A model generated the notes under the pieces. It was given only the letters and a program-made list of their open reading frames with translations. It was not told where the DNA came from and made no database searches. A DNA stretch of 64,000 nt from Arcobacter nitrofigilis DSM 7299 (lineage in GTDB: Bacteria > Campylobacterota > Campylobacteria > Campylobacterales > Arcobacteraceae). This document shows positions 1 through 64,000 of this stretch, in pieces. Position 1 is the first letter of the stretch. Every line of letters starts with the position of its first letter. The translations under genes and the position numbers were made by a program. The stretch spans positions 3,100,001 through 3,164,000 of the forward strand of contig NC_014166.1 of assembly GCF_000092245.1 (NCBI RefSeq). Reading direction: 5' to 3'.

Positions 1-345
1 ATTTTAGTTTTTGGGATTCAAGCTTTTTCTATCTTTATACTTATTTTTGATACACCAAGTTTTGCACTATTTATTTCTGTATTCTTTTTCGCAATATCTG
101 TATGGAGTGTGCCTACAATGATTACGATGCTTTGTACTGAGTTCTTTGGGCTTAAAAAGACTGCACAAGTATTTTCTTTAGTAACTCTTCTTTTTGCTCT
201 AGGACAGATTATAGGTCCTATTGCAGCTGGATATATCCACGATACTTTTAAAACTTATGATTATGTATTTCTTATGACATTTGTATTAAGTTTTTTAGGA
301 TTTATTTCTTCTATTATTTTTTCATATAAGAAAATCACAATCTAA
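1..345 (+). CDS. MFS transporter, C-terminal part (5' end outside window)
   Basis: The frame is open from base 1 and ends at TAA 343-345, so only the last 114 residues are present. They contain about four hydrophobic segments with a glycine-rich turn (GQIIGPIAAGYIHD) typical of the last helices of major facilitator superfamily carriers. The pattern 'SVPTM...FFGL...ALGQIIGP' resembles the YbfB/YjiJ branch, but the substrate cannot be told from this fragment. It acts in the inner membrane. The gene is followed by a strong hairpin terminator shared with the convergent aldehyde dehydrogenase operon. The family call is firm and the subfamily tentative. Confidence 0.75.
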   Translation: MLVFGIQAFSIFILIFDTPSFALFISVFFFAISVWSVPTMITMLCTEFFGLKKTAQVFSLVTLLFALGQIIGPIAAGYIHDTFKTYDYVFLMTFVLSFLGFISSIIFSYKKITI

Positions 346-355
346 AAGAAGCCAT

Positions 356-395
356 AAAAAAAGGGGAGAAACAATAAAGCCTCTCCCCTTCTTAT
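356..395. terminator. Bidirectional rho-independent terminator
   Basis: The 9-bp perfect stem AAGGGGAGA (361-369) / TCTCCCCTT (382-390) has an A-run on its left and a T-rich stretch on its right. It sits between two convergent genes and can end transcription from both sides. Confidence 0.85.
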
Positions 396-412
396 TTAGA
401 TTATAGCTCTTC

Positions 413-1807
413 TTATAATACTGGTGATTTGATTACCATCATTTTTTGGTTTGTCATCTCTTCCATACTATAATGTATTCCACCTAATCCTAATCCTGAA
501 GCTTTAGCTCCTCCAAACGGCATCCAATCTACTCTAAATGCTGTATGATCATTTACCATTATTGCTGTTCCATTTATTCTTTTTACTGCTTTTAATGCTG
601 TATCTATATTTTTTGTAAACACTGCTGCTTGGAAAGACACATCTAAAGAGTTCGCTCTATCGAATGCTTCTTCTATATCTGAGTAAGAATAAATTACTAC
701 TACTGGTCCGAATATCTCTTTTTGAGAAATAATTGCATCATCACTTGGGTTTAGAATTACTGTTGCTTCAAAGCAAGAATCTGAAATTCTTTTACCACCA
801 GTTAATATTTTTCCACCTTTTGCAACTGCATCATTTACCCATTCTTCTACTCTATTTACTTCATTATGGTTAATTAGTGGTCCTACTTCTGTTTTAGGGT
901 CTAATTGATCACCTACTACTAATTTAGATGCATAATCAGAAAGTTTAGAAGATACTTCATCACAAATTGATTCATGTACATATACTCTTTGCACAGAAAC
1001 ACAAACTTGTCCTGCGTGATAGAATCCACCTTTTCCTAAGTCTGGAATCATTGCATCGATATCTGCATCTGGTTCAACAATTACAGGGGCAACTCCACCA
1101 TGTTCTAAAGCAACTCTTGTTCCATTTGCCACTTTAGATTTTAGGTACCAACCAACAGCACCAGAACCAATAAATGTTAGGAAATCTACTTTAGGAGAAG
1201 TTGCAAGCAGTTCTCCTCCATGTCTATCACAAACTACAGCTTGTGCCCATCCTTTTGGAAGTCCTGCTTCTTCTAGAATTTCTACTAATCTTATTGCACT
1301 CATTGGAGTTTGAGTTGCTGGTTTGATTACTACTGGGCATCCTACTGCGATTGCTGGGATTACTTGGTGAACCGCTAGGTTAAATGGGTGATTAAATGCT
1401 GATATTGCTGCTACCACTCCTATTGGTTCTCTGAATGTATATGCCATTCTATTTGCACTTGAAGCTGTATGACCCATTGCCACTTCTTTACCTTCTAGTG
1501 CTCCTAGGGCTTCAATAGATAGTTTTATACCGTTGATTGCTCTATTTATTTCAACTTTAGAATCTACATATGGCTTCCCACCTTCACTTGCACATAGAAT
1601 TGTTAATTCTTCTATTTGCGAAGACATGATTTCTGCCACTTTCTCTAAAATCTCTATTCTTTTATATTTTGGTAAGGCATTCTTATGATCTAAAAAAGTC
1701 GCACTTGCCAAATCTATTGCTGCTTGTACTTCTTCTTCACTATTAAATGGTACATTCCCTACTACTCTTCCATCAAACGGCGATGTTACTTCTATTGTTT
1801 TACTCAT
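413..1807 (-). CDS. NAD(P)-dependent aldehyde dehydrogenase family protein
   Basis: At 464 residues this is a standard-length soluble aldehyde dehydrogenase that oxidises an aldehyde to the acid. The active-site cysteine is C269 in GQVCVSVQRV and the general-base glutamate is E235 in LEHGG, with the usual ~34-residue spacing. The N-terminal 'TSPFDGRVVG' and the cofactor segment 'PATQTP' also fit. ATG at 1807 is preceded by AAGGAGA inside the end of the upstream gene, and one base separates the two genes, so they form an operon with the thiamine-diphosphate enzyme. That pairing suggests a decarboxylase/ligase step followed by aldehyde oxidation. The sequence resembles lactaldehyde/sulfoacetaldehyde-type members, but the substrate is not resolvable. 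Confidence 0.88.
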   Translation of the reverse strand: MSKTIEVTSPFDGRVVGNVPFNSEEEVQAAIDLASATFLDHKNALPKYKRIEILEKVAEIMSSQIEELTILCASEGGKPYVDSKVEINRAINGIKLSIEALGALEGKEVAMGHTASSANRMAYTFREPIGVVAAISAFNHPFNLAVHQVIPAIAVGCPVVIKPATQTPMSAIRLVEILEEAGLPKGWAQAVVCDRHGGELLATSPKVDFLTFIGSGAVGWYLKSKVANGTRVALEHGGVAPVIVEPDADIDAMIPDLGKGGFYHAGQVCVSVQRVYVHESICDEVSSKLSDYASKLVVGDQLDPKTEVGPLINHNEVNRVEEWVNDAVAKGGKILTGGKRISDSCFEATVILNPSDDAIISQKEIFGPVVVIYSYSDIEEAFDRANSLDVSFQAAVFTKNIDTALKAVKRINGTAIMVNDHTAFRVDWMPFGGAKASGLGLGGIHYSMEEMTNQKMMVIKSPVL

Positions 1808-1808
1808 T

Positions 1809-3464
1809 CTATTCTCCTTCTAATAATGTTTCTGCATTTTTCACAAGATCATTTAATATAGCATGATTTAATGAATAGTCAACAGCTAAATCTATTAAAT
1901 GAACACCTTTAGAATTTACACATTTTTCTAATGTTTCAGTAAACTCTTCACAAGATGTTGGTCTGTGTCCAATTGCACCATAACTCTCTGCATATTTTAC
2001 AAAATCTGGATTGTCATAGTCAAGTCCAAATGTTTCAAATCCCATACCTGTTTGTTTCCATTTAATCATTCCAAATGCATTATCATTTAAAATTACTACT
2101 GTAATATCAAGACCAAGTCTTACCGCTGTTTCAAGCTCTTGTGAATTCATCATAAATCCACCATCACCACAAACTGCAACTACTTTTCTCTCAGGATGAA
2201 CCATTTTAGCTGTCATTGCTGATGGAAGACCAGCTCCCATAGTAGCTAAGGCATTATCTAATAATACTGTATTTGGTCTAGCTGCTTTATAATTTCTTGC
2301 AAACCAGATTTTATATACACCATTATCTAGTGTTAAAATATCTTCAGGTGCTAAAATATCTCTAATAGTTTTTACAGCTCTTTGAGGTAAAATAGGGAAT
2401 CTCATATCACCAAAATATTTAGTTAATCTAACATTGATAGTTCTAATAACTGTTTTATAAAAATCAAAATCCCAATGATCTTGTGGAGATAAAGCTCTAT
2501 TTAAATCTGTAACACTTCCTGCAATATCACCAACAACATCTAAATGAGGGAAATATGTATCATCAACTTCTGATGGAGAGAAGTTTAGGTGAATAACTTT
2601 ACAAGCATCCGGACCTTCTTCCATAAAAAATGGTGGTTTTTCAATAACATCATGCCCAACATTGATAATTAAATCAGCTGTTGAAATAGCAGCGTGAATA
2701 AAGTCATCAGCTGAAAGTGCAGCAGTTCCTAAACATAATTTGTGATTATCATCAACCACACCTTTACCCATTTGAGTAGTAAAGAATGGAATTCCTGTAT
2801 CATTAATAAAATCAGTTAAGGCATCACCTATTCTATTTCTGTTTGCCCCCGCTCCAATTAAAACCAATGGTTTTTTTGCAGATTCTATCATTCTAACTGC
2901 TTGTAAAATAGTAGTTTTATCAGCATATGGATATCTTACAGCTCTTACTGGGTAAACGTGATCTCCAGCCTCTTCTTCTGCGATATCTTCAGGTAATTCA
3001 ATATGAACTGCACCTGGTCTTTCTGCTGTTGCTACTTTAAATGCTTCTCTTACCATTGATGGAATATTATTTCCATTTACAACTTGTTTAGCATATTTAG
3101 TCATTGGTCTCATCATACCAACGATATCAATAATTTGAAATCTACCTTGTTTAGATTTTTTAATTGGTTTTTGTCCAGTAATCATCATCATTGGCATTCC
3201 ACCAAGTTGAGCATAAGCTGCTGCTGTTGCAAAGTTAGTAGCTCCAGGGCCAAGAGTAGAGATACAAACTCCAACTTTTCCTGTTAATCTACCATAAGTT
3301 GCAGCCATGAATCCTGCCCCTTGCTCATGCCTTGTTAAAACTAATTTAATGTTAGATTTTCTTAGTGATTCTAAAAAATCTAAATTTTCTTCACCAGGTA
3401 TTCCAAATATGTACTCAACGCCTTCATTTTCTAAGGCTTTTACAAATAAATCAGATGCCTTCAT
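1809..3464 (-). CDS. Thiamine-diphosphate-dependent enzyme, acetolactate synthase large-subunit-like
   Basis: This 551-residue protein has the three-domain layout of acetolactate synthase/pyruvate oxidase-like enzymes. The catalytic glutamate is E47 in RHEQGAGFMAA, and the C-terminal ThDP/Mg motif runs from 'GDGGFM' to 'LNDNAFG'. No small regulatory subunit lies nearby, which fits a catabolic (AlsS-like) or specialised ligase/decarboxylase rather than branched-chain IlvB. ATG 3464 is preceded by AAGGGA. It is the first gene of an operon with the aldehyde dehydrogenase. Annotation as 'acetolactate synthase' is by family; the aldehyde dehydrogenase partner leaves open a different alpha-keto acid substrate. 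Confidence 0.82.
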   Translation of the reverse strand: MKASDLFVKALENEGVEYIFGIPGEENLDFLESLRKSNIKLVLTRHEQGAGFMAATYGRLTGKVGVCISTLGPGATNFATAAAYAQLGGMPMMMITGQKPIKKSKQGRFQIIDIVGMMRPMTKYAKQVVNGNNIPSMVREAFKVATAERPGAVHIELPEDIAEEEAGDHVYPVRAVRYPYADKTTILQAVRMIESAKKPLVLIGAGANRNRIGDALTDFINDTGIPFFTTQMGKGVVDDNHKLCLGTAALSADDFIHAAISTADLIINVGHDVIEKPPFFMEEGPDACKVIHLNFSPSEVDDTYFPHLDVVGDIAGSVTDLNRALSPQDHWDFDFYKTVIRTINVRLTKYFGDMRFPILPQRAVKTIRDILAPEDILTLDNGVYKIWFARNYKAARPNTVLLDNALATMGAGLPSAMTAKMVHPERKVVAVCGDGGFMMNSQELETAVRLGLDITVVILNDNAFGMIKWKQTGMGFETFGLDYDNPDFVKYAESYGAIGHRPTSCEEFTETLEKCVNSKGVHLIDLAVDYSLNHAILNDLVKNAETLLEGE

Positions 3465-3758
3465 TTTTTTCCCTTTGTTTTGTTTAATAAAAATTTTATT
3501 TTGATAAGTTTCTCACAACTTACGTTTGAAATGTCTTAAAATCAAGTTTTCCCTATATCGAATAAAAAAAAATTTGTTTTAGTTCTATTATTACACACTT
3601 TTTCAAAAAACCAATATTATAGTTACATTAAAATAAATAATTAAATTTAAATCTCTGCATAAATTAAGGTTTTATACGGTCCTATTTTAATATTTTATCC
3701 TTATTTTTTATTTAGTTTTTTAATGTAAAATTCTTAAAAAAGTTTAGGAAAATAATAG
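3465..3758. promoter_or_regulatory. Divergent intergenic region
   Basis: This gene-free AT-rich stretch of about 290 bases lies between the divergent ThDP enzyme and phosphatase genes. It must hold both promoters. I see no convincing -35/-10 pair, strong hairpin or repeat, only long A/T runs. Confidence 0.5.
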
Positions 3759-4412
3759 ATGAAATCTCTAATTTTTGATTTAGATGGTACCTTAATAAAT
3801 TCTCTTTTAGATATAGCACTTAGCATGAATAAAGTTTTAGAAAAACATGGTTATGCAAGTCATGAGATTGACAAATATAACCATTTTGTTGGGGATGGTG
3901 CTTTAGTTTTAGTAAAAAATGCTATGCCAAAAGATGCAACAGAAAATGAAATTAAAGTAGCACTAAAAAGTTTCATAGAAATTTATGAACAAAATACTCA
4001 CAATAATACTTTTGCTTATGAGGGTATTTATGAAATGTTAGAAAAATTAGAAAGGCTTAAAATTAAAAAAGCGATTTTATCTAACAAACCACACAAATTT
4101 ACTTTAAAATATATGGAAAATCTATTTAATAATTTTCATTTTCAAGAGATTCATGGACAAAAAGTTGATGTTCCCAAAAAACCAGATCCTACAATGGCTA
4201 TAGAAATTGCTACAAAACTAAACACAAAAATTGAAGATATGATTTTTGTAGGAGATACAGCAACAGATATGAAAACAGCCAAAAATGCAGGGATGATTGC
4301 AGTTGGCGTAGAATGGGGATTTAGAACGGTTGAAGAGTTACTTGAAAATGGGGCAGATTTTATAGTAAAAACTCCACAAGATATAATAGAAATATTAAAC
4401 AAACTAAAATAA
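3759..4412 (+). CDS. gph: HAD-family phosphoglycolate phosphatase
   Basis: This 217-residue haloacid-dehalogenase-like hydrolase has the nucleophile motif DLDGT (residues 7-11) at the very N-terminus. It has motif II in 'AILSNK', a lysine in the 'KKPDP' loop, and the acidic motif IV 'GDTATDMKTAKNAGM'. This combination and length match phosphoglycolate phosphatase (Gph), which removes 2-phosphoglycolate. ATG 3759 follows a weak AGGA-type site. It converges on the DUF4405 gene with a 9-bp gap. Related HAD phosphatases such as PPase-like PpaX share these motifs, so the exact substrate is inferred. Confidence 0.82.
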   Translation: MKSLIFDLDGTLINSLLDIALSMNKVLEKHGYASHEIDKYNHFVGDGALVLVKNAMPKDATENEIKVALKSFIEIYEQNTHNNTFAYEGIYEMLEKLERLKIKKAILSNKPHKFTLKYMENLFNNFHFQEIHGQKVDVPKKPDPTMAIEIATKLNTKIEDMIFVGDTATDMKTAKNAGMIAVGVEWGFRTVEELLENGADFIVKTPQDIIEILNKLK

Positions 4413-4421
4413 GCCAAAAGC

Positions 4422-5237
4422 TTATTCTGGTTTTTTATATCCTAAGTTCTCTATAACATCCATGGGACTCATATTATATTTTTCTGCCACTTCTCTAAAC
4501 TTTTCATCTTCTTTTGCCTCAATTCCCAAAGCTTTTAATTTTGAAATAAGCTCAACATCAGATAATCTCAAAGTTTTTGCAACTTCAGTTATAGTTTTTC
4601 TACCCATTCCTGTTAGTTGAATAGTCTCTTCTCCCGCTTTTTCAAAATTTTTTCTTAAAAGATTATAGATAAATTGAGGACTTAAGTTATTATTATCACC
4701 GATTTGATTTAGACTTTGAGTAACTTCAAATTTAATATTATTTGTTTTTAAAATTTCTTGGGTTTTTTCTAAATCATAAGCCATTTTTTTAACAAACATT
4801 TTAAGAGAAGATAATTCTGCATGGGCATAAGGAGCTGTTCCATACTCTTTTTCCCAAGAGTTTTGTACTTCTTTCCCAAAGCTTAAAAAAGAAGAAAAGG
4901 GAGGAATAAAAGAAATAGTTCCTATTAAAAAAACTATTATTATGACAAGAGAAACTAACATCTCTTTTGTAAAAACGATCATCTCTCTAGCAGTATTTCT
5001 CATATAACTAGTAAGAGGTTTCCAATTATAATAGACATGAAGTAAGGTCATCAATATAAAAAGGAGCATAAACATTGAATGAATTTGCACATAACTTTCT
5101 TTGCTTAGACCAAATAATTTCCAATTTGCCCAATTTGCAATTCTTCCAGGAGGAGAAATAAAAAGCATAATACCAGTGTAACTCATAATAATCATCACAA
5201 ACATCATTGTTAGTGAAGTAATCTTTTTCAGGTTCAT
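4422..5237 (-). CDS. DUF4405 domain-containing membrane protein
   Basis: The protein is about 271 residues when started at ATG 5237, which has AAGGAG at proper distance; an upstream ATG at 5279 lacks a site. Its N-terminal half has three to four membrane helices with histidines in the pattern of DUF4405 (cytochrome-b-like; 'QIHSMFMLLFILMTLLHVYYNW'), a family often linked to membrane redox or flavinylation systems. The C-terminal ~140 residues are soluble and helical, with two short helix-turn segments (TITEVAKTLRLS, FREVAEKYNMSPMDVIENLG) that look like DNA-binding-like or docking repeats. No redox partner is adjacent. The role is unknown. Confidence 0.72.
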   Translation of the reverse strand: MNLKKITSLTMMFVMIIMSYTGIMLFISPPGRIANWANWKLFGLSKESYVQIHSMFMLLFILMTLLHVYYNWKPLTSYMRNTAREMIVFTKEMLVSLVIIIVFLIGTISFIPPFSSFLSFGKEVQNSWEKEYGTAPYAHAELSSLKMFVKKMAYDLEKTQEILKTNNIKFEVTQSLNQIGDNNNLSPQFIYNLLRKNFEKAGEETIQLTGMGRKTITEVAKTLRLSDVELISKLKALGIEAKEDEKFREVAEKYNMSPMDVIENLGYKKPE

Positions 5238-5327
5238 AATAACTCCTTTTTCATCTGTTTTGTTGAGAGTATATAACAAAAAGAAGTAAACTAAGGCTAT
5301 TTAAGTAAAAAATAAAATAGTTTTAGA

Positions 5328-5711
5328 TTATAACTTCACTTCAAAGAATTTTTCATCAATCTTTTTATATTCAGCTACGGAACAAGTTATTTTAAGAGCA
5401 TTTTTATAATCACCAAACTCTTTTATAAATAGTTTTTGAAGATCAGTAATATTTGCAGTTCTAAAAATAAAATACCCTAGTATTTGTTTTCCCCTAGAAC
5501 CTGTTTTTTCTATACCAAAACTATCAAATTTCCACTCAACTCCTTTAGAAAATAAAAACACTTCTCCTAGTCTTTTTTCTAATTCATCTCTTACAGTATT
5601 ATTGTACTCTTTTAAATGTACGTAAAAAGCAACATTTATATTGTAATCTTCTTGTGCTAGTTTGCTTTCAAATTGTGTTTGTGGTTTTTGCACTATCTTT
5701 GTATTATCCAT
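5328..5711 (-). CDS. Hypothetical protein, 127 aa
   Basis: This soluble, charged protein has no signal peptide, membrane helix or motif that I recognise. ATG 5711 has a GAGG site upstream. It lies upstream of and codirectional with the DUF4405 gene, with a ~90-bp gap that could allow cotranscription. Codon use matches its neighbours, so it is probably a real gene. No function can be proposed. Confidence 0.65.
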   Translation of the reverse strand: MDNTKIVQKPQTQFESKLAQEDYNINVAFYVHLKEYNNTVRDELEKRLGEVFLFSKGVEWKFDSFGIEKTGSRGKQILGYFIFRTANITDLQKLFIKEFGDYKNALKITCSVAEYKKIDEKFFEVKL

Positions 5712-5856
5712 AAAAAATCCTCTATTAAATATATTTCTTATTATAATACGTTATACTTTTTTTTCTATAAAATAAGAACTTAATATTAAAAAAGAAATTT
5801 ACATAAAAGTAATTCGAAACTTTTACTTGTTATAATAATTTTCATAAGGGATTAAA

Positions 5857-8001
5857 ATGAGAATATTGTTTATGCCATTATTTATTTTATTTTATTTATC
5901 AATAAATTCAATAGCAGAACCTATTAAATTAACCAAAGATGAAAAAAACTTTATTGCTTCACATCCCATAATAAAAGTTGGGATGATGCCTGACTTTGCA
6001 CCATTTTCATATTATATAAAAAATACTCCTGTTGGCTTTGAACATGATATATTAAAGATAATCTCTAAAAGAACAGGCTTAGAATTTGAAAAAAAAATAG
6101 ATAATTGGTCAATTATCTATAATGCATTTAAAAATAAAAAAATAGATATGATTTCTAGTATTTCATATAAAGACTATCGAGTACCCTTTACTACTTTTTC
6201 AAGCTCTTATTATGACATACCTATTATGATATTTGTAAGAGATGATTTTGGAGAATATAAAGGAATAAAAAGTCTTGCAGGTAAAAAAGTGGGGGTATTA
6301 AGAGATGTTTTCTATATCAAAGAGTTAGAAAATATAGGAACAATGAATTTAGTCTATTATGATAATTATACAGAGTTAATAGAGGCTTTAGTATTTGGTA
6401 AAATTGATGCCTTGATTCAAAATCTTACAAATATAAATTATCTTATTAAAAAAAATCTATACTCAAATTTAAAACTTGCTAGTGAATTAATTCTTCCAAA
6501 TACAAAAAAAGAGGATTTGCGTTTTGGTATTCAACCTAATGAACCACTTTTAGGTTCTATTGTACAAAAAGCTCTTGATACAATAACAAAAAAAGAGAAA
6601 GAGGATTTAGTAAATAAATGGATTGGTTCAATAAAAGAGTATAAAGGTGGTCATATTGAGCTTAATAAAGAGGAAAAAGCCTACCTAAATACAAATGTTA
6701 TTAAATATTGTATAAATCCAGATGGAATGCCCCTTGAAGGACTCAATGAAAAAGGTGAGCACTCTGGAATGAGTTCTGATTATTACAATCTGTTTGAAAA
6801 AATGCTATCTGCAAAATTTGAACTTGTAAAAACAAAAAATTGGAATGAATCAATCACTTTCATAAAAGAGCATAAATGTGATATGTTGGCTCTTGGTATG
6901 GAGACAAGGGAGAGAAGAAAATATCTAAACTTTACAAGTAGTTATCTAGAAGTTCCTTTAGTAGTAGCTACAAGAGTTGATGTGCCTTTTATAAATCAAA
7001 TACTGGACTTAGAAGGTGAAAAAATTGGTATCATAAAAGGAGATGCTTTTGTAAAAATACTTAGACAAAAGTATCCCTCTTTAAATCTTGTAGAAGTAGA
7101 AGATATCAAAGAAGGCCTAGATAAAGTTAAAAATGGTGAACTCTTTGCCTACATTGATACCTTAGCAAGTATTGGGTATGAATTTCAACAAAAATATTTT
7201 GGAGAGCTAAAAATAGCAGGAAAGATATCTGAGAACTTGAAACTTTCAATTGCTGTTGTAAAAGAAGATAAAATCTTATTGGATGTTTTACAAAAAGCTG
7301 TCAATAAAATAACAAATGAGATGCACAGAGAAATCTTTAGTAAATGGGTTCCTATAAAATATCAAAAAGGTATAGACTATGATTTAGTTTGGAAAATATC
7401 TATTGGTGCCATATTATTTATTATTCTTGTTGTTTATTGGAATAGAAAAATAATAAAAACAAATAGGTTATTACAAGAAGCAAAAAAAGACATTGAAGTA
7501 AAAAATAAAGAGTTAGAAAAACTTGCAATAACAGACAAATTAACAAATTTGTATAATAGAAGAAAATTAGATGAGTTGTTACAACATGAACTAAATAGAA
7601 GTGAAAGATTTAACCATACCTTTGGTATAGCCATTTTAGATATTGACTACTTTAAAAAAGTTAATGACACTTTTGGACATCAAGCAGGAGATAAAGTTTT
7701 AATAGAGCTTTCAAATATATTAAAAACTCATATAAGAACAACAGATTTTGTGGGTAGATTTGGGGGAGAAGAGTTTGTAATAATCTGCCCAGAGTCACAA
7801 AAAGATGGGGTATATAATTTGATGGAAAGTATACGATTAGATATAGAGAATTATACTTTTAAAGATATAGGGAAGATAACTACTAGTTTTGGTGTTACCT
7901 TATCTAAAGAAAATGACACTTCTGAATCCCTTCTAAAAAGGGCAGATATAGCACTATATGAGGCGAAAAGTCTTGGAAGAAATAGAGTTGTTATTAATTA
8001 A
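5857..8001 (+). CDS. Diguanylate cyclase with two tandem periplasmic solute-binding domains
   Basis: The 714-residue protein starts with a signal peptide (about residues 1-20). Two SBP_bac_3 modules follow, at about residues 30-265 and 275-505. Each begins with the 'I K V G M/I K Y C I N P D . . P' type strand and contains the family's 'D(M/L)ISSIS' or 'DMLALGMETRERRKYLNFT' core. One membrane helix (about 510-527), a short coiled linker and a GGDEF domain come next. The active motif is GGEEF (636-640), and the inhibitory I-site RTTD lies five residues before it (627-630). It should therefore make cyclic-di-GMP in response to a periplasmic amino-acid-like ligand, with product feedback. It is followed after 12 bases by the ABM-fold gene. 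Confidence 0.9.
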   Translation: MRILFMPLFILFYLSINSIAEPIKLTKDEKNFIASHPIIKVGMMPDFAPFSYYIKNTPVGFEHDILKIISKRTGLEFEKKIDNWSIIYNAFKNKKIDMISSISYKDYRVPFTTFSSSYYDIPIMIFVRDDFGEYKGIKSLAGKKVGVLRDVFYIKELENIGTMNLVYYDNYTELIEALVFGKIDALIQNLTNINYLIKKNLYSNLKLASELILPNTKKEDLRFGIQPNEPLLGSIVQKALDTITKKEKEDLVNKWIGSIKEYKGGHIELNKEEKAYLNTNVIKYCINPDGMPLEGLNEKGEHSGMSSDYYNLFEKMLSAKFELVKTKNWNESITFIKEHKCDMLALGMETRERRKYLNFTSSYLEVPLVVATRVDVPFINQILDLEGEKIGIIKGDAFVKILRQKYPSLNLVEVEDIKEGLDKVKNGELFAYIDTLASIGYEFQQKYFGELKIAGKISENLKLSIAVVKEDKILLDVLQKAVNKITNEMHREIFSKWVPIKYQKGIDYDLVWKISIGAILFIILVVYWNRKIIKTNRLLQEAKKDIEVKNKELEKLAITDKLTNLYNRRKLDELLQHELNRSERFNHTFGIAILDIDYFKKVNDTFGHQAGDKVLIELSNILKTHIRTTDFVGRFGGEEFVIICPESQKDGVYNLMESIRLDIENYTFKDIGKITTSFGVTLSKENDTSESLLKRADIALYEAKSLGRNRVVIN

Positions 8002-8013
8002 AAAGGAGTATCT

Positions 8014-8358
8014 ATGTACGCAGTAATATTTGAAGTTTGGCCAAATAGAAATGGCAAAGAAGAGTATTTAAACATAGCCTCACAGTTAAAACTGTTTTTA
8101 GAAGAGCAAAAAGGTTTTATCTCAATAGAGAGGTTTCAAAGTCTAACAAACCAAGATAAACTCCTGAGTCTATCTTTTTGGGAAGATGAAGGGGCTATTA
8201 CTATCTGGAGAAACTTATTAGAACATAGAATCGCTCAAAAAAAAGGACGAAATGAACTTTTTGATGACTATCGTATTAGAGTTTCTGAAGTTGTTAGAGA
8301 TTATAGTATGAGTCAAAGAAATGAGATTCCCGAAGATTCAAAAGATATAAATGTATGA
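8014..8358 (+). CDS. Antibiotic biosynthesis monooxygenase (ABM) fold protein
   Basis: This 114-residue protein has the ferredoxin-like ABM pattern: N-terminal strand 'YAVIFEVWPN', then a helix, 'GFISIERFQS', 'LLSLSFWEDEGAITIWRN' and 'HRIAQKKGR'. Small ABM proteins act as haem-degrading or quinone/flavin-free oxygenases or as stress proteins; the substrate is unknown here. AAGGAG precedes ATG 8014. It closely follows the diguanylate cyclase and overlaps the next small gene by ATGA, so the three may be cotranscribed. Confidence 0.75.
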   Translation: MYAVIFEVWPNRNGKEEYLNIASQLKLFLEEQKGFISIERFQSLTNQDKLLSLSFWEDEGAITIWRNLLEHRIAQKKGRNELFDDYRIRVSEVVRDYSMSQRNEIPEDSKDINV

Positions 8359-8543
8359 ATATTGAGCAAAAGTTTTTACTAAAAGCTAAGGAAGATAGAA
8401 ATCTTGTCTGCTTTACTTATGAAAATAAAAGTTTTAAAGATGTCAAAATTTTAAAATTTGAAGAGGGTATTTTTCATACTGACTGTGGTATTTTTCAATT
8501 TGAAAAAATTAAAAAAATTGTAGTCTTAAAAAATAAATTTTAA
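8355..8543 (+). CDS. Small hypothetical protein, 62 aa
   Basis: The start overlaps the previous stop as ATGA (8355-8358), a common arrangement for translational coupling; no separate ribosome site is evident. The product is basic and beta-rich ('LVCFTYENKSFKDVKILKFEEGIFHTD' pattern in two strands) without a known motif. Its 3' end overlaps the convergent plsC gene by four bases. The coupling and neighbour-like codon use favour a real gene, but the evidence is thin. Confidence 0.45.
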   Translation: MNIEQKFLLKAKEDRNLVCFTYENKSFKDVKILKFEEGIFHTDCGIFQFEKIKKIVVLKNKF

Positions 8544-9226
8544 GACTCTTTTATAAACTGTTTTCTATAGTTTTCTTCTAAAGATGTTTTATCTTTATAC
8601 TCGATTATATGACCTATCTCAATCTGAACTTTCAAACCTTTTGTTCTATTGTTAATAGCATCATTTAAAACCTCATTTGCATTTGATTTTATATACACAG
8701 GTAAAATAGGCAATCTATTTTTTAAAGCAACTATTCTAGAACCCTCTTTAAAAGAGGATAAAGGAGTATTTTCTTTATTCCTAGTTCCTTCAGGAAAAAT
8801 ATACAAAGAGTGTCCTTGCTTTACTACTTCTTTAGTGTCTTTAAAAAATGATGCCATATTTGAAGCATCTCTATCTAATAAAACTGTTCCAGCATTTTTG
8901 GTAAATGTTCCAAAGAAAAAAGAGTTATATAGCTCTTTTTTTGCTACCCAAAAGCCATTGATTTTACTATTTTCTAAAGCTAGTTCAATTATCAAGGGGT
9001 CGATTATGCTTCTATGATTTGAGACGACTAGGTATTGTCCATCTTGTGGTATTTTTTCTTTATTTATTACTTCAACACTTATGTTTAATTTTCCTAATAA
9101 TTGTTTGGCATATTCTAATCGTAAATCAAATATTTCTTGAGAGTTTTTTACTTTTTTGAGTTTAAATCCATATTTGTTTGTAAGGTATGTGGCATAAATA
9201 GCTATTTTTATCTGTTTGAGGTTCAA
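8540..9226 (-). CDS. plsC: 1-acyl-sn-glycerol-3-phosphate acyltransferase
   Basis: This 228-residue PlsC-family acyltransferase transfers an acyl chain to lysophosphatidic acid at the membrane. The catalytic NHx4D box is NHRSIID, and the phosphate-binding FPEGTR motif follows about 75 residues later. The start codon is TTG at 9226 (complement of CAA), preceded by AGGA at good spacing; no in-frame ATG fits better. It converges on the small gene at 8355 with a 4-bp 3' overlap. The family is certain; which acyltransferase step it carries out in this organism is inferred. Confidence 0.85.
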   Translation of the reverse strand: MNLKQIKIAIYATYLTNKYGFKLKKVKNSQEIFDLRLEYAKQLLGKLNISVEVINKEKIPQDGQYLVVSNHRSIIDPLIIELALENSKINGFWVAKKELYNSFFFGTFTKNAGTVLLDRDASNMASFFKDTKEVVKQGHSLYIFPEGTRNKENTPLSSFKEGSRIVALKNRLPILPVYIKSNANEVLNDAINNRTKGLKVQIEIGHIIEYKDKTSLEENYRKQFIKES

Positions 9227-9373
9227 TAATATCCTAATTTTTTTTCCTAGTATATCCAGATGAACTTAGGTGGAGTATTGATTTAAAATTTACATTTGAC
9301 TATTAAATTAGAAGAGTGAGAGAAAAATTATAAAGTATCCAAACTTTAAACTTTTAAAAATGTTTTTATATTT

Positions 9374-9739
9374 TTAATCCATATCCCTAAGTTCTAGAAT
9401 TTTTGTCTCTAACCCTTCTAGTTCATTAGAACAAATATCAAAAACTGTTTCAGCATCAATATCTACATAATGATGAGATATAAAATCTCTAGTTTTTATA
9501 ATTCTGCTCCAATAACCTTTATCTGCTACTTTTAAAAGTAGCTTCTCTTCTCTTTTATTAAGATTTTTTAGTGTCTCTCCAATAGCTTGTATTCTCATTG
9601 AAATAGCATCTAATTTATCAAGTCCATCATCTGAATTCAAAAAGTCATCACTTGATTTAATATTTTTAAATCTTCTATTTATAAGGCTAATACTTTCTAA
9701 AATAAAATTAATAAGTTCAATAGTTGTTGCTTTATTCAT
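9374..9739 (-). CDS. hepT: HepT-like RNase toxin (DUF86)
   Basis: The protein has 121 residues when started at ATG 9739 (AAGAAG upstream); a longer frame from 9778 would lie inside the partner gene. It is an all-helical DUF86/HepT protein with the RX4HXY ribonuclease motif as R84-DFIS-H89-H-Y91, the tyrosine being the known AMPylation target in HepT. The start overlaps the end of the nucleotidyltransferase gene by 8 bp, the classical antitoxin-first order. It probably acts as a cytoplasmic RNA-cleaving toxin neutralised by its partner. All motif residues are intact. Confidence 0.88.
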   Translation of the reverse strand: MNKATTIELINFILESISLINRRFKNIKSSDDFLNSDDGLDKLDAISMRIQAIGETLKNLNKREEKLLLKVADKGYWSRIIKTRDFISHHYVDIDAETVFDICSNELEGLETKILELRDMD

Positions 9740-10022
9740 AGATAACTTCTTTTTGGATTTCATCAAAAATAGCACCATTGCTTCTTTTGTGTTTGTGCAT
9801 CAAATCTATTTTTTTATTATAAAGTTCTTCCAAAAACACCCATAAACCTGAAATGTTTTTAAATGTTTTATTTTTAAATTCTACATAAATATCAATATCA
9901 CTATTTTCAGTTTGCATATCTTTTACATAACTTCCAAATAGTCCAATTTTATCAACTTCAAAAGTATTTTGTATGTAATCTTTTTTCTCCGAAAGTTTTT
10001 CTAAGATATCTTTTTTTGTCAT
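9732..10022 (-). CDS. mntA: MntA-like minimal nucleotidyltransferase antitoxin
   Basis: This 96-residue minimal nucleotidyltransferase has a perfect GSX10DXD signature: G30-S31, then ten residues to D42-I-D44. In the type VII HepT/MntA system the enzyme transfers AMP groups to the toxin tyrosine and blocks it. ATG 10022 has AAAGGAAT upstream. It is first in a two-gene operon with hepT, overlapping by 8 bp. The pair sits next to a repeat-like intergenic element and a patch of unknown membrane genes, as is usual for such mobile modules. Confidence 0.88.
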   Translation of the reverse strand: MTKKDILEKLSEKKDYIQNTFEVDKIGLFGSYVKDMQTENSDIDIYVEFKNKTFKNISGLWVFLEELYNKKIDLMHKHKRSNGAIFDEIQKEVIYE

Positions 10023-10500
10023 TTAGATTCCTTTGATAATGGGTAAATGTTATTATAACAAAATCTTCTTATTAAATAAAATCATGAACGTATAGATATT
10101 GTAATTATTAACTTTGTTAGTTTTATGATTTAGGTTATTTTTTGTGACGGGCTTTTGCTCTTGAAGACCTAAAGGTCTCCGCTTTTTCACTTTTTAGTGG
10201 TAAAAAGTAAAACAAAAAGCCACCAGCCGAGTTGTTAAAGGCAAAGCTCCCCTCACACTTCACTTTTTAAAGCTAGCCTGCAAAACTCGTCGAAAAAGTG
10301 CATTTAGCACTTTTCTCTCCTCAAACAGTTTCGGCTTTTTCCGCTTAAAAAAGCAAAGCACTCGGCTTTAACAAAGGCTGGGTTATTATAGTTTTAACTG
10401 AAATAAGAATTCATCCTCTGGGGTATGATTGTAATTTTAAAATAATTACTTTTAGATTTATTTCCATATAATTTATATAACTTTTATTACGAGGGAACAA
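10023..10500. other. Long intergenic region with a structured element
   Basis: This gene-free stretch of about 480 bases contains the mntA promoter on the left and the promoter of the next + strand gene on the right. In the centre is a block (10147-10382) that is visibly richer in G and C than its surroundings and full of inverted repeats; it is listed separately. I see no open reading frame with a ribosome site. Confidence 0.7.
10147..10382. repeat. Composite inverted-repeat element, possible nonautonomous mobile or structured RNA element
   Basis: The block contains nested palindromes. AGACC/GGTCT (10165-10178, loop TAAA) comes first. Next is GCTTTTT (10181-10187) / AAAAAGC (10214-10220), enclosing ACTTTTT / AAAAAGT. 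AAAGTGC / GCACTTT lies around 10295-10313, and GCTTTTT / AAAAAGC around 10334-10353. An imperfect outer pair joins 10223-10242 (CCAGCC...TTGTTAAA..GC) with 10364-10381 (GG.TTTAACAA..GGCTGG). Composition differs from the flanks. It has no coding potential that I can support. It may be a MITE-like repeat, a decayed insertion or a structured RNA. Confidence 0.55.
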
Positions 10501-11127
10501 ATGAGCAAATATGATAATTTTGCACGTAATGATATTTTTAAGAAAGATAGCCAAGGAAATAGTGTCTACTTTATGATGGGACAATTAAGCCCAGGAATTA
10601 TTGTAAATGATTCCATAACTCAAAATAAGCTTGTTGATTTAGAAGGTTATAAGTACTTTTTCTTACCCTTCCATAAAAACAAAAACTTTCTTAAATCTCG
10701 TGGTTTAATTATTCCACCAATTATCATACCTATACTAGTTTTTACATTTCTAGTATTAGTCATTTCTTCAATACTATTTCCCGAACTAAAAATAATAGAG
10801 ACAGATAAAGACTTTGGACTTATTATGTTTATCATGGGGTTCTCTTCATATATCATTATAGGATTGACATACTTAAGAAAAATCCAAAAGCTTCTCAAAG
10901 GTTTACCCCTAATTAGTAAAAAAGAAAAAAACTGGATATTTGATAAGGGAAGAACTTCCCAAAAAAATACCACTCAAGAAACAAATATCCATCCAAGTGC
11001 TCCAAAAGAAAAATTTAAATTTGAATTTCGTCATATTTTTTATACGATAACTTTTATTTGTATTGCTTTCCCATTAATCTTTTTTATTGGTTCTATATTT
11101 TACTCAATTCTTTTTGATTCAAAGTGA
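10501..11127 (+). CDS. Hypothetical membrane protein, 208 aa
   Basis: GAGGG precedes ATG 10501. The N-terminal ~65 residues are polar. Two membrane helices follow (about 68-92 and 103-125), then a charged loop rich in K, S and T, and a third helix at about 178-204 near the C-terminus. No known family is recognised. It converges with two other unknown membrane genes and lies between two inverted-repeat elements, which suggests accessory content. Confidence 0.6.
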   Translation: MSKYDNFARNDIFKKDSQGNSVYFMMGQLSPGIIVNDSITQNKLVDLEGYKYFFLPFHKNKNFLKSRGLIIPPIIIPILVFTFLVLVISSILFPELKIIETDKDFGLIMFIMGFSSYIIIGLTYLRKIQKLLKGLPLISKKEKNWIFDKGRTSQKNTTQETNIHPSAPKEKFKFEFRHIFYTITFICIAFPLIFFIGSIFYSILFDSK

Positions 11128-11145
11128 TATTAATAAATCTCTCTA

Positions 11146-11637
11146 CTATTGTAAACTTTTATTATACTTTTTAAACATAATTTTAGATGTCAAACCATAT
11201 ATAAAGTCAATGAGTAAAATAAAAGAAATAAATAATAGAATTTGTAAAAATATTACAAAGACTAGCCCTGTAATTGATGTTCCAGAATAATGAATAAACT
11301 CAAAAATAGTTCCAATATTTCCCGTGTATAAATATTTCTCTGGAAGGTCTGCAAATTGAATAAAAATAAAAGATAAAATCGATAATTTTATCTTCTCTCC
11401 ATCAGATGGAACTCTTTTGTAATCTTGAATAAACTTTGATACTACAATTATTATTGCAAAAACTATTAAAAGTAATTCTATTACTGCAGTAAATATTGCT
11501 ATTTTAGAAATAATTTCATAATCATAATCAAAATATGCTGCAGATTTATCTCTAATAAAAAGTAGCATGGTTAAAAATATTACATATACTATTGCAAATC
11601 TAAAAAAATATTTTAATAACTTAATATTCTCATTCAC
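11146..11637 (-). CDS. Hypothetical four-helix membrane protein, 163 aa
   Basis: Four hydrophobic segments (about residues 9-27, 42-65, 82-100 and 122-150) fill most of the protein, and no catalytic motif is visible. It starts two bases after the stop of the upstream 11639-11908 gene, so the pair is an operon. Codon use is AT-rich like its neighbours. The function is unknown. Confidence 0.6.
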   Translation of the reverse strand: MNENIKLLKYFFRFAIVYVIFLTMLLFIRDKSAAYFDYDYEIISKIAIFTAVIELLLIVFAIIIVVSKFIQDYKRVPSDGEKIKLSILSFIFIQFADLPEKYLYTGNIGTIFEFIHYSGTSITGLVFVIFLQILLFISFILLIDFIYGLTSKIMFKKYNKSLQ

Positions 11638-11638
11638 C

Positions 11639-11908
11639 TTATTCCTTTATTATAAAATAAAAAATACCTGCAATTATTGTGCCTAAAAATATAGTTATTT
11701 TCAAATCTTTTTTTTGTTCTACTGTCCAAGGGTTTTTATTTCTATGGAGAATCATTTGCTTAACTCCAAAATATAAACCTGTTAATAATATTAAACAAAA
11801 GACAAATAAAGCAAAAGGGTTTTCTAGCACTACTTTAAAATAAAAGATTATATGTATAACCATATCTGTAAACTGGTCTAAAAAATCTACTTTTCTTTCT
11901 ATTCTCAT
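11639..11908 (-). CDS. Hypothetical membrane protein, 89 aa
   Basis: ATG 11908 is chosen over an upstream ATG at 11938 because GAGGAA lies seven bases before it. The product has two membrane helices (about residues 20-45 and 66-85) separated by a basic loop. It is cotranscribed with the next membrane gene. It has no recognisable family. It may form a small membrane complex with its partner, which is inference from context only. Confidence 0.55.
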   Translation of the reverse strand: MRIERKVDFLDQFTDMVIHIIFYFKVVLENPFALFVFCLILLTGLYFGVKQMILHRNKNPWTVEQKKDLKITIFLGTIIAGIFYFIIKE

Positions 11909-11958
11909 AACGTATTCCTCATAACTAAAAATTCTCAAATAATCTCACAAAACTAAAA

Positions 11959-12072
11959 ATAGTAAATTTTGTTAAAGTTCAAGGCCAGAGGAGAAATTGG
12001 AATGGGAGCATACTAAAGTATGTGACTATTTCAATTTCGACGATAACGCCGAAATTTGACAAAAGTTACTAT
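11959..12072. repeat. 114-bp imperfect palindromic element
   Basis: The two halves of this segment pair along nearly their whole length. The outer arms are ATAGTAA-TTTTGT-AAA-TTC at 11959-11980 and its complement at 12051-12072. An inner stem GAAATTG / CAATTTC lies at 11992-11998 and 12032-12038, and the tip is CATAC-TAAA-GTATG. The end overlaps the last codons of the flavoprotein gene. It could act as a very long terminator-like hairpin for both flanking - strand genes, or it may be a REP/MITE-like repeat. It is too long and too regular for an ordinary terminator. Confidence 0.7.
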
Positions 12073-13298
12073 TTTATTGCTAGGCTACGCCCAGCTATGT
12101 AACCTGATGCCCACGCGAAGTGTAGATTATATCCACCCCTATTGCCCACTATATCTAAAACCTCTCCTACTAAATACAACCCTTCAATTTTCTTACTCTC
12201 AAAAGTTCTATTATCCACCTCATCAGTTCTCACTCCGCCGCCACTTGCTTCTGCGTGTTTGAAACCTTGGGTGTCTGTGATTTTAAATCTCCAGTTTGTG
12301 AGAGTATTTATTAGACTTCTTATTTGTTTGGCGTTTATATCTTTTGCTTTTGTCTCTTTATCTATGCCGTTTATTTGACATATTACAGGAGAGAGTTTAT
12401 TTGACACTATTCCTGTTAGTAGTAAGACTGCATTTGAGTTTGGTAGGGTTTTAAATAGGTTTTCTATTTGTCCTAGAAGTTCATTTCGGCTCATATTTGG
12501 GAAAAGGTTTATTGATAGTTGAACATCTTGGTAAAGGCTTAGAGGATATACTGCGTGTTGTGAAATATCTAGAATAGCAAATCCTGATAATCCGTATTTT
12601 GTAAAAAGTACGTCACCATATATTTCACACTCTTTTTTTCCATCAAGATATAAAGATACATTTGCCTCTTTTTTTACCCCTTGTATTCTTGAAGCTTGTT
12701 CAAAATCTGTATGAAGTCCTACAAGTGAGGGGTAAGTTAGGTTGTAGGTGTGTCCAAATTTTTGAGCTATATTCATACCCTCTTCTGTCGCGTTTAATTG
12801 TGGAGCGGCACCTAGACCTGAGCTAATTACTACTTTGTCATAATCTTTAAACTCTTTATCTTCACTTTTTACTGTGAATTTATTTTTTGTTTTTTCTATA
12901 TCTATTACTTTCGTCTCTAGAATTAGATTTACTCCTAGGTTTTCAAGTTCATTTTCTAATAGATTTACTACTGATTTTGCTTCATTTGATAGGGGATATA
13001 CTTTATTTGTCTCTTTTATATCAAGTAAGAGACCAATACTTTTACAAAATTTTTCAAAAGCTTTATAATCAAACTCTTTTAAGGCATAACTTGCAAAGTT
13101 TGGATTCTCTCCTATAAAGTTCTCTACTCCGGCTTGAGTATTTGAGATATTACATCTTCCATTTCCACTTGCTAGTATTTTTTTACCTATGGCATTGTTA
13201 TTATCGAAGAGGTCTATTTTTATATTTTTGTTTAATCTTTTGGCAGTGATGGCAGATATTATTCCTGCTGCTCCTGCTCCTATTATTGCTATTTTCAA
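12069..13298 (-). CDS. BaiN/HI0933-like NAD(P)/FAD-dependent oxidoreductase
   Basis: This 409-residue flavoprotein has the dinucleotide-binding motif GAGAAG (residues 7-12) at its start, 'GKKILASGNGRCNISN' (FAD contact) near residue 43, and the C-terminal 'GLYLVGEVLDIVGNRGGYNLHFAWASGYIAG' FAD-closing segment. This is the HI0933/YhiN/BaiN family, whose physiological substrate is unknown in most bacteria. The N-terminal methionine at 13298 is at the start of the Rossmann strand, so the start is fixed by the fold. Its last codons run into the long palindrome at 11959-12072. Confidence 0.85.
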   Translation of the reverse strand: MKIAIIGAGAAGIISAITAKRLNKNIKIDLFDNNNAIGKKILASGNGRCNISNTQAGVENFIGENPNFASYALKEFDYKAFEKFCKSIGLLLDIKETNKVYPLSNEAKSVVNLLENELENLGVNLILETKVIDIEKTKNKFTVKSEDKEFKDYDKVVISSGLGAAPQLNATEEGMNIAQKFGHTYNLTYPSLVGLHTDFEQASRIQGVKKEANVSLYLDGKKECEIYGDVLFTKYGLSGFAILDISQHAVYPLSLYQDVQLSINLFPNMSRNELLGQIENLFKTLPNSNAVLLLTGIVSNKLSPVICQINGIDKETKAKDINAKQIRSLINTLTNWRFKITDTQGFKHAEASGGGVRTDEVDNRTFESKKIEGLYLVGEVLDIVGNRGGYNLHFAWASGYIAGRSLAIK

Positions 13299-13410
13299 AG
13301 TATACCTTTATCTTTATGCTTTGGATTATACACTTTTTATGTTTTGAGTTTATTCAAGTAAAGGGCATAGTTCTTGCAATGGCTAATTTATAAATAAAAT
13401 AAGGAAGCTT

Positions 13411-14412
13411 ATGAATCCCCAAAGCGCTAAAAGAGCAATTGCACATTTATCTAAAAGAAAAGTTCCAATATTTTTGTGGGGACCTCCTGGTATTGGTAAG
13501 TCTTCAATCATAGCTCAAATTGCACGGGAAGCAAATATAGCCTGTATAGATTTACGTCTTTCTCTTCTTGACCCAACTGATTTAAGAGGAATACCTTTTT
13601 TTAACTCTAGTGATAACTCTGCTGTTTGGGCACCTGCCTCTTTTTTACCAGATGGAAAAGAAAAAGAGGGAATACTATTTTTAGATGAGTTAAATACTGC
13701 TGCTCCTATGGTACAAGCTTCTGCTTATCAGCTAATATTAGATAGAAAAATAGGTGAATATACTCTACCAGAGGGTTGGAGTATAGTAGCAGCTGGTAAT
13801 AGAGAAAGTGATAGGGGAGTTGTATTTCGTATGGCTAGCCCACTTGCAAATAGATTTGTTCACCTTGAAATGGAAGCTAATCCTGATGATTGGAAAACTT
13901 GGGCGATAAAAGCAAATATTCACCCTACAATTATTGCCTTTATTTCATATAGACCAGATGCCCTTTTTGCTTTTAATACTCAAAATGATGAAAAAGCTTT
14001 TGCTACTCCAAGAACTTGGGAATATGTAAATGAAATACTAATGTCCGAACCTGATGATGATTTACTTTTAACTATGATAAAAGGCTCTATTGGAGAAGAG
14101 TTAGCATCTTCTTTCTTAGGCTTTAAAAGTGTTGAAAAAGAGTTGCCTAGTATTGACGATATTTTAGAAGGTAAAACAACTGAAGCGCCAACAGATACCT
14201 CTGCTTTACATATTTTATGTACTGCACTTACTATTAGAATAGATGATGAAACCAGAGCAAAAGATATAAACAATCTCATCTTATACACTCTAAATCTTCC
14301 CGGAGAGTTTGCTGTAATGGTAATACAAGATTTAAGAGAGAGAAAAATTGAATTGGATTATCTAAGTAATTGGCCCCTTTGGATGAAAAAATTTAATAAT
14401 CTTCTACACTAA
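13411..14412 (+). CDS. MoxR-like AAA+ ATPase
   Basis: This 333-residue AAA+ protein has the Walker A GPPGIGKS (24-31), Walker B 'ILFLDELN' and a sensor segment 'VVAAGNRESDRG'. It is of the MoxR type, which usually works with a VWA-domain protein in metal insertion or complex assembly. The VWA protein follows two bases later. AAGGAAG precedes ATG 13411. The partner gene makes a MoxR/VWA chaperone pair likely; the client is unknown. Confidence 0.85.
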   Translation: MNPQSAKRAIAHLSKRKVPIFLWGPPGIGKSSIIAQIAREANIACIDLRLSLLDPTDLRGIPFFNSSDNSAVWAPASFLPDGKEKEGILFLDELNTAAPMVQASAYQLILDRKIGEYTLPEGWSIVAAGNRESDRGVVFRMASPLANRFVHLEMEANPDDWKTWAIKANIHPTIIAFISYRPDALFAFNTQNDEKAFATPRTWEYVNEILMSEPDDDLLLTMIKGSIGEELASSFLGFKSVEKELPSIDDILEGKTTEAPTDTSALHILCTALTIRIDDETRAKDINNLILYTLNLPGEFAVMVIQDLRERKIELDYLSNWPLWMKKFNNLLH

Positions 14413-14414
14413 TC

Positions 14415-15527
14415 ATGACTGCTGATACTCTATTAACAAAAGCAAAAAGTCAGCTTACTTCCAAATATCCCTACTTTGGAATGTTAGCATCAAGACTTAA
14501 ACATGAAAGCAATAGTGAAGTACGATTTTATGCAAGTAATGGAGTAATCTTTAAATATAATCCAGAGTTTATTGAGAAGTGTTCTATAGATGAACTCATC
14601 TTCATACTTACAAACTGTGTTATGCATCATATCTTAGCCCACAGTCAGCGAAAACTCAAAAGAAAAGGTTTCCTTTGGCAATTAGCAACGGATTATGCAA
14701 TAAATAATCTACTTAAAAAAAATGGTCTCAAGATTCCAAAAGGTGCCAACTTCAACAATGATTTTAGAAATATGTATGCAGAAGAGATATATGAAATACT
14801 AAAAGAGCAAAACAATCTTGAAGAAATAAGTAATAGTTTTAATGATGAGCAAGAAGAGGAAAAAAAGTTTGCAGATATTTCAAAAGTAGAAGGAGACTTA
14901 GATGAAAAAGATGAATCAGAGTGGGAATATGCAGACTCTTTAGCAAAAGAAGTGGCTTTGCGAAAAAGCAAAACTCCCTTAGGTTTAGAAAGACTTGCAA
15001 AAAAAGTAGTATTACGAAATGTGGATTGGAAATTTGAACTTTATAATGCCATAAATAGACATATGAGAAATAACTACGCCTTTATGCCACCAAATAAAAA
15101 ACATATCTATAGAGGTGTTGCCCTTCCCTCTCTTTCAAGTGATACTCTAAGTCTTGTAGTTGCCATTGATACATCTGGTTCAATCAATGATGAACTTTTA
15201 GGTGCTTTTTTAGATGAGTTTAAATCTATCATGCAAAGTTTTCCCTCTATTGCTATTGAGTTAATCATTGCAGATGCAAAGGTTCATGCCCATTATACTT
15301 TTCAAGGTGCAAGTGAAATTGACTTTGCTTTAAAAGGTGGAGGAGGAACCGATTATCGACCTACCTTTGAATTTATTGAAGCTAATTTACCTATGAGTTC
15401 TATGCTTTTATATTTTACAGATGGTGATGGTATTTTTCCTAGAATTCCACCTCCCTATGAAGTGATTTGGGCTCTATCCCAAAGAAAAAATAAAATACCT
15501 TTTGGAAGAGGTTTAGTTATTTTATAG
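14415..15527 (+). CDS. VWA-like domain protein with N-terminal DUF2201-type putative metallopeptidase domain
   Basis: This 370-residue protein has an N-terminal DUF2201-like domain (about 20-150) and a C-terminal VWA-like domain (about 235-365) with the metal-site motif DTSGS in 'VVAIDTSGSIND'. The region that usually carries HExxH reads N-C-V-M-H (the last being H71), followed by H72 and H76, so the first histidine and the glutamate appear lost. A highly acidic linker lies at about 140-175. The gene starts two bases after the MoxR-like ATPase stop and is surely cotranscribed. It probably acts as the adaptor that directs the ATPase to a client. Confidence 0.8.
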   Translation: MTADTLLTKAKSQLTSKYPYFGMLASRLKHESNSEVRFYASNGVIFKYNPEFIEKCSIDELIFILTNCVMHHILAHSQRKLKRKGFLWQLATDYAINNLLKKNGLKIPKGANFNNDFRNMYAEEIYEILKEQNNLEEISNSFNDEQEEEKKFADISKVEGDLDEKDESEWEYADSLAKEVALRKSKTPLGLERLAKKVVLRNVDWKFELYNAINRHMRNNYAFMPPNKKHIYRGVALPSLSSDTLSLVVAIDTSGSINDELLGAFLDEFKSIMQSFPSIAIELIIADAKVHAHYTFQGASEIDFALKGGGGTDYRPTFEFIEANLPMSSMLLYFTDGDGIFPRIPPPYEVIWALSQRKNKIPFGRGLVIL

Positions 15528-15541
15528 TTATAGCTATTGCT

Positions 15542-15584
15542 CTTAACTCAACTTTTTGTTAAGATTTTATTAATAAAATATGAT
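15542..15584 (+). promoter_or_regulatory. Promoter of the RND efflux operon with overlapping inverted repeat
   Basis: TTGTTA (15556-15561), 17 bases, then TATGAT (15579-15584) forms a good sigma-70 promoter. The inverted repeat CTTAAC (15542-15547) / GTTAAG (15558-15563) overlaps the -35 box and could be a repressor operator, or alternatively a weak terminator for the upstream operon. Confidence 0.5.
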
Positions 15585-15619
15585 AATATACACACAATAT
15601 AAAATAGAGGAATGAATTA

Positions 15620-16786
15620 TTGAATAATTACATCAAAAAAAGTTATTTTTTTATTAGTTTAATCGGAATAATCACTATTTTCAGTGCTTGTTCAGAACAA
15701 TCTGAAAAAAAAGCACCTCCAAAAAGATTAGCAGAAGTGGGAACGTATAAAGTAACTCAACAAGAAGTAACACTACAACAAAAACTTTCAGGAAGAACAG
15801 TTATTGCCTTGAATTCAGAAATTCGTCCTCAAATTGGAGGAATAATTGAACGTCGATTATTCAAAGAGGGTTCATTTGTAAAAAAAGGTGATGTTTTATA
15901 TAAAGTAGTCTCTTCAAGTTATGAAGCCACATACAACCAAGCCAAAGCCTCTTATGAAAATGTTTTAGCAAATGTAAAAGCCGCAAAACTAAAAGATGAA
16001 AGATACGAAGAGTTATTAAAAATCAATGGTGTTTCAAAACAAGAGTATGAAGATGCACATGTTGCCTATTTACAAGCATTGGCAAGTGTAGCAGAAAAAA
16101 AAGCAGCAATGCAAAGTGCAAAAATTGATTTAGAACATACCCAAATCAAGTCACCTATTTCTGGTCATATTGGAGTTTCAAGTGTAACAGAAGGTGCCCT
16201 TGTAACTGCCCAACAAACAACAGCACTTGCGAGTGTTAAATCACTTGATCCAATTTATGTAGACTTTACCCAATCAAGTGTACAAATGTTAAATTTGCGA
16301 AAACTCTTAAAACAAAAAGATATGAAAAAAGGAAATACAACTGTTAGTTTAAAACTTGAAGATGGTTCAATTTATGAAAATAAAGGAGAATTGAAACTTC
16401 AAGAATTATCAGTAGATGAATCAACTGGTTCTGTTACACTAAGAGCCCAATTTCCAAATCCAAAAAATATACTATTACCAGGAATGTATGTAAATGTTAT
16501 TTTAAATGAAGCTGTTAATTCAAAAGCTATTTTAGTACCACAACAAGGTATTACTTTTAATTCAAAAGGAAATGCAACTGCGATGGTAGTAAATAAAAAC
16601 AATGAAGTTGAAAAACGTGATGTTGTAACACAAAGAACTATCGATGATTTTTGGCTTATAAAAGAGGGATTTAAAGTGGGAGATCATTTAATCGTTGAAG
16701 GTCTAAACAAAATCAGAGTTGGTGATAAAGTCAAAGATATAGATGTATCATCAAAATTTAAATTTGACAACTCAAAAATAGACTAA
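15620..16786 (+). CDS. RND efflux periplasmic adaptor (membrane fusion lipoprotein)
   Basis: This 388-residue AcrA/MexA-family protein bridges the inner-membrane pump and the outer-membrane channel. It has a lipoprotein signal (FSAC, cysteine about residue 24), a barrel-sandwich segment 'RPQIGGIIERRLFKEGSFVKKGDVLYKV', a coiled hairpin (about 95-160), and a second lipoyl half 'LEHTQIKSPISGHIGVSSVTEGALV'. The start is TTG 15620, the only reasonable in-frame start, with AGAGGA about ten bases upstream. An out-of-frame ATG at 15612 opens a three-codon frame that stops across the TTG. It is the first gene of a three-gene efflux operon. Confidence 0.9.
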   Translation: MNNYIKKSYFFISLIGIITIFSACSEQSEKKAPPKRLAEVGTYKVTQQEVTLQQKLSGRTVIALNSEIRPQIGGIIERRLFKEGSFVKKGDVLYKVVSSSYEATYNQAKASYENVLANVKAAKLKDERYEELLKINGVSKQEYEDAHVAYLQALASVAEKKAAMQSAKIDLEHTQIKSPISGHIGVSSVTEGALVTAQQTTALASVKSLDPIYVDFTQSSVQMLNLRKLLKQKDMKKGNTTVSLKLEDGSIYENKGELKLQELSVDESTGSVTLRAQFPNPKNILLPGMYVNVILNEAVNSKAILVPQQGITFNSKGNATAMVVNKNNEVEKRDVVTQRTIDDFWLIKEGFKVGDHLIVEGLNKIRVGDKVKDIDVSSKFKFDNSKID

Positions 16787-19700
16787 TGGGAGCTTTTTTT
16801 ATAAACAGACCCATTTTTGCATGGGTTATTTCAATCATTATTATGTTAGCTGGATTAGGTTCTATTTACAATCTTCCTGTGGCACAATATCCAGATATAG
16901 CACCTCCTACGATTAGAATTTCTGCAACTTATACAGGAGCAGATGCTGAGACTGTTGAAAATAGTGTTACTCAATTATTAGAACAACAATTAACAGGATT
17001 AGATGGTTTATTATACTTTTCTTCTTCAAGTGATTCTTCGGGAGATGTTTCAATAAAAGTATCTTTTGAACAAGGTACAGATCCAGATATAGCCCAAGTT
17101 CAAGTTCAAAATAAAATTTCCCAAGTATTAACTAGACTTCCAAGTTCAGTCCAAGAACAAGGGGTAAATGTAACTAAATCACAATCAGATTATTTGATGA
17201 TTGCTGCTTTATATGATGAGACAGATAAGGCAACAGGTTCTGATATTTCTGATTATTTGGTTAGTAATATACAAGATTCAATAGCAAGAGTTGAAGGAGT
17301 TGGGAGTATTAGAGTTTTTGGCTCTCAATATGCAATGCGTATTTGGTTGGACCCATCAAAACTTTTAGCATATAAACTTATGCCTTCAGATATATCAGCA
17401 GCTATAAAAAATCAAAATGTTCAAGTTTCAGCAGGAAGCATAGGAGCGATGCCTACTTTAGCAAATCAAGAATTAAATGCAACAGTTACTGCTGAATCTA
17501 AATTACAAACTCCCCAACAGTTTAAAGATATAATTATAAAAAATGATAAAAATGGAGCTTTAGTTCGTCTTTCAGATGTGGCAAGGGTTGAAATAGGAAA
17601 TGAATCATATGGGACAATTCCAAGATTAAATAGGCACCCTGCATCAGGACTTGCGGTTATGTTATCATCAGGGGCAAATGCACTTTCAACTGCAAAAAGA
17701 GTTCGTGATGTTTTAACTTCTTTGCAACGTAATATGCCAGATGGATATAAAATAGCATATCCAATAGATAGTACTAAATTTATTAGTATCTCTATAAACG
17801 AAGTTGTGAAGACTTTAATAGAAGCTATAGTACTTGTGGTACTTGTAGTTTTTCTATTTTTACAAAGTTGGAGAGCTACAATTATTCCAGCAATTGCTGT
17901 TCCCGTTGTACTTTTAGGAACCTTCGGAGTTCTTCAAGTTTTTGGATACTCAATAAATACCTTAACAATGTTTGGAATGGTTTTATCCATTGGTTTACTT
18001 GTTGATGATGCCATTGTTGTAATTGAAAATGTTGAAAGGATTATGAGAGAAAAGGGTCTTTCTGCCCATGATGCTACAGTTGAATCAATGAAAGAAGTAA
18101 GTACTGTCTTAATAGGAATTGCTGTTGTTCTTTCTGCTGTTTTCTTACCTATGGCATTTTTTGATGGCTCAACTGGTGTTATTTATCGACAATTTTCTAT
18201 TACAATTGTCTCGTCTATGATTTTATCTGTTATTGTAGCTTTAACGTTAACACCTGCTTTATGTGCTTCATTATTAAACTCAAATCACCTAGATAAAGAG
18301 ACAGGTTTTTTCCATTGGTTTAATAATACTTTTGAATCAATTACTAAAAAGTATTCAAAAAAAGTTTTTAATATATTAAATAAACCAAAAAGATGGATGT
18401 TTTTATATGCCATAATATTAGTAGTTATGTCATATTTAACATATAAACTTCCTACTAGTTTTTTACCCCTAGAAGACCAAGGTAAAGTTATGGCTCAAAT
18501 TTCTTTACCACAAGGTGCTTCAATAAAAAGAACTAATGAGATAGCAAAAGAACTTGAAAATTATTTTCTAGATACAGAAAAAGATAATATAAAAGCCATT
18601 TTTACAATCTCAGGATTTAACTTTAGTGGAAGTGGACAAAATGCTGGATTGGCATTTCTTTCATTGAAAGATTGGGATAAGAGAAAAGATAGTGCAAGGG
18701 AGATAGTAAATCGTACAAATAGAAATCTATCTAAAATAAGAGATGCTAGAATTTTTGCTTTAAATCCTCCTTCAATAAGAGGATTAGGAAATACAAATGG
18801 TTTTACTTTTCAACTTCAAGCAAATGCTGGAACACCTAGAGATACTTTAAAACAAATGAGAGATACTCTTTTAAGTAAGGCTTCAAAAGATCCTATGCTT
18901 ACAGGAATTAGACTTGGAAGTATGTCTGAAACTTCTCAGTTACATATAGATATTGACCATGAAAAAGCTGTCTCGTTAGGTCTTAAATTACCTGATATTA
19001 ACTCAACACTAAATGCTGCATGGGCAGGAAGTTATGTAAATGACTTTATTGATAGGGGTCGGGTTAAAAAAGTATATATCCAAGGTGATGCACAATTTCG
19101 TTCTGCCCCTGATGACATTTATAAATGGTATGTAAGAGGTAGTGATGGGAAGAGTATGAGTTCTTTTTCAAATTTCGCAAAGACAACTTGGAGTTATGGA
19201 CCAGAGAGTTTATCTAGATACAATGGATTAGCTGCTTATGAGATACAAGGTTCAGGTGCCCCAGGAGTAAGTTCAGGAGATGCCATGAATGAAATGTCAA
19301 AACTAGCAAAAGAACTTCCAAAGGGGACTAGTTTTGCATGGAGTGGATTATCATACCAAGAGTATAAATCAAGTGGACAAAGTGCATTTTTATACTCAGT
19401 ATCTATTTTATTTGTTTTCCTATGTCTTGCAGCTCTTTATGAGAGTTGGTCTATTCCTTTTTCTGTTTTATTAGTTCTTCCATTAGGGATAATCGGTGCT
19501 GTGACAATTACTTCAATTAGAGGATTAGAAAATGATGTTTATTTTCAAGTTGCCTTACTAACAGTAATTGGATTATCCTCTAAAAATGCAATTTTGATTG
19601 TAGAATTTGTTGAAGCTGCCTATAAAAATGGTCACTCCTTATTAGAAGCAGCAGTAGAAGGTGCAAGATTAAGATTTAGACCTATTTTAATGACTTCATT

Positions 19701-19914
19701 GGCCTTCGTTGTTGGTGTTTTACCACTTGCAGTTTCAACAGGCGCAGGAGCAAATAGTAGAATCGCTATAGGAACAGGAATAGTAGGAGGAACGCTTAGT
19801 GCTACAATTCTTGGAGTATTTATGATTCCACTATTTTATGTATTGATTAGTTCAATATTTAGAAGAGACAAAAAAGTAAATTCAAAAACAATTGAAAAAG
19901 GAGAGAATAAATGA
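16786..19914 (+). CDS. RND efflux pump inner-membrane transporter (AcrB/MexB-like, HAE1 family)
   Basis: This full-length 1042-residue proton-driven trimeric pump has 12 membrane helices and two large periplasmic loops. It has the N-terminal 'FFINRPIFAWVISIIIMLAG' and the helix-4 proton-relay aspartates in 'GLLVDDAIVVIENVERIM'. The C-terminal half also carries 'GLSSKNAILIVEF' and 'GARLRFRPILMTSLAF'. The start overlaps the adaptor stop by one base (TAATG). It exports hydrophobic drugs, bile-like compounds or dyes; the specificity cannot be read. It resembles HAE1-type drug pumps rather than metal pumps, since the CusA methionine pattern is absent. Confidence 0.93.
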   Translation: MGAFFINRPIFAWVISIIIMLAGLGSIYNLPVAQYPDIAPPTIRISATYTGADAETVENSVTQLLEQQLTGLDGLLYFSSSSDSSGDVSIKVSFEQGTDPDIAQVQVQNKISQVLTRLPSSVQEQGVNVTKSQSDYLMIAALYDETDKATGSDISDYLVSNIQDSIARVEGVGSIRVFGSQYAMRIWLDPSKLLAYKLMPSDISAAIKNQNVQVSAGSIGAMPTLANQELNATVTAESKLQTPQQFKDIIIKNDKNGALVRLSDVARVEIGNESYGTIPRLNRHPASGLAVMLSSGANALSTAKRVRDVLTSLQRNMPDGYKIAYPIDSTKFISISINEVVKTLIEAIVLVVLVVFLFLQSWRATIIPAIAVPVVLLGTFGVLQVFGYSINTLTMFGMVLSIGLLVDDAIVVIENVERIMREKGLSAHDATVESMKEVSTVLIGIAVVLSAVFLPMAFFDGSTGVIYRQFSITIVSSMILSVIVALTLTPALCASLLNSNHLDKETGFFHWFNNTFESITKKYSKKVFNILNKPKRWMFLYAIILVVMSYLTYKLPTSFLPLEDQGKVMAQISLPQGASIKRTNEIAKELENYFLDTEKDNIKAIFTISGFNFSGSGQNAGLAFLSLKDWDKRKDSAREIVNRTNRNLSKIRDARIFALNPPSIRGLGNTNGFTFQLQANAGTPRDTLKQMRDTLLSKASKDPMLTGIRLGSMSETSQLHIDIDHEKAVSLGLKLPDINSTLNAAWAGSYVNDFIDRGRVKKVYIQGDAQFRSAPDDIYKWYVRGSDGKSMSSFSNFAKTTWSYGPESLSRYNGLAAYEIQGSGAPGVSSGDAMNEMSKLAKELPKGTSFAWSGLSYQEYKSSGQSAFLYSVSILFVFLCLAALYESWSIPFSVLLVLPLGIIGAVTITSIRGLENDVYFQVALLTVIGLSSKNAILIVEFVEAAYKNGHSLLEAAVEGARLRFRPILMTSLAFVVGVLPLAVSTGAGANSRIAIGTGIVGGTLSATILGVFMIPLFYVLISSIFRRDKKVNSKTIEKGENK

Positions 19915-21335
19915 AAACAAATAAACTAATTCATATATCTTTCTCTTTTGTTTTATCAATTTTTCTTAGTGCTTGTAGTTTAATAGATTCAAGATATGAA
20001 CAACCTACAGCTCCTGTACCAATAAATTGGCCAAAGGGTGAAGCATATAAAGAACAAATAAACCCAACTATTAACAAAGCCCTTGTCTGGGAAAATATGA
20101 TTCTAGATGAAAAACTTAAAAAAGTTATCAAAATAGCACTTAAACAAAATCGCTCAATAAAAGAATCAATAGCAAATATAGAATCTGCAAGAGCCACATA
20201 TAAAGTACAACATGCAGGAGAATTTCCATCAATTGATGCAGGAGTTTCTGGTACTAAAGCTCGTTCATTAAATAGTTCAAATACAAATAAAGACACCTCA
20301 AGTATATCTGAAAACTACAAAGCAACAGTGGGCTTGAGTTCTTATGAGTTAGATTTCTTTGGGAAAGCAAAAAACTTATCTAAAATAGATTTTGAAAAGT
20401 ATTTATCTATTCAAGAAGCCCAAAAAGTTACTAAAATAACTACTATTGCAGAAGTAACAAATGCTTGGTTAACTCTAGCAGCAGATAAAAGTTTACTTGA
20501 TTTTGCAAAAGAGACTGTAAATAGTAGTAAAAAGAGTTTAAAAATTATTCAACAAAGGGTTAATTTAGGAGTAGATTCTAAAGTTACTCTTTATGATGCT
20601 CAAACAGTATATTACCAAGCAATGGCAGATATTGAAAAATACAAAACACAAATTGCCCAAGACTTAAATGCACTTAATTTATTAGTTGGTGAAAATGTAA
20701 AAGAAGAGTTACTTCCTTCTAAATTAGATGAAAACAAAGAGTATTTAGCAACTATTCCAGTTGGCTTATCTTCTAAAGTTTTATTAAATCGTCCAGACAT
20801 TTTACAAGCAGAGCATGATTTAAAAGCTGCAAATGCAAATATTAGTGTGGCAAGAGCAGCTTATTTCCCATCTATTTCTATTACCACAAGTGCGGGAATT
20901 GCAAGTAGTGCTTTAAATAATCTTTTTACAGGAGGAGCGGCTTCTATTTGGTCATTTGTACCAAGTATTTCTTTACCAATTTTTGATTGGGGAGCAAAAG
21001 GGGCTTCTTTGGATTATGCTAAGTCTCAAAGAGATTTATACATAGCAAAATATGAACTTGCAATCCAAACTGCTTTTAAAGAAGTTGCAGATGCCCTTGC
21101 TAGATATGGAACAATTGAGAATCAATTGAATGCACAAAAAAACTTAGTAGATGCATCTAAAAATAGCTTTTTTCTCTCTCAAAGACGTTATAAATCAGGT
21201 ATTGATACATATTTAAATGCCTTAAGCTCTCAAAGAAATTTATACAAGGTAGAACAAAACTTAATATCTTTACGTTTAACTAAAATCAATAACCGCGTAA
21301 CTTTATATAGAGTTTTAGCAAATGATGATAAATAA
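19911..21335 (+). CDS. Outer-membrane efflux lipoprotein (NodT/OprM family)
   Basis: This 474-residue TolC-like channel completes the tripartite pump. It has a signal peptide ending in a lipobox LSAC (cysteine about residue 22). It contains two OEP repeats with the typical 'RPDILQAEHDLKAANANISVARAAYFPSI' and 'LSQRRYKSGIDTYLNALSSQRNLY' segments and long helical hairpins. The start overlaps the pump stop as ATGA (19911-19914). Its stop abuts the stop of the convergent cupin gene with no base between, so no separate terminator fits. Confidence 0.92.
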   Translation: MKTNKLIHISFSFVLSIFLSACSLIDSRYEQPTAPVPINWPKGEAYKEQINPTINKALVWENMILDEKLKKVIKIALKQNRSIKESIANIESARATYKVQHAGEFPSIDAGVSGTKARSLNSSNTNKDTSSISENYKATVGLSSYELDFFGKAKNLSKIDFEKYLSIQEAQKVTKITTIAEVTNAWLTLAADKSLLDFAKETVNSSKKSLKIIQQRVNLGVDSKVTLYDAQTVYYQAMADIEKYKTQIAQDLNALNLLVGENVKEELLPSKLDENKEYLATIPVGLSSKVLLNRPDILQAEHDLKAANANISVARAAYFPSISITTSAGIASSALNNLFTGGAASIWSFVPSISLPIFDWGAKGASLDYAKSQRDLYIAKYELAIQTAFKEVADALARYGTIENQLNAQKNLVDASKNSFFLSQRRYKSGIDTYLNALSSQRNLYKVEQNLISLRLTKINNRVTLYRVLANDDK

Positions 21336-21662
21336 TTAAGTGTTTTGATAAAAAATAGCTAGCCAAATTGTGGGCTGGCTTACCGAAGTATATTTTATTC
21401 TATGTTTTTCCCTTGCTTTTATATCTAAAAAATCACCTTTTATTAACTTCACTTCTCTATTCTCTTCAAATTCTATAATTGCATCACCTTCTAAAATTAA
21501 TATAAACTCATTTTCATCTTGCTCATACCAAAAATTATCCTCACTTTTTTGACCATTTGAGACAATTCTTTCAACTCTAACGCTTTTTTCTCTTAATAAA
21601 GTGATATATTCTTCATTATTTTTATCAACATTAACTTTATCAAATATGTTTTTCTTCTTCAT
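21336..21662 (-). CDS. Cupin-domain protein
   Basis: This 108-residue single cupin has motif 1-like 'FILILEGDAIIEFEENREVKLIKGD' and motif 2-like 'AREKHRIKYTSVSQPTIWLAIFY'. Metal-binding histidines are few, with one clear H in EKHR, so metal binding is doubtful. It may bind a small ligand or act as a stress sensor. A weak AGGA site precedes ATG 21662. Its stop touches the stop of the efflux operon. Confidence 0.75.
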   Translation of the reverse strand: MKKKNIFDKVNVDKNNEEYITLLREKSVRVERIVSNGQKSEDNFWYEQDENEFILILEGDAIIEFEENREVKLIKGDFLDIKAREKHRIKYTSVSQPTIWLAIFYQNT

Positions 21663-21786
21663 TTATTCCTCTTTTTATAATTCGTATAAAATTAGTCTAG
21701 ATTAATCTTATATGAATTTAAACATTTAAAATAAGGTTTAACACCCATTATATAGCTATTTAATAAGAATCTAGATACTTGAGTAT

Positions 21787-21853
21787 ATTAATCTATATTA
21801 AATCACTTGACATTAAATGAAAAATATATTACAATTTCACATATAGATTTAAT
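21787..21853 (+). promoter_or_regulatory. metY promoter with flanking inverted repeats (candidate Rrf2 operator)
   Basis: TTGACA (21807-21812), 17 bases, then TACAAT (21830-21835) is a near-consensus sigma-70 promoter. It is framed by ATTAATCTATAT (21787-21798) and its near-complement ATATAGATTTAAT (21841-21853), so a dimeric repressor bound at both could occlude the promoter. The Rrf2 regulator encoded just downstream of metY is the natural candidate. Confidence 0.55.
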
Positions 21854-21876
21854 ATGATATACAAAAAGGAATAAAT

Positions 21877-23145
21877 ATGCAACAAGATACTATTGCAGTT
21901 CACGCAGGTTATAATAAAAAAGAGGGTTGGGGTACAATGAATGTACCTATTGCTCAAACTACAGCTTTTGCATTTAGAGATGCAGAGCATGCAGCTAATT
22001 TATTTGCACTTAAAGAGTTAGGGTCAATATATACAAGACTTACAAATCCTACTACTGATGTATTAGAACAAAGATTTGCACAGCTTGAAGGTGGAGCAGC
22101 AGCTATTTGTGTAGCTTCTGGGCAAAGTGCAATTTTTTATGCTATAGCAAATGTGGCAAGTGCGGGAGATAATATCTTAATCTCTAATAAACTTTATGGT
22201 GGAGCAGTTACACTTTTAACTCATACAATCAAAAGATTTGGTATTGAAGCTAGAGTTTTTGATGTATCTGATGCTTCAAATTTGGAAGAACAAATTGACG
22301 ATAAAACAAAAGCAATCTTTTTTGAATCTTTATCTAATCCTCAAATTGCAGTTGCAGATGTTGAAAGCATAGTAGAAATTGCAAAAAGAAAAGGTGTTTT
22401 AACTGTTTGTGATAATACTGTTGCAAGTGCATCTTTATTTAATCCAATCAAATGGGGAGTTGATGTTGTTGTACACTCAACTTCAAAATATACAAATGGA
22501 CAAGGTAGTGCTATTGGTGGGATTATCGTAGAAAGAGATGGTTTAGCAGAATTTTTTAAAGAAAATGCTTCTAAATATACAGAGTTTACAGAGCCTGATG
22601 AATCATACCATGGTTTAGTGTATGTGGATGTTCCTCTTCCAAATTTTTGTTTGAGAATAAGATTAGCATTATTAAGAGATATTGGAGCAGCACAATCTCC
22701 TCATAACTCTTGGATATTATTACAAACTTTAGAAACTTTATCTTTAAGAATGGAAAAACACTCTAATAGTACACTAGAAGTTGCTAAATTCTTAGAGTCA
22801 CATCCTAAAGTTAAAGCAGTAAATTATCCAGGATTAGAATCTAACAAAGATTATGCAAAAGCACAAAAATATTTCAAAGATGGTAAAGCATCTGGACTAT
22901 TATCTTTTGATGTAGAATCTTATGATGATGCTAAAAAAATTATTGACAGCGCAAAACTGTTTTCAGTTGTGGTAAATATTGGTGATTCTAAATCATTAAT
23001 TGTACACCCAGCTTCAACAACTCATTCACAATTAAGTGAAGAAGAGTTATTAAAAGCTGGAGTTAATCCTTCAACTATTAGACTTTCTATTGGATTAGAA
23101 GATCCAATTGATTTAATTGAAGATTTAACTCAAGCCTTAAGTTAA
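21877..23145 (+). CDS. metY: O-acetylhomoserine sulfhydrylase (aminocarboxypropyltransferase)
   Basis: This 422-residue PLP enzyme of the Cys/Met metabolism family makes homocysteine from O-acetylhomoserine and sulfide. It has the 'YTRLTNPTTDVLEQRFAQLEGG' substrate/PLP phosphate region and the PLP lysine K204 in 'HSTSKYTNGQG'. Its length and the 'NSFLLLQTLETLSLRMEKH'-like segment fit MetY rather than the shorter MetB/MetC. AAAAGGAA precedes ATG 21877. It heads the sulfur gene group and consumes the sulfide made by the reductase downstream. Confidence 0.92.
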   Translation: MQQDTIAVHAGYNKKEGWGTMNVPIAQTTAFAFRDAEHAANLFALKELGSIYTRLTNPTTDVLEQRFAQLEGGAAAICVASGQSAIFYAIANVASAGDNILISNKLYGGAVTLLTHTIKRFGIEARVFDVSDASNLEEQIDDKTKAIFFESLSNPQIAVADVESIVEIAKRKGVLTVCDNTVASASLFNPIKWGVDVVVHSTSKYTNGQGSAIGGIIVERDGLAEFFKENASKYTEFTEPDESYHGLVYVDVPLPNFCLRIRLALLRDIGAAQSPHNSWILLQTLETLSLRMEKHSNSTLEVAKFLESHPKVKAVNYPGLESNKDYAKAQKYFKDGKASGLLSFDVESYDDAKKIIDSAKLFSVVVNIGDSKSLIVHPASTTHSQLSEEELLKAGVNPSTIRLSIGLEDPIDLIEDLTQALS

Positions 23146-23155
23146 GAAGAGAATT

Positions 23156-23569
23156 ATGGCTTTAATCTCCTCAAAAGGTGTGTATGGACTTGCTGCCATG
23201 CACGAATTGTTACAAAATGAAGAGAACAAACCAATGCAAAGTAGAGAGATATCAGCAAGAGCAGATATCCCTCAAAGTTATTTGGAACAACTTCTAGGAA
23301 AACTTAAACATGCAGGATTGGTTTTAAGCACAAGGGGTTCAAAAGGTGGCTACATGTTAGCTAAAGATCCAAAAGATATATTAATAAAAGATATTATTAT
23401 TGCTTTAGAAGATGATATAAAAATTATTGATACAAAGAGCAATAATCCTATTTTAAATATATTTTTTGATGAAACAAAAGAGAAAACAAAAAAACTATTT
23501 AACTTGTCATTGAAAGATTTAAAACAGTATCAAGATAAATATAATCAATATTTACACTATAGTATTTGA
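23156..23569 (+). CDS. Rrf2-family transcriptional regulator, CymR-like
   Basis: This 137-residue winged-helix protein has the Rrf2 signature: 'SSKGVYGLAAMHELL' start, 'REISARADIPQSYLEQLLGKLKHAGLVLSTRGSKGGYMLA' recognition helix and wing. It has no cysteine at all, so unlike IscR or NsrR it cannot bind an Fe-S cluster. This matches cysteine-metabolism repressors of the CymR type, which sense sulfur status by binding cysteine synthase. It sits between metY and cysK, and so probably controls this sulfur regulon. The ligand and sites are inferred. Confidence 0.85.
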   Translation: MALISSKGVYGLAAMHELLQNEENKPMQSREISARADIPQSYLEQLLGKLKHAGLVLSTRGSKGGYMLAKDPKDILIKDIIIALEDDIKIIDTKSNNPILNIFFDETKEKTKKLFNLSLKDLKQYQDKYNQYLHYSI

Positions 23570-23643
23570 GTAAAAGTTGCTTCTAGAAGAAGTTCAAAAG
23601 TAGAAGTTCAAATTAATATTTGAATCAATAAAAGGAGAAAAAG

Positions 23644-24573
23644 ATGAAATATGCAAATGATGTAACAGAACTAATTGGAAATACACCACTAGTAAAATTA
23701 AAAAAAGCAAGTACAAATGGTACAACTGTATTAGGTAAATGTGAATTTATGAATCCTACTCATTCAGTAAAAGATAGAATCGGATTTAATATGATTAATG
23801 AAGCAATTAAATCAGGAAAAATAACTGAAGGGACAACTGTAATTGAACCAACAAGTGGAAATACTGGGATTGCATTAGCTAGCGTTTGTGCAGCTAAAGG
23901 AATCAAACTAATCCTTACTATGCCTTCAAGCATGAGTATTGAAAGAAGAAAACTTTTAAAAGCACTTGGTGCTCAAATTGTATTAACTGAGCCTGAGAAA
24001 GGCATGAAAGGTGCAGTTGAAAAAGCTAATGAATTAAGTGAATCACTTGATAATTCAATTGTATTACAACAATTTGCAAATGAAGCAAATCCAGATATTC
24101 ATAGAAAAACTACAGCATTAGAAATCTTAAGAGATACAGATGATAAAGTTGATGTTTTAGTTATTGCAATTGGTACAGGTGGAAGTATTACAGGTATTTC
24201 AGAAGTTGTTAAAGCTAAAAATCCAAATGTAAAAGTAATAGCTGTTGAACCTACTGACTCTCCAGTACTTTCAGGTGGTAACCCTGGTCCTCATAAAATT
24301 CAAGGTATTGGTGCTGGATTTGTTCCTGCTGTATTAAATACAAAAATTTATGATGAAATTATCACTGTATCAAATGATGATGCAATGGAAACTGCTAGAA
24401 ACTTAGCAAAAGATGAGGGATTATTAGTAGGTATTAGTGCGGGAGCTAATGTATTTGCTTCAACTGCTCTTGCTCAAAGAGAAGAGTATAAAGGTAAAAC
24501 AATAGTTACTATTCTTTGTGATACAGGAGAAAGATATTTAAGTACTCCGTTATATCAATTTGATGATGAATAG
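23644..24573 (+). CDS. cysK: Cysteine synthase A
   Basis: This 309-residue PLP enzyme joins O-acetylserine and sulfide to form cysteine. The PLP lysine is K43 in 'HSVKDRIG', followed by the substrate loop 'PTSGNTGIALA', the phosphate-binding loop 'GTGGSITG' and 'GISAGAN' near the end, all typical of CysK. AAAAGGAG precedes ATG 23644. It lies directly after the Rrf2 regulator and before the sulfate-reduction genes. In CymR systems the synthase is also the regulator's partner, so the adjacency is meaningful. Confidence 0.93.
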   Translation: MKYANDVTELIGNTPLVKLKKASTNGTTVLGKCEFMNPTHSVKDRIGFNMINEAIKSGKITEGTTVIEPTSGNTGIALASVCAAKGIKLILTMPSSMSIERRKLLKALGAQIVLTEPEKGMKGAVEKANELSESLDNSIVLQQFANEANPDIHRKTTALEILRDTDDKVDVLVIAIGTGGSITGISEVVKAKNPNVKVIAVEPTDSPVLSGGNPGPHKIQGIGAGFVPAVLNTKIYDEIITVSNDDAMETARNLAKDEGLLVGISAGANVFASTALAQREEYKGKTIVTILCDTGERYLSTPLYQFDDE

Positions 24574-24587
24574 GAATAAATAAAAGA

Positions 24588-24812
24588 ATGGCAGAAAAGG
24601 CTTATAGATCTGTTGTCAAAAGCATTTCGTGGAGAACAGTAGGAACTCTAGATACCATGATTATCTCATATTTTATTACAGGCGACCTAGTTATGGCCGC
24701 CTCTATTGGTTCTATTGAAGTTTTCACGAAAATGATTCTATATTATTTTCACGAAAGAGCTTGGAATAAAATCTCTTTTGGAAAAGTTAAAGAGCCAGAT
24801 TATCAGATTTAG
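24588..24812 (+). CDS. DUF2061 small membrane protein
   Basis: This 74-residue protein has the DUF2061 pattern: 'SVVKSISWRTVGTLDTMIISYFITG' then 'ASIGSIEVFTKMILYYFHERAW', forming two membrane helices. DUF2061 genes frequently lie inside cys (sulfate assimilation) operons, as here between cysK and cysH. The role is unknown; transport or anchoring in sulfur metabolism is a guess from context. Gaps to the neighbours are under 15 bases. Confidence 0.85.
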   Translation: MAEKAYRSVVKSISWRTVGTLDTMIISYFITGDLVMAASIGSIEVFTKMILYYFHERAWNKISFGKVKEPDYQI

Positions 24813-24820
24813 GAAAGAAA

Positions 24821-25522
24821 ATGATAGATGAAGTAAAAGAATTAAACAAAAAATTAGAAGATAGTAATACTGAAGAGATTTTAAAATTTTTTATGGATGA
24901 ATACAAAAATGAAGCAGCATTATCTTCTAGTTTTGGTGCAGAAGACCAAGTTTTAACTCATATGATGTTAGAACATGATAAAAGTGCAAATATATTTACG
25001 CTTGACACAGGAAGACTTCCATATGAAACATATAATGTTATGGATAGTACAAATTTAAAATATAATATAAAAGTAAATGTTTTTTTTCCTAACAATGAAA
25101 ATGTAGAAGAGCTTTATAAAAGCCATGGAATAAATGGTTTTTATGAATCAATAGATAATAGAAAATCATGCTGTAATATAAGAAAAATTGAACCACTTAA
25201 AAGAGCATTAAAGCCATTGAAAGTTTGGATTACAGGACTAAGAGCTGCACAAAGCGTTACAAGAGTTGAAATGCCATTAGTTGAGTGGGATGAAAACTTT
25301 CAAGTAATAAAAGTAAATCCTCTTATATCTTGGAGTGAAGAAGATGTATGGAAATATATAAAAGAAAACAAAGTCCCATACAATAAACTTCATGATCAAG
25401 GTTATCCAAGTATTGGATGTGCACCCTGTACAAGGGCTGTAAAAGAAGGTGAAGATATTAGAAGTGGAAGATGGTGGTGGGAAAACCCAGAACATAAAGA
25501 GTGTGGATTACACGCAAAATAG
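24821..25522 (+). CDS. cysH: Adenylyl-sulfate (APS) reductase, CysH family
   Basis: This 233-residue protein reduces activated sulfate to sulfite. It carries the [4Fe-4S] signature of APS reductases: paired cysteines C117-C118 in 'KSCCNIRKIEP' and C200-x2-C203 in 'GCAPCTRAV'. The nucleophilic cysteine is in the C-terminal 'KECGLH'. The PP-loop-like 'SSSFGAEDQVL' is near residue 36. Canonical PAPS reductases lack the CC/CxxC set, and no cysC kinase is nearby, so direct APS reduction is likely. AGGAAAG precedes the start; it is in the cys operon. Confidence 0.9.
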   Translation: MIDEVKELNKKLEDSNTEEILKFFMDEYKNEAALSSSFGAEDQVLTHMMLEHDKSANIFTLDTGRLPYETYNVMDSTNLKYNIKVNVFFPNNENVEELYKSHGINGFYESIDNRKSCCNIRKIEPLKRALKPLKVWITGLRAAQSVTRVEMPLVEWDENFQVIKVNPLISWSEEDVWKYIKENKVPYNKLHDQGYPSIGCAPCTRAVKEGEDIRSGRWWWENPEHKECGLHAK

Positions 25523-25586
25523 ATGAATCAAATTTTTGATTTGAAAGAATCTAAAAAAATATTTAAATACAATTAATGGAGAGATT

Positions 25587-26498
25587 ATGATAAGTAAGGA
25601 AAGACTTACCCATTTAAAACAGCTAGAAGCAGAATCAATACACATAATGAGAGAAGTAATAGCAGAATTCCAAAATCCTGCAATGCTTTACTCTGTAGGA
25701 AAAGATTCTTCTGTAATGTTACACATATTACAAAAAGCTTTTTATCCAGCTCCTCCACCACTTCCATTAGTACATGTTGATACAACTTGGAAGTTTAAAG
25801 AGATGATAGAATTTCGTGATAGACGTGCAAAAGAGGTTGGAATGGAACTTATTGTTTATTCTAATCCAAAAGGTATAGAGATGAATATCTCTCCTTTTAC
25901 TCATGGTTCAGCAGTACACACTGATATTATGAAAACAGAAGGTTTAAAACAAATGCTTAATATGCAAAAATTTGATGCAGTATTTGGTGGAGCTAGACGT
26001 GATGAAGAGAAGTCTCGTGCAAAAGAGCGAATTTATTCATTTAGAGATGAAAACCATAGATGGGATCCAAAAAACCAAAGACCTGAGTTATGGAATATTT
26101 ATAATGGAAGACACACAAAAGGTGAATCTATTAGAGTTTTCCCAATATCAAACTGGACAGAGCTTGATGTTTGGCAATATATCTATTTAGAAGGTATTCC
26201 TATTCCTGATTTATACTTCTCAAAAGAGCGTGAAGTAGTAGAATATATGGGTACAAAAATTATGGTTGATGATGATAGAATGCCTGAAAGTTTGCGAAAA
26301 ACAGCTAAAAAAGAGAAAGTTAGATTTAGAACACTTGGTTGTTATCCTTTAACGGGTGCAGTAAATAGTGAAGCTTCAACTCTACCTGAGATTATTCAAG
26401 AGATGTTGATTTGTACAACTAGTGAGAGACAAGGAAGACTTATAGATAGTGATGGTGAAGCATCAATGGAGAAGAAAAAACAAGAGGGGTATTTTTAA
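25587..26498 (+). CDS. cysD: Sulfate adenylyltransferase subunit 2
   Basis: This 303-residue PP-loop ATPase forms APS from ATP and sulfate in complex with CysN. The PP-loop '[11 protein letters not shown]' is near residue 36. The family segments '[22 protein letters not shown]' and '[17 protein letters not shown]' are intact. GGAGAG precedes ATG 25587. The stop at 26496-26498 is followed one base later by the cysN start. Confidence 0.95.
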
Positions 26499-26499
26499 G

Positions 26500-27960
26500 A
26501 TGGCACACCAATCAGATTTAATAGCTGAAAATATTGAACAATATTTAAAAGAACATGAAAACAAAGAGATATTAAGATTTATAACATGTGGTAGTGTTGA
26601 TGATGGAAAAAGTACTCTAATTGGAAGATTACTTTATGATTCAAAGATGATTTTTGAAGACCAATTAGCTGCGATTGAAAAAGATAGTAAAAAAAGCGGA
26701 ACTACTGGAGATAAGATTGACTTAGCACTTTTAGTTGATGGATTAGCAAGTGAGAGAGAGCAAGGTATTACTATTGATGTTGCCTATAGATTTTTCTCAA
26801 CTGAAAAAAGAAAATTTATCATAGCAGATACTCCAGGACATGAACAATACACAAGAAATATGGCAACGGGTGCAAGTACAGCTGATGTAGCTATTATCCT
26901 AATTGATGCAAGATCTGGGGTGTTAACACAAACAAAAAGACACTCTTATATAGCTTCTCTTCTTGGGATTAAGAACCTTATTGTTGCAATCAATAAAATG
27001 GACTTGGTTGATTTTAACCAAGATAGATTTGAAGAGATTAAAAAAGATTATGCGCAGATTATTCCTAATCTTCCACATTATGAAGATATCAATTTTGAGT
27101 ATATTCCAATCTCTGCACTTGATGGAGATAATATCCTTACAAATTCACCAAAATCTACTTGGTACAAAGGTCTTCCACTTATGCAACTACTGGATACTAT
27201 TGATATTCATAAAGCTGAGAATCATGACTTTAGATTACCAGTTCAGTATGTTTCTCGTCCTCATCTAAACTTTAGAGGATTTTCAGGAACTATTGCAAGT
27301 GGAAAGATTTCTGTAGGTGATGAAATTACAGTTTTACCATCAAGAAAAACTTCTATTGTAAAATCTATTGTTTCAAATGAAATTAAAGATTTAAGACCTA
27401 TTGGAAAAGACGAAACTGTTGAGACAATAGAAACAGCATTTGCTCCAATGGCTACAACAATCACATTAAAAGATGAGATTGATATTTCTAGAGGAGATAT
27501 GATTGTAAAATCAAGCTCTATTCCACAAGTATCAAATAAGCTTGAAGTGATGGTTGTTTGGATGGATGAGAAAAAGCTTGAACTTAATAATAACTATATT
27601 ATTAAAAGAGCAACTTCTGTTATTAATGGAGCATTTAAATCAATAGAATATAAAAAAGATATTAATACTTTTGATGAAGTTAAAGCAAACCATTTAGAGT
27701 TAAATGATATTGCAAAATGTACCCTAGCAATAGATAGACAAATTGCAGTTGATCCATATAATAAAAATAGATATACGGGAAGTTTTATTATCATCGATAG
27801 ATATTCAAATACTACGGTTGGTGCTGGTATGATTATATCTTCAGTTATGAATGAAGCTACAAATAAAGAGGAAAAAATAAGAGATTATACAAAAGCAGAA
27901 GTTGAGCTTAATGCGTATATTAGGAATAATTACCCTGAATGGGGATGTAAAGAAATTTAA
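26500..27960 (+). CDS. cysN: Sulfate adenylyltransferase subunit 1 (GTPase)
   Basis: This 486-residue EF-Tu-like GTPase drives APS synthesis by CysD. ATG 26500 is preferred over an in-frame ATG at 26449 that would lie inside cysD; GAGGGG precedes it. The G1 motif is GSVDDGKST, G3 is DTPGHEQY and G4 is NKMD, followed by two beta-barrel domains. There is no C-terminal APS kinase domain, in contrast to NodQ/CysNC fusions, which supports a pathway through APS rather than PAPS. Confidence 0.94.
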   Translation: MAHQSDLIAENIEQYLKEHENKEILRFITCGSVDDGKSTLIGRLLYDSKMIFEDQLAAIEKDSKKSGTTGDKIDLALLVDGLASEREQGITIDVAYRFFSTEKRKFIIADTPGHEQYTRNMATGASTADVAIILIDARSGVLTQTKRHSYIASLLGIKNLIVAINKMDLVDFNQDRFEEIKKDYAQIIPNLPHYEDINFEYIPISALDGDNILTNSPKSTWYKGLPLMQLLDTIDIHKAENHDFRLPVQYVSRPHLNFRGFSGTIASGKISVGDEITVLPSRKTSIVKSIVSNEIKDLRPIGKDETVETIETAFAPMATTITLKDEIDISRGDMIVKSSSIPQVSNKLEVMVVWMDEKKLELNNNYIIKRATSVINGAFKSIEYKKDINTFDEVKANHLELNDIAKCTLAIDRQIAVDPYNKNRYTGSFIIIDRYSNTTVGAGMIISSVMNEATNKEEKIRDYTKAEVELNAYIRNNYPEWGCKEI

Positions 27961-27985
27961 TGGAACATTTTTCAAGGATTAAATA

Positions 27986-29575
27986 ATGGCAAAAGAGAGT
28001 GCAGCTCAAAGAGTAGAGCGAATAAAAAAAGAGAAGAACGGCTTAGATGTATTAAAAGACATATATGTCTACGCTGTTTTAGGTGAAGAAGTACATCCAG
28101 AAGATATTGATAGATTTAAATGGTATGGACTTTACACTCAAAATAGAAATCTTCAAGCAGAAGATGATCCAACTTTATATTTTATGTTAAGAATAAAATT
28201 AGAACATGGTTCTATGAATTTAGAGCAAATGAGAGAAGTATCAGCTCTATCAAAAGAGTATGGAAGAGGAACAGCAGATTTTACAACTAGACAAGATATT
28301 CAACTGCACTATATTCAAGTAAAAGATTTACCTGAAATATTTAGAAGATTAAATGAAGTTGGATTATCAACAATTTTTGCAGCAGGTGATGTTCCAAGAA
28401 ATGTTATAACTTGTGCAGTTTCAGGAATTGAACATGATGAACTTTATGATGTAAGACCAATCGTTGATAAAGTAAATGATTATCTAAGAGGAAATAAAAA
28501 CCTATCTAATCTTCCTAGAAAATATAAAATAGGTATTAGTGCTTGTCATAAACACTGTATGGGTCATGAGATACAAGATTTATCTTTTACCGCAGTTCCT
28601 TGTGATTGTAGTGATAAAGTACTTTTTGATGTAAGTGTTGGAGGAGGATTAGCTTCTGCTATGGGAATTGCGCATCACATTGGATTTGTTACCCCTTCTC
28701 AAATTTTACCAATAGTAAAAGCTGTTAGTACAATATATAGAGACCATGGATTAAGAGAGAATAGAAGAAAAGCAAGACTTAGTCACTTAATCAAGGAATG
28801 GGGGATAGAAAAGTTTAAAGAAGAAGTAATTGCTAGATCAAAAGTTGCTATAAAAGAACAAAAAATAATGGAATATACTCCTTATGCAAAAAGAGAGCAT
28901 TTTGGGATTCATGATTCTAAAGAAAAAGCAAAATCATATATTGGTTGTGCTATAAATGGTGGACATATTGGTTCACAAGGATTAGAAAAACTAGCAAATA
29001 TTTTAGAAAAGCATGGGGCAACAACTATTAAAACTACAACTACACAAAATTTTGTAGTAAAAGATGTACCAACTAAAAATGCAGAAGATTTAGCAAATGA
29101 GTTAAAAACAATTGGAATTGATGCTTTCCCTAGTCCTTTTAAAGCTAGAACGCTTTCATGTACTGGATTAAATTTTTGTAAATTTGCTATTTCTGAAACT
29201 AAAGACAAAGCAATTTCACTTGCGACACATCTAGAGAAAAAGTTTCCTAATTTTAATGAGACTGTTTCTATATCTGTAAATGGTTGTCCAAACTCTTGTG
29301 CTCATCCACATGTGGTTGATATAGGTTTACTTGGACTAAAAGTGAAAAATAAAGAAGGAATAACAGTTCCTGGATTTGAGTTAATTTTAGGTGGAAATCT
29401 AGAAGGAAGTAAATCTAACTTTGGAGAAAAAGTAAAAATCAAATTTTTACCAGAAGATGCTGAAGGTATTTTAGAAAATATCATTCAAAAGTATATTGAT
29501 AGTGGTGAAAATAGTTTAAATAAATTTTTAAAAGAGAGAATAAATGACGAAGAATTTGTTTCGTCCCTTCATTAA
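27986..29575 (+). CDS. Ferredoxin-type assimilatory sulfite (or nitrite) reductase
   Basis: This 529-residue sirohaem/[4Fe-4S] reductase forms sulfide from sulfite. The cluster/sirohaem ligands are C392-x5-C398 in 'SCTGLNFCKF' and C434-x3-C438 in 'NGCPNSCAHPH'. Two ferrodoxin-like half-domains with 'EHGSMNLEQMREVSALSKEYGRG' precede them. No flavoprotein CysJ is encoded nearby, so electrons probably come from ferredoxin. Homologues also reduce nitrite, but its place after cysDN and before a desulfurase-like gene argues for sulfite. AAGGA precedes the start at 27986. Confidence 0.88.
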   Translation: MAKESAAQRVERIKKEKNGLDVLKDIYVYAVLGEEVHPEDIDRFKWYGLYTQNRNLQAEDDPTLYFMLRIKLEHGSMNLEQMREVSALSKEYGRGTADFTTRQDIQLHYIQVKDLPEIFRRLNEVGLSTIFAAGDVPRNVITCAVSGIEHDELYDVRPIVDKVNDYLRGNKNLSNLPRKYKIGISACHKHCMGHEIQDLSFTAVPCDCSDKVLFDVSVGGGLASAMGIAHHIGFVTPSQILPIVKAVSTIYRDHGLRENRRKARLSHLIKEWGIEKFKEEVIARSKVAIKEQKIMEYTPYAKREHFGIHDSKEKAKSYIGCAINGGHIGSQGLEKLANILEKHGATTIKTTTTQNFVVKDVPTKNAEDLANELKTIGIDAFPSPFKARTLSCTGLNFCKFAISETKDKAISLATHLEKKFPNFNETVSISVNGCPNSCAHPHVVDIGLLGLKVKNKEGITVPGFELILGGNLEGSKSNFGEKVKIKFLPEDAEGILENIIQKYIDSGENSLNKFLKERINDEEFVSSLH

Positions 29576-30848
29576 TGAGCATACTGATAAACTTCAATAC
29601 TTAAAGTATGGAACAATAGGTAAGCACAAAAGTGCTTACTTTGACTATACAGCTTCAGGTTTAGCATTTAGACCTATTGAAAATCGTATTTATGATATGC
29701 TAACAACATATGCAAATACACACTCAAAAGAATCAGGTATGGCTAATCAAACAAATAGTTATTATGAAGAAGCATTAACTAATCTAAAAATATCATTAGA
29801 ATTAAATGATGAATTTGAAATAATTCCAAGTGGTTGTGGATCAACTGCTGCTATAAAAAGATTTCAAGAGTTATTAGGACTTTATATTCCACCTGCTACT
29901 AAAAAAAGATTGAATATAAATATTGATAAATCAAAACTTCCCCTTGTAATAGTAGGTCCATATGAACACCATTCAAATGAGATAAGTTATAGAGAAGCCA
30001 TGTGTGAAACTGCTAGAATAGGACTTACAAGTGAGGGATTAGTAGATTTAGAAGAGCTTGAAAAAGTCTTAGAAAGAAATCAACACAGAGAACTTATTGG
30101 TTCATTTTGTATAGCTTCAAATGTTACTGGAATAGTAACCTGTTATAAAGATATTTCTAAAATACTTAGACGATATAATGCCCTTGTATGTCTAGATGCA
30201 GCTGCTTCTTCTTCATATATGAATATTGATTGTAATTATTTTGATGTGATGTATGTATCTCCACACAAACTTTTAGGAGGACCTGGTTCTTGTGGACTTC
30301 TTATTATAAGAAAAGATTTAATAGACCCTAGTTTATCTCCTACTTTTGCAGGTGGAGGAACAGTTACTTATGTAAATAAATCTACGGTTGAATATGAAAA
30401 AGATTTAAGAGCAAGGGAAACAGCAGGAACTCCTGGCATAATTCAAGTGATAAAAGCAAGTCTTGCTTATCAACTTAGAAATGAAATAGGTTTTGATTTT
30501 ATACAAAAAAGAAAAAATGAATTGTTGGAGTATTTTTTAAAAGAAGCACAAAATATACCAAATATAATCATCTATGGAAATCAAAAATCATATAATATTG
30601 GTATTGTTTCATTTAATATAAAAGATTTAGACCCTTACATTATATGTGAAAAAATTTCAACAGAAGATGGAATCCAAACTAGAGCTGGATGTTCATGTGC
30701 AGGACCATATGGTCATGATTTATTACACTTTGACAATAAAGATGAACTAAATAAAAAACCAGGTTGGATAAGAGTCTCTATTCATTTTACTCAAACAATA
30801 GAAGAAATAGATAAGCTAATAAAAGCTCTTAAAAAAGCTATTATATAA
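29544..30848 (+). CDS. Class V aminotransferase, cysteine desulfurase-like
   Basis: This 434-residue PLP enzyme has the PLP lysine K242 in 'SPHKLLGGPGSCGLL' and a C-terminal 'TRAGCSCAGPYGHDLL' whose cysteine may serve as the persulfide carrier. The start ATG 29544 overlaps the reductase end by 32 bp and is preceded by AAAGAGAG. The fold is that of SufS/CsdA, but it is longer and more divergent, and no suf or isc scaffold genes are adjacent. It probably transfers or mobilises sulfur within the cys operon; a housekeeping Fe-S role is less likely. Confidence 0.8.
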   Translation: MTKNLFRPFINEHTDKLQYLKYGTIGKHKSAYFDYTASGLAFRPIENRIYDMLTTYANTHSKESGMANQTNSYYEEALTNLKISLELNDEFEIIPSGCGSTAAIKRFQELLGLYIPPATKKRLNINIDKSKLPLVIVGPYEHHSNEISYREAMCETARIGLTSEGLVDLEELEKVLERNQHRELIGSFCIASNVTGIVTCYKDISKILRRYNALVCLDAAASSSYMNIDCNYFDVMYVSPHKLLGGPGSCGLLIIRKDLIDPSLSPTFAGGGTVTYVNKSTVEYEKDLRARETAGTPGIIQVIKASLAYQLRNEIGFDFIQKRKNELLEYFLKEAQNIPNIIIYGNQKSYNIGIVSFNIKDLDPYIICEKISTEDGIQTRAGCSCAGPYGHDLLHFDNKDELNKKPGWIRVSIHFTQTIEEIDKLIKALKKAII

Positions 30849-30862
30849 AAATAATCACAAAA

Positions 30863-30876
30863 TACAATTAATTGTA
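30863..30876. promoter_or_regulatory. 14-bp perfect palindrome upstream of phoX-like gene
   Basis: TACAATTAATTGTA is a perfect palindrome 62 bases before the next start. It is followed by TGTAACCTTTAACAT and an AT-rich -10-like stretch. It may be an operator for the phosphate gene group; no match to a known Pho box can be claimed by eye. Confidence 0.3.
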
Positions 30877-30937
30877 ATTGCTTTGTAACCTTTAACATAT
30901 AAAATCCTGAATATTGATTCAAATTTAGGAGTAAGAT

Positions 30938-32752
30938 ATGAGAAACAAGGTAATTACAGCTTCAGTTATTGCAGCATCTGTTTTATTTTCAGCATGTGCA
31001 ACAAAATCAACAATGGCAAATAATGCAACAATGCATGATATAAAATTCAGTGGTGTTGCAGTACCAACAACTGATAGTGAAAAAAGAAAAATTTTCGCTT
31101 CAAATCAAATCGAAGTAGATGGCAAAAAAACAAAAATTGGATATAACACAATTTTAAGAAGTGGAGATAAAGTAGGAAATGGTGTTTTTGGTTTAGTATA
31201 TGACAAAAATGGAGAACCTATAAAAGAAAAAGATGGCTCTTTTAAAATCTCAAACTCAAATGACTTCTCTTCACTTTTACCTGTTGGTAAAAAACTTTTT
31301 ATGGTTTCACACTTTGAAACTAGACCAGCTGCTGTATATGTTACTGAGCTAAACCAATCTAAAGATGGTAAATTAACAGCTGTAAATACAAAAAATGTTG
31401 ACTTCTCAAGTGTTAATGGACTGTGGGTTCCTTGTGCAGGTAGTGTAACTCCATGGAATACTCACTTAGGAAGTGAAGAGTATGAACCAGATGCAAGAGC
31501 AGTTAAAGAAAATGGTTCTATTAATGCTTATTATGATGCGATGGCATCTTATTTTGATGGGGATTTAAAAGCATTAAATCCTTATGATTATGGATGGTCT
31601 ACTGAAATAAAAGTTCTTAATGAAAAAGGTGATGTAAAAGCTGAAAAACATTATGCAATGGGTAGATTTGCACATGAGTTAGCATATGTTATGCCAGATG
31701 AAAAAACAGTTTATTTATCAGATGATGGTACAAATGTAGCTTTATATATGTTTATTGCTGATAAAGCAAAAGATTTAAGCTCTGGTACTTTATATGCTGC
31801 AAAATGGGATCAAACAAGTGATTTAGGAACTGGAAGTGCAAATATCAAATGGGTGAACTTAGGTCACTCTTCTGATGATTATGTTAAAGCTGGATTAGAC
31901 CAAAGATTGACTTTTAATGATTTATTTGAAACATCTAAATTCCCAAAATTAGGATTTACTTCAGTAAATACAACAATGGGTCAAGAATATTTAAAAATCA
32001 AACCAGGTATGGAAAAACTAGCTTCAAGAATGGAAGCTAGAAGATATGCAGCAATAAAAGGTGCTACTACTGAATTTAGAAAAATGGAAGGTATCACTTA
32101 CAATCCAAATGATAACAAAATATATTTATCTATCTCTGAAATCTCAAAAGGGATGGAAAATCGTATGAAAAAAGGTAAAGCAAACAACAAATATGACACT
32201 GGTGGAAATAACGATATTAGAGTTGACTACAACAAATGTGGTGCTGTATATGAGTTAAATTTAGCTTATGCTGACGATATTCAATCAGCTACAGATGGCT
32301 CTTATATTAATTCTAATTATATAGTAAAATCTATGGATGGCTTAATTGCAGGTAGACTTAACAAAGGAACAGGAGAATTAGCTAAAGCAAATAAATGTTC
32401 TCTTGATGGATTAGCAAATCCTGATAATATAACTTTTATTCCAAATACAAATACTTTAATTATAGGTGAAGATACAGGTTCTGGACACCAAAATGACTTT
32501 ATTTGGTCTTATAATATAAAAGAAAAAAAATTAACAAGAATATTAACATCTCCTTATGGTTCAGAGACAACTTCAGCATATTACTATAACAATATTGGTG
32601 GACATGGATATCTTATGGCAGTTATTCAACATCCATATGGGGAAGGTGATGCAATTACAAAAGAAGAAGATATGCCTGCAAATGCAAAATCAGCTGGTGA
32701 TATGAAAGCTTATACAGGCTATGTAGGACCACTTCCTGTAATTACAAAATAA
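30938..32752 (+). CDS. PhoX-like alkaline phosphatase (DUF839), lipoprotein
   Basis: This 604-residue PhoX-family protein is predicted to release phosphate from organic esters in the periplasm or at the outer membrane. PhoX features include 'VPCAGSVTPWNTHLGSEEYEPDA' and 'MGRFAHELAYVMPDEKTVYLSDDG' (about 250), then 'LDGLANPDNITFIPNTNTLIIGEDT' near the end. The signal ends in FSAC with C20, a lipobox, and has no twin-arginine pair, whereas well-studied PhoX enzymes use the Tat pathway. It is followed by a phytase-like esterase gene nine bases on. It is a probable Ca/Fe-dependent enzyme by family. Confidence 0.85.
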   Translation: MRNKVITASVIAASVLFSACATKSTMANNATMHDIKFSGVAVPTTDSEKRKIFASNQIEVDGKKTKIGYNTILRSGDKVGNGVFGLVYDKNGEPIKEKDGSFKISNSNDFSSLLPVGKKLFMVSHFETRPAAVYVTELNQSKDGKLTAVNTKNVDFSSVNGLWVPCAGSVTPWNTHLGSEEYEPDARAVKENGSINAYYDAMASYFDGDLKALNPYDYGWSTEIKVLNEKGDVKAEKHYAMGRFAHELAYVMPDEKTVYLSDDGTNVALYMFIADKAKDLSSGTLYAAKWDQTSDLGTGSANIKWVNLGHSSDDYVKAGLDQRLTFNDLFETSKFPKLGFTSVNTTMGQEYLKIKPGMEKLASRMEARRYAAIKGATTEFRKMEGITYNPNDNKIYLSISEISKGMENRMKKGKANNKYDTGGNNDIRVDYNKCGAVYELNLAYADDIQSATDGSYINSNYIVKSMDGLIAGRLNKGTGELAKANKCSLDGLANPDNITFIPNTNTLIIGEDTGSGHQNDFIWSYNIKEKKLTRILTSPYGSETTSAYYYNNIGGHGYLMAVIQHPYGEGDAITKEEDMPANAKSAGDMKAYTGYVGPLPVITK

Positions 32753-32761
32753 GGCTTTAAG

Positions 32762-33970
32762 ATGAATCTTAAATCAGTTATTTTATCAGCAGTACTACTT
32801 TCAAGTAGTACTTTTGCTGTATCAATTAATAAAGTTGTTGTAGATGAAAAATTAGATGTAATTAAACTTCCAAACAAAACTTTAAATCTTGATGTAGGTT
32901 TTGGTTCTGGAGCTTTTCATTATAAAAAGGACTCTAATAATGTATTTTATACTATCACAGATAGAGGTCCAAATATCAAATGTAAAGACTCTAAAAAACT
33001 TATGGGCGAAAAACTTTGTGAAAAAGGAAAAATATTCCCTGTAGCTAAGTTCACTCCAACAATTTATAAAATCAAAGTATATAAAAACTACTACAAAATT
33101 TTAGAAAAAATACAAATCAAAGATAAAGATGGAAACCAAGTTTCTGGGATATCAAATGCAGGTACAGAAAATGCCTATAACATCCATGGAGAAGCAATAC
33201 CTTTTGATCCAAATGGACTTGATTCTGAATCATTAATAAAACTATCTGATGGAACTTTTTGGATAGGAGAAGAGTATGGGGCATCTATTGTACACTTAAG
33301 CAGTGATGGAAGAATAATAAAAAGATTTGTTCCTGCTGGGTTTGAAAAAAACTTAACAAATGCAAACTATGATGTATCTCCAACTCTACCTGCAATTATT
33401 GCAAAAAGACCACTAAATAGAGGAATAGAATCAATGGCTATCAGCCCTGATGAAAAGTCTTTATACTTTATTATGCAAAGTCCCCTTGCAAATCCAAATC
33501 AAGCTGCCTATAAAAAATCAAGAAATGTTAGGTTATTTAAATTTGACCTTGCAAATGAAAAAGTTGTAGGTGAATATATTTATAAAATGGATTTACCAAA
33601 TACATTCAAACTTGATAAAAATAAAAAACAAAATGCAGTTAAACTATCAGAAATGGTTGCATCTGGAAATGATGAATTAATAGTCTTAGAAAGAATTTCT
33701 AATACTACAAAATTTTACAAAGTAAAATTAGGTGGCGAAAATATCTTAGATACTAAATGGGATGATTTAGCAACAACTCCAACATTAGAAGAGACAAAAG
33801 ATATTCAATCTTTACATAAAGAGCTAGTACTTGACACAAGTGATATAAAAGGTATGCCTAAAAAAATCGAAGGATTAGCCTATATCAATGAAAATGAGTG
33901 GATACTTGTAAATGACAATGATTTTGGTATAGATAATCTTCCTTCTTATATAGTAAAAGTAAAAAAATAA
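32762..33970 (+). CDS. Esterase-like activity of phytase family protein (periplasmic)
   Basis: This 402-residue protein has a signal peptide (about 1-19) and a beta-propeller-type body with 'FTITDRGPN', 'GLDSESLIKLSDGTFWIGEEYGASI' and 'RGIESMAISPDEKSLYF'. This matches the phytase-like esterase domain family (PF13449). It probably hydrolyses phospho-esters or other esters outside the inner membrane. It lies between the PhoX-like gene and the di-haem gene; its stop overlaps the next start by one base (TAATG). Confidence 0.8.
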   Translation: MNLKSVILSAVLLSSSTFAVSINKVVVDEKLDVIKLPNKTLNLDVGFGSGAFHYKKDSNNVFYTITDRGPNIKCKDSKKLMGEKLCEKGKIFPVAKFTPTIYKIKVYKNYYKILEKIQIKDKDGNQVSGISNAGTENAYNIHGEAIPFDPNGLDSESLIKLSDGTFWIGEEYGASIVHLSSDGRIIKRFVPAGFEKNLTNANYDVSPTLPAIIAKRPLNRGIESMAISPDEKSLYFIMQSPLANPNQAAYKKSRNVRLFKFDLANEKVVGEYIYKMDLPNTFKLDKNKKQNAVKLSEMVASGNDELIVLERISNTTKFYKVKLGGENILDTKWDDLATTPTLEETKDIQSLHKELVLDTSDIKGMPKKIEGLAYINENEWILVNDNDFGIDNLPSYIVKVKK

Positions 33971-35643
33971 TGAAATCTTTTTTACTAATTATAGCGCTTT
34001 TAAGCGCTGTAATACTTCAGGCAAATAAAGTTGATCTAACAAACTCATTTATTAATAATCCAACAGCTTATATTCCAAGTCAATGTTATACAAAAACTGC
34101 CTATGGGAAAAATGACCAAATATTAAGTAACCCATGTTTTTCTTGCCACAATACAAATAAAATACCCAACTTTATTACTTCCGATGAGGATTTACAAGAG
34201 AGTTATGACTTCCCTGAATCTGGATTAAAAAATCATTGGACAAACCTTTTTAAAGATAGAACAAAAGAAGTAAATAAAATTTCAGATAAAGAGATTTTAG
34301 AATATATAAGAGAAGATAACTATAAAGATAAAAGTCACAATCTCATCCTTGCTCAAAAATTGGAAAATATTCCAAAAGATTGGGATGCAAATCAAAATGG
34401 AAAATGGGATGGATATATTCCTGATTGTTATTTTAACTTTGATAAAGAAGGTTTTGATAGAAAGCCAAATGGTAATATTACTGGGTGGAGAGCTTTTGCT
34501 TATTATCCCTTCTTAGGAACTTTTTGGCCAACAAATGGAAGTACAGATGATGTACTTATTCGTTTACCAAAAATTTTTTGGGAAGATAAAAATGGTAATT
34601 TTGACTTGAATATTTATAAAATAAATCTTTCTATTGTTGAGAGTCTATTAAAACAAAAAACAATCTCGACAGAAAAAATAGATGAGAAAAAATATGGAGT
34701 GGATTTAAATCAAGATGGAAAATTAACTACTTCAGAAAAAATAGTATTTAAATGGACTATTCCCAATTATGATATTTCAACAAATAAACTAACAAATTTT
34801 TCAATGACTTATGTTGGGCTAGCAAAAGATGCTTTATTAAAAAATGAGATTCACATTGCACCAGGTCTTTATCCAAAAGGAACAGAATTTTTACACTCTG
34901 TTAGATATTTGGATATAAATAAAGACTCTTCTATAAAAATGTCCCCTAGAATGAAAGAACTTCGTTACGCTAAAAAAAGATATTGGGTAAGTTATTCAAA
35001 ACTTAAAGATATAGTAGGTGAAGAGACAAAAGAGGAACATGACTTTCCTGATAGAGTAGAAGAGTATACTGGAAATATCGAAATAGGACTAAACAACAAA
35101 AAAGGGTGGTTTTATCAAGGTTTTATTGAAGATGAAAAAGGTAGTCTAAGACCACAAAGTCAAGAAGAGACTCTTTCTTGTATGGGTTGTCATACTGGCT
35201 TAGCAGTTACAGCTGATTCAACTTTTGTTTTCCAAAGAAAATTTGAAAATGATCCATTCGCAGATGGTTGGTATCATTGGAGTGAAAAAGGCTTAAAAAA
35301 TATCCCTGATAAAAAGCTAAGTAATAATGAAACTGAATATGCTAGATATTTAAGAGAAAATAAAGCAGGTGATGAATTTAGAGCAAATGAAGAGATTATG
35401 AATAAATTTTTTTACAAAGACCTAAAGCTTAAAAAGTCTGCAATAAATAAACTTAGAGAAGATATTACTTACTTAATTATCCCAAGTAAAAAAAGAGCTT
35501 TAACTCTTAACAAAGCCTATAAAGTTATTGTGGATGAGCAAAGTTTTATTTATGGGAAAGCTGCCCATGTAAAACCTTTAAAAAATGTTCATAAAGAGGT
35601 AACTCAAGGAGAAACTACTCACCTTAAAGAAATTACAAATTGA
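33970..35643 (+). CDS. Di-haem c-type cytochrome-like secreted protein
   Basis: This 557-residue protein has a signal peptide (about 1-17) and two covalent haem sites: C56-FS-C59-H60 near the N-terminus and C404-MG-C407-H408 late in the chain. The intervening ~340 residues hold repeated aromatic motifs ('DWDANQNGKWDGYIPDCYF', 'GWRAFAYYPFLGTFWPTNGS') and calcium-like DxNxDG loops. I do not recognise a named enzyme. Translational overlap with the esterase gene places it in the phosphate group operon, but the redox partner is unknown. Confidence 0.7.
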   Translation: MKSFLLIIALLSAVILQANKVDLTNSFINNPTAYIPSQCYTKTAYGKNDQILSNPCFSCHNTNKIPNFITSDEDLQESYDFPESGLKNHWTNLFKDRTKEVNKISDKEILEYIREDNYKDKSHNLILAQKLENIPKDWDANQNGKWDGYIPDCYFNFDKEGFDRKPNGNITGWRAFAYYPFLGTFWPTNGSTDDVLIRLPKIFWEDKNGNFDLNIYKINLSIVESLLKQKTISTEKIDEKKYGVDLNQDGKLTTSEKIVFKWTIPNYDISTNKLTNFSMTYVGLAKDALLKNEIHIAPGLYPKGTEFLHSVRYLDINKDSSIKMSPRMKELRYAKKRYWVSYSKLKDIVGEETKEEHDFPDRVEEYTGNIEIGLNNKKGWFYQGFIEDEKGSLRPQSQEETLSCMGCHTGLAVTADSTFVFQRKFENDPFADGWYHWSEKGLKNIPDKKLSNNETEYARYLRENKAGDEFRANEEIMNKFFYKDLKLKKSAINKLREDITYLIIPSKKRALTLNKAYKVIVDEQSFIYGKAAHVKPLKNVHKEVTQGETTHLKEITN

Positions 35644-35696
35644 TTTACTCAATTTGTAATTTAAGCTTAATTAATCTTTACTAGTTATAATCCTAC

Positions 35697-36812
35697 ATGA
35701 GATTTATAATATTTGCCACAGTTTTTTTATTAGTAATGGGATTACTAAGTTTTTTTATTTCAAAAAGGTTTATTAATAAATTAGATATTTCCAAAAAATC
35801 AAAGCTATTTTTAAATATATTTTTACTGATTAATTTTCTAGGTGTCATTGCTTACATGTGTACTAGATACTTAGTTTCAGTACCAAATGACTTATACTTT
35901 TTACTTTCACTTCCTATTGGTGTTATTTTTTTACTTTTTTGTACAACCTTGATGTATGAAGTTCTTTCCCATCTTCCAAAGATAAGAAAAGATAAGAAAA
36001 GAAGAGCTTTTATGAAAAAATCAATTGATTTAGGCTCACTTGCTTTTGCCACATCTATTACTGCAAAAGCCATATATAATGCAAAACAATCTTATATTGA
36101 AAAGGTAAATGTCAAAATCCCTAACTTAAAAAAACCATATAATGTGGTTCAATTAAGTGATGTTCATATTGGGGGATTAATAGACCAAGATTTTATTAAA
36201 GATATTGTTTATAAAGTTAATAAACTAAATCCTGATGCGGTTTTTATAACAGGGGATTTAGTAGATACAGATATCAAATTTGCTAAAAAGGCAGTTGATG
36301 AACTTGAAAATCTAAAATCAAAATATGGTACATACTTTATAGTTGGAAATCATGAATATTTTCATGGTGTAGAAGAGATAATGGCATACTTAAAATCTAT
36401 AAACATTAAAGTTTTAGAAAATGAAAATGTATATATTGGCAAAGATAATCAGGGCTTTAATTTAGCAGGAGTTTATGATGTATTTGGATATAGAGCAAAT
36501 AAATTTGAACCAGATATTAAAAAAGCTTTAGAAGATGTAAAAGATTCTCCCACAATTTTATTAGCTCACCAACCTAAATATATCAATGAACTTAATAATC
36601 AAAATATTGACTTAGTCCTAAGTGGACATACTCATGGAGGACAAATTGTTCCTTTTAATTTACTAGTTAGACTTGCACAACCATACATAAAAGGTCTACA
36701 CCAACATAATCCAAAAACCCAAATTTATGTAAGTAAAGGAACAGGCTTTTGGGGACCACCTATGCGACTAGGTGCTAGTTCTGAAATTACATATTTAAAA
36801 CTCACTTCTTAG
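35697..36812 (+). CDS. Membrane-anchored metallophosphoesterase (YkuE/YaeI-like)
   Basis: This 371-residue protein has three N-terminal membrane helices (within 1-85), a tail helix near 105-125, then a calcineurin-like phosphoesterase domain. The dimetal motifs are intact: 'LSDVHIGG', 'ITGDLVDT', 'GNHEYF', 'LLAHQP' and 'SGHTHGGQ'. It probably hydrolyses phosphate esters or lipid-linked phosphates at the membrane. It lies 53 bases after the di-haem gene and may belong to the same phosphate unit. Confidence 0.85.
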   Translation: MRFIIFATVFLLVMGLLSFFISKRFINKLDISKKSKLFLNIFLLINFLGVIAYMCTRYLVSVPNDLYFLLSLPIGVIFLLFCTTLMYEVLSHLPKIRKDKKRRAFMKKSIDLGSLAFATSITAKAIYNAKQSYIEKVNVKIPNLKKPYNVVQLSDVHIGGLIDQDFIKDIVYKVNKLNPDAVFITGDLVDTDIKFAKKAVDELENLKSKYGTYFIVGNHEYFHGVEEIMAYLKSINIKVLENENVYIGKDNQGFNLAGVYDVFGYRANKFEPDIKKALEDVKDSPTILLAHQPKYINELNNQNIDLVLSGHTHGGQIVPFNLLVRLAQPYIKGLHQHNPKTQIYVSKGTGFWGPPMRLGASSEITYLKLTS

Positions 36813-36982
36813 TTTATCATAACTATACTCTTTCTTTTAAAAACTAATTAATATTAAATAAAATACATTAGTATTAATTTTATTAACTATTATCTTAAAT
36901 AAAATTATTACTTGTTGCTATCTACTTGCAACTAAAATATACTATAATAACCTTAAAATACAAATTTCTAAAAGGATTACAT

Positions 36983-37369
36983 ATGGCTGATAAAGAAATT
37001 TTATTGGATTCAAATTCATTTATTGTTTCAGAAACTGATGAAAAAGGCATTATTAGATATGCTAATGATGAATTTTGTGAAATAAGTGATTACTCTTTGG
37101 AAGAACTTATTGGCAAACCCCACAACTTACTTAGACATAAAGATATGCCCAAAGAGGCATTTGAAGATTTATGGAAAACAATTCAAAATGGTAATATATG
37201 GAAAGGTTTTGTAAAAAATAGAACGAAAAATGATGATTATTATTGGGTATATGCCACAGTATATCCACTTACTTTAAGTGATGGAAGTAAAGGATATATG
37301 TCATGTAGAAAAGTTGCATCAAGAGATGAAATAAAAAAAGCTATAAAACTTTATAGCACTATGAAATAA
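36983..37369 (+). CDS. Aer/CetB-type PAS domain protein (FAD redox sensor)
   Basis: This 128-residue protein is a single PAS domain without membrane anchor. The start ATG 36983 has AAAGGA upstream; a longer frame from 36926 lacks a site. Residues R51, H52, D54 and W73 correspond, with a constant offset of six, to the FAD-binding R57, H58, D60 and W79 of the E. coli energy-taxis sensor Aer. It lies ten bases before a chemoreceptor gene, like cetB next to cetA in Campylobacter. It should sense the redox state and signal to that receptor. Confidence 0.85.
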
Positions 37370-37379
37370 GGATATCCCC

Positions 37380-39611
37380 ATGAATATTATAGAAAATGCC
37401 TCAATTAAAAAAAGACTTTTTTTAATCTTTATTATTCCCCTCTTAGCAATTATTTTATTATCCTCTTTAGTTATTTATGATCATTATCAAGATTATAAAA
37501 ATTATAAAAAATTAGAAATAATGATAAATCTTAATTCAAATATATCACAACTTCTCCATGAATTACAAAAAGAAAGAGGAGCAAGTGCTGGATATATTGG
37601 AAGTAAAGGTGCAAAATTTTCTGATATATTAAAAAGTCAAAGATTAGTTACTGATACAAAAATTAAGAACTTGAAAAATTACATAAAAGAAAAAGAAGTC
37701 AATAAAATAATAGATGTAGATGGTATCAATGACATAAATAAGATTTTTCAAGAATTAGGCAACATTGGTTCCACTAGAACAAATGTTGATGATTTTAAAA
37801 TAGAGTTAAATACTGCTGTTACTTATTATTCAAATATAAATTCATCTTTACTTTATTTGACAACATTTGCTTTTAAAGATTCTAAAGATACGAAACTTTC
37901 AACTCAAGCAATGGCATTTTATGAGTTTTTAGAAGCGAAAGAGTTAGCAGGATTAGAAAGGGCAATTGGTTCTGCAATATTTAGCTCAAAAGAGCTAGAT
38001 GTAAACCTAAAAAGCAAATTTATTTCATTAATTGCTATGCAAAAAACATATCTTAATGAATTCCATAATTTTGCCAATAAAAAACTACTGAGCATCGAAA
38101 AAGAGACCATAGATAAAAATATTTTTGATGAAGTAAATAAAATGCGAGAAATAATTATTTCAGACACAGCAGGTAGTCATACCAAAGTTAAGCCAACTTA
38201 TTGGTTTCAAACTATAACAAAAAAAATAAATCTTCTTAAACAAACTGATGACCTACTCTCAAAAGAGATATTAAAAGAGGCCATAGAAAAGAAATCTGCA
38301 GGATTAAATAATTTTATTTTATATGTTGTAATTGTATTAATTATTGTTCTAATTATAACTTTTTTAGGTGTATATATTAGTAAAACAATTAAAGATGCAG
38401 TTTTAAAAATAAGAGAAGGAATTAAAGAATTTTTTGATTTTATGAATAGAAAAGCAAATATAGTAAATGAAATTGATATAAAATCAAAAAACGAATTTGG
38501 AGAAATTGCTTCTTTTATAAATGCAAGTATAAAATCTTTGCAAAAAGAGCTAGATGCAGATACAAAATGTGCAGGAGAAGCAATTTTAGTTTTACACAAA
38601 TTACAAGAGGGATATTTAAATTATCAAATTCTTTCAGCTCCAACAAATCCACAAATAAGAACTTTTGCATTGACTGTCAATAGAATGCTTGTTAATCAAC
38701 AAAAAGTCATGAGCAATATCTTAGAGGAATTAGAAAAATATACAAACTATAACTATCTATCAAAATTATCAGATCAAAATATGAGTGGTGAGATGAAACA
38801 ACTAATTGACGGAATAAACTCTTTAGGTGACTCTATTACTAAAATGTTACAAGAGAATAAACGAAATGGGGATATTCTTACAAATAGTTCTGAAACATTA
38901 TCTTCAAATGTATCACATCTTAATACATCTGCTCTTTCCCAAACTGCTTCTATTGAAGAGACAGCCGCTGCAATTGAAGAAACCACATCATCAATCAATG
39001 AGATTTCTCAACAAGCCACTCAAATGCAGAAATTATCAAAAGATACATTAGAATTTGCAACAGAAGGCTTGAACTTAGCCAATACAACACAAAAATCTAT
39101 GGATGAAATAAATAGCGCTACACAAGAGATACTTGAAGCAACCTCTATCATTGATCAAATTGCATTTCAAACAAATATTTTATCTCTAAATGCAGCTGTA
39201 GAAGCAGCAACTGCTGGAGAAGCAGGTAAAGGGTTTGCAGTAGTTGCAGGAGAAGTGCGAAATCTAGCAACAAGAAGTGCAGAAGCGGCCAAAGAGATAA
39301 AAGAATTAGTTGAGAAAGCCAATACAAAAGCAGCAGAAGGAAAACATAGTTCAGAAAAAATGATTGAGGGATATTCTAAGTTAAATGAAAAAATAAATGA
39401 TTCAAGTAAAATCATTTCTAATGTTGCAGATGCTACAGTAGAACAAAGTAAAGGAATTTCACAAATAAATGAAGCAATTAGTGAAATAGATAAATTAACT
39501 CAAGAAAATGCAAAAGTTACAGGAGAAACTCAAGAAATAGCTAAAAAGACTAATGAAATTGCTAAAAATATTATAAAAGATACAGATACTAAGAAATTTT
39601 TACAAATCTAA
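37380..39611 (+). CDS. Methyl-accepting chemotaxis protein with NIT-type sensor domain
   Basis: This 743-residue receptor has a first membrane helix at about 13-33 and a helical periplasmic nitrate/nitrite-sensing-like (NIT) domain starting at '[18 protein letters not shown]'. The second helix is at about 312-332, followed by HAMP-like linkers. The signalling tip is '[50 protein letters not shown]'. It couples to CheW/CheA. Directly after the PAS protein, it probably receives both periplasmic input and redox input from that protein. A rho-independent terminator follows. Confidence 0.9.
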
Positions 39612-39639
39612 AAAAAGAGAGAAGTAACTCTTTTTTTTT
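39612..39639 (+). terminator. Rho-independent terminator
   Basis: The stem AAAAAGAG (39612-39619) / CTCTTTTT (39628-39635) with an 8-base loop is followed by further T residues. It ends the PAS/chemoreceptor operon. Confidence 0.8.
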
Positions 39640-39710
39640 AATTTTACTTTTTAAAGATAATAAATCTTATATTTGAGTATAATCTTACTTTAAATATAAA
39701 AGGATTTATT

Positions 39711-42700
39711 ATGTCTTTGAAAGTAATTCTTTCCCACAAAACTAAATATAAATATGATAGAAGCATTTCATTATCTCCACACATTATAAGACTAAGACCA
39801 GCAGCACATAGTAGAACTCCTATTGAAGCTTATTCTTTAAAAATAACACCAAAAAATCATTTTATCAATTGGCAACAAGACCCTTTTGGGAACTACCTTG
39901 CAAGAATTGTTTTTCCAGAAAAAACAGATGAATTTTCTATAAGTGTTGAAATACTTGCAGACTTAATTACTATAAATCCTTTTGATTTTTTTGTAGAAGA
40001 CTCTGCAAAAGATTATCCTTTTACATACAAAAAAGATTTGCAAAAAGAATTAGTACCTTACTTAGAGATTGAAGAAGACTCAAAAGAGCTTCAAGATTTT
40101 GTAAAAGATATTGATATTTCTAAAAAACCAATAATTGATTTTTTAGTTGCAGTAAATCAACATATTTACTCTCACCTTAACTACACAGTAAGATTAGAAC
40201 CAGGTGTTCAAACTCCAAAAGAGACATTAAGTAAAAAACTTGGAAGCTGTAGAGATTTTGCTTGGCTATTTGTCCAAACACTAAGACATTTAGGTCTTGC
40301 AGCTAGATTTGTATCTGGATATTTAGTTCAATTAAAAGCAGATGTGAAATCACTAGATGGGCCTAGTGGTCCACAAGAAGATTTTACAGATTTACATGCT
40401 TGGACAGAAGTTTATATTCCAGGAGCTGGATGGGTTGGACTTGATAGTACAAGTGGCTTATTCGCAGGAGAAGGTCATATTCCACTTGCTTGTACTCCTC
40501 ATTATAACAGTGCCCATGCAATAGAAGGATTTAGTGATAAATGTGAAACTGAGTTTGAATTTGAAAATAAAGTTACAAGAGTATTTGAATCTCCAAGAGT
40601 CACAAAACCATATAAAGAAGAACAGTGGAAAGATATCTATAATTTAGGTTTTAAAGTAGATAAAGACTTAGAAAAAAATGATGTAAGACTTACCATGGGA
40701 GGAGAACCAACTTTTGTCTCTATTGATGATATGGAATCAGCTCAATGGAATACAAAAGCTGATGGAGAGCATAAAAGAGAATTAGCAAATAAACTTTCAA
40801 GAAAAATCTTAGACTCTTCAACAGTAGGAGGACTTCTTCATCATGCCCAAGGAAAATGGTATCCAGGTGAACCACTACCAAGATGGCAGACTACTATTTT
40901 TTGGAAAAAAGATGGAAAACCAGTTTGGAGAGACGCAAACTTACTAGCAGATAAAAACAAAAAATACCCTTTTAAAACAGCTGATGCAAAAGAGTTTATC
41001 ACTAAATTAGCTTTAGTTTTAGGAGTAAATATAGAAAATATAAGCCCTGCTTTTGAAGATCCTGTTTATTATATTATGAAAGAAGCAGCACTTCCTGTTG
41101 ACATTGATCCTTTAAGATTTGATTTAAAAGACCCCTTAGAAAGACGTACTATTGCTGAAAAATTGACTCAAGGCTTAAATGAAGAAGTAGGATTTGTCCT
41201 TCCTCTTAATTTCAATAAAGGTAAATGGATAAGTTCAAAATGGGAAATGAGAAGAGGTAATATTTTTCTAACTGCTGGTAATTCTCCTTTGGGATTAAGG
41301 CTTCCCTTAGAATCATTAGCTCAAAATCCAAAAACAGAACTTGAAACAACTTTTGCCCCAGATTTATTTGCTAAACACTTAGAATTAGGTGATTATATTT
41401 CAAAAGTAGAAAAAAGAGTAAAAGAGATTGAGATAAAAAATAGCAAAAAAGATTTAGATACTATCTTTGTAAGAACAGCTATTTCAATGGAAGTAAGAGA
41501 TGAAAAACTATGTATTTTCCTTCCTCCTTTAGATGATACAGAAATCTTTTTGGATTTAATTGCTTCTATTGAAGAGAGTGCTAAAATGCTAAATATGCCA
41601 GTACTCATAGAAGGTTATGAACCACCTCAAGATTTAAGAACAGATAGAATCAAAGTAACACCAGATCCAGGTGTAATAGAAGTAAATATTCAACCAGCAT
41701 CTTCATGGAAAGAATTAAGTGATAACCTTCTTAAACTTTATGATGATGCAAGAGAGTGTAGACTTGGAACTGAAAAATTTATGCTTGACGGAAGACATAC
41801 AGGAACTGGTGGAGGAAACCATGTAACAATTGGCGCTATGAAACCAAGTGATTCTCCACTCTTAAGAAATCCAAATTTACTAAGAAGTTTAATCACTTTT
41901 TGGCAACATCATCCAGGGCTTTCTTACCTTTTTAGTGGAGCATTTATAGGTCCAACTTCTCAAGCCCCAAGAGTTGATGAAGGAAGAGTAGAAAATTTAT
42001 ATGAATTAGAAATTGCATTTTCTCAAATTCCAGAAAATCAAGAAGTTCCATTTTGGCTTACAGATAGGCTCTTTAGACATATGCTAACTGACATTACGGG
42101 AAATACTCATAGAAGTGAGTTTTGTATAGATAAACTATACTCTCCTGATAGTAGTACGGGAAGACTTGGTATTTTAGAGCTTCGGGCTTTTGATATGCCA
42201 CCTCACTCTCAAATGGCACTTTTACAAATGCTACTTGTACGTGCGCTTGTTTCTTCTTTTTGGAAACATCCTTATAAACATGATTTGGTTAGATGGGGAA
42301 CAAGACTGCATGATAAATTCTTACTTGAACACTATGTAAAAGAAGATATTAAAAGTGTAGTTGATTATTTAAATGACCAAGGTTATGAGTTCAAACTTGA
42401 TTGGTTTGACCCATTTTTTGAGTTTAGATTTCCTTTATATGGAATGAGTACCATCCAAAATATGAATGTGGAAATAAGAGCAGCAATTGAGCCTTGGCAT
42501 GTACTTGGAGAAGAGTCAAGTTCTCAAGGAACAGCTAGATATGTTGACTCTTCAGTTGAAAGGCTTCAAATAAAAATAGAAGACTTCAATGAAGATAGAT
42601 ATGCCCTATCTTGTAATGGTGTACAAATACCACTTAGTCGTACAAGTATTGAAGGTGAATATGTAAGTGGAGTTAGATATAGAGCTTGGCAACCTTGGTC

Positions 42701-43076
42701 AGCACTTCATCCAACAATTGGTGTTGACACGCCACTTACTTTTGATATAATTGATAAATGGAATAACCGTTCAATTGGTGGGGTAAACTATTTTGTTTCA
42801 CATCCAGGAGGAAGAAGTTATGATACTTTTCCTGTAAACTCATATGAAGCAGAATCAAGAAGAATAAATAGGTATTGGGATTTTAACCATACTCAGGGTG
42901 AAGTTGTAGCTCATGACCCAATCATTGAAGCTCAAGAAGATACAGTATTTATAAATGGAGCTCAAAGAGCAGTAACACAAAAAGAGGGCTTAGATAATTT
43001 TGAATATCATGAAATGCCAAAAAATAAAGAGTACCCTCATACTTTAGATTTAAGACAAAGATGGACGAAACAATAA
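39711..43076 (+). CDS. Transglutaminase-like/DUF2126 fusion protein
   Basis: This 1121-residue protein opens with the bacterial transglutaminase N-terminal domain, then a transglutaminase/peptidase core with catalytic triad C180 (GSCRDFAW), H229 (LHAWTEVYIPG) and D245 (GLDSTSG). The rest (about 320-1110) is the large uncharacterised DUF2126 (COG4196). It has conserved blocks such as 'RLTMGGEPTFVSIDD' and 'GRHTGTGGGNHVTIGA', the latter resembling glutamine-synthetase/glutamate-cysteine-ligase-like sheets. It is the first of three abutting genes, with AAAGGA before ATG 39711. It is predicted to cleave or transfer an amide bond in a peptide made by the neighbouring ATP-grasp proteins. Confidence 0.9.
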   Translation: MSLKVILSHKTKYKYDRSISLSPHIIRLRPAAHSRTPIEAYSLKITPKNHFINWQQDPFGNYLARIVFPEKTDEFSISVEILADLITINPFDFFVEDSAKDYPFTYKKDLQKELVPYLEIEEDSKELQDFVKDIDISKKPIIDFLVAVNQHIYSHLNYTVRLEPGVQTPKETLSKKLGSCRDFAWLFVQTLRHLGLAARFVSGYLVQLKADVKSLDGPSGPQEDFTDLHAWTEVYIPGAGWVGLDSTSGLFAGEGHIPLACTPHYNSAHAIEGFSDKCETEFEFENKVTRVFESPRVTKPYKEEQWKDIYNLGFKVDKDLEKNDVRLTMGGEPTFVSIDDMESAQWNTKADGEHKRELANKLSRKILDSSTVGGLLHHAQGKWYPGEPLPRWQTTIFWKKDGKPVWRDANLLADKNKKYPFKTADAKEFITKLALVLGVNIENISPAFEDPVYYIMKEAALPVDIDPLRFDLKDPLERRTIAEKLTQGLNEEVGFVLPLNFNKGKWISSKWEMRRGNIFLTAGNSPLGLRLPLESLAQNPKTELETTFAPDLFAKHLELGDYISKVEKRVKEIEIKNSKKDLDTIFVRTAISMEVRDEKLCIFLPPLDDTEIFLDLIASIEESAKMLNMPVLIEGYEPPQDLRTDRIKVTPDPGVIEVNIQPASSWKELSDNLLKLYDDARECRLGTEKFMLDGRHTGTGGGNHVTIGAMKPSDSPLLRNPNLLRSLITFWQHHPGLSYLFSGAFIGPTSQAPRVDEGRVENLYELEIAFSQIPENQEVPFWLTDRLFRHMLTDITGNTHRSEFCIDKLYSPDSSTGRLGILELRAFDMPPHSQMALLQMLLVRALVSSFWKHPYKHDLVRWGTRLHDKFLLEHYVKEDIKSVVDYLNDQGYEFKLDWFDPFFEFRFPLYGMSTIQNMNVEIRAAIEPWHVLGEESSSQGTARYVDSSVERLQIKIEDFNEDRYALSCNGVQIPLSRTSIEGEYVSGVRYRAWQPWSALHPTIGVDTPLTFDIIDKWNNRSIGGVNYFVSHPGGRSYDTFPVNSYEAESRRINRYWDFNHTQGEVVAHDPIIEAQEDTVFINGAQRAVTQKEGLDNFEYHEMPKNKEYPHTLDLRQRWTKQ

Positions 43077-45572
43077 ATGTCAATATTTGATGCATATAAA
43101 CTAGAATCATCATTTGATGAGATGTTTGACAAAGATACAAATGTAAAAGAGCATTGGAAAGATATATTAAAAGATCTAGAAAAAGCAGGAATTGAAAAGT
43201 TAGAACAAAAGCAAATAGAAATTGACTGGCGTTTAGAAGATAATGGAGTTACTTATAACATTTATAATGACCCAAATGGGACAAATAGAAGATGGAACTT
43301 AGACCCTATTCCTTTTGTAGTTACAAAAGAAGAATGGGAAGAAGTATCAAAAGGTTTAGCTCAAAGAGCAAAACTTTTAAATCTTATTTTTAAAGATATC
43401 TATACTGAACAAAGACTAATAAAAGAAGGTATTGTTCCAGCTGAAATCATTTATGGACATAAAAGTTTTTTACCTATAGTATTTAATTTTGAAAATGAAG
43501 ATTATTACTCTATGAAATTTTATGCTACAGATATAAGTAGGGGTCCAGATGGTAAATTTTGGGTTATAAATGATAGAACCCAATCTCCATCAGGTTTAGG
43601 TTATGCAATAGAGAATCGTCTTACTATGAACTCTATTTCAAATGAATTATATCCAGATGTAAAAACATTTAAAATATCAAAGTTTATTGAAGGTTTTAAA
43701 GAGATGCTTACCTCTTTTGCTTCAAAAAATAATGAAAACCCTTTGATAACGTTACTAACTCCTGGTCCTCACAATGAGACTTACTTTGAGCACTCTTATC
43801 TTAGCTCATTTTTAAATCTAACTTTAGTCCAAGGGGAAGATTTACTTACAAAAAACAATCAACTTTGGCTTAAAACCTTAAGTGGTCTAAAAAAAGTTGA
43901 TGCTATGATAAGAAGAGTTGATTCAAGATATTGTGATCCTTTAGAACTTAGAACAGATTCTCAACTTGGAGTTTCTGGGCTTGTAAATGTTCTAAGAAAT
44001 GATAACTTATCTATGATAAATCCTATTGGAGTAGGTATTTTAGAAAATATTGGACTAAATCCTTTTATGGAAAATATTGCAAAATTTTTCTTAGATGAAG
44101 AACTTATTTTACCTCAAATAGCGACTTGGTGGTGTGGACAAAAAAAAGAGTTAGCTTTTGTATTGGAAAACTTAACAAACTTAATTGTAAAAAGAATAGA
44201 TAAATCTAGTAGATTAGAAGTGTTTTTTGGAAATCAATTAAATGAAGAAGAACTACTAAAACTAAAAGAAAAAATTTTAGCTAATCCTAATTATTATGTT
44301 GGGCAAGAGATTATTGATTTTTCTACTGTTCCTTCGTTTTACAAAGATAAAATTGAACCAAGAAATGCAGTAATACGAGCATTCTCATACTTAAATGAGG
44401 AAGAAGAGTATTCTGTTATGCCAAGTGGTTTAGTAAGAGTTTCAAGTTCTAAAAACTCCCTTGTTGTTTCAAATCAAAAAGGTGGGACAAGTAAAGATTT
44501 ATGGATTTTAGGTGAAAATCATGCCCATGCAGCAGTTAATCTCTATAGAAATAAAGATTTTGTTGATTCAAGATTGGAAAATATTTCTACAAAAAGAGCT
44601 GAAAATCTTTTTTGGTTGGGAAGATATCTAACAAGAGCTATTAGTACAACTAGAATGATTAGATTTAATTTAAAAAGTCTTTTAAATATCAATAGATATG
44701 ATGACGATAATAATATTTCTAAAAAAACTGCAAATATTTTAAATGTAAGTCTTACCCATCTAACTATGACTTATCCAGGCTTTTTAAATGAAGAAGAAGT
44801 AAATCCACTTAAAGAAGTAGTTGCCGTAATAAAAGATACAAATAAAGTAGGAAGTCTATCTTTTACTTTATCAATGCTTTCAAATATAAATGCCAATGTT
44901 AAAAATCTTTTGACAATGGAAGCTTGGAGAATCTATGAGAGGATGCAAAAAGATTGGTTCAATTATAATAAAAGAACTGTCATCTCAAATAGAGAACACA
45001 TCAATGAATTGGATAACCTATTAATTTATCTGATGGCATATAAAGAGTTAATAGATGAAAGTATTTTCAAAGAACAAGGTTTGATTCTTTATGATATTGG
45101 ATGTAAGTTAGAAGCGTCACAACTTCTTATTTCAAAGATGCGTTCACTTCTTACTACAAAATTAGATAATATCTTAGAGTATGATATTTTGGATTCTATG
45201 TTAAATTCTTATGAAAGTTACAACTCATATAGAGCACACTATAAATCATCACTTGATTTGGAAAATATTATAGAGTTTTTACTTTTTAATACAAAATATC
45301 CCAAGTCTTTAATTTATATTATAAATGAATTATTACAAAATCTAAAAGAGCTTCCATATATAAATAAAGATACTCATTTAAGTGATTTTGAAGCACCGAT
45401 TTTTAAGATTTATTCTATGTTAAAACTTTCAAATGCGAAAAGTTTACTAAAAACAAAAGATGAAGATTTTATTTATAAAAAGTTTGATAATCTTCTATCA
45501 AAAGCTAGTCTTCATTTGGCTGAGAGTTCAGAAGAGTTGACAAAAACATATTTTTCACATTATAACGAGTAA
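43077..45572 (+). CDS. Circularly permuted ATP-grasp fused to alpha-E domain
   Basis: This 831-residue protein has an N-terminal circularly permuted ATP-grasp (about 1-480; 'GPDGKFWVINDRTQSPSGLGYAIENR', 'LTPGPHNETYFEHSYLSSFL') and a C-terminal alpha-E helical domain (from about 510, 'KRAENLFWLGRYLTRAISTTRM'). Such ATP-grasps are predicted amide- or peptide-bond-forming ligases; alpha-E is uncharacterised. The start immediately abuts the stop of the DUF2126 gene, and the next gene starts two bases after its stop. The last ATP-grasp segment is divergent ('SNQKGGTSKDLWIL' where the separate copy has SSQGGGFKDTWVM), so the two ligases may differ in substrate. Confidence 0.9.
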   Translation: MSIFDAYKLESSFDEMFDKDTNVKEHWKDILKDLEKAGIEKLEQKQIEIDWRLEDNGVTYNIYNDPNGTNRRWNLDPIPFVVTKEEWEEVSKGLAQRAKLLNLIFKDIYTEQRLIKEGIVPAEIIYGHKSFLPIVFNFENEDYYSMKFYATDISRGPDGKFWVINDRTQSPSGLGYAIENRLTMNSISNELYPDVKTFKISKFIEGFKEMLTSFASKNNENPLITLLTPGPHNETYFEHSYLSSFLNLTLVQGEDLLTKNNQLWLKTLSGLKKVDAMIRRVDSRYCDPLELRTDSQLGVSGLVNVLRNDNLSMINPIGVGILENIGLNPFMENIAKFFLDEELILPQIATWWCGQKKELAFVLENLTNLIVKRIDKSSRLEVFFGNQLNEEELLKLKEKILANPNYYVGQEIIDFSTVPSFYKDKIEPRNAVIRAFSYLNEEEEYSVMPSGLVRVSSSKNSLVVSNQKGGTSKDLWILGENHAHAAVNLYRNKDFVDSRLENISTKRAENLFWLGRYLTRAISTTRMIRFNLKSLLNINRYDDDNNISKKTANILNVSLTHLTMTYPGFLNEEEVNPLKEVVAVIKDTNKVGSLSFTLSMLSNINANVKNLLTMEAWRIYERMQKDWFNYNKRTVISNREHINELDNLLIYLMAYKELIDESIFKEQGLILYDIGCKLEASQLLISKMRSLLTTKLDNILEYDILDSMLNSYESYNSYRAHYKSSLDLENIIEFLLFNTKYPKSLIYIINELLQNLKELPYINKDTHLSDFEAPIFKIYSMLKLSNAKSLLKTKDEDFIYKKFDNLLSKASLHLAESSEELTKTYFSHYNE

Positions 45573-45574
45573 AC

Positions 45575-46468
45575 ATGATATACGAAATATTTCACGAAAC
45601 AAAATTTGATTATGCCTCTTTGGTTACTTTTAGCCACAATATTGCTAAATTAAAACCAAAAGATTATATAAGACAAAAGTTAATTAGTCATAAAATAAGA
45701 ATAGACCCAAAACCCTATGAAGTTAGCGACTTTGTTGATTACTTTGAAAATTCAAATACATTTATGTTAATAAGAGAATCCCATACTTCTTTAACAGTAA
45801 CTGCAACATCAAAAGTACAAAGAGATGAAGTGGAGATTGAAAAATATATAAATGAATTAAAAAGCTGTCCAATAACTGTAAAAGAAGCAAGAGAATTATT
45901 ATGTTCAAGTAATACAGAACATGTAATGGCTAAACAATATCTTTTTGAAACAGAATCAATTCCTTCTCCCTCAAAAAAGATACAAAATTATGTACTAGAA
46001 TCTTTTGATGAAAATAGAACCCTATATGAAGCAACAAATGAATTTATGGGAAGAATCTTCAAAGAGTTTAAATTTGTACCAGAATTTAGTGATATCACAA
46101 CTCCAATTGAAGAAATTTTTAGCGAGAAAAAGGGAGTATGTCAAGATTTTGCACAATTTGCAATTTCTTCTTTAAGAAGTATTGGTATTCCTACAAAATA
46201 TGTAAGTGGTTATATTCAAACTTACCCAAAAGAAGGTCAAGAAAAGCTCTTTGGTGCCGATGCTTCACATGCTTGGTTTTCTATTTATATGCCAGGTTTT
46301 GGTTGGGCAGATTTTGATCCAACTAATAATAAAATACCAAATGAAGAGTATATTATCTTAGGTTATGGAAGAGATTATTTGGATATTTCTCCACTTAAAG
46401 GGGTGGTTCAAAGCAGTGGAAATAGTGAACTAAAAGTTAGAGTAAATGTAAAAAGATTGGGGAAATAA
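45575..46468 (+). CDS. Transglutaminase-like family protein
   Basis: This 297-residue protein has the same N-terminal plus core layout as the start of the 39711 gene but no DUF2126. The catalytic triad is C189 (GVCQDFAQ), H232 (SHAWFSIYMPGFGW) and D248 (DFDPTNN). It is likely a cytoplasmic cysteine peptidase or transferase acting on the product of the ATP-grasp ligases. It is the third gene in the + strand unit, two bases after the fusion gene. It converges with the - strand alpha-E gene across only 12 bases. Confidence 0.88.
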   Translation: MIYEIFHETKFDYASLVTFSHNIAKLKPKDYIRQKLISHKIRIDPKPYEVSDFVDYFENSNTFMLIRESHTSLTVTATSKVQRDEVEIEKYINELKSCPITVKEARELLCSSNTEHVMAKQYLFETESIPSPSKKIQNYVLESFDENRTLYEATNEFMGRIFKEFKFVPEFSDITTPIEEIFSEKKGVCQDFAQFAISSLRSIGIPTKYVSGYIQTYPKEGQEKLFGADASHAWFSIYMPGFGWADFDPTNNKIPNEEYIILGYGRDYLDISPLKGVVQSSGNSELKVRVNVKRLGK

Positions 46469-46480
46469 CTCCAACCTTTT

Positions 46481-47146
46481 TTACTGTTCTACTATGATTT
46501 TATCTATTTTCCCATTTATAGAGTTTAAAATAGTTTCATAAGTCTCTTTTTCTGTATGAGTTTCAAACTTTGCATTTGGAGTTAATATTGATACTATTGT
46601 ATCTATCTCATTCATAACCACCAAAGAAAATCCTTTGTCTTTTTCAAGTCTTAAGTGGAAATCTGTTTTCTCAACAAGTTTTCCAAGTCTTATAAAATAA
46701 TCACTAGTATTTCTCTCTTCAGTTCTTGTCAGTTCTCCCCAAATCTCACTTATAAGAGATAAAGCTTTATCTATAAAATTACAATCAACCCAAAAATTAC
46801 TATTGTGAGCTTGTTTTAATAAATCAGATAATTCAATAACTGAACCAAAAGCTTCTGTATCTAAATAGGTTCTACAAATAATTGCATTTTCTCTTGCATA
46901 ACCCATCAAATCATTTACATTTGCATCATGAACTCCAAAAATAGCACTGTCTAAAAACTCTTTTGCATCTTTATATTCGATATCTATTTCAAACTTCTGA
47001 AAAAGTATTTTCCCCGCATCTGGGTCTATATCTATAATCTTATCAAAAGTAGATACTACTTCGATTAAGGTTGCTTCTATTCTTTCTAAATATCTTCCTA
47101 ACCAATATAAATTTGTTGCAACTGTTGCAGTTAATAATTGTTCCAT
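46481..47146 (-). CDS. Alpha-E domain protein
   Basis: This 221-residue all-helical protein is of the alpha-E family (COG2307), with signature 'NLYWLGRYLERIEATL' near the N-terminus and a conserved 'RTYLDTEAFGS..ELSDLL' middle. ATG 47146 is chosen over 47185 because it follows GGAGG at correct spacing and lies one base after the ATP-grasp stop. It is cotranscribed with the separate circularly permuted ATP-grasp. The function of alpha-E is unknown; constant pairing with these ATP-grasps suggests one complex. Confidence 0.85.
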   Translation of the reverse strand: MEQLLTATVATNLYWLGRYLERIEATLIEVVSTFDKIIDIDPDAGKILFQKFEIDIEYKDAKEFLDSAIFGVHDANVNDLMGYARENAIICRTYLDTEAFGSVIELSDLLKQAHNSNFWVDCNFIDKALSLISEIWGELTRTEERNTSDYFIRLGKLVEKTDFHLRLEKDKGFSLVVMNEIDTIVSILTPNAKFETHTEKETYETILNSINGKIDKIIVEQ

Positions 47147-47147
47147 A

Positions 47148-48512
47148 TTATGCCTCCATAACCCAAGTATCTTTAAATCCACCACCTTGAGATGAATTAA
47201 CTAAATAATTCCCAGCTTCCATTGCATATCGGGTTAAACCACACTGCCAAACTTTTGGCTCATCTGCCATGACAACATAAGCTCTAAAATCGGCTTTTCT
47301 AGGTACTATTTCATTATTTAAATAACACTCTTCATCATAAAACTCTATTAACTCTTGGGCGATAAATCTTCTTGGACTTGCAGTAATAATAGTTTTTAAA
47401 TCATCTAGTTGGATTTTAGACATAGAATGTCCAAACATAACTCCATATCCACCAGCTTCTGCCACATCTTTAATAACTAATTTTTCAATATTATCAAAAA
47501 TATATTTTCTATCTTTTTCAAAGTATGGTAAATAAGTTGGAGCATTACTTAATATTGGTTCTTCTCCTAAATAATATTTAATCATTTTAGGAACAAAATA
47601 ATATATACCTTTATCATCAGCAACTCCATTTCCAGGAGCATTCATAATGGCAACATTTCCAGCTAAATAGGCTTCCATGATACCTGGAACTCCGATTAAA
47701 CTCTCTTCATTAAAGTATTTTGGATCTAAAAACTCATCATCAAGTCTTCTATAAACTGCACCAACTTTTATTTTTCTTCCATCATAGTTTTTAAAATAAA
47801 GTACTTTATTTTCTACTGTTAACTCATTGTTTCTAACAAGATTTGCACCTATATTTTTAGCTAAATATGCATGTTCATAATATGCAGAATTAAATCTTCC
47901 TGGCGTTAAAACCACATTTATTCCACCACAATTTACATAATTCATTGAATTTTCTAAAATCGAAGAATACCCTTTTATTGGTTTGATTTTAAGATTTTCA
48001 AAAAACTCTGGATAGAGTTTTCTATAGGTATCTCGAATAGATAAAGGATAACTTGCCCCACTTGGAACTCTTAAATTATCTTCTAAGATAACCCATTCAT
48101 TTGATACAGTATCTTTTACTAAATCTATACCATTGATATGAGTTCTGATTTTTTTAGAAGGAGAGATGCCTTCTAGTTGTTTTAAATAACCTTTTGCTTG
48201 ATAAATAAACTCTTCTGGAATAATCTTGTCTTTTAAGATTTTTTTATGTGTATAAAGGTCTTCTAAAAATAGATTCAAAGCTTTGATTCTTTGACTTAAG
48301 CCCTTATCTAATTTATCGAACTCTTTTGAGTCAATAATTCTTGGAATAACATCAAAAGGTAAGGATCTTTCTATAAAATTCCCATCTTTATATAGATTAA
48401 AATTTACAGCAAACTTATCCATATACTTTTTAAACTCTTCAATCTTTTGCCTATCTTGGTTCGAAAATATCTCCCAAAATATTTCCGTAGCTACATTTTT
48501 AGTATCTAACAA
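47148..48512 (-). CDS. Circularly permuted ATP-grasp family protein
   Basis: This 454-residue single-domain ATP-grasp (COG2308) is a predicted amidoligase. Key segments are 'TVSNEWVILEDNLRVPSGASYPL', 'VVLTPGRFNSAYYEHAYLAK' and the C-terminal 'NYLVNSSQGGGFKDTWVM' loop. The start is TTG 48512 with a strong AGGAGG site seven bases upstream; the first internal ATG is far downstream. It forms an operon with the separate alpha-E gene and faces the three-gene + strand unit. Together the five genes make up a full COG2307/COG2308/transglutaminase/DUF2126 system. Confidence 0.88.
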   Translation of the reverse strand: MLDTKNVATEIFWEIFSNQDRQKIEEFKKYMDKFAVNFNLYKDGNFIERSLPFDVIPRIIDSKEFDKLDKGLSQRIKALNLFLEDLYTHKKILKDKIIPEEFIYQAKGYLKQLEGISPSKKIRTHINGIDLVKDTVSNEWVILEDNLRVPSGASYPLSIRDTYRKLYPEFFENLKIKPIKGYSSILENSMNYVNCGGINVVLTPGRFNSAYYEHAYLAKNIGANLVRNNELTVENKVLYFKNYDGRKIKVGAVYRRLDDEFLDPKYFNEESLIGVPGIMEAYLAGNVAIMNAPGNGVADDKGIYYFVPKMIKYYLGEEPILSNAPTYLPYFEKDRKYIFDNIEKLVIKDVAEAGGYGVMFGHSMSKIQLDDLKTIITASPRRFIAQELIEFYDEECYLNNEIVPRKADFRAYVVMADEPKVWQCGLTRYAMEAGNYLVNSSQGGGFKDTWVMEA

Positions 48513-48643
48513 TTTACACCTCCTAGGTCTATATTAAATTTTAATACTATTAATATAAAAAGGTTATAAATTATTTTTTATTTTTATTATAAATCTGTAT
48601 AAAAAATATACTATTTTAATTAAATCGCTATTTTTACCATAAA

Positions 48644-48674
48644 AAAAGGGAAAAAGAAGTACTTTTTCCCTTTT
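48644..48674. terminator. Bidirectional hairpin terminator
   Basis: The perfect 13-bp stem AAAAGGGAAAAAG (48644-48656) / CTTTTTCCCTTTT (48662-48674) has a 5-base loop. Its A/T-rich arms give a U-tract in either direction. It lies downstream of the hsp20 and mini-protein genes on the - strand and ahead of the ATP-grasp promoter. Confidence 0.85.
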
Positions 48675-48761
48675 AACTCAAAAAATTCGTGCTTTTAAAT
48701 TAAATATTAATTATTAAAAATTCTAGCACCTCCTAAAACTTTTTATATTTCATATCAAATT

Positions 48762-48869
48762 TTACTGAGCAATATATACCATTGTTAATAACACTGAAAT
48801 AATATAAATTCCCAAGGTTATCAAATAATCTTTTTTATTCTTTTTTAATGCTGCTTTAAAATTATTCAT
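48762..48869 (-). CDS. Membrane mini-protein, 35 aa
   Basis: ATG 48869 has an AGAGAGAAG site and lies eight bases after the hsp20 stop, so it is cotranscribed with the small heat-shock gene. The product has a basic N-terminus (six lysines in residues 5-13) and one hydrophobic helix beginning DYLITLGIYIIS. It closely resembles the 31-residue product at 52554-52649 (shared DYLI--GIYII), which strongly supports both as real genes. It could be a heat-shock-linked membrane peptide, a regulator of a membrane enzyme, or a toxin-like peptide. Confidence 0.65.
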   Translation of the reverse strand: MNNFKAALKKNKKDYLITLGIYIISVLLTMVYIAQ

Positions 48870-48877
48870 CTTCTCTC

Positions 48878-49291
48878 TTATTTAATCTCTATTATTTTTT
48901 TATGTTTTTCTTCACTTAATTTAGGAATAACTACTTCTAGCACTCCATCTTTTCCTGATGCTTCGACGTTTTCTACATCTGCATTATCTGGAAGGGTAAA
49001 GCTTCTAGAGAACTTCCCAAAAGATGTTTCAACTTTATAATAATCTTCTTCTTTAACTTCTTCTTTTATTTTTCTCTCACCAGAAATTGTTAATACACCT
49101 TTATGAATGTCAACTTTTATCTCTTCTTTTTTAACACCTGGTAAATCAACATCAATATGATAGGCAAATTCACCCTCTCTTGTATTAACTACTGGGACAA
49201 AACCACTTACACCTTCATTAGAAGGATATTTATAAAAATCCTTTTCTAAATCTCTAAATTGTTTAAAAGGATCAAATCTAGTTACTAACAT
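48878..49291 (-). CDS. Hsp20/alpha-crystallin small heat-shock protein
   Basis: This 137-residue ATP-independent holdase chaperone has the alpha-crystallin domain at about 30-125 ('YHIDVDLPGVKKEEIKVDIHKGVLTISGERK' and 'FSRSFTLPDNADVENVEASGKDGVLEVVIPK'). The C-terminal IxI-like tail is 'KIIEIK'. AAGGAG precedes ATG 49291. The promoter carries two CIRCE operators and a 5' leader hairpin, so HrcA control is likely. A 35-codon membrane peptide gene follows in the same transcript. Confidence 0.93.
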   Translation of the reverse strand: MLVTRFDPFKQFRDLEKDFYKYPSNEGVSGFVPVVNTREGEFAYHIDVDLPGVKKEEIKVDIHKGVLTISGERKIKEEVKEEDYYKVETSFGKFSRSFTLPDNADVENVEASGKDGVLEVVIPKLSEEKHKKIIEIK

Positions 49292-49313
49292 ACTAAACTC
49301 CTTAAAAAATATT

Positions 49314-49336
49314 ACTTGATAACTTTTCTATCAAGT
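49314..49336 (-). promoter_or_regulatory. 5' leader stem-loop of hsp20 mRNA
   Basis: The perfect 8-bp stem ACTTGATA / TATCAAGT has a 7-base loop. From the promoter position it starts at or within a few bases of the transcript 5' end. It may protect the mRNA or act in heat control, but it does not cover the AAGGAG site (about 49298-49303). Confidence 0.55.
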
Positions 49337-49343
49337 TAATGAA

Positions 49344-49372
49344 ATAATATCATATTTTTTAGCACTTGTCAA
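49344..49372 (-). promoter_or_regulatory. hsp20 sigma-70 promoter
   Basis: On the - strand TTGACA (49372-49367) is followed after 17 bases by TATTAT (49349-49344). The -35 box lies inside the proximal CIRCE operator, so repressor binding would block polymerase. Confidence 0.8.
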
Positions 49373-49385
49373 TATATAGTGCTAA
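49359..49385. promoter_or_regulatory. CIRCE operator (HrcA site), proximal
   Basis: TTAGCACTT-N9-TAGTGCTAA matches the CIRCE consensus TTAGCACTC-N9-GAGTGCTAA except for the two innermost positions. The spacing is exact. It overlaps the -35 box of hsp20. Confidence 0.85.
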
Positions 49386-49390
49386 TAATT

Positions 49391-49417
49391 TTAGCAAACT
49401 GTCATAAATAGTGCTAA
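49391..49417. promoter_or_regulatory. CIRCE-like operator, distal
   Basis: TTAGCAAAC-N9-TAGTGCTAA is a second, slightly degenerate CIRCE with the same N9 spacing, five bases from the first. The right arm is intact and the left has two changes. Confidence 0.7.
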
Positions 49418-49483
49418 ATCTATAATTATGATTTTTTGATTTAATTTATGTGAATTTAAATGTAAATTTCTAAAGAAGGGAAC

Positions 49484-51532
49484 TTAAAGTGGAATTCTTA
49501 TTCTAAAAGTAGTACCGTTATTCTTTTCACTTATGCAATCAATCTTTCCTCTTAGATTTATTGTTACCAAATTATAAATGATATTTAACCCTAAACCAAT
49601 TGAACCATTTTTTCTATTTGTTGTAAAAAAAGGCTCATATATTTTTGATAAGTTTTCTTCTAAAATACCTTTCCCATCATCAGAATATTCAAAAATAAAA
49701 GAATTTCCCTCAATTCTTGCAATAAATGTAATAATCCCTTTATCCATTTCACCATAAGCATGCTCTAAAGAATTTGAAATCAAATGTGTGAGAATTTGTG
49801 CAAAAAAGCCAGGATAAGAGTTAACTTCTAATCCATCATCACACTTTAATTTGAACTCAATATTTTTATTTTTTATTAAACTATCAATGCTAATTAAAAC
49901 ACCTCGTATGTACTCAGCAACTTTAAAAACTCTTTTAACTTCTCCTGTATGGTCAACTGCAACTTGTTTAAAGTTTTTTATGATTTTTTCTGTTTTATCT
50001 AAGTTTGATACAATAACTTTAACTAACTCATTTGAACTTTGTAAATAAACTTTCCACTCCTCTGGGGAAATTGAATTACTTTCATATTTTGAACTTATCT
50101 CTTCACAAATATATTCTAAATGTGATGCCCCAGTAATTCCAAGTCCAATTGGTGCACTAATTTCATTTGCAACACCTGAAACTAAACTACCAAGTCCTGC
50201 TAGTTTTTCTGATTCTACAAGTTTATTTTGAGTTATTATTAGATTTTCCATAGAAGCTTCAAGTTCATCATTTGATTCTTGCAAATCAAGATTTTTATTT
50301 TCTAGTTCTATTTCTAACATCTTTTTATCTTGAATATCTCTCCAAAGTCCATGTATTACCACTTCTTCATTTATAGCTATCTTTGTTAGTACAATTTCAC
50401 ACCAAAACTCTTTCCCTGATCTTTTTTTAAGAAGCCACTCAAATCGTATACTATCTTTTTCTAAACATTTATTAATATACTCTTTTCCTAAAGTGTTAGA
50501 AGATACACCATTTGGTTGAATTTCGGGGGATATCTTATCTGGATCTAAATTTAAAAATTCTTCTTTGTCATTAATTTCAAATAATTTCAATAGTGCGGGA
50601 TTACAATCAATAAATTTCTCATCTTTTAATAAACTTATTCCATCAGAAGAGTCATTAAAAAGTGTTTCAAAAACTTTCTTTTCTTCTTCTAACTCTTTTG
50701 TTCTAAGTCTCACATCTTCTTGGAGCTTAGAATTAAATGTTTTTATTTTTTCTTCTTGTTCTTGCAATTGATGTATATCTTCAACAATTTTATCTCTCAT
50801 GCTTTCAAAATTTGTTGATAGTATTTTTAATTCTTTTACCCCTGATACATTTATTTCTGCATTAAAATCTCCAGAGGCAATCTTTTTTGAAACATTTGAT
50901 AACATATCAATAGGTTTTAACACTTTTCTTACAATTACTATAACTATTAAGGAAATAGCAAGAATAATTATTAAGGAAATGCCTAAAAACATATCTCTAA
51001 ATGTATATAATTCTTGATATTTAATCTTTTTATCAACTCTATAACCAATAATCCAATTCCAAGGTTCGAAATGTTTAAAGATAATCCATTTCCCATCCTC
51101 TTTTATAACAATTTCAAAATTGCCATTTTTTTCTTTCATTATTCTTTTGTATTCTTCTTTATCTTTATATAAATTATTGTTATCTTGTTCATTATAAATT
51201 CTATGCAATAATAAAAAACCCTTTTCATTTATTATAAAAGGAAAAATGCCTTTAGTATTTTTATTAAAAACATTTTTTATAATACTCAAAGTTCCTTTTT
51301 TAAATGACTCTTCATAAGACTTTTCCATTTGTGTTTTTAAAAGTGTTTGATATTTTTGATTTATAAGATAGATAATATTGTCAATTTTTTCATTGTATAT
51401 TTTCTCTTGTGATATATCTATTTCTTTTTTTAAATAATTGTAAGAGAAATAAAAAATAGTACCTATCCCAAGTATTATTACTAAAAGGATTGAAATTAGA
51501 AGTTCCGTTTTTAAAGAGCTATTTTTTATCAT
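49484..51532 (-). CDS. Membrane sensor histidine kinase-like protein with degenerate H-box
   Basis: The 682-residue protein has a first membrane helix at about 10-30, a periplasmic cache-like domain to about 180, and a second helix at about 183-203. HAMP, a PAS domain (about 290-405, 'FETLFNDSSDGISLL'), a coiled coil and a HATPase_c domain ('HLISNSLEHAYG', 'DDGKGI', 'GSIGLGLNIIYNLV') follow. The H-box reads GSLVSGVANEISAPIG: asparagine N456 stands where the phosphorylated histidine (AHE) is expected. It may therefore be a pseudokinase or signal through another partner. Its start overlaps the upstream binding-protein gene by ATGA. Confidence 0.85.
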   Translation of the reverse strand: MIKNSSLKTELLISILLVIILGIGTIFYFSYNYLKKEIDISQEKIYNEKIDNIIYLINQKYQTLLKTQMEKSYEESFKKGTLSIIKNVFNKNTKGIFPFIINEKGFLLLHRIYNEQDNNNLYKDKEEYKRIMKEKNGNFEIVIKEDGKWIIFKHFEPWNWIIGYRVDKKIKYQELYTFRDMFLGISLIIILAISLIVIVIVRKVLKPIDMLSNVSKKIASGDFNAEINVSGVKELKILSTNFESMRDKIVEDIHQLQEQEEKIKTFNSKLQEDVRLRTKELEEEKKVFETLFNDSSDGISLLKDEKFIDCNPALLKLFEINDKEEFLNLDPDKISPEIQPNGVSSNTLGKEYINKCLEKDSIRFEWLLKKRSGKEFWCEIVLTKIAINEEVVIHGLWRDIQDKKMLEIELENKNLDLQESNDELEASMENLIITQNKLVESEKLAGLGSLVSGVANEISAPIGLGITGASHLEYICEEISSKYESNSISPEEWKVYLQSSNELVKVIVSNLDKTEKIIKNFKQVAVDHTGEVKRVFKVAEYIRGVLISIDSLIKNKNIEFKLKCDDGLEVNSYPGFFAQILTHLISNSLEHAYGEMDKGIITFIARIEGNSFIFEYSDDGKGILEENLSKIYEPFFTTNRKNGSIGLGLNIIYNLVTINLRGKIDCISEKNNGTTFRIRIPL

Positions 51533-52497
51533 TTTACTAACACCGCATTATCAATTAATTCAAAAGGGAAAACTATATTAAGCTTTTTTGCTAAAGTTGT
51601 ATTTATATAAATATTTGCTTTTTTATTTACAACTATTGGTATATTTTTTATGTTTTCACCCTTTAGAACTCTAAGGGCTGTATTCGCTACCCACTTACCT
51701 TGCTCTTCAGGCTTATTAGCAAAAATTAGCAAAGCAAAATTATTTAAAGTAATATCCCAAGCAGCAGATGGTATTTTAGTCTCCTTTTTGACAAAAGCTT
51801 TTAGCTTTTCTTTATTTTTATCCCAATTTACTAAAGCCCCACTATTTCCAAGTAATAAAATATCTACATTATTTTGTAAATATATAAAGTTCTTTTCCCA
51901 TTCTTCTATTGTTGTTGCATGCCTTTTAGTAATTTTTTGATTTAACTGCTTTTCAAAAAATTGATTCTGTATTTTGACACTGAAAGAATCATCATCTAAA
52001 GTACCTATTCTCGTCCCCTTTGCATATTTTTTTAAAGTATCAATTAGTTGGGGGATAAGCTGAACTTCTTCCATTCCAGTTATATTATTAGGTAGTTGAT
52101 CATACTTCTTTATGGTGCCATTTATACCACAAAAAATAATTGGAATAGTTGAGTTTTTAAAATAGGGTAAAATAACATATTTAAAGGCATTATCATCAGA
52201 AGCAATAATCACATCAGGTTTAAAGTTTTCAATTTGATTTTTGATTTTTTGAGCTATTTTTATTTTATAGGCTTCATTATTATTTCTTTTAGAGTCCATT
52301 TCGACTCTTTTAAACTCAAGGGGAATTTTAGATTTAAGAAGTGTATCTTTTATGCTTTTTTCAATCCCATCACTCCAATAAAGACCAGAATGATAGGAAT
52401 TAATATAAAAAACTCTTTTTTTTACAATAAGATTTTCTGCTTTAATAAAGCTAAAGAATAAGATTAATGAAAAGAATATAATAAAAATCTTTTTCAT
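51529..52497 (-). CDS. Periplasmic ABC-type substrate-binding protein (ABC_sub_bind/TrpX-like)
   Basis: This 322-residue secreted protein has a signal peptide (about 1-20) and two Rossmann-like lobes of the PF04392 type ('VFYINSYHSGLYWSDGIEKSI', 'PDVIIASDDNAFKYVILPYF', 'IPIIFCGING'). AAAGGA precedes ATG 52497. No ABC permease or ATPase is adjacent. It overlaps the sensor-kinase-like gene by four bases, so it more likely presents a ligand to that sensor than feeds a transporter. A 31-codon membrane peptide gene lies 56 bases upstream on the same strand. Confidence 0.82.
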   Translation of the reverse strand: MKKIFIIFFSLILFFSFIKAENLIVKKRVFYINSYHSGLYWSDGIEKSIKDTLLKSKIPLEFKRVEMDSKRNNNEAYKIKIAQKIKNQIENFKPDVIIASDDNAFKYVILPYFKNSTIPIIFCGINGTIKKYDQLPNNITGMEEVQLIPQLIDTLKKYAKGTRIGTLDDDSFSVKIQNQFFEKQLNQKITKRHATTIEEWEKNFIYLQNNVDILLLGNSGALVNWDKNKEKLKAFVKKETKIPSAAWDITLNNFALLIFANKPEEQGKWVANTALRVLKGENIKNIPIVVNKKANIYINTTLAKKLNIVFPFELIDNAVLVK

Positions 52498-52553
52498 AAT
52501 ACGTACTTTTCCTTTATTATAACATAACTTACAGATAATTGATATGACATATA

Positions 52554-52649
52554 TTAATTAGTGATTATTGCATAAGTTGTAATAATAGTTATAATATATA
52601 TTCCTATTACAATTAAATAATCATTTATATTAGTATTTATATTATCCAT
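52554..52649 (-). CDS. Membrane mini-protein, 31 aa
   Basis: ATG 52649 follows a strong AAGGAG. The product is MDN..., then a single hydrophobic helix starting DYLIVIGIYIIT, matching the helix of the 35-residue product at 48762-48869. It has its own promoter (52703-52731) and a leader hairpin. It may be cotranscribed with the binding-protein/sensor pair 56 bases downstream. The two copies flanking that pair suggest a family of small membrane regulators. The function is unknown. Confidence 0.6.
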   Translation of the reverse strand: MDNINTNINDYLIVIGIYIITIITTYAIITN

Positions 52650-52664
52650 TCTTTTCTCCTTTTT

Positions 52665-52686
52665 ATAGGAGAAAAAATTCTCCTAT
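52665..52686 (-). promoter_or_regulatory. Leader hairpin overlapping an anti-Shine-Dalgarno sequence
   Basis: ATAGGAGAA / TTCTCCTAT is a perfect 9-bp stem with a 4-base loop. On the mRNA its TTCTCCT arm (52673-52667 region) can pair either within the hairpin or with the AAGGAGAA ribosome site of the mini-protein a few bases later. This offers a possible on/off switch. Confidence 0.5.
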
Positions 52687-52702
52687 TTATTTTGTTTTAT
52701 TA

Positions 52703-52731
52703 ATTATCTTGCGCCTCATATGAAACTTCAA
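52703..52731 (-). promoter_or_regulatory. Promoter of the 31-aa mini-protein
   Basis: On the - strand TTGAAG (52731-52726), 17 bases, then GATAAT (52708-52703) forms a good sigma-70 promoter just after the typA terminator. The predicted transcript starts about 30 bases before the leader hairpin ends. Confidence 0.5.
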
Positions 52732-52763
52732 GTTCTTCCTTTTTTTAATTTACTTTTTAGACA

Positions 52764-52797
52764 TAAAAAAAGGGAAGAGCTAAAAAGCCCTTCCCTT
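52764..52797 (-). terminator. Rho-independent terminator of typA
   Basis: The 12-base arms AAGGGAAGAGCT (52770-52781) / AGCCCTTCCCTT (52786-52797) pair with one G-T type mismatch. A T7 tract follows on the - strand (A-run 52764-52770 on +). Confidence 0.88.
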
Positions 52798-52820
52798 CGC
52801 AAAATTTAGTATTCTAAATT

Positions 52821-54635
52821 TTATTCGAATTTTGTCTTTTTAGCTGTTCTTTTTCTAACTGTTGGGTCAAGTTCTCTTTTTCTAACTCTTACAGACTTAG
52901 GAGTAACTTCAACTAACTCATCTTCTTCAATCCACTCTAGTGCATTTTCTAATGACATCGATCTTGGTGGGACTAATTTAATAGCTTCATCAGCACCAGA
53001 AGATCTTACATTTGATTGTTGTTTCCCTTTTGTAGGGTTAACATCTAAATCATTACCTTTAGCATGCTCACCAATAACCATACCGTTGTATACTTTATCT
53101 TGAGGCTTGATAAACATAACCCCTCTATCTTGTAAGTTGAAGATTGAATAACCTAATGCTTCTCCATTTTCCATAGAAACTAAAGCACCATATTTTCTCG
53201 ATTCAACAACTCCAGAATATGCTCTAAACTCTAAAAATGAGTGGTTCATAACACCCTCACCTTTTGTTTCAGTTAAGAACTCTGTTCTAATACCAATCAA
53301 TCCTCTTGCTGGGATTTCAAATTCTAGTCTTGTATATCCAGAACCCATTGGTACCATATTTGTCATATTCGCTTTTCTTTTTCCAAGTTTTTCAATAATT
53401 GCACCACTATGTTCATCTGGTAAGTCAATAACTAAATGCTCAAATGGCTCCATTTTTACACCATCTTCAACTTTAGTAATAACTTCAGGTCTTCCAATAC
53501 AGAACTCAAAACCTTCTCTTCTCATGTTTTCTGCTAAGATACAAATTTGAAGCTCACCTCTTCCGTTTACTTTAAATTTACCTTCACCATATTGCTCATA
53601 ATTCATAGCAATATTAGTATTCATTTCAGCTCTTAATCTCTCATCAATTTTATTTGAAGTTACATATTTACCTTCAGTTCCAGCTAATGGAGAATCATTA
53701 ACTGCAAATGTTACAGATAATGTTGGCTCTTCAATATGCATAGGATCAAGAGGCATAGGATCTGTTGGATCACAAAGTGAATCACCTACGTCAATTGTTT
53801 CAAAACCTGCAACAGCAACAATGTCACCAGTCCCAGCTGTTTTGATATCGAATCTATCCATACCCTTAAATCCAATAAGTTTAGAAACTCTACCTTTAAT
53901 TTTTTCCCCATCTGCTTTACATAATAAAACTGTCTCACCCATAGAGATAGTTCCATTAAATATTCTAGCAATACCGATTTTTCCAATGAAGTTATCATAA
54001 TCAAGTGTGAAAACTTGAAGTTGGAGACCATTTGAATCATCACCAACTGGTTTAGGAACTTCTGTTAAAATTGTTTCAAATAGAGGAGTTAAGTTTTCAT
54101 TTGCATCTTCTAAAGCAAGTTTTGCATAACCATCTCTTGCTGCTGCATATACAACTGGAAACTCTAGTTGTGATTCACTTGCACCCATTTGATCAAAAAG
54201 GTCAAATACTTCATCAACAACTCTATCTGGATCTCCACCTGGTTTATCAATTTTGTTAATAACAACAATTGGTCTATGTCCTAGTTGAAGTGCTTTTTTA
54301 ACAACAAACTTAGTTTGTGGCATAACACCTTCTTGTGCATCAACAAGTAATAAAACAGAATCAACCATTTTTAAAACCCTCTCAACTTCACCACCAAAAT
54401 CGGCGTGTCCTGGAGTGTCAATAATGTTAATTCTTACATCCTTATAGTCAATAGCTGTATTTTTAGAAAGGATTGTAATACCTCTTTCTTTTTCAATAGC
54501 ATTACTATCCATAACTCTTTCATCTACATGCGTATGGGCTGCGAAAGTTCCTGATTGTTTTAACAACTCATCAACTAATGTTGTTTTACCGTGGTCAACG
54601 TGTGCGATTACGGCAATATTTCTTATGTCTCTCAT
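52821..54635 (-). CDS. typA: Translational GTPase TypA/BipA
   Basis: This 604-residue ribosome-associated GTPase is involved in stress and cold adaptation. The G1 motif is [10 protein letters not shown]3 DTPGHAD and G4 NKID. EF-G-like domains and the BipA C-terminal domain ('[33 protein letters not shown]', '[28 protein letters not shown]') complete it. ATG 54635 begins directly with the '[16 protein letters not shown]' conserved start. It is monocistronic, with a strong terminator downstream. Confidence 0.96.
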
Positions 54636-54916
54636 ATATTCTCTTTAGATATTAATTTTCGCGATTATACTAAAAAAATGCTTAAGTTTTATCATTTTGA
54701 GTAATATAAAATGAATTTATTTTTTTTATTTGTCAAAAGGGTAAAATATATTTTACCTTTTTACATAAAAATAAGATTCTTTTTGTTAAGATGCGTCTCA
54801 GATTTGTGGCACAAATAGATATGATTTTTCTCGTTCATATCACTCTTCAATAACTTAATTCTTTTACTCTTTAAAAGAAACTTTCAAAATAAAATATATT
54901 GTTAAGGAGACTTTGC
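54636..54916. promoter_or_regulatory. Divergent promoter region typA/yedE
   Basis: This is about 280 gene-free bases. A perfect 7-bp inverted repeat GATATGA (54818-54824) / TCATATC (54835-54841) lies about 75 bases before the yedE start and could be an operator or leader hairpin. No clear riboswitch fold is seen. Confidence 0.4.
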
Positions 54917-56120
54917 ATGGATTATTTCAAGCAATTTAAACAAAAGTACATGGTAGCTTTTTGGCGTCCATTACCAGCTGTAATAGCTTTAGGAGTTTTA
55001 GCAGCTTATTATTTCGGTATTACAGGTACTTATTGGGCTGTTACTGGTGAATTTACAAGATGGGGTGGTCACATCTTACAACTTTTTGGTAGACCTTAGT
55101 TCTTGGGGTTATTATAAAATCATGGGTATGCAAGGAAATAGTTTCACCCGTGTTGATGGTGTTATGATTATAGGAATGTTTGCAGGTTGTATTGCAGCAG
55201 CATTTTGGGGTAATAATGTAAAACTTAGAATGCCTGCAAGTAAAATTAGAATCTTTCAAGCCCTTTTTGGTGGTATTATCGCAGGATTTGGAGCAAGACT
55301 TGGTATGGGTTGTAACTTGGCAAGCCTTTTTACTGGTATTCCACAATTTTCACTACATGCTTGGTTATTTACTCTTGCTATGATTGTAGGTGTTTATATA
55401 GGTGCTAGAGTAACTTTATTGCCTTTTTTTCAATCTAAAATGAAAATGCAAAAAGTCTCTTGTTCTACTACTTTAAATACCGATACTAAAAATGTAAAAT
55501 CACTTTTTACAATTGGTACTCTTGTTTTTATTGCTATGATTATTTGGGCATTATATTTAATTTTTATTCAACAAACTACTAAATTAGGTATTGCGATGTT
55601 ATTTGGTGCTGGATTTGGTCTTTTAATTGCAAAAGCTCAAATTTGTTTTACATCTGCTTTTAGAGATATTTTCACAACAGGAAGAAGTCAAATGGCAGTT
55701 GCTATTATTATTGGGATGGCAGTATCTACTATTGGGGTATTTAGTTATATTATGATTGGTGTTCCACCAAAAATTATGTGGGCAGGACCAAATGCACTTA
55801 TTGGTGGTTTACTTTTTGGATTTGGAATTGTACTAGCAGGTGGTTGTGAGTGTGGTTGGATGTATAGAGCTGTTGAAGGTCAGGTGCATTTTTGGATAGT
55901 TGGAATTGGTAATGTTATTGGCTCAACGCTACTTGCATACATGTGGGACAGTTTCTCTTTATCTTTAGCAACAAGCTGGCCAAAAATCAATTTACTTCAA
56001 TCTTTTGGAAATTATGGTGGATTATTTATGAACTATATTTTCCTATTTTTACTATTTCTATTAGTCCTAAAATTAGAAAGAAACTACAGAACAACATTAA
56101 AAGAAAAGGTAACAAAATGA
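54917..56120 (+). pseudogene. yedE: YedE/YeeE-family membrane protein, interrupted by a frameshift
   Basis: Two overlapping frames encode one selenium-metabolism-type YedE transporter. The first frame (ATG 54917, TAAGGAGA upstream) encodes the N-terminus 'KYMVAFWRPLPAVIALGVLA' to 'HILQLFG' and stops at 55097-55099. The rest continues in the next frame from 'VDLSSWGYYKIMG' to TGA 56118-56120. The shift is at T5 in CTTTTTGG (55082-55089); removing one T restores the frame. The remaining ~340 residues look fully conserved, with membrane helices and conserved 'GMGCNLASLF' and 'AGGCECGWMYRAVEG' cysteine motifs. The break is probably a sequencing error in the homopolymer or a very recent mutation. 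Confidence 0.8.
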
Positions 56121-56356
56121 TAAAAAAAGATATTATTCCAGACTATCGAATTGATATGCAAGGTGAACCTTGCCCTTATCCTGCTGTTAAAACTCTTGAA
56201 GCAATGAAAGAATTGAAAGAAGGAGAAATTTTGGAGATAATAAGTGATTGTCCTCAAAGTATTCATAATATTCCCCAAGATGCAAAAAATCATGGTTATA
56301 AAGTTTTAAGTGTAGATAGTAGTGGACCAACAATCCAATACATTATTCAAAAATAA
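56117..56356 (+). CDS. yedF: TusA-like sulfurtransferase, YedF family
   Basis: This 79-residue TusA/SirA-fold protein has the active cysteine in 'EPCPYPAVKTLEAM' (CPxP motif). ATG 56117 overlaps the yedE stop as ATGA, so the longer frame from 55943 inside yedE is rejected. YedE/YedF pairs are linked to selenium or sulfur handling; YedE is a membrane permease candidate and YedF the cytoplasmic carrier. A lone second cysteine in 'SDCPQSIHN' is also typical. Confidence 0.88.
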   Translation: MIKKDIIPDYRIDMQGEPCPYPAVKTLEAMKELKEGEILEIISDCPQSIHNIPQDAKNHGYKVLSVDSSGPTIQYIIQK

Positions 56357-56429
56357 ATAACTAAATTAAATCTAAGTAATTTTTGGATATAACGTTCTTC
56401 TATTTAGAAAAAAACAAAAAAATAATAAT

Positions 56430-56453
56430 ATTGGCTATAAATAATTAGCCAAT
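56430..56453. promoter_or_regulatory. 8-bp inverted repeat between yedF and glutaminase
   Basis: ATTGGCTA-N8-TAGCCAAT is perfect. A/T runs lie upstream, but no T-tract follows on the + strand, so it may be an operator or processing site rather than a terminator. It is about 90 bases before the glutaminase start. Confidence 0.45.
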
Positions 56454-56539
56454 GTTAAAGTCGCCAAAAACTATTAAAAAATTTATTTTTTTCTAATAAT
56501 TTTGTTAAAATACTATAATACAATAAGAAAAGAGAAAAG

Positions 56540-57457
56540 ATGGATTTTAATACTATTTTACAAGAGATTCAAGAAGAGATTCAAAAGTACTTTACAAAAG
56601 GGAAATTAGCAAATTACATTCCTATGTTAACCCAAGCCAATGAGAGTGATTTTGCTATGAGTATAATAACCCTTGATAATGAAGAGCACCATATTGGGTG
56701 TAGTGATAAAAAGTTTTCTATTCAAAGTATTTCAAAAGTTTTTACTTTTACCCTAGCCCTAGAGTACTATAGCAAAGAGTTATATAAAAGAGTTGGACAT
56801 GAACCATCTGGAAATCCTTTTAATTCATTGGTTCAATTGGAATACGAAAGTGGAACTCCACGAAATCCATTTATAAATGCAGGTGCGATTGTCACAACTG
56901 ATTGTTTGACCTCAATTTACAAAAATAATGCCTTTGATGAAATTTTAGCTTTTATGAAAAAAGTTTCACATGAAGAAAATATCACTTATGATGAAGATAT
57001 TTTTATCTCTGAATTAGGACATGGTTTTCATAACTTTGCACTTATAAATCTAATGAAAAGTTATCAAAATATCAAAAATCCCATAGATGATGTGATTCAA
57101 ACATATTTTAAACAATGTTCAATCATGATGAATACAAAACAACTTGCCCACTCTATGTTATTTTTAGCAAACCATGGAAAAGATCCCTTTACAAAAGAAC
57201 AAATTATAAATGAATCAAAAGCAAAAAGAATAAACTCACTAATGCTAACTTGTGGACACTATGATGCAAGTGGTGATTTTGCCTACAGAGTTGGACTTCC
57301 TGGTAAAAGTGGTGTAGGAGGAGGAATAGTTGCAGTTGTTCCAAAGAAGATGGCAATATGTGTTTACTCACCAAAACTAAATGTACATGGAAACTCACTA
57401 ATTGGTACAAAAGCCTTAGAACTTTTTACTACTAAAACAGGGCTTTCAATTTTTTAA
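56540..57457 (+). CDS. glsA: Glutaminase
   Basis: This 305-residue serine-dependent beta-lactamase-fold glutaminase hydrolyses glutamine to glutamate and ammonia. The catalytic SxxK is in 'SIQSISKVFTF', with 'YESGTPRNPFINAGAIV' and the C-terminal 'GLPGKSGVGGGIVAVVPKKMAICVYSP' all typical. ATG 56540 has AAAAGAGAAAAG upstream. The stop codon shares the TTAA at 57454-57457 with the convergent kinase stop. Confidence 0.94.
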   Translation: MDFNTILQEIQEEIQKYFTKGKLANYIPMLTQANESDFAMSIITLDNEEHHIGCSDKKFSIQSISKVFTFTLALEYYSKELYKRVGHEPSGNPFNSLVQLEYESGTPRNPFINAGAIVTTDCLTSIYKNNAFDEILAFMKKVSHEENITYDEDIFISELGHGFHNFALINLMKSYQNIKNPIDDVIQTYFKQCSIMMNTKQLAHSMLFLANHGKDPFTKEQIINESKAKRINSLMLTCGHYDASGDFAYRVGLPGKSGVGGGIVAVVPKKMAICVYSPKLNVHGNSLIGTKALELFTTKTGLSIF

Positions 57458-59283
57458 ATAACTATTTTAAAAGACAAGCCCTCATTTTTATTTTCTGCTG
57501 TTATTTGACCATTTAGCTTTTGAGAAACTATCTCTTTAGCTAAATACAAACCTATTCCAGTAGAAGAGCTCTCAGAGAAATCTTTTTGAAAAATTCTTTT
57601 TATGATAAAATCGCTTACCCCACCTGCATTATCTTCAAACAAAATTATAGTTTTGTTTTTTGTTTTTTCTACTAAGAGATAGATAAGAGGTTTTTTAATT
57701 TTCCTTTGTTCAAAAATCTTAAAAGAATTTTCAAATAAAATCATAATAATATTTAAAAAATAGTTTTTTTCTATTTTCACTTTTAAATTATCATCACATT
57801 TGAACCTTATATCTATGAATTTTTTACTAAATTCACTATCTATAAGCTTTATAACATCACTTATTTCATCTTTTATTTTTATTTCTTCAATATTATTTTC
57901 ATCTTTGTAAAAATTTAATTGACTAAGAGCTGTCTCTTTAAGATAATTTGTGCTTTGTTTTATATTTTTAAGATTATCTTTTATAATCATATTTAAAGTA
58001 GGATCTCTGAACTCTTGGGCTATTTCTATGTGATTAACACTATTATAAATACTATTAATAGGAGTTTTCCATTGGTGAGAGATATTTACCATAGTTTGAC
58101 CTAATAAAGAGAGCTTAGAATACTCATTTAAAAGTTCGGTATTCTTTTCATGTTCTCTTCTTAATCTATATGTTGAATGTATCAAGGCAAATCCTAAGAA
58201 TAAATCTTGCCCGATAGTTCCTATTGCAAAAAAGTAATAAAATAAACTTTCAAATTTTAAATACCCAAAAAAAACTAAAATAAATACACTTATAAAAATA
58301 AAAAATATTCCATTTGAGAAAAAGTAAAAGATAGAGCCCTCTTTTTTTAATATCAATAATCTAATTGAAAATATTAAAAGAGTTAGCATTATTAAAAAAA
58401 CAAATAAACCAGTAAATTTTGTAGTAAAAAGAATATCATTATACAAAGGATAAAATATTTGTATAAAAGCAATAAATCCAAGTAAAGCTACCAAAACTTT
58501 AATAATAATCTTACTCATTTTAAATTCATCTTTTTTAATTTTAAAAAAATATAAAGGAAATAAGCCTAAAAATACCATCGCTAAAGCAGATCCTGAAAAG
58601 CCAAAAATAGTATTCAAATAAATTGGAATACCAAATTGATAAAAAAACCCTGATATTGTAAATTGATAAATTATACTAAAGATAGTAAAGAAAGCATAGA
58701 GAACATAAGATTTATTTTTCAAAAGAAAAAAAAGTATTAAAGAAAGAATAGTTGTCACACTAAAAAAACCAAAACAATAAAAATATATCAAACTTTGTTC
58801 ATGATAATAACTATTAAAATCTTCAACACTTTGTATATGCCACTTTATATCCATTGGGCTATAAGTCTTTTGTTTAATATACACCTGTGCTTTTTCATTA
58901 ACTTGGAGAGTCAAATCAAAATAAGGAACTCGAAAGTGATTATCTCGAATATTATGTACTCTAAAATCTCCTAATTTATATCTCTTTTCTATTTGATTAT
59001 TTTTTAAGATATATACATCTATTAAATCAATTCCTGCTGTTCTATTATATATCCTTTTCTTAAATATTGACTTTGTATTATTATAAAAATCAAGTTTAAT
59101 CCATACTACATCTTTGGTAGCACCTAAACTATATTTTTTTATTGGAGAAAAGACTTTATCTTTTTTAATAATTTCTTTTATGTCTAAAGATTTGTTTTTA
59201 TCAATAAAATATTTTTCATCGACAAGAACTCCTTTAGCAAAAAGCGAAGAGATAAAAATAATAAGTAATATAAAAAATTTCAC
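57454..59283 (-). CDS. 7TMR-DISM sensor histidine kinase
   Basis: This 609-residue kinase has a signal peptide (about 1-16), a periplasmic DISMED2 carbohydrate-binding-like domain (about 25-155), and seven membrane helices (about 180-380). A short HisKA-like box has phosphorylated H403 in 'NISHQWKTPIN'. The HATPase_c domain ('ILFEDNAGGVSD', 'SSSTGIGLYLAKEIV') completes it. The response regulator gene lies immediately upstream with one base between, and is surely its partner. The stop overlaps the glutaminase stop by four bases. Confidence 0.9.
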   Translation of the reverse strand: MKFFILLIIFISSLFAKGVLVDEKYFIDKNKSLDIKEIIKKDKVFSPIKKYSLGATKDVVWIKLDFYNNTKSIFKKRIYNRTAGIDLIDVYILKNNQIEKRYKLGDFRVHNIRDNHFRVPYFDLTLQVNEKAQVYIKQKTYSPMDIKWHIQSVEDFNSYYHEQSLIYFYCFGFFSVTTILSLILFFLLKNKSYVLYAFFTIFSIIYQFTISGFFYQFGIPIYLNTIFGFSGSALAMVFLGLFPLYFFKIKKDEFKMSKIIIKVLVALLGFIAFIQIFYPLYNDILFTTKFTGLFVFLIMLTLLIFSIRLLILKKEGSIFYFFSNGIFFIFISVFILVFFGYLKFESLFYYFFAIGTIGQDLFLGFALIHSTYRLRREHEKNTELLNEYSKLSLLGQTMVNISHQWKTPINSIYNSVNHIEIAQEFRDPTLNMIIKDNLKNIKQSTNYLKETALSQLNFYKDENNIEEIKIKDEISDVIKLIDSEFSKKFIDIRFKCDDNLKVKIEKNYFLNIIMILFENSFKIFEQRKIKKPLIYLLVEKTKNKTIILFEDNAGGVSDFIIKRIFQKDFSESSSTGIGLYLAKEIVSQKLNGQITAENKNEGLSFKIVI

Positions 59284-59284
59284 T

Positions 59285-59959
59285 TTATTTTTTCACCATA
59301 TATCCTATATCTTTTATGTTTTCTATAAATTTAATCGGTAGTTTTTTATTTATTTTATAAATTAAAGATATCAATGATTTTTGATTTTGAGAATCTAAAA
59401 TATTCAATAATTCATCATAATTAACAACTTGATTTACTCTTTTTAGAAGATGCTCTATAATTTTTATCTCATAAGAGGTAAGTTTGTATTCTCTTCCTTC
59501 CTCAAAGATTATTTTTTTTGCTCTATCATAATAACAAGTTTGCGAAATCTGATATTTTAATAAACTCTTCTTTTCAATGTTATTTACAAATCTATTTAAA
59601 ACATTTTTTAATATATCTAACTCATAAGGTTTAATAATATAGTCTAAAAGATTTAATGAAATAGCATTTTTAAGTTTAATCTTATCATCATATGAGCTCA
59701 TTATAAATGCAGATACTTCATCATCAGTCTCTCTAATTTTTGACAAAAATTCATATCCATTCATAATAGGCATATCATAATCTACTATTAATAAATGACA
59801 TTCATTTTTAAAATAAGTTTCTAAGGCTTCTTTTCCATTATTTGATATAAATACATTTTTAAAATAGTATTGCAATATTTTTTTTAGACTTTCACAAGCT
59901 TTTATATCGTCATCAACATATAAAACATTTAGTTCTTTTAAAATACTTAAGTTATTCAT
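59285..59959 (-). CDS. OmpR-type response regulator
   Basis: This 224-residue regulator has a receiver domain (about 8-125) with acidic pocket 'VDDD', phospho-acceptor D60 in 'IVDYDMP', T/S switch 'IMSSYDD' and lysine 'IKPYE'. The C-terminal winged-helix domain (about 145-224) starts 'GREYKLTSYEIKIIEHLL' and lacks some of the typical wing residues, but keeps the 'LISLIYKINKKL..IENIKDIGYMV' end. It is first in the operon with the 7TM kinase. Targets are unknown. Confidence 0.88.
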   Translation of the reverse strand: MNNLSILKELNVLYVDDDIKACESLKKILQYYFKNVFISNNGKEALETYFKNECHLLIVDYDMPIMNGYEFLSKIRETDDEVSAFIMSSYDDKIKLKNAISLNLLDYIIKPYELDILKNVLNRFVNNIEKKSLLKYQISQTCYYDRAKKIIFEEGREYKLTSYEIKIIEHLLKRVNQVVNYDELLNILDSQNQKSLISLIYKINKKLPIKFIENIKDIGYMVKK

Positions 59960-60021
59960 CTAAAAATTTTACCATCTTAAAACTAATTTTAACTCAACAA
60001 AAAAATTTAATGCTCTATTTA

Positions 60022-60050
60022 TTGATTTTGTGTTGATTTTGTCATGATAA
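60022..60050 (+). promoter_or_regulatory. Candidate tpsA promoter
   Basis: TTGATT (60022-60027), 17 bases, then TGATAA (60045-60050) lies about 30 bases before the tpsA start. It is a moderate sigma-70 match. Confidence 0.4.
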
Positions 60051-60081
60051 AATGTTAAAAATATTTTATTAAGGAAAATAT

Positions 60082-62598
60082 ATGAAAAGATTAATAGACT
60101 TTAGCTCAAGGTTTAGAATCCTAAAAGGTGGAAAGATAAGCATGGTAGTATCAGCTCTATTAGCTAGTACTACTATCTCTTATGCCTCTCCTAGTGGTGG
60201 AGTAGTTACAAGTGGAACTGCAAATATCTCTCAAAGTGGAAATACCACAAACATAAACCAATCTACTCATAAAGCAACTATTAATTGGAACAAATTTAAC
60301 ATTTCTAAAAATGAAACAGTAAACTTCAATCAACCAAATGCAAGTTCAATTACATTAAACAGAGTAATAGGAAATGAAAGAAGTGTTATCAATGGAGCAC
60401 TTAATGCCAATGGTCAAGTTTGGATATTAAACTCAAATGGAGTTTTATTTGGTAAAAATGCTAGTATTAATACAGCTGGTTTATTAGCAACTACAGCCAA
60501 ACTCTCTGATAATGATTTTAATATAGGAAACTATAACTTTAAAAACACATCTACAAACTCAGTTATAAACTTAGGAACAATAAATATCTCAAATGAAGCC
60601 TATGCAATATTAGCTGGAAAAGAAGTAACAAATGAAGGAAGTATAAAAGCAGTAAAAGGAAAAATACATTTAGTAGGAGCAGATGAATATTCTATAAACC
60701 TAAATGGTAATTCTTTATTAAACCTAACAGTAAAAAAAGGTATTTTAGATTCTATAGTAAAAAACAGTGGTTCTATAAAAGCAGATGCAGGAGAAATATA
60801 TCTTACTACAAATGCCGTTAATGAATTACTAAAAGGCGTTGTTAATAATACAGGAGTTATTGAAGCTAATTCAATGGGTGAATTAACTGGTAAGGTTGAA
60901 CTCTTTGCCCATGGTGGTGAAGCTCAAGTTGGTGGAAGTATTAGTGCTACTGATGGGTTTGTGGAAACTTCGGGGAAAGATTTTACTTTTGATGGTGCAA
61001 ATATTATTACAAGTAATTGGCTTATTGACCCTGTTGATATTACTATTGATGCTGCCCTTGCAACAGCAATACAAAATGCTTTAGATACAGCAGATGTAAC
61101 TATAACTACTGATGGAAGTAATACTCCTGATACAAGTAATACAGGAACAAATAGTGAAAGTGCAGGAGAGGGGGATATTACTGTTAATAGTGACATTACT
61201 TGGAGCAGTGCTAAGACATTAACACTTAGTGCAGCAAATAACATTAATGTAAATAATAACATTAAAAGCAGTAGCACAGATAATGGAGCAGGAGTTATTT
61301 TCTTATTTGGACAGAAAAGTGCAAATGGTGATACAAACACATATTCTATTAAAGATGGAGTAGCAGTAAATGCAAAATCAGTTCAATGGAGAAAAGGGAG
61401 TGATAAAACCAGCTTAAGATATGCTATTGTAGATGGAGCTGTTTTTCTTGGTAATAATTATATTGAACTAGGGATTAATAAAAATGGTGGTTTTGGAACA
61501 GTGGATAGTACAGGTACTAAAGCAATTCCAACTCCAAGCTTATTTTTTGGTCGACAAGCGGGTAATGGAATTGGAATGGTAGGAGATGCTGATGGATTTA
61601 ATTCAGGCAAAGACTTAAGAATAGATTATTTTTTACCAGGCACTCCTTATGAAGGATTTAGTGTAAGTTATGATGGAAAAAGTGAACAAAAATGGAATTA
61701 TACGGCAAATGGCACAACTACTATAGAATTATTAGGTATAGATAGTGATGGTCTTATTCAAGCAAAGACAACAAGTAAGCTTGGTGATTTAGAAATTGAA
61801 CAAACTATTTCACTAGATTTAGATAGTCGAAAATTTAATAATAAAGTTTCTCTTTCAAATACTGGAACTTCAGATATAAGTAATGTTGTATTTACAAGAA
61901 GTGTTGACCCAGATAATACTCAAGATATGGGTGGTGACTATGCTACTATAAATAAAATAGAAAAACTTATATCTGCTGGAGATTCAGTAACCGCAGTAAG
62001 TGCAACTAGTATAAAAGGTGATGCATATGAAAAAAGCGCTGGTAATCAAACAAAAATTATTTATTCTACTTCCAATTCAGCAGTAAAAGTAGGATATGGA
62101 AAAGCCTTCTTTGACGGAACTATAGCGGGTATGACATCCTCATCCAATGCACTTTCTAATGGTGATACTAAAACTGCTGACGAGGGTATAGGTCTTATTT
62201 ATTCTATCCCCACATTAGTAAAGGGTACAACATCATCTTTTAATTACTTGACATACTTAACCAACCAAAATATCTTTGGAACACCAACAGCAACAGAAAC
62301 ACCAACAAATAACAATGAAATACAAAAGGTAATTACAACAATTAGCAATAAGAACTTAATCAAATTTGATACACCAAAGGCCTTTAACTTAAATTTAGCG
62401 TCACCTAATTCAAATGTAGCTTTAAATACTAATATTAAACCCACAACACAAGTATCCCTTTCAGAACTTAAAAAAGATAATTCAGGTGATATAAGAGTAC
62501 CTTTATCTTCTAATTCAATAATAGATTTAGTAAATGGTGGAGTGAAACTTCCAGAGGGTGTTGAACAATTATTTTATGTAGAAAATGAAGCGAAATAA
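60082..62598 (+). CDS. Two-partner secretion exoprotein (TpsA, filamentous haemagglutinin-like)
   Basis: This 838-residue secreted protein has a long signal peptide (about 1-36). The TPS haemagglutination domain (about 40-300) contains 'RVIGNERSVINGALNANGQVWILNSNGVLFGKNASINTAGLLATTA'. A stretch of short Asn/Gly/Thr repeats follows, then a more compact section (about 470-720) with '(F)TRSVDPDNTQDMGGDYATINKIE' that does not look like beta-helix repeats. The tail ends 'NGGVKLPEGVEQLFYVE'. It is secreted by the TpsB pore encoded 8 bases downstream. It is short for the family, and may act as an adhesin or surface-bound enzyme. Confidence 0.85.
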   Translation: MKRLIDFSSRFRILKGGKISMVVSALLASTTISYASPSGGVVTSGTANISQSGNTTNINQSTHKATINWNKFNISKNETVNFNQPNASSITLNRVIGNERSVINGALNANGQVWILNSNGVLFGKNASINTAGLLATTAKLSDNDFNIGNYNFKNTSTNSVINLGTINISNEAYAILAGKEVTNEGSIKAVKGKIHLVGADEYSINLNGNSLLNLTVKKGILDSIVKNSGSIKADAGEIYLTTNAVNELLKGVVNNTGVIEANSMGELTGKVELFAHGGEAQVGGSISATDGFVETSGKDFTFDGANIITSNWLIDPVDITIDAALATAIQNALDTADVTITTDGSNTPDTSNTGTNSESAGEGDITVNSDITWSSAKTLTLSAANNINVNNNIKSSSTDNGAGVIFLFGQKSANGDTNTYSIKDGVAVNAKSVQWRKGSDKTSLRYAIVDGAVFLGNNYIELGINKNGGFGTVDSTGTKAIPTPSLFFGRQAGNGIGMVGDADGFNSGKDLRIDYFLPGTPYEGFSVSYDGKSEQKWNYTANGTTTIELLGIDSDGLIQAKTTSKLGDLEIEQTISLDLDSRKFNNKVSLSNTGTSDISNVVFTRSVDPDNTQDMGGDYATINKIEKLISAGDSVTAVSATSIKGDAYEKSAGNQTKIIYSTSNSAVKVGYGKAFFDGTIAGMTSSSNALSNGDTKTADEGIGLIYSIPTLVKGTTSSFNYLTYLTNQNIFGTPTATETPTNNNEIQKVITTISNKNLIKFDTPKAFNLNLASPNSNVALNTNIKPTTQVSLSELKKDNSGDIRVPLSSNSIIDLVNGGVKLPEGVEQLFYVENEAK

Positions 62599-62606
62599 GG
62601 AACAAT

Positions 62607-64000
62607 ATGAAAAGAATAACTAAATTAATAATATTATCTCTAATAACAGCAAGTTCACTCTTTGCCGCAACTCCAAATATAGGAGATGCAGTAAAACAAA
62701 TACAAGTCCCAAAAGAAGTAAAACAAAAAAAGACTCCTTTAGTGGAAATTGGAGGAGTAAAAAAATATGCTCCTATTATGAAAGATGATAAAAGTGGTAA
62801 AACTATATTTGTAAAGAGTTTTAAAATAGAAGGTGCTATTCATCTAAAAGAATCTACCTTACAAAATCTAATCTCTTCATATATGGGAAAAAATCTAAAC
62901 TTTAACCAACTACAAGAAGTAACATCAATCGTCACAAAATATTATAGAAGTAAAAAATACTTTGTTGCACGAGCATATTTACCTGTACAAGATATAAATA
63001 AGAATAATGGAGTAATTACTATTACTATTATTGAAGGTAATTATGGAAAGTTTAATTTAAAAAACAACTCTTTAGTTAAAGATAGTATTGTTCAAGGTAT
63101 GTTAGATGATGCAAAAAGGGATAATATAGTTTCTACTAATACTTTAGAGCGAGCAATGTTAATTATTAATGACACTCCAGGTGTAAAAGTAACTAGTGCT
63201 GATGTTATGCCAGGAGCTGATGTAGGAACTTCTGATTTCTCTATTACAACAGAAAAAACAAAAAGATTTGATGGATATATTTTAGCTGACAATTATGGAA
63301 GTAGATATACAGGTAAAAATAGAATCATGGCTGGGGTTAATATTAACTCACCTTTTAAAATAGGAGATAAAATATCATTAAGTGGTCTATTAAGTAATAA
63401 GACTGATTTAAAAAATGGAAGAGTAGCATATTCAGCTCCATTGATGTCAAATGGATTAAGAGGAGAACTAAGTTATTCTAAAACTACTTATGCTTTAGGA
63501 GATAAATATTCAAGTCTTGATGCAAAGGGTAATTCTACAGCTTTAGATGCTACTTTTACTTATCCAATTATACGAACAAGACTGGAGAATTTAAATGCTT
63601 CATTAAATATTGCAAAAAAGAATTTAAAAGATGAAATTAATGCTCAAGATGATACAACAAAAAAAGATGTTAAATCTTTAAGCTTAGGATTAGACTATGA
63701 TAAGAGTTATTTAGCATTTAATCTTCCTTCTACTTCTAAAGTTAGTTTTAATTATACCTATGGGAAGTTAAGCTTTGATGATGCTAGTAAAGAATCTGAT
63801 GATAAAGCAGGAGCTAATACAAATGGTAATTATTCTAAAATTAATTTAGATTTATCAAATAGTATTGACTTAACTAATAAGTTATCATTAAACACTTCAT
63901 TAAACTTACAATATGCCCTAGCACATAAAAACCTAGATGGAAGTGAAGATTTATCTATAGGAGGAGCTTATGGGGTTAAGTTATATCCAGATAGTGAAGT
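62607..64000 (+). CDS. Two-partner secretion outer-membrane transporter (TpsB, ShlB/FhaC family), 3' end outside window
   Basis: ATG 62607 has AAGGAACA upstream, and the frame stays open to the last base (about 464 residues present). A signal peptide (about 1-20) precedes POTRA-like modules ('FVKSFKIEGAIHLKESTLQNLI', 'VITITIIEGNYGKFNL') and the start of the 16-strand barrel ('GYILADNYGSRYTGKNRIMAGVNINSPF', 'AYGVKLYPDSE'). It exports the TpsA protein encoded upstream. The truncation is only due to the window end. Confidence 0.9.
   Translation, partial: MKRITKLIILSLITASSLFAATPNIGDAVKQIQVPKEVKQKKTPLVEIGGVKKYAPIMKDDKSGKTIFVKSFKIEGAIHLKESTLQNLISSYMGKNLNFNQLQEVTSIVTKYYRSKKYFVARAYLPVQDINKNNGVITITIIEGNYGKFNLKNNSLVKDSIVQGMLDDAKRDNIVSTNTLERAMLIINDTPGVKVTSADVMPGADVGTSDFSITTEKTKRFDGYILADNYGSRYTGKNRIMAGVNINSPFKIGDKISLSGLLSNKTDLKNGRVAYSAPLMSNGLRGELSYSKTTYALGDKYSSLDAKGNSTALDATFTYPIIRTRLENLNASLNIAKKNLKDEINAQDDTTKKDVKSLSLGLDYDKSYLAFNLPSTSKVSFNYTYGKLSFDDASKESDDKAGANTNGNYSKINLDLSNSIDLTNKLSLNTSLNLQYALAHKNLDGSEDLSIGGAYGVKLYPDSE

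Follow-up and report, generated by a model that had tools for sequence, protein, structure and literature searches.

Why does a palindrome of more than a hundred bases close the reading frame of a flavoprotein gene in Arcobacter nitrofigilis DSM 7299, and is it peculiar to this locus? The initial annotation of the window, which is the whole stretch of 64,000 nucleotides analysed here (contig NC_014166.1, positions 3,100,001 to 3,164,000), had placed a near-complete palindrome at 11959-12072, overlapping the end of that gene. An inverted-repeat search of the window recovered arms at 11956-12014 and 12017-12075, which are 71% complementary and separated by a gap of 2 nt. With bulges allowed, the strand folds as a single rod of -47.6 kcal/mol, compared to -22.7 ± 3.9 kcal/mol for 200 dinucleotide shuffles (z -6.4), none of which equalled it. 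The palindrome is real; symmetric ends give 11960-12071 (112 bp), which moves the first limits by at most one base. The tip had been read correctly (CATACTAAAGTATG at 12009-12022) and so had the overlap with the gene, whose stop codon TAG is formed by the final three bases of the palindrome. The features of the locus, in window coordinates, are as follows.

11960-12071, plus strand (motif A first; antisense to the flavoprotein gene): whole element, very probably of the ERIC family, from its fold and model R1
11960-11965, plus strand: left terminal repeat TAGTAA with TA at its end, from the sequence
11978-11985, plus strand: motif A, TTCAAGGC, from alignments A1 and A2
11986-12004, plus strand: 5' arm of the inner stem, of copy-specific sequence, from the alignment of copies and covariation
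12005-12025, plus strand: tip, GGAGCATACTAAAGTATGTGA, from the family and cross-phylum alignments
12026-12044, plus strand: 3' arm of the inner stem, from the alignment of copies and covariation
12045-12053, plus strand: motif B, AACGCCGAA (family form AACGCAGAA), from alignments A1 and A2
12061-12065, plus strand: motif C, AAAAG, opposite ATTTT, from information content at offsets 7-11 after motif B
12066-12071, plus strand: right terminal repeat TTACTA; 12069-12071 is the flavoprotein stop codon TAG on the minus strand
12069-13298, minus strand: HI0933-like flavoprotein gene (PF03486) ending inside the element, from tblastn and Pfam
11639-11938, minus strand: reading frame of 99 codons downstream of the element, from tblastn and a Pfam scan

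The 99-codon frame had no Pfam match and no counterpart at the other flavoprotein loci fetched. A scan against Rfam 15 gave no match at or above the gathering score in the window, and none on the element in 18 loci at E <= 1. A few genes downstream of the element, a HepT-like ribonuclease gene overlaps a nucleotidyltransferase gene (window 9374-10022, minus strand), and the two are probably a HepT/MntA toxin-antitoxin pair.

Copies and covariation of the palindrome

Searching with the element by blastn, we found divergent copies in its own genome and in 40 of the 104 genomes of the taxonomic family. Alignment A1, from which the covariance model R1 was made, consists of 38 distinct family copies, and these have in common TTCAAGGC, the tip GGAGCnTAC-loop-GTAnGTGA, AACGCAGAA and AAAAG, with spacing that hardly changes between copies; motif A is nearly invariant, and the stems between the motifs differ. 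The outer arms had been described as the best conserved part; in the family, it is instead the short internal-loop motifs and the tip that are conserved best. R1 matches the window element with 142 bits (3111942-3112089 in the genome, 11942-12089 in the window). In the genome of the window (G000, 3.19 Mb) it finds 21 sites at E <= 2e-5 and a weak one (0.002), giving the 22 sites used, with a further match at E 0.83 and two rows on the opposite strand set aside; two congeners have 22 (G001) and 27 sites, one opposite-strand row being excluded. Across the family, 83 of 104 genomes contain copies, as do 18 of 20 genera. Of 397 genomes sampled from the phylum, 86 had matches; 55 of these genomes lie outside the family, many with weak matches, and many matches of the sample fall near E 1e-4 and may be due to chance.

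The stems of the copies vary freely in sequence yet remain paired. In the predicted structure of A1, 92.9% of the cells are paired, compared to 34.6-45.4% when the partners are slid, both sides have changed in 20 of 31 pairs, and covariation reaches 0.452 against at most 0.105 for slid partners. Across phyla, the loci listed from a motif scan gave a stem covariation of 0.554, against at most 0.176 when slid. A search of the whole genome had been advised at the outset, with single-copy occurrence and a lack of covariation named as what would speak against a repeat; the element is clearly multi-copy and its stems covary.

Relation to ERIC and spread over phyla

Genome contigs were scanned for motif A and the tip with the pattern TCAAGGCN{17,21}GGAGCNTACN{3,7}GTANGTGA, which returned at least 119 stretches, 80 of which were examined. 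Among the matches listed are Citrobacter, Rahnella, Serratia, Buttiauxella, Salmonella, Alistipes, Fulvivirga, clostridial and desulfobacterial records, and Arcobacter. R1, which was built from the 38 family copies only, matches 71 of the 80 loci listed at E <= 0.1, leaving nine without a match. Motif B is conserved in these loci though it lay outside the search pattern, while TCAAGGC of motif A, which was in the search pattern for most rows, is invariant in all 49 rows of the cross-phylum alignment A2. In the enterobacterial matches, the sequences of the ERIC primers can be read with 1-4 differences.

The E. coli ERIC consensus, as given in PMC2759123, displays the same motifs in the same order as the window family. 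Aligned with the window element it scores 1, whereas 1000 shuffles have a mean of -30.5 (sd 9.0) and a maximum of -3; the alignment exists in one orientation only, the reverse scoring -27. The consensus also folds to the same kind of rod, and in E. coli ATCC 8739 R1 detects the element that lies between wcaE and wcaF, with 31 bits (E 1e-4); 57 of the 82 R1 match rows were used for the comparison with the consensus and for the analysis of enterobacterial neighbours. Since the overall identity is only 51%, the argument is carried by the motifs, their order, the geometry and the model. In view of the shared motifs and their order, the one-orientation alignment and the match of R1 to the E. coli element, the window palindrome very probably belongs to the ERIC family in the wider sense.

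As in ERIC, IRU or RU-1, we are dealing with an imperfect palindrome of about 110-130 bp (roughly 127 bp for ERIC and 112 bp for the window element) that forms a single rod. The core GGAGCnTAC..GTAnGTGA, with CAAGGC and AACGCAG on opposite arms, is found in the same order; the copies are several to many, scattered, intergenic and near gene ends; and the ends carry TA and a terminal inverted repeat, TAGTAA...TTACTA, which was checked in the window copy. In contrast to ERIC, the Arcobacter element has A+T-rich, copy-specific stems and, within the genus, a fixed polarity behind genes, and the similarity lies in the motifs and not in the stems.

With some 20 copies of an ERIC-type family in an Arcobacter genome, the repeat is not solely enterobacterial and is spread over several phyla. 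We met this group of elements in enterobacteria, where it coincides with ERIC/IRU, and also in Bacteroidota, Bacillota and desulfobacteria. A cross-phylum model, R2, gave 1 to 124 matches at E <= 0.001 in the genomes behind fourteen of the loci, including 22 in an Alistipes MAG, 33 in a clostridial MAG, 77 in Fulvivirga imtechensis, 124 in a deltaproteobacterial MAG, 68 in a Desulfobacteraceae MAG and 53 in Rahnella; these counts include loci on which R2 was trained, and several of the genomes are metagenome bins in which stray contigs are possible, while those of Fulvivirga and Rahnella are isolates. PMC10969869 describes Enterobacteriaceae and Vibrionaceae as the hosts of ERIC; the Arcobacter element falls outside this range, which describes known hosts and is not a defining trait. 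Within the mostly open-access literature covered by our search for a wider distribution, ERIC was not reported from Campylobacterota, Bacteroidota or Bacillota. Judging by the sequences, the family thus reaches beyond enterobacteria and vibrios, the hosts to which the reviews consulted restrict ERIC.

Position at gene ends and turnover at shared sites

When the element is read with TTCAAGGC first, the gene on its 3' side points towards it in 69 of the 71 copies of the three congeners. For 63 of these 69, the stop codon of that gene is found 5-44 nt ahead of the sense-strand motif TTCTGCGTT. The genes that end at an element in this genus are mostly housekeeping genes: the model scans gave rho, fabI, uvrB, the ribonucleotide reductase beta subunit, mnmE, gyrB, lepA, htpG, dxs and guaB, profile matches added the flavoprotein, an AP endonuclease, purH, a signal-peptide-peptidase-like protease, secF and EF-P, and metH was named by reading of the sequence. 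Three copies, in three genomes, follow a tRNA-Asn pair, and another family of the order has two copies next to the SRP RNA gene, overlapping its last few bases (L184 1410-1647, L186 1409-1647). Many family copies end in T runs. By blastp, the element is present in all three congeners at fourteen groups of adjacent genes, one being a tRNA-Asn site, and in two congeners at further groups. The flavoprotein site is common to other genera, as tblastn placed the orthologue beside an element in many further genomes.

Outside the family, the polarity rule is kept in Alistipes (5/5), mostly kept in Anaerovorax (11/14), a clostridial bin (7/9) and Lysobacterales (4/5), weak in Rahnella (6/9) and broken in Fulvivirga (8/19) and Desulfobacteraceae (9/20); for these groups 84 of 86 rows were used, and three of the 84 were left out as lying inside long reading frames or having no gene on that side. 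In mixed enterobacteria it holds in 12 of the 23 loci with both neighbours read. In one genome (G076, locus L194), elements at 3005-3155 and 7893-8039 separate two ammonium-transporter-like genes from the PII-like genes behind them (names given by reading), inside apparent operons.

At sites shared by the three congeners, the elements are either near-identical or largely different, independently of protein similarity. The dxs element has a value of 0.95 between G000 and G002 and of 0.72 to G001, and the fabI element 0.96 between G000 and G001 and 0.74 to G002. At mnmE, htpG and gyrB the congeners share the outer arms but differ in the inner hairpin, while dxs displays the reverse (both by eye). 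The window element is 95% identical to that of G091, though the flavoproteins are 73% identical; in the congener G001 the flavoprotein is 93.6% identical and the stems of the element are different. Such patterns suggest that the element may turn over in place.

Presence at a given site is variable as well, since the lepA 3' end carries the element in 19 of the 50 genomes examined. By eye, G025 and G026 have a shortened remnant, while in G001, G028, G054 and G059 the synonymous last codons of the carriers are kept and the element is absent. Because these element-free genomes keep the carriers' codons, the pattern reads as loss. Among the lepA 3' ends of the 50 genomes we observed no clean empty site with a target duplication, the element-free ends looking like losses or being unrelated. 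We also considered whether the 3' arm is an inverted copy of the last codons of the gene, which is striking at lepA and dxs. Over 60 copies the own pairs scored 14.9, compared to 13.7 ± 3.2 for foreign pairs, with only 7 of 60 in the top 5%, and no such rule is claimed.

The rho locus differs among the congeners. In G002, rho is followed by the element and a gene of 192 codons; in G000 a gene of 1044 codons lies in between; and in G001 the same place holds two genes (read as HipB- and HipA-like), another element with 94% identity to the first, and more genes. A cassette-like event or the duplication of a repeat may lie behind this single case. A hotspot for the insertion of defence genes was considered and dropped, rho being the single good locus. 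Another repeat-like stretch, of a different kind and about 250 bp long (CAACATCTACAGAAGC...), precedes the 192-codon gene behind rho (L188 ~3100-3450, L187 ~9970-10300); it is found at the same place in G000 and G001 and is absent in G002.

Strand asymmetry and origin of the element

Single mismatches within the inner stem point to the strand that folds. In 119 copies read with TTCAAGGC first, nearly all from Campylobacterota genomes of the family, we counted 92 G.T against 13 A.C, 23 A.G against 18 C.T and 10 G.G against no C.C; the other strand would show the complements, and these and the following counts come from related copies and are not independent events. Again, in 111 copies from other groups the stems have 154 G.T against 22 A.C, while the flanks have 17 against 29; a Clostridia genome (a bin) is an exception, with 6 and 7. 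The bias holds whichever way the neighbouring genes run, with G.T to A.C ratios of 20:1 for '++' (12 copies), 38:3 for '--' (23), 26:0 for convergent (16) and 26:3 for divergent neighbours (18). It therefore belongs to the element and not to the surrounding mRNA, and one strand is the folded form. The folding energies of the 119 copies average -47.5 kcal/mol for the TTCAAGGC-first strand and -33.8 kcal/mol for the sense strand, and are lower for the former in 116 of 119. The better-folded strand is thus the TTCAAGGC-first strand, whether as RNA or as single-stranded DNA. In the family, the inner-stem mismatches look like those of RNA, with G.T at 92:13 and A.G at only 23:18; outside it, the 111 copies have 189 A.G against 16 C.T, an excess that fits DNA as well as RNA.

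Several explanations compete for a hairpin in this position. The stem behind the stop codon, at 5-44 nt in 63 of 69 copies, the U tract of some copies, the T runs of many and the copies behind the tRNA-Asn pair and the SRP RNA would all suit a long intrinsic (Rho-independent) terminator and nothing more. However, terminators do not need conserved loop motifs at fixed spacing over 148 positions, homologues in other phyla would be left unexplained, and it is the sense transcript that folds worse in 116 of 119 copies, which makes this reading quite improbable. A cis-acting structured RNA selected in Arcobacteraceae, either a 3'UTR regulator or an antisense small RNA, whose likeness to ERIC is due to descent and whose function is now regulatory, would account for the polarity of 69 out of 71, for the orthologous core genes that carry the element in three congeners, for the flavoprotein site common to other genera and for the RNA-like mismatches of the inner stem. 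We consider it unlikely, because the folded strand is antisense to the gene, the strand preference persists in genomes where polarity is free, and sites are easily lost, as at lepA. Besides, a search before the element, compared with the other strand, found no TATAAT-like peak or shared promoter-like motif from which an antisense RNA could start.

Recombination offers two further candidates. The attC sites of integrons fold on the bottom strand, lie behind stop codons and have the end boxes RYYYAAC and GTTRRRY. The element resembles them in its one-strand folding and its location, and an attC-like hairpin site at which cassettes enter behind genes could explain why the inserts at rho differ among G000, G001 and G002, with a second, 94% identical element in G001. 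Nevertheless, inspection by eye showed none of these boxes at the copy ends, the outer arms lack conservation, the copies are dispersed instead of forming arrays, and rho is a single event whose second element could equally be a duplicated repeat, so that an attC-like origin is highly improbable. As for a REP element moved by a RAYT (Y1) transposase, the element is indeed palindromic, intergenic and at gene ends, as are the REP/BIME repeats at gene 3' ends; the REP units described in PMC3733652 are 20-40 bp long. The family has no link to Y1_Tnp, which occurs in 31 of the 104 family genomes and does not follow the number of copies: G001 lacks Y1_Tnp and has 22 elements, and G041 has 17 Y1_Tnp matches and no element. 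A RAYT-driven origin is hence barely credible. The REP-like part of the first proposal falls with it, while the MITE-like dispersed repeat proposed alongside stands, supported by some 21 sites in this genome, by copies in 83 of the 104 genomes of the family and by the relation to ERIC. Ten of the 17 Y1_Tnp matches of G041 are of equal strength, which looks like a recent burst of an IS200-type element.

Overall, the best explanation is that the palindrome is a member of ERIC/IRU, a small, non-autonomous, hairpin-forming dispersed repeat, and we regard the explanation as a whole as likely. The TTCAAGGC-first strand, as single-stranded DNA or RNA, would be recognised when the element is copied or swapped, and we give an even chance to the folded single strand being the mobilised form. 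Once landed behind a stop codon, the element would endow the transcript with a long 3' hairpin, either tolerated or used as a terminator or stability element. Our best guess is thus a non-autonomous hairpin element that is tolerated or used as a 3'-end hairpin; a useful role at the 3' end in the window's genus is possible, if somewhat doubtful. In Yersinia, ERIC changes the stability of the upstream mRNA in an orientation-dependent manner, according to work cited in PMC2229807. Speculatively, ERIC might be a minor branch of an ancient, cross-phylum hairpin family, in which some factor recognises the folded strand, copies it and swaps inner and outer hairpin segments in place, and which settled in Arcobacteraceae, perhaps also in Alistipes, as a polarity-locked 3'-end element of housekeeping genes.

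Among other known systems, the Correia/NEMIS elements of Neisseria are also small palindromic MITEs near genes that give hairpin transcripts, but their termini and core differ from those of the window element. Processing of NEMIS by RNase III is reported in PMC2229807 and PMC10969869. Stav et al. 2019 (PMC6429828) describe candidate structured ncRNAs of Arcobacter sp. L, which are likewise conserved, structured intergenic elements of the same bacterial group, and the window element might conceivably be identical to one of the unnamed motifs of that study.

ERIC has been recognised since about 1990 and gives its name to a widely used typing PCR, and we know of no mobilising enzyme for elements of this type. 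If the family spans several phyla, the mobilising factor must be widespread or host-supplied, and it could be sought by comparing carriers with non-carriers. The strand bias makes a concrete and testable claim, namely that one folded strand matters, and the orthologous sites with swapped inner hairpins are natural experiments. Finally, ERIC-PCR has also been applied to the typing of Arcobacter, in literature that gives both primer sequences; true family members are present there, though the stems, where much of each primer would bind, differ.
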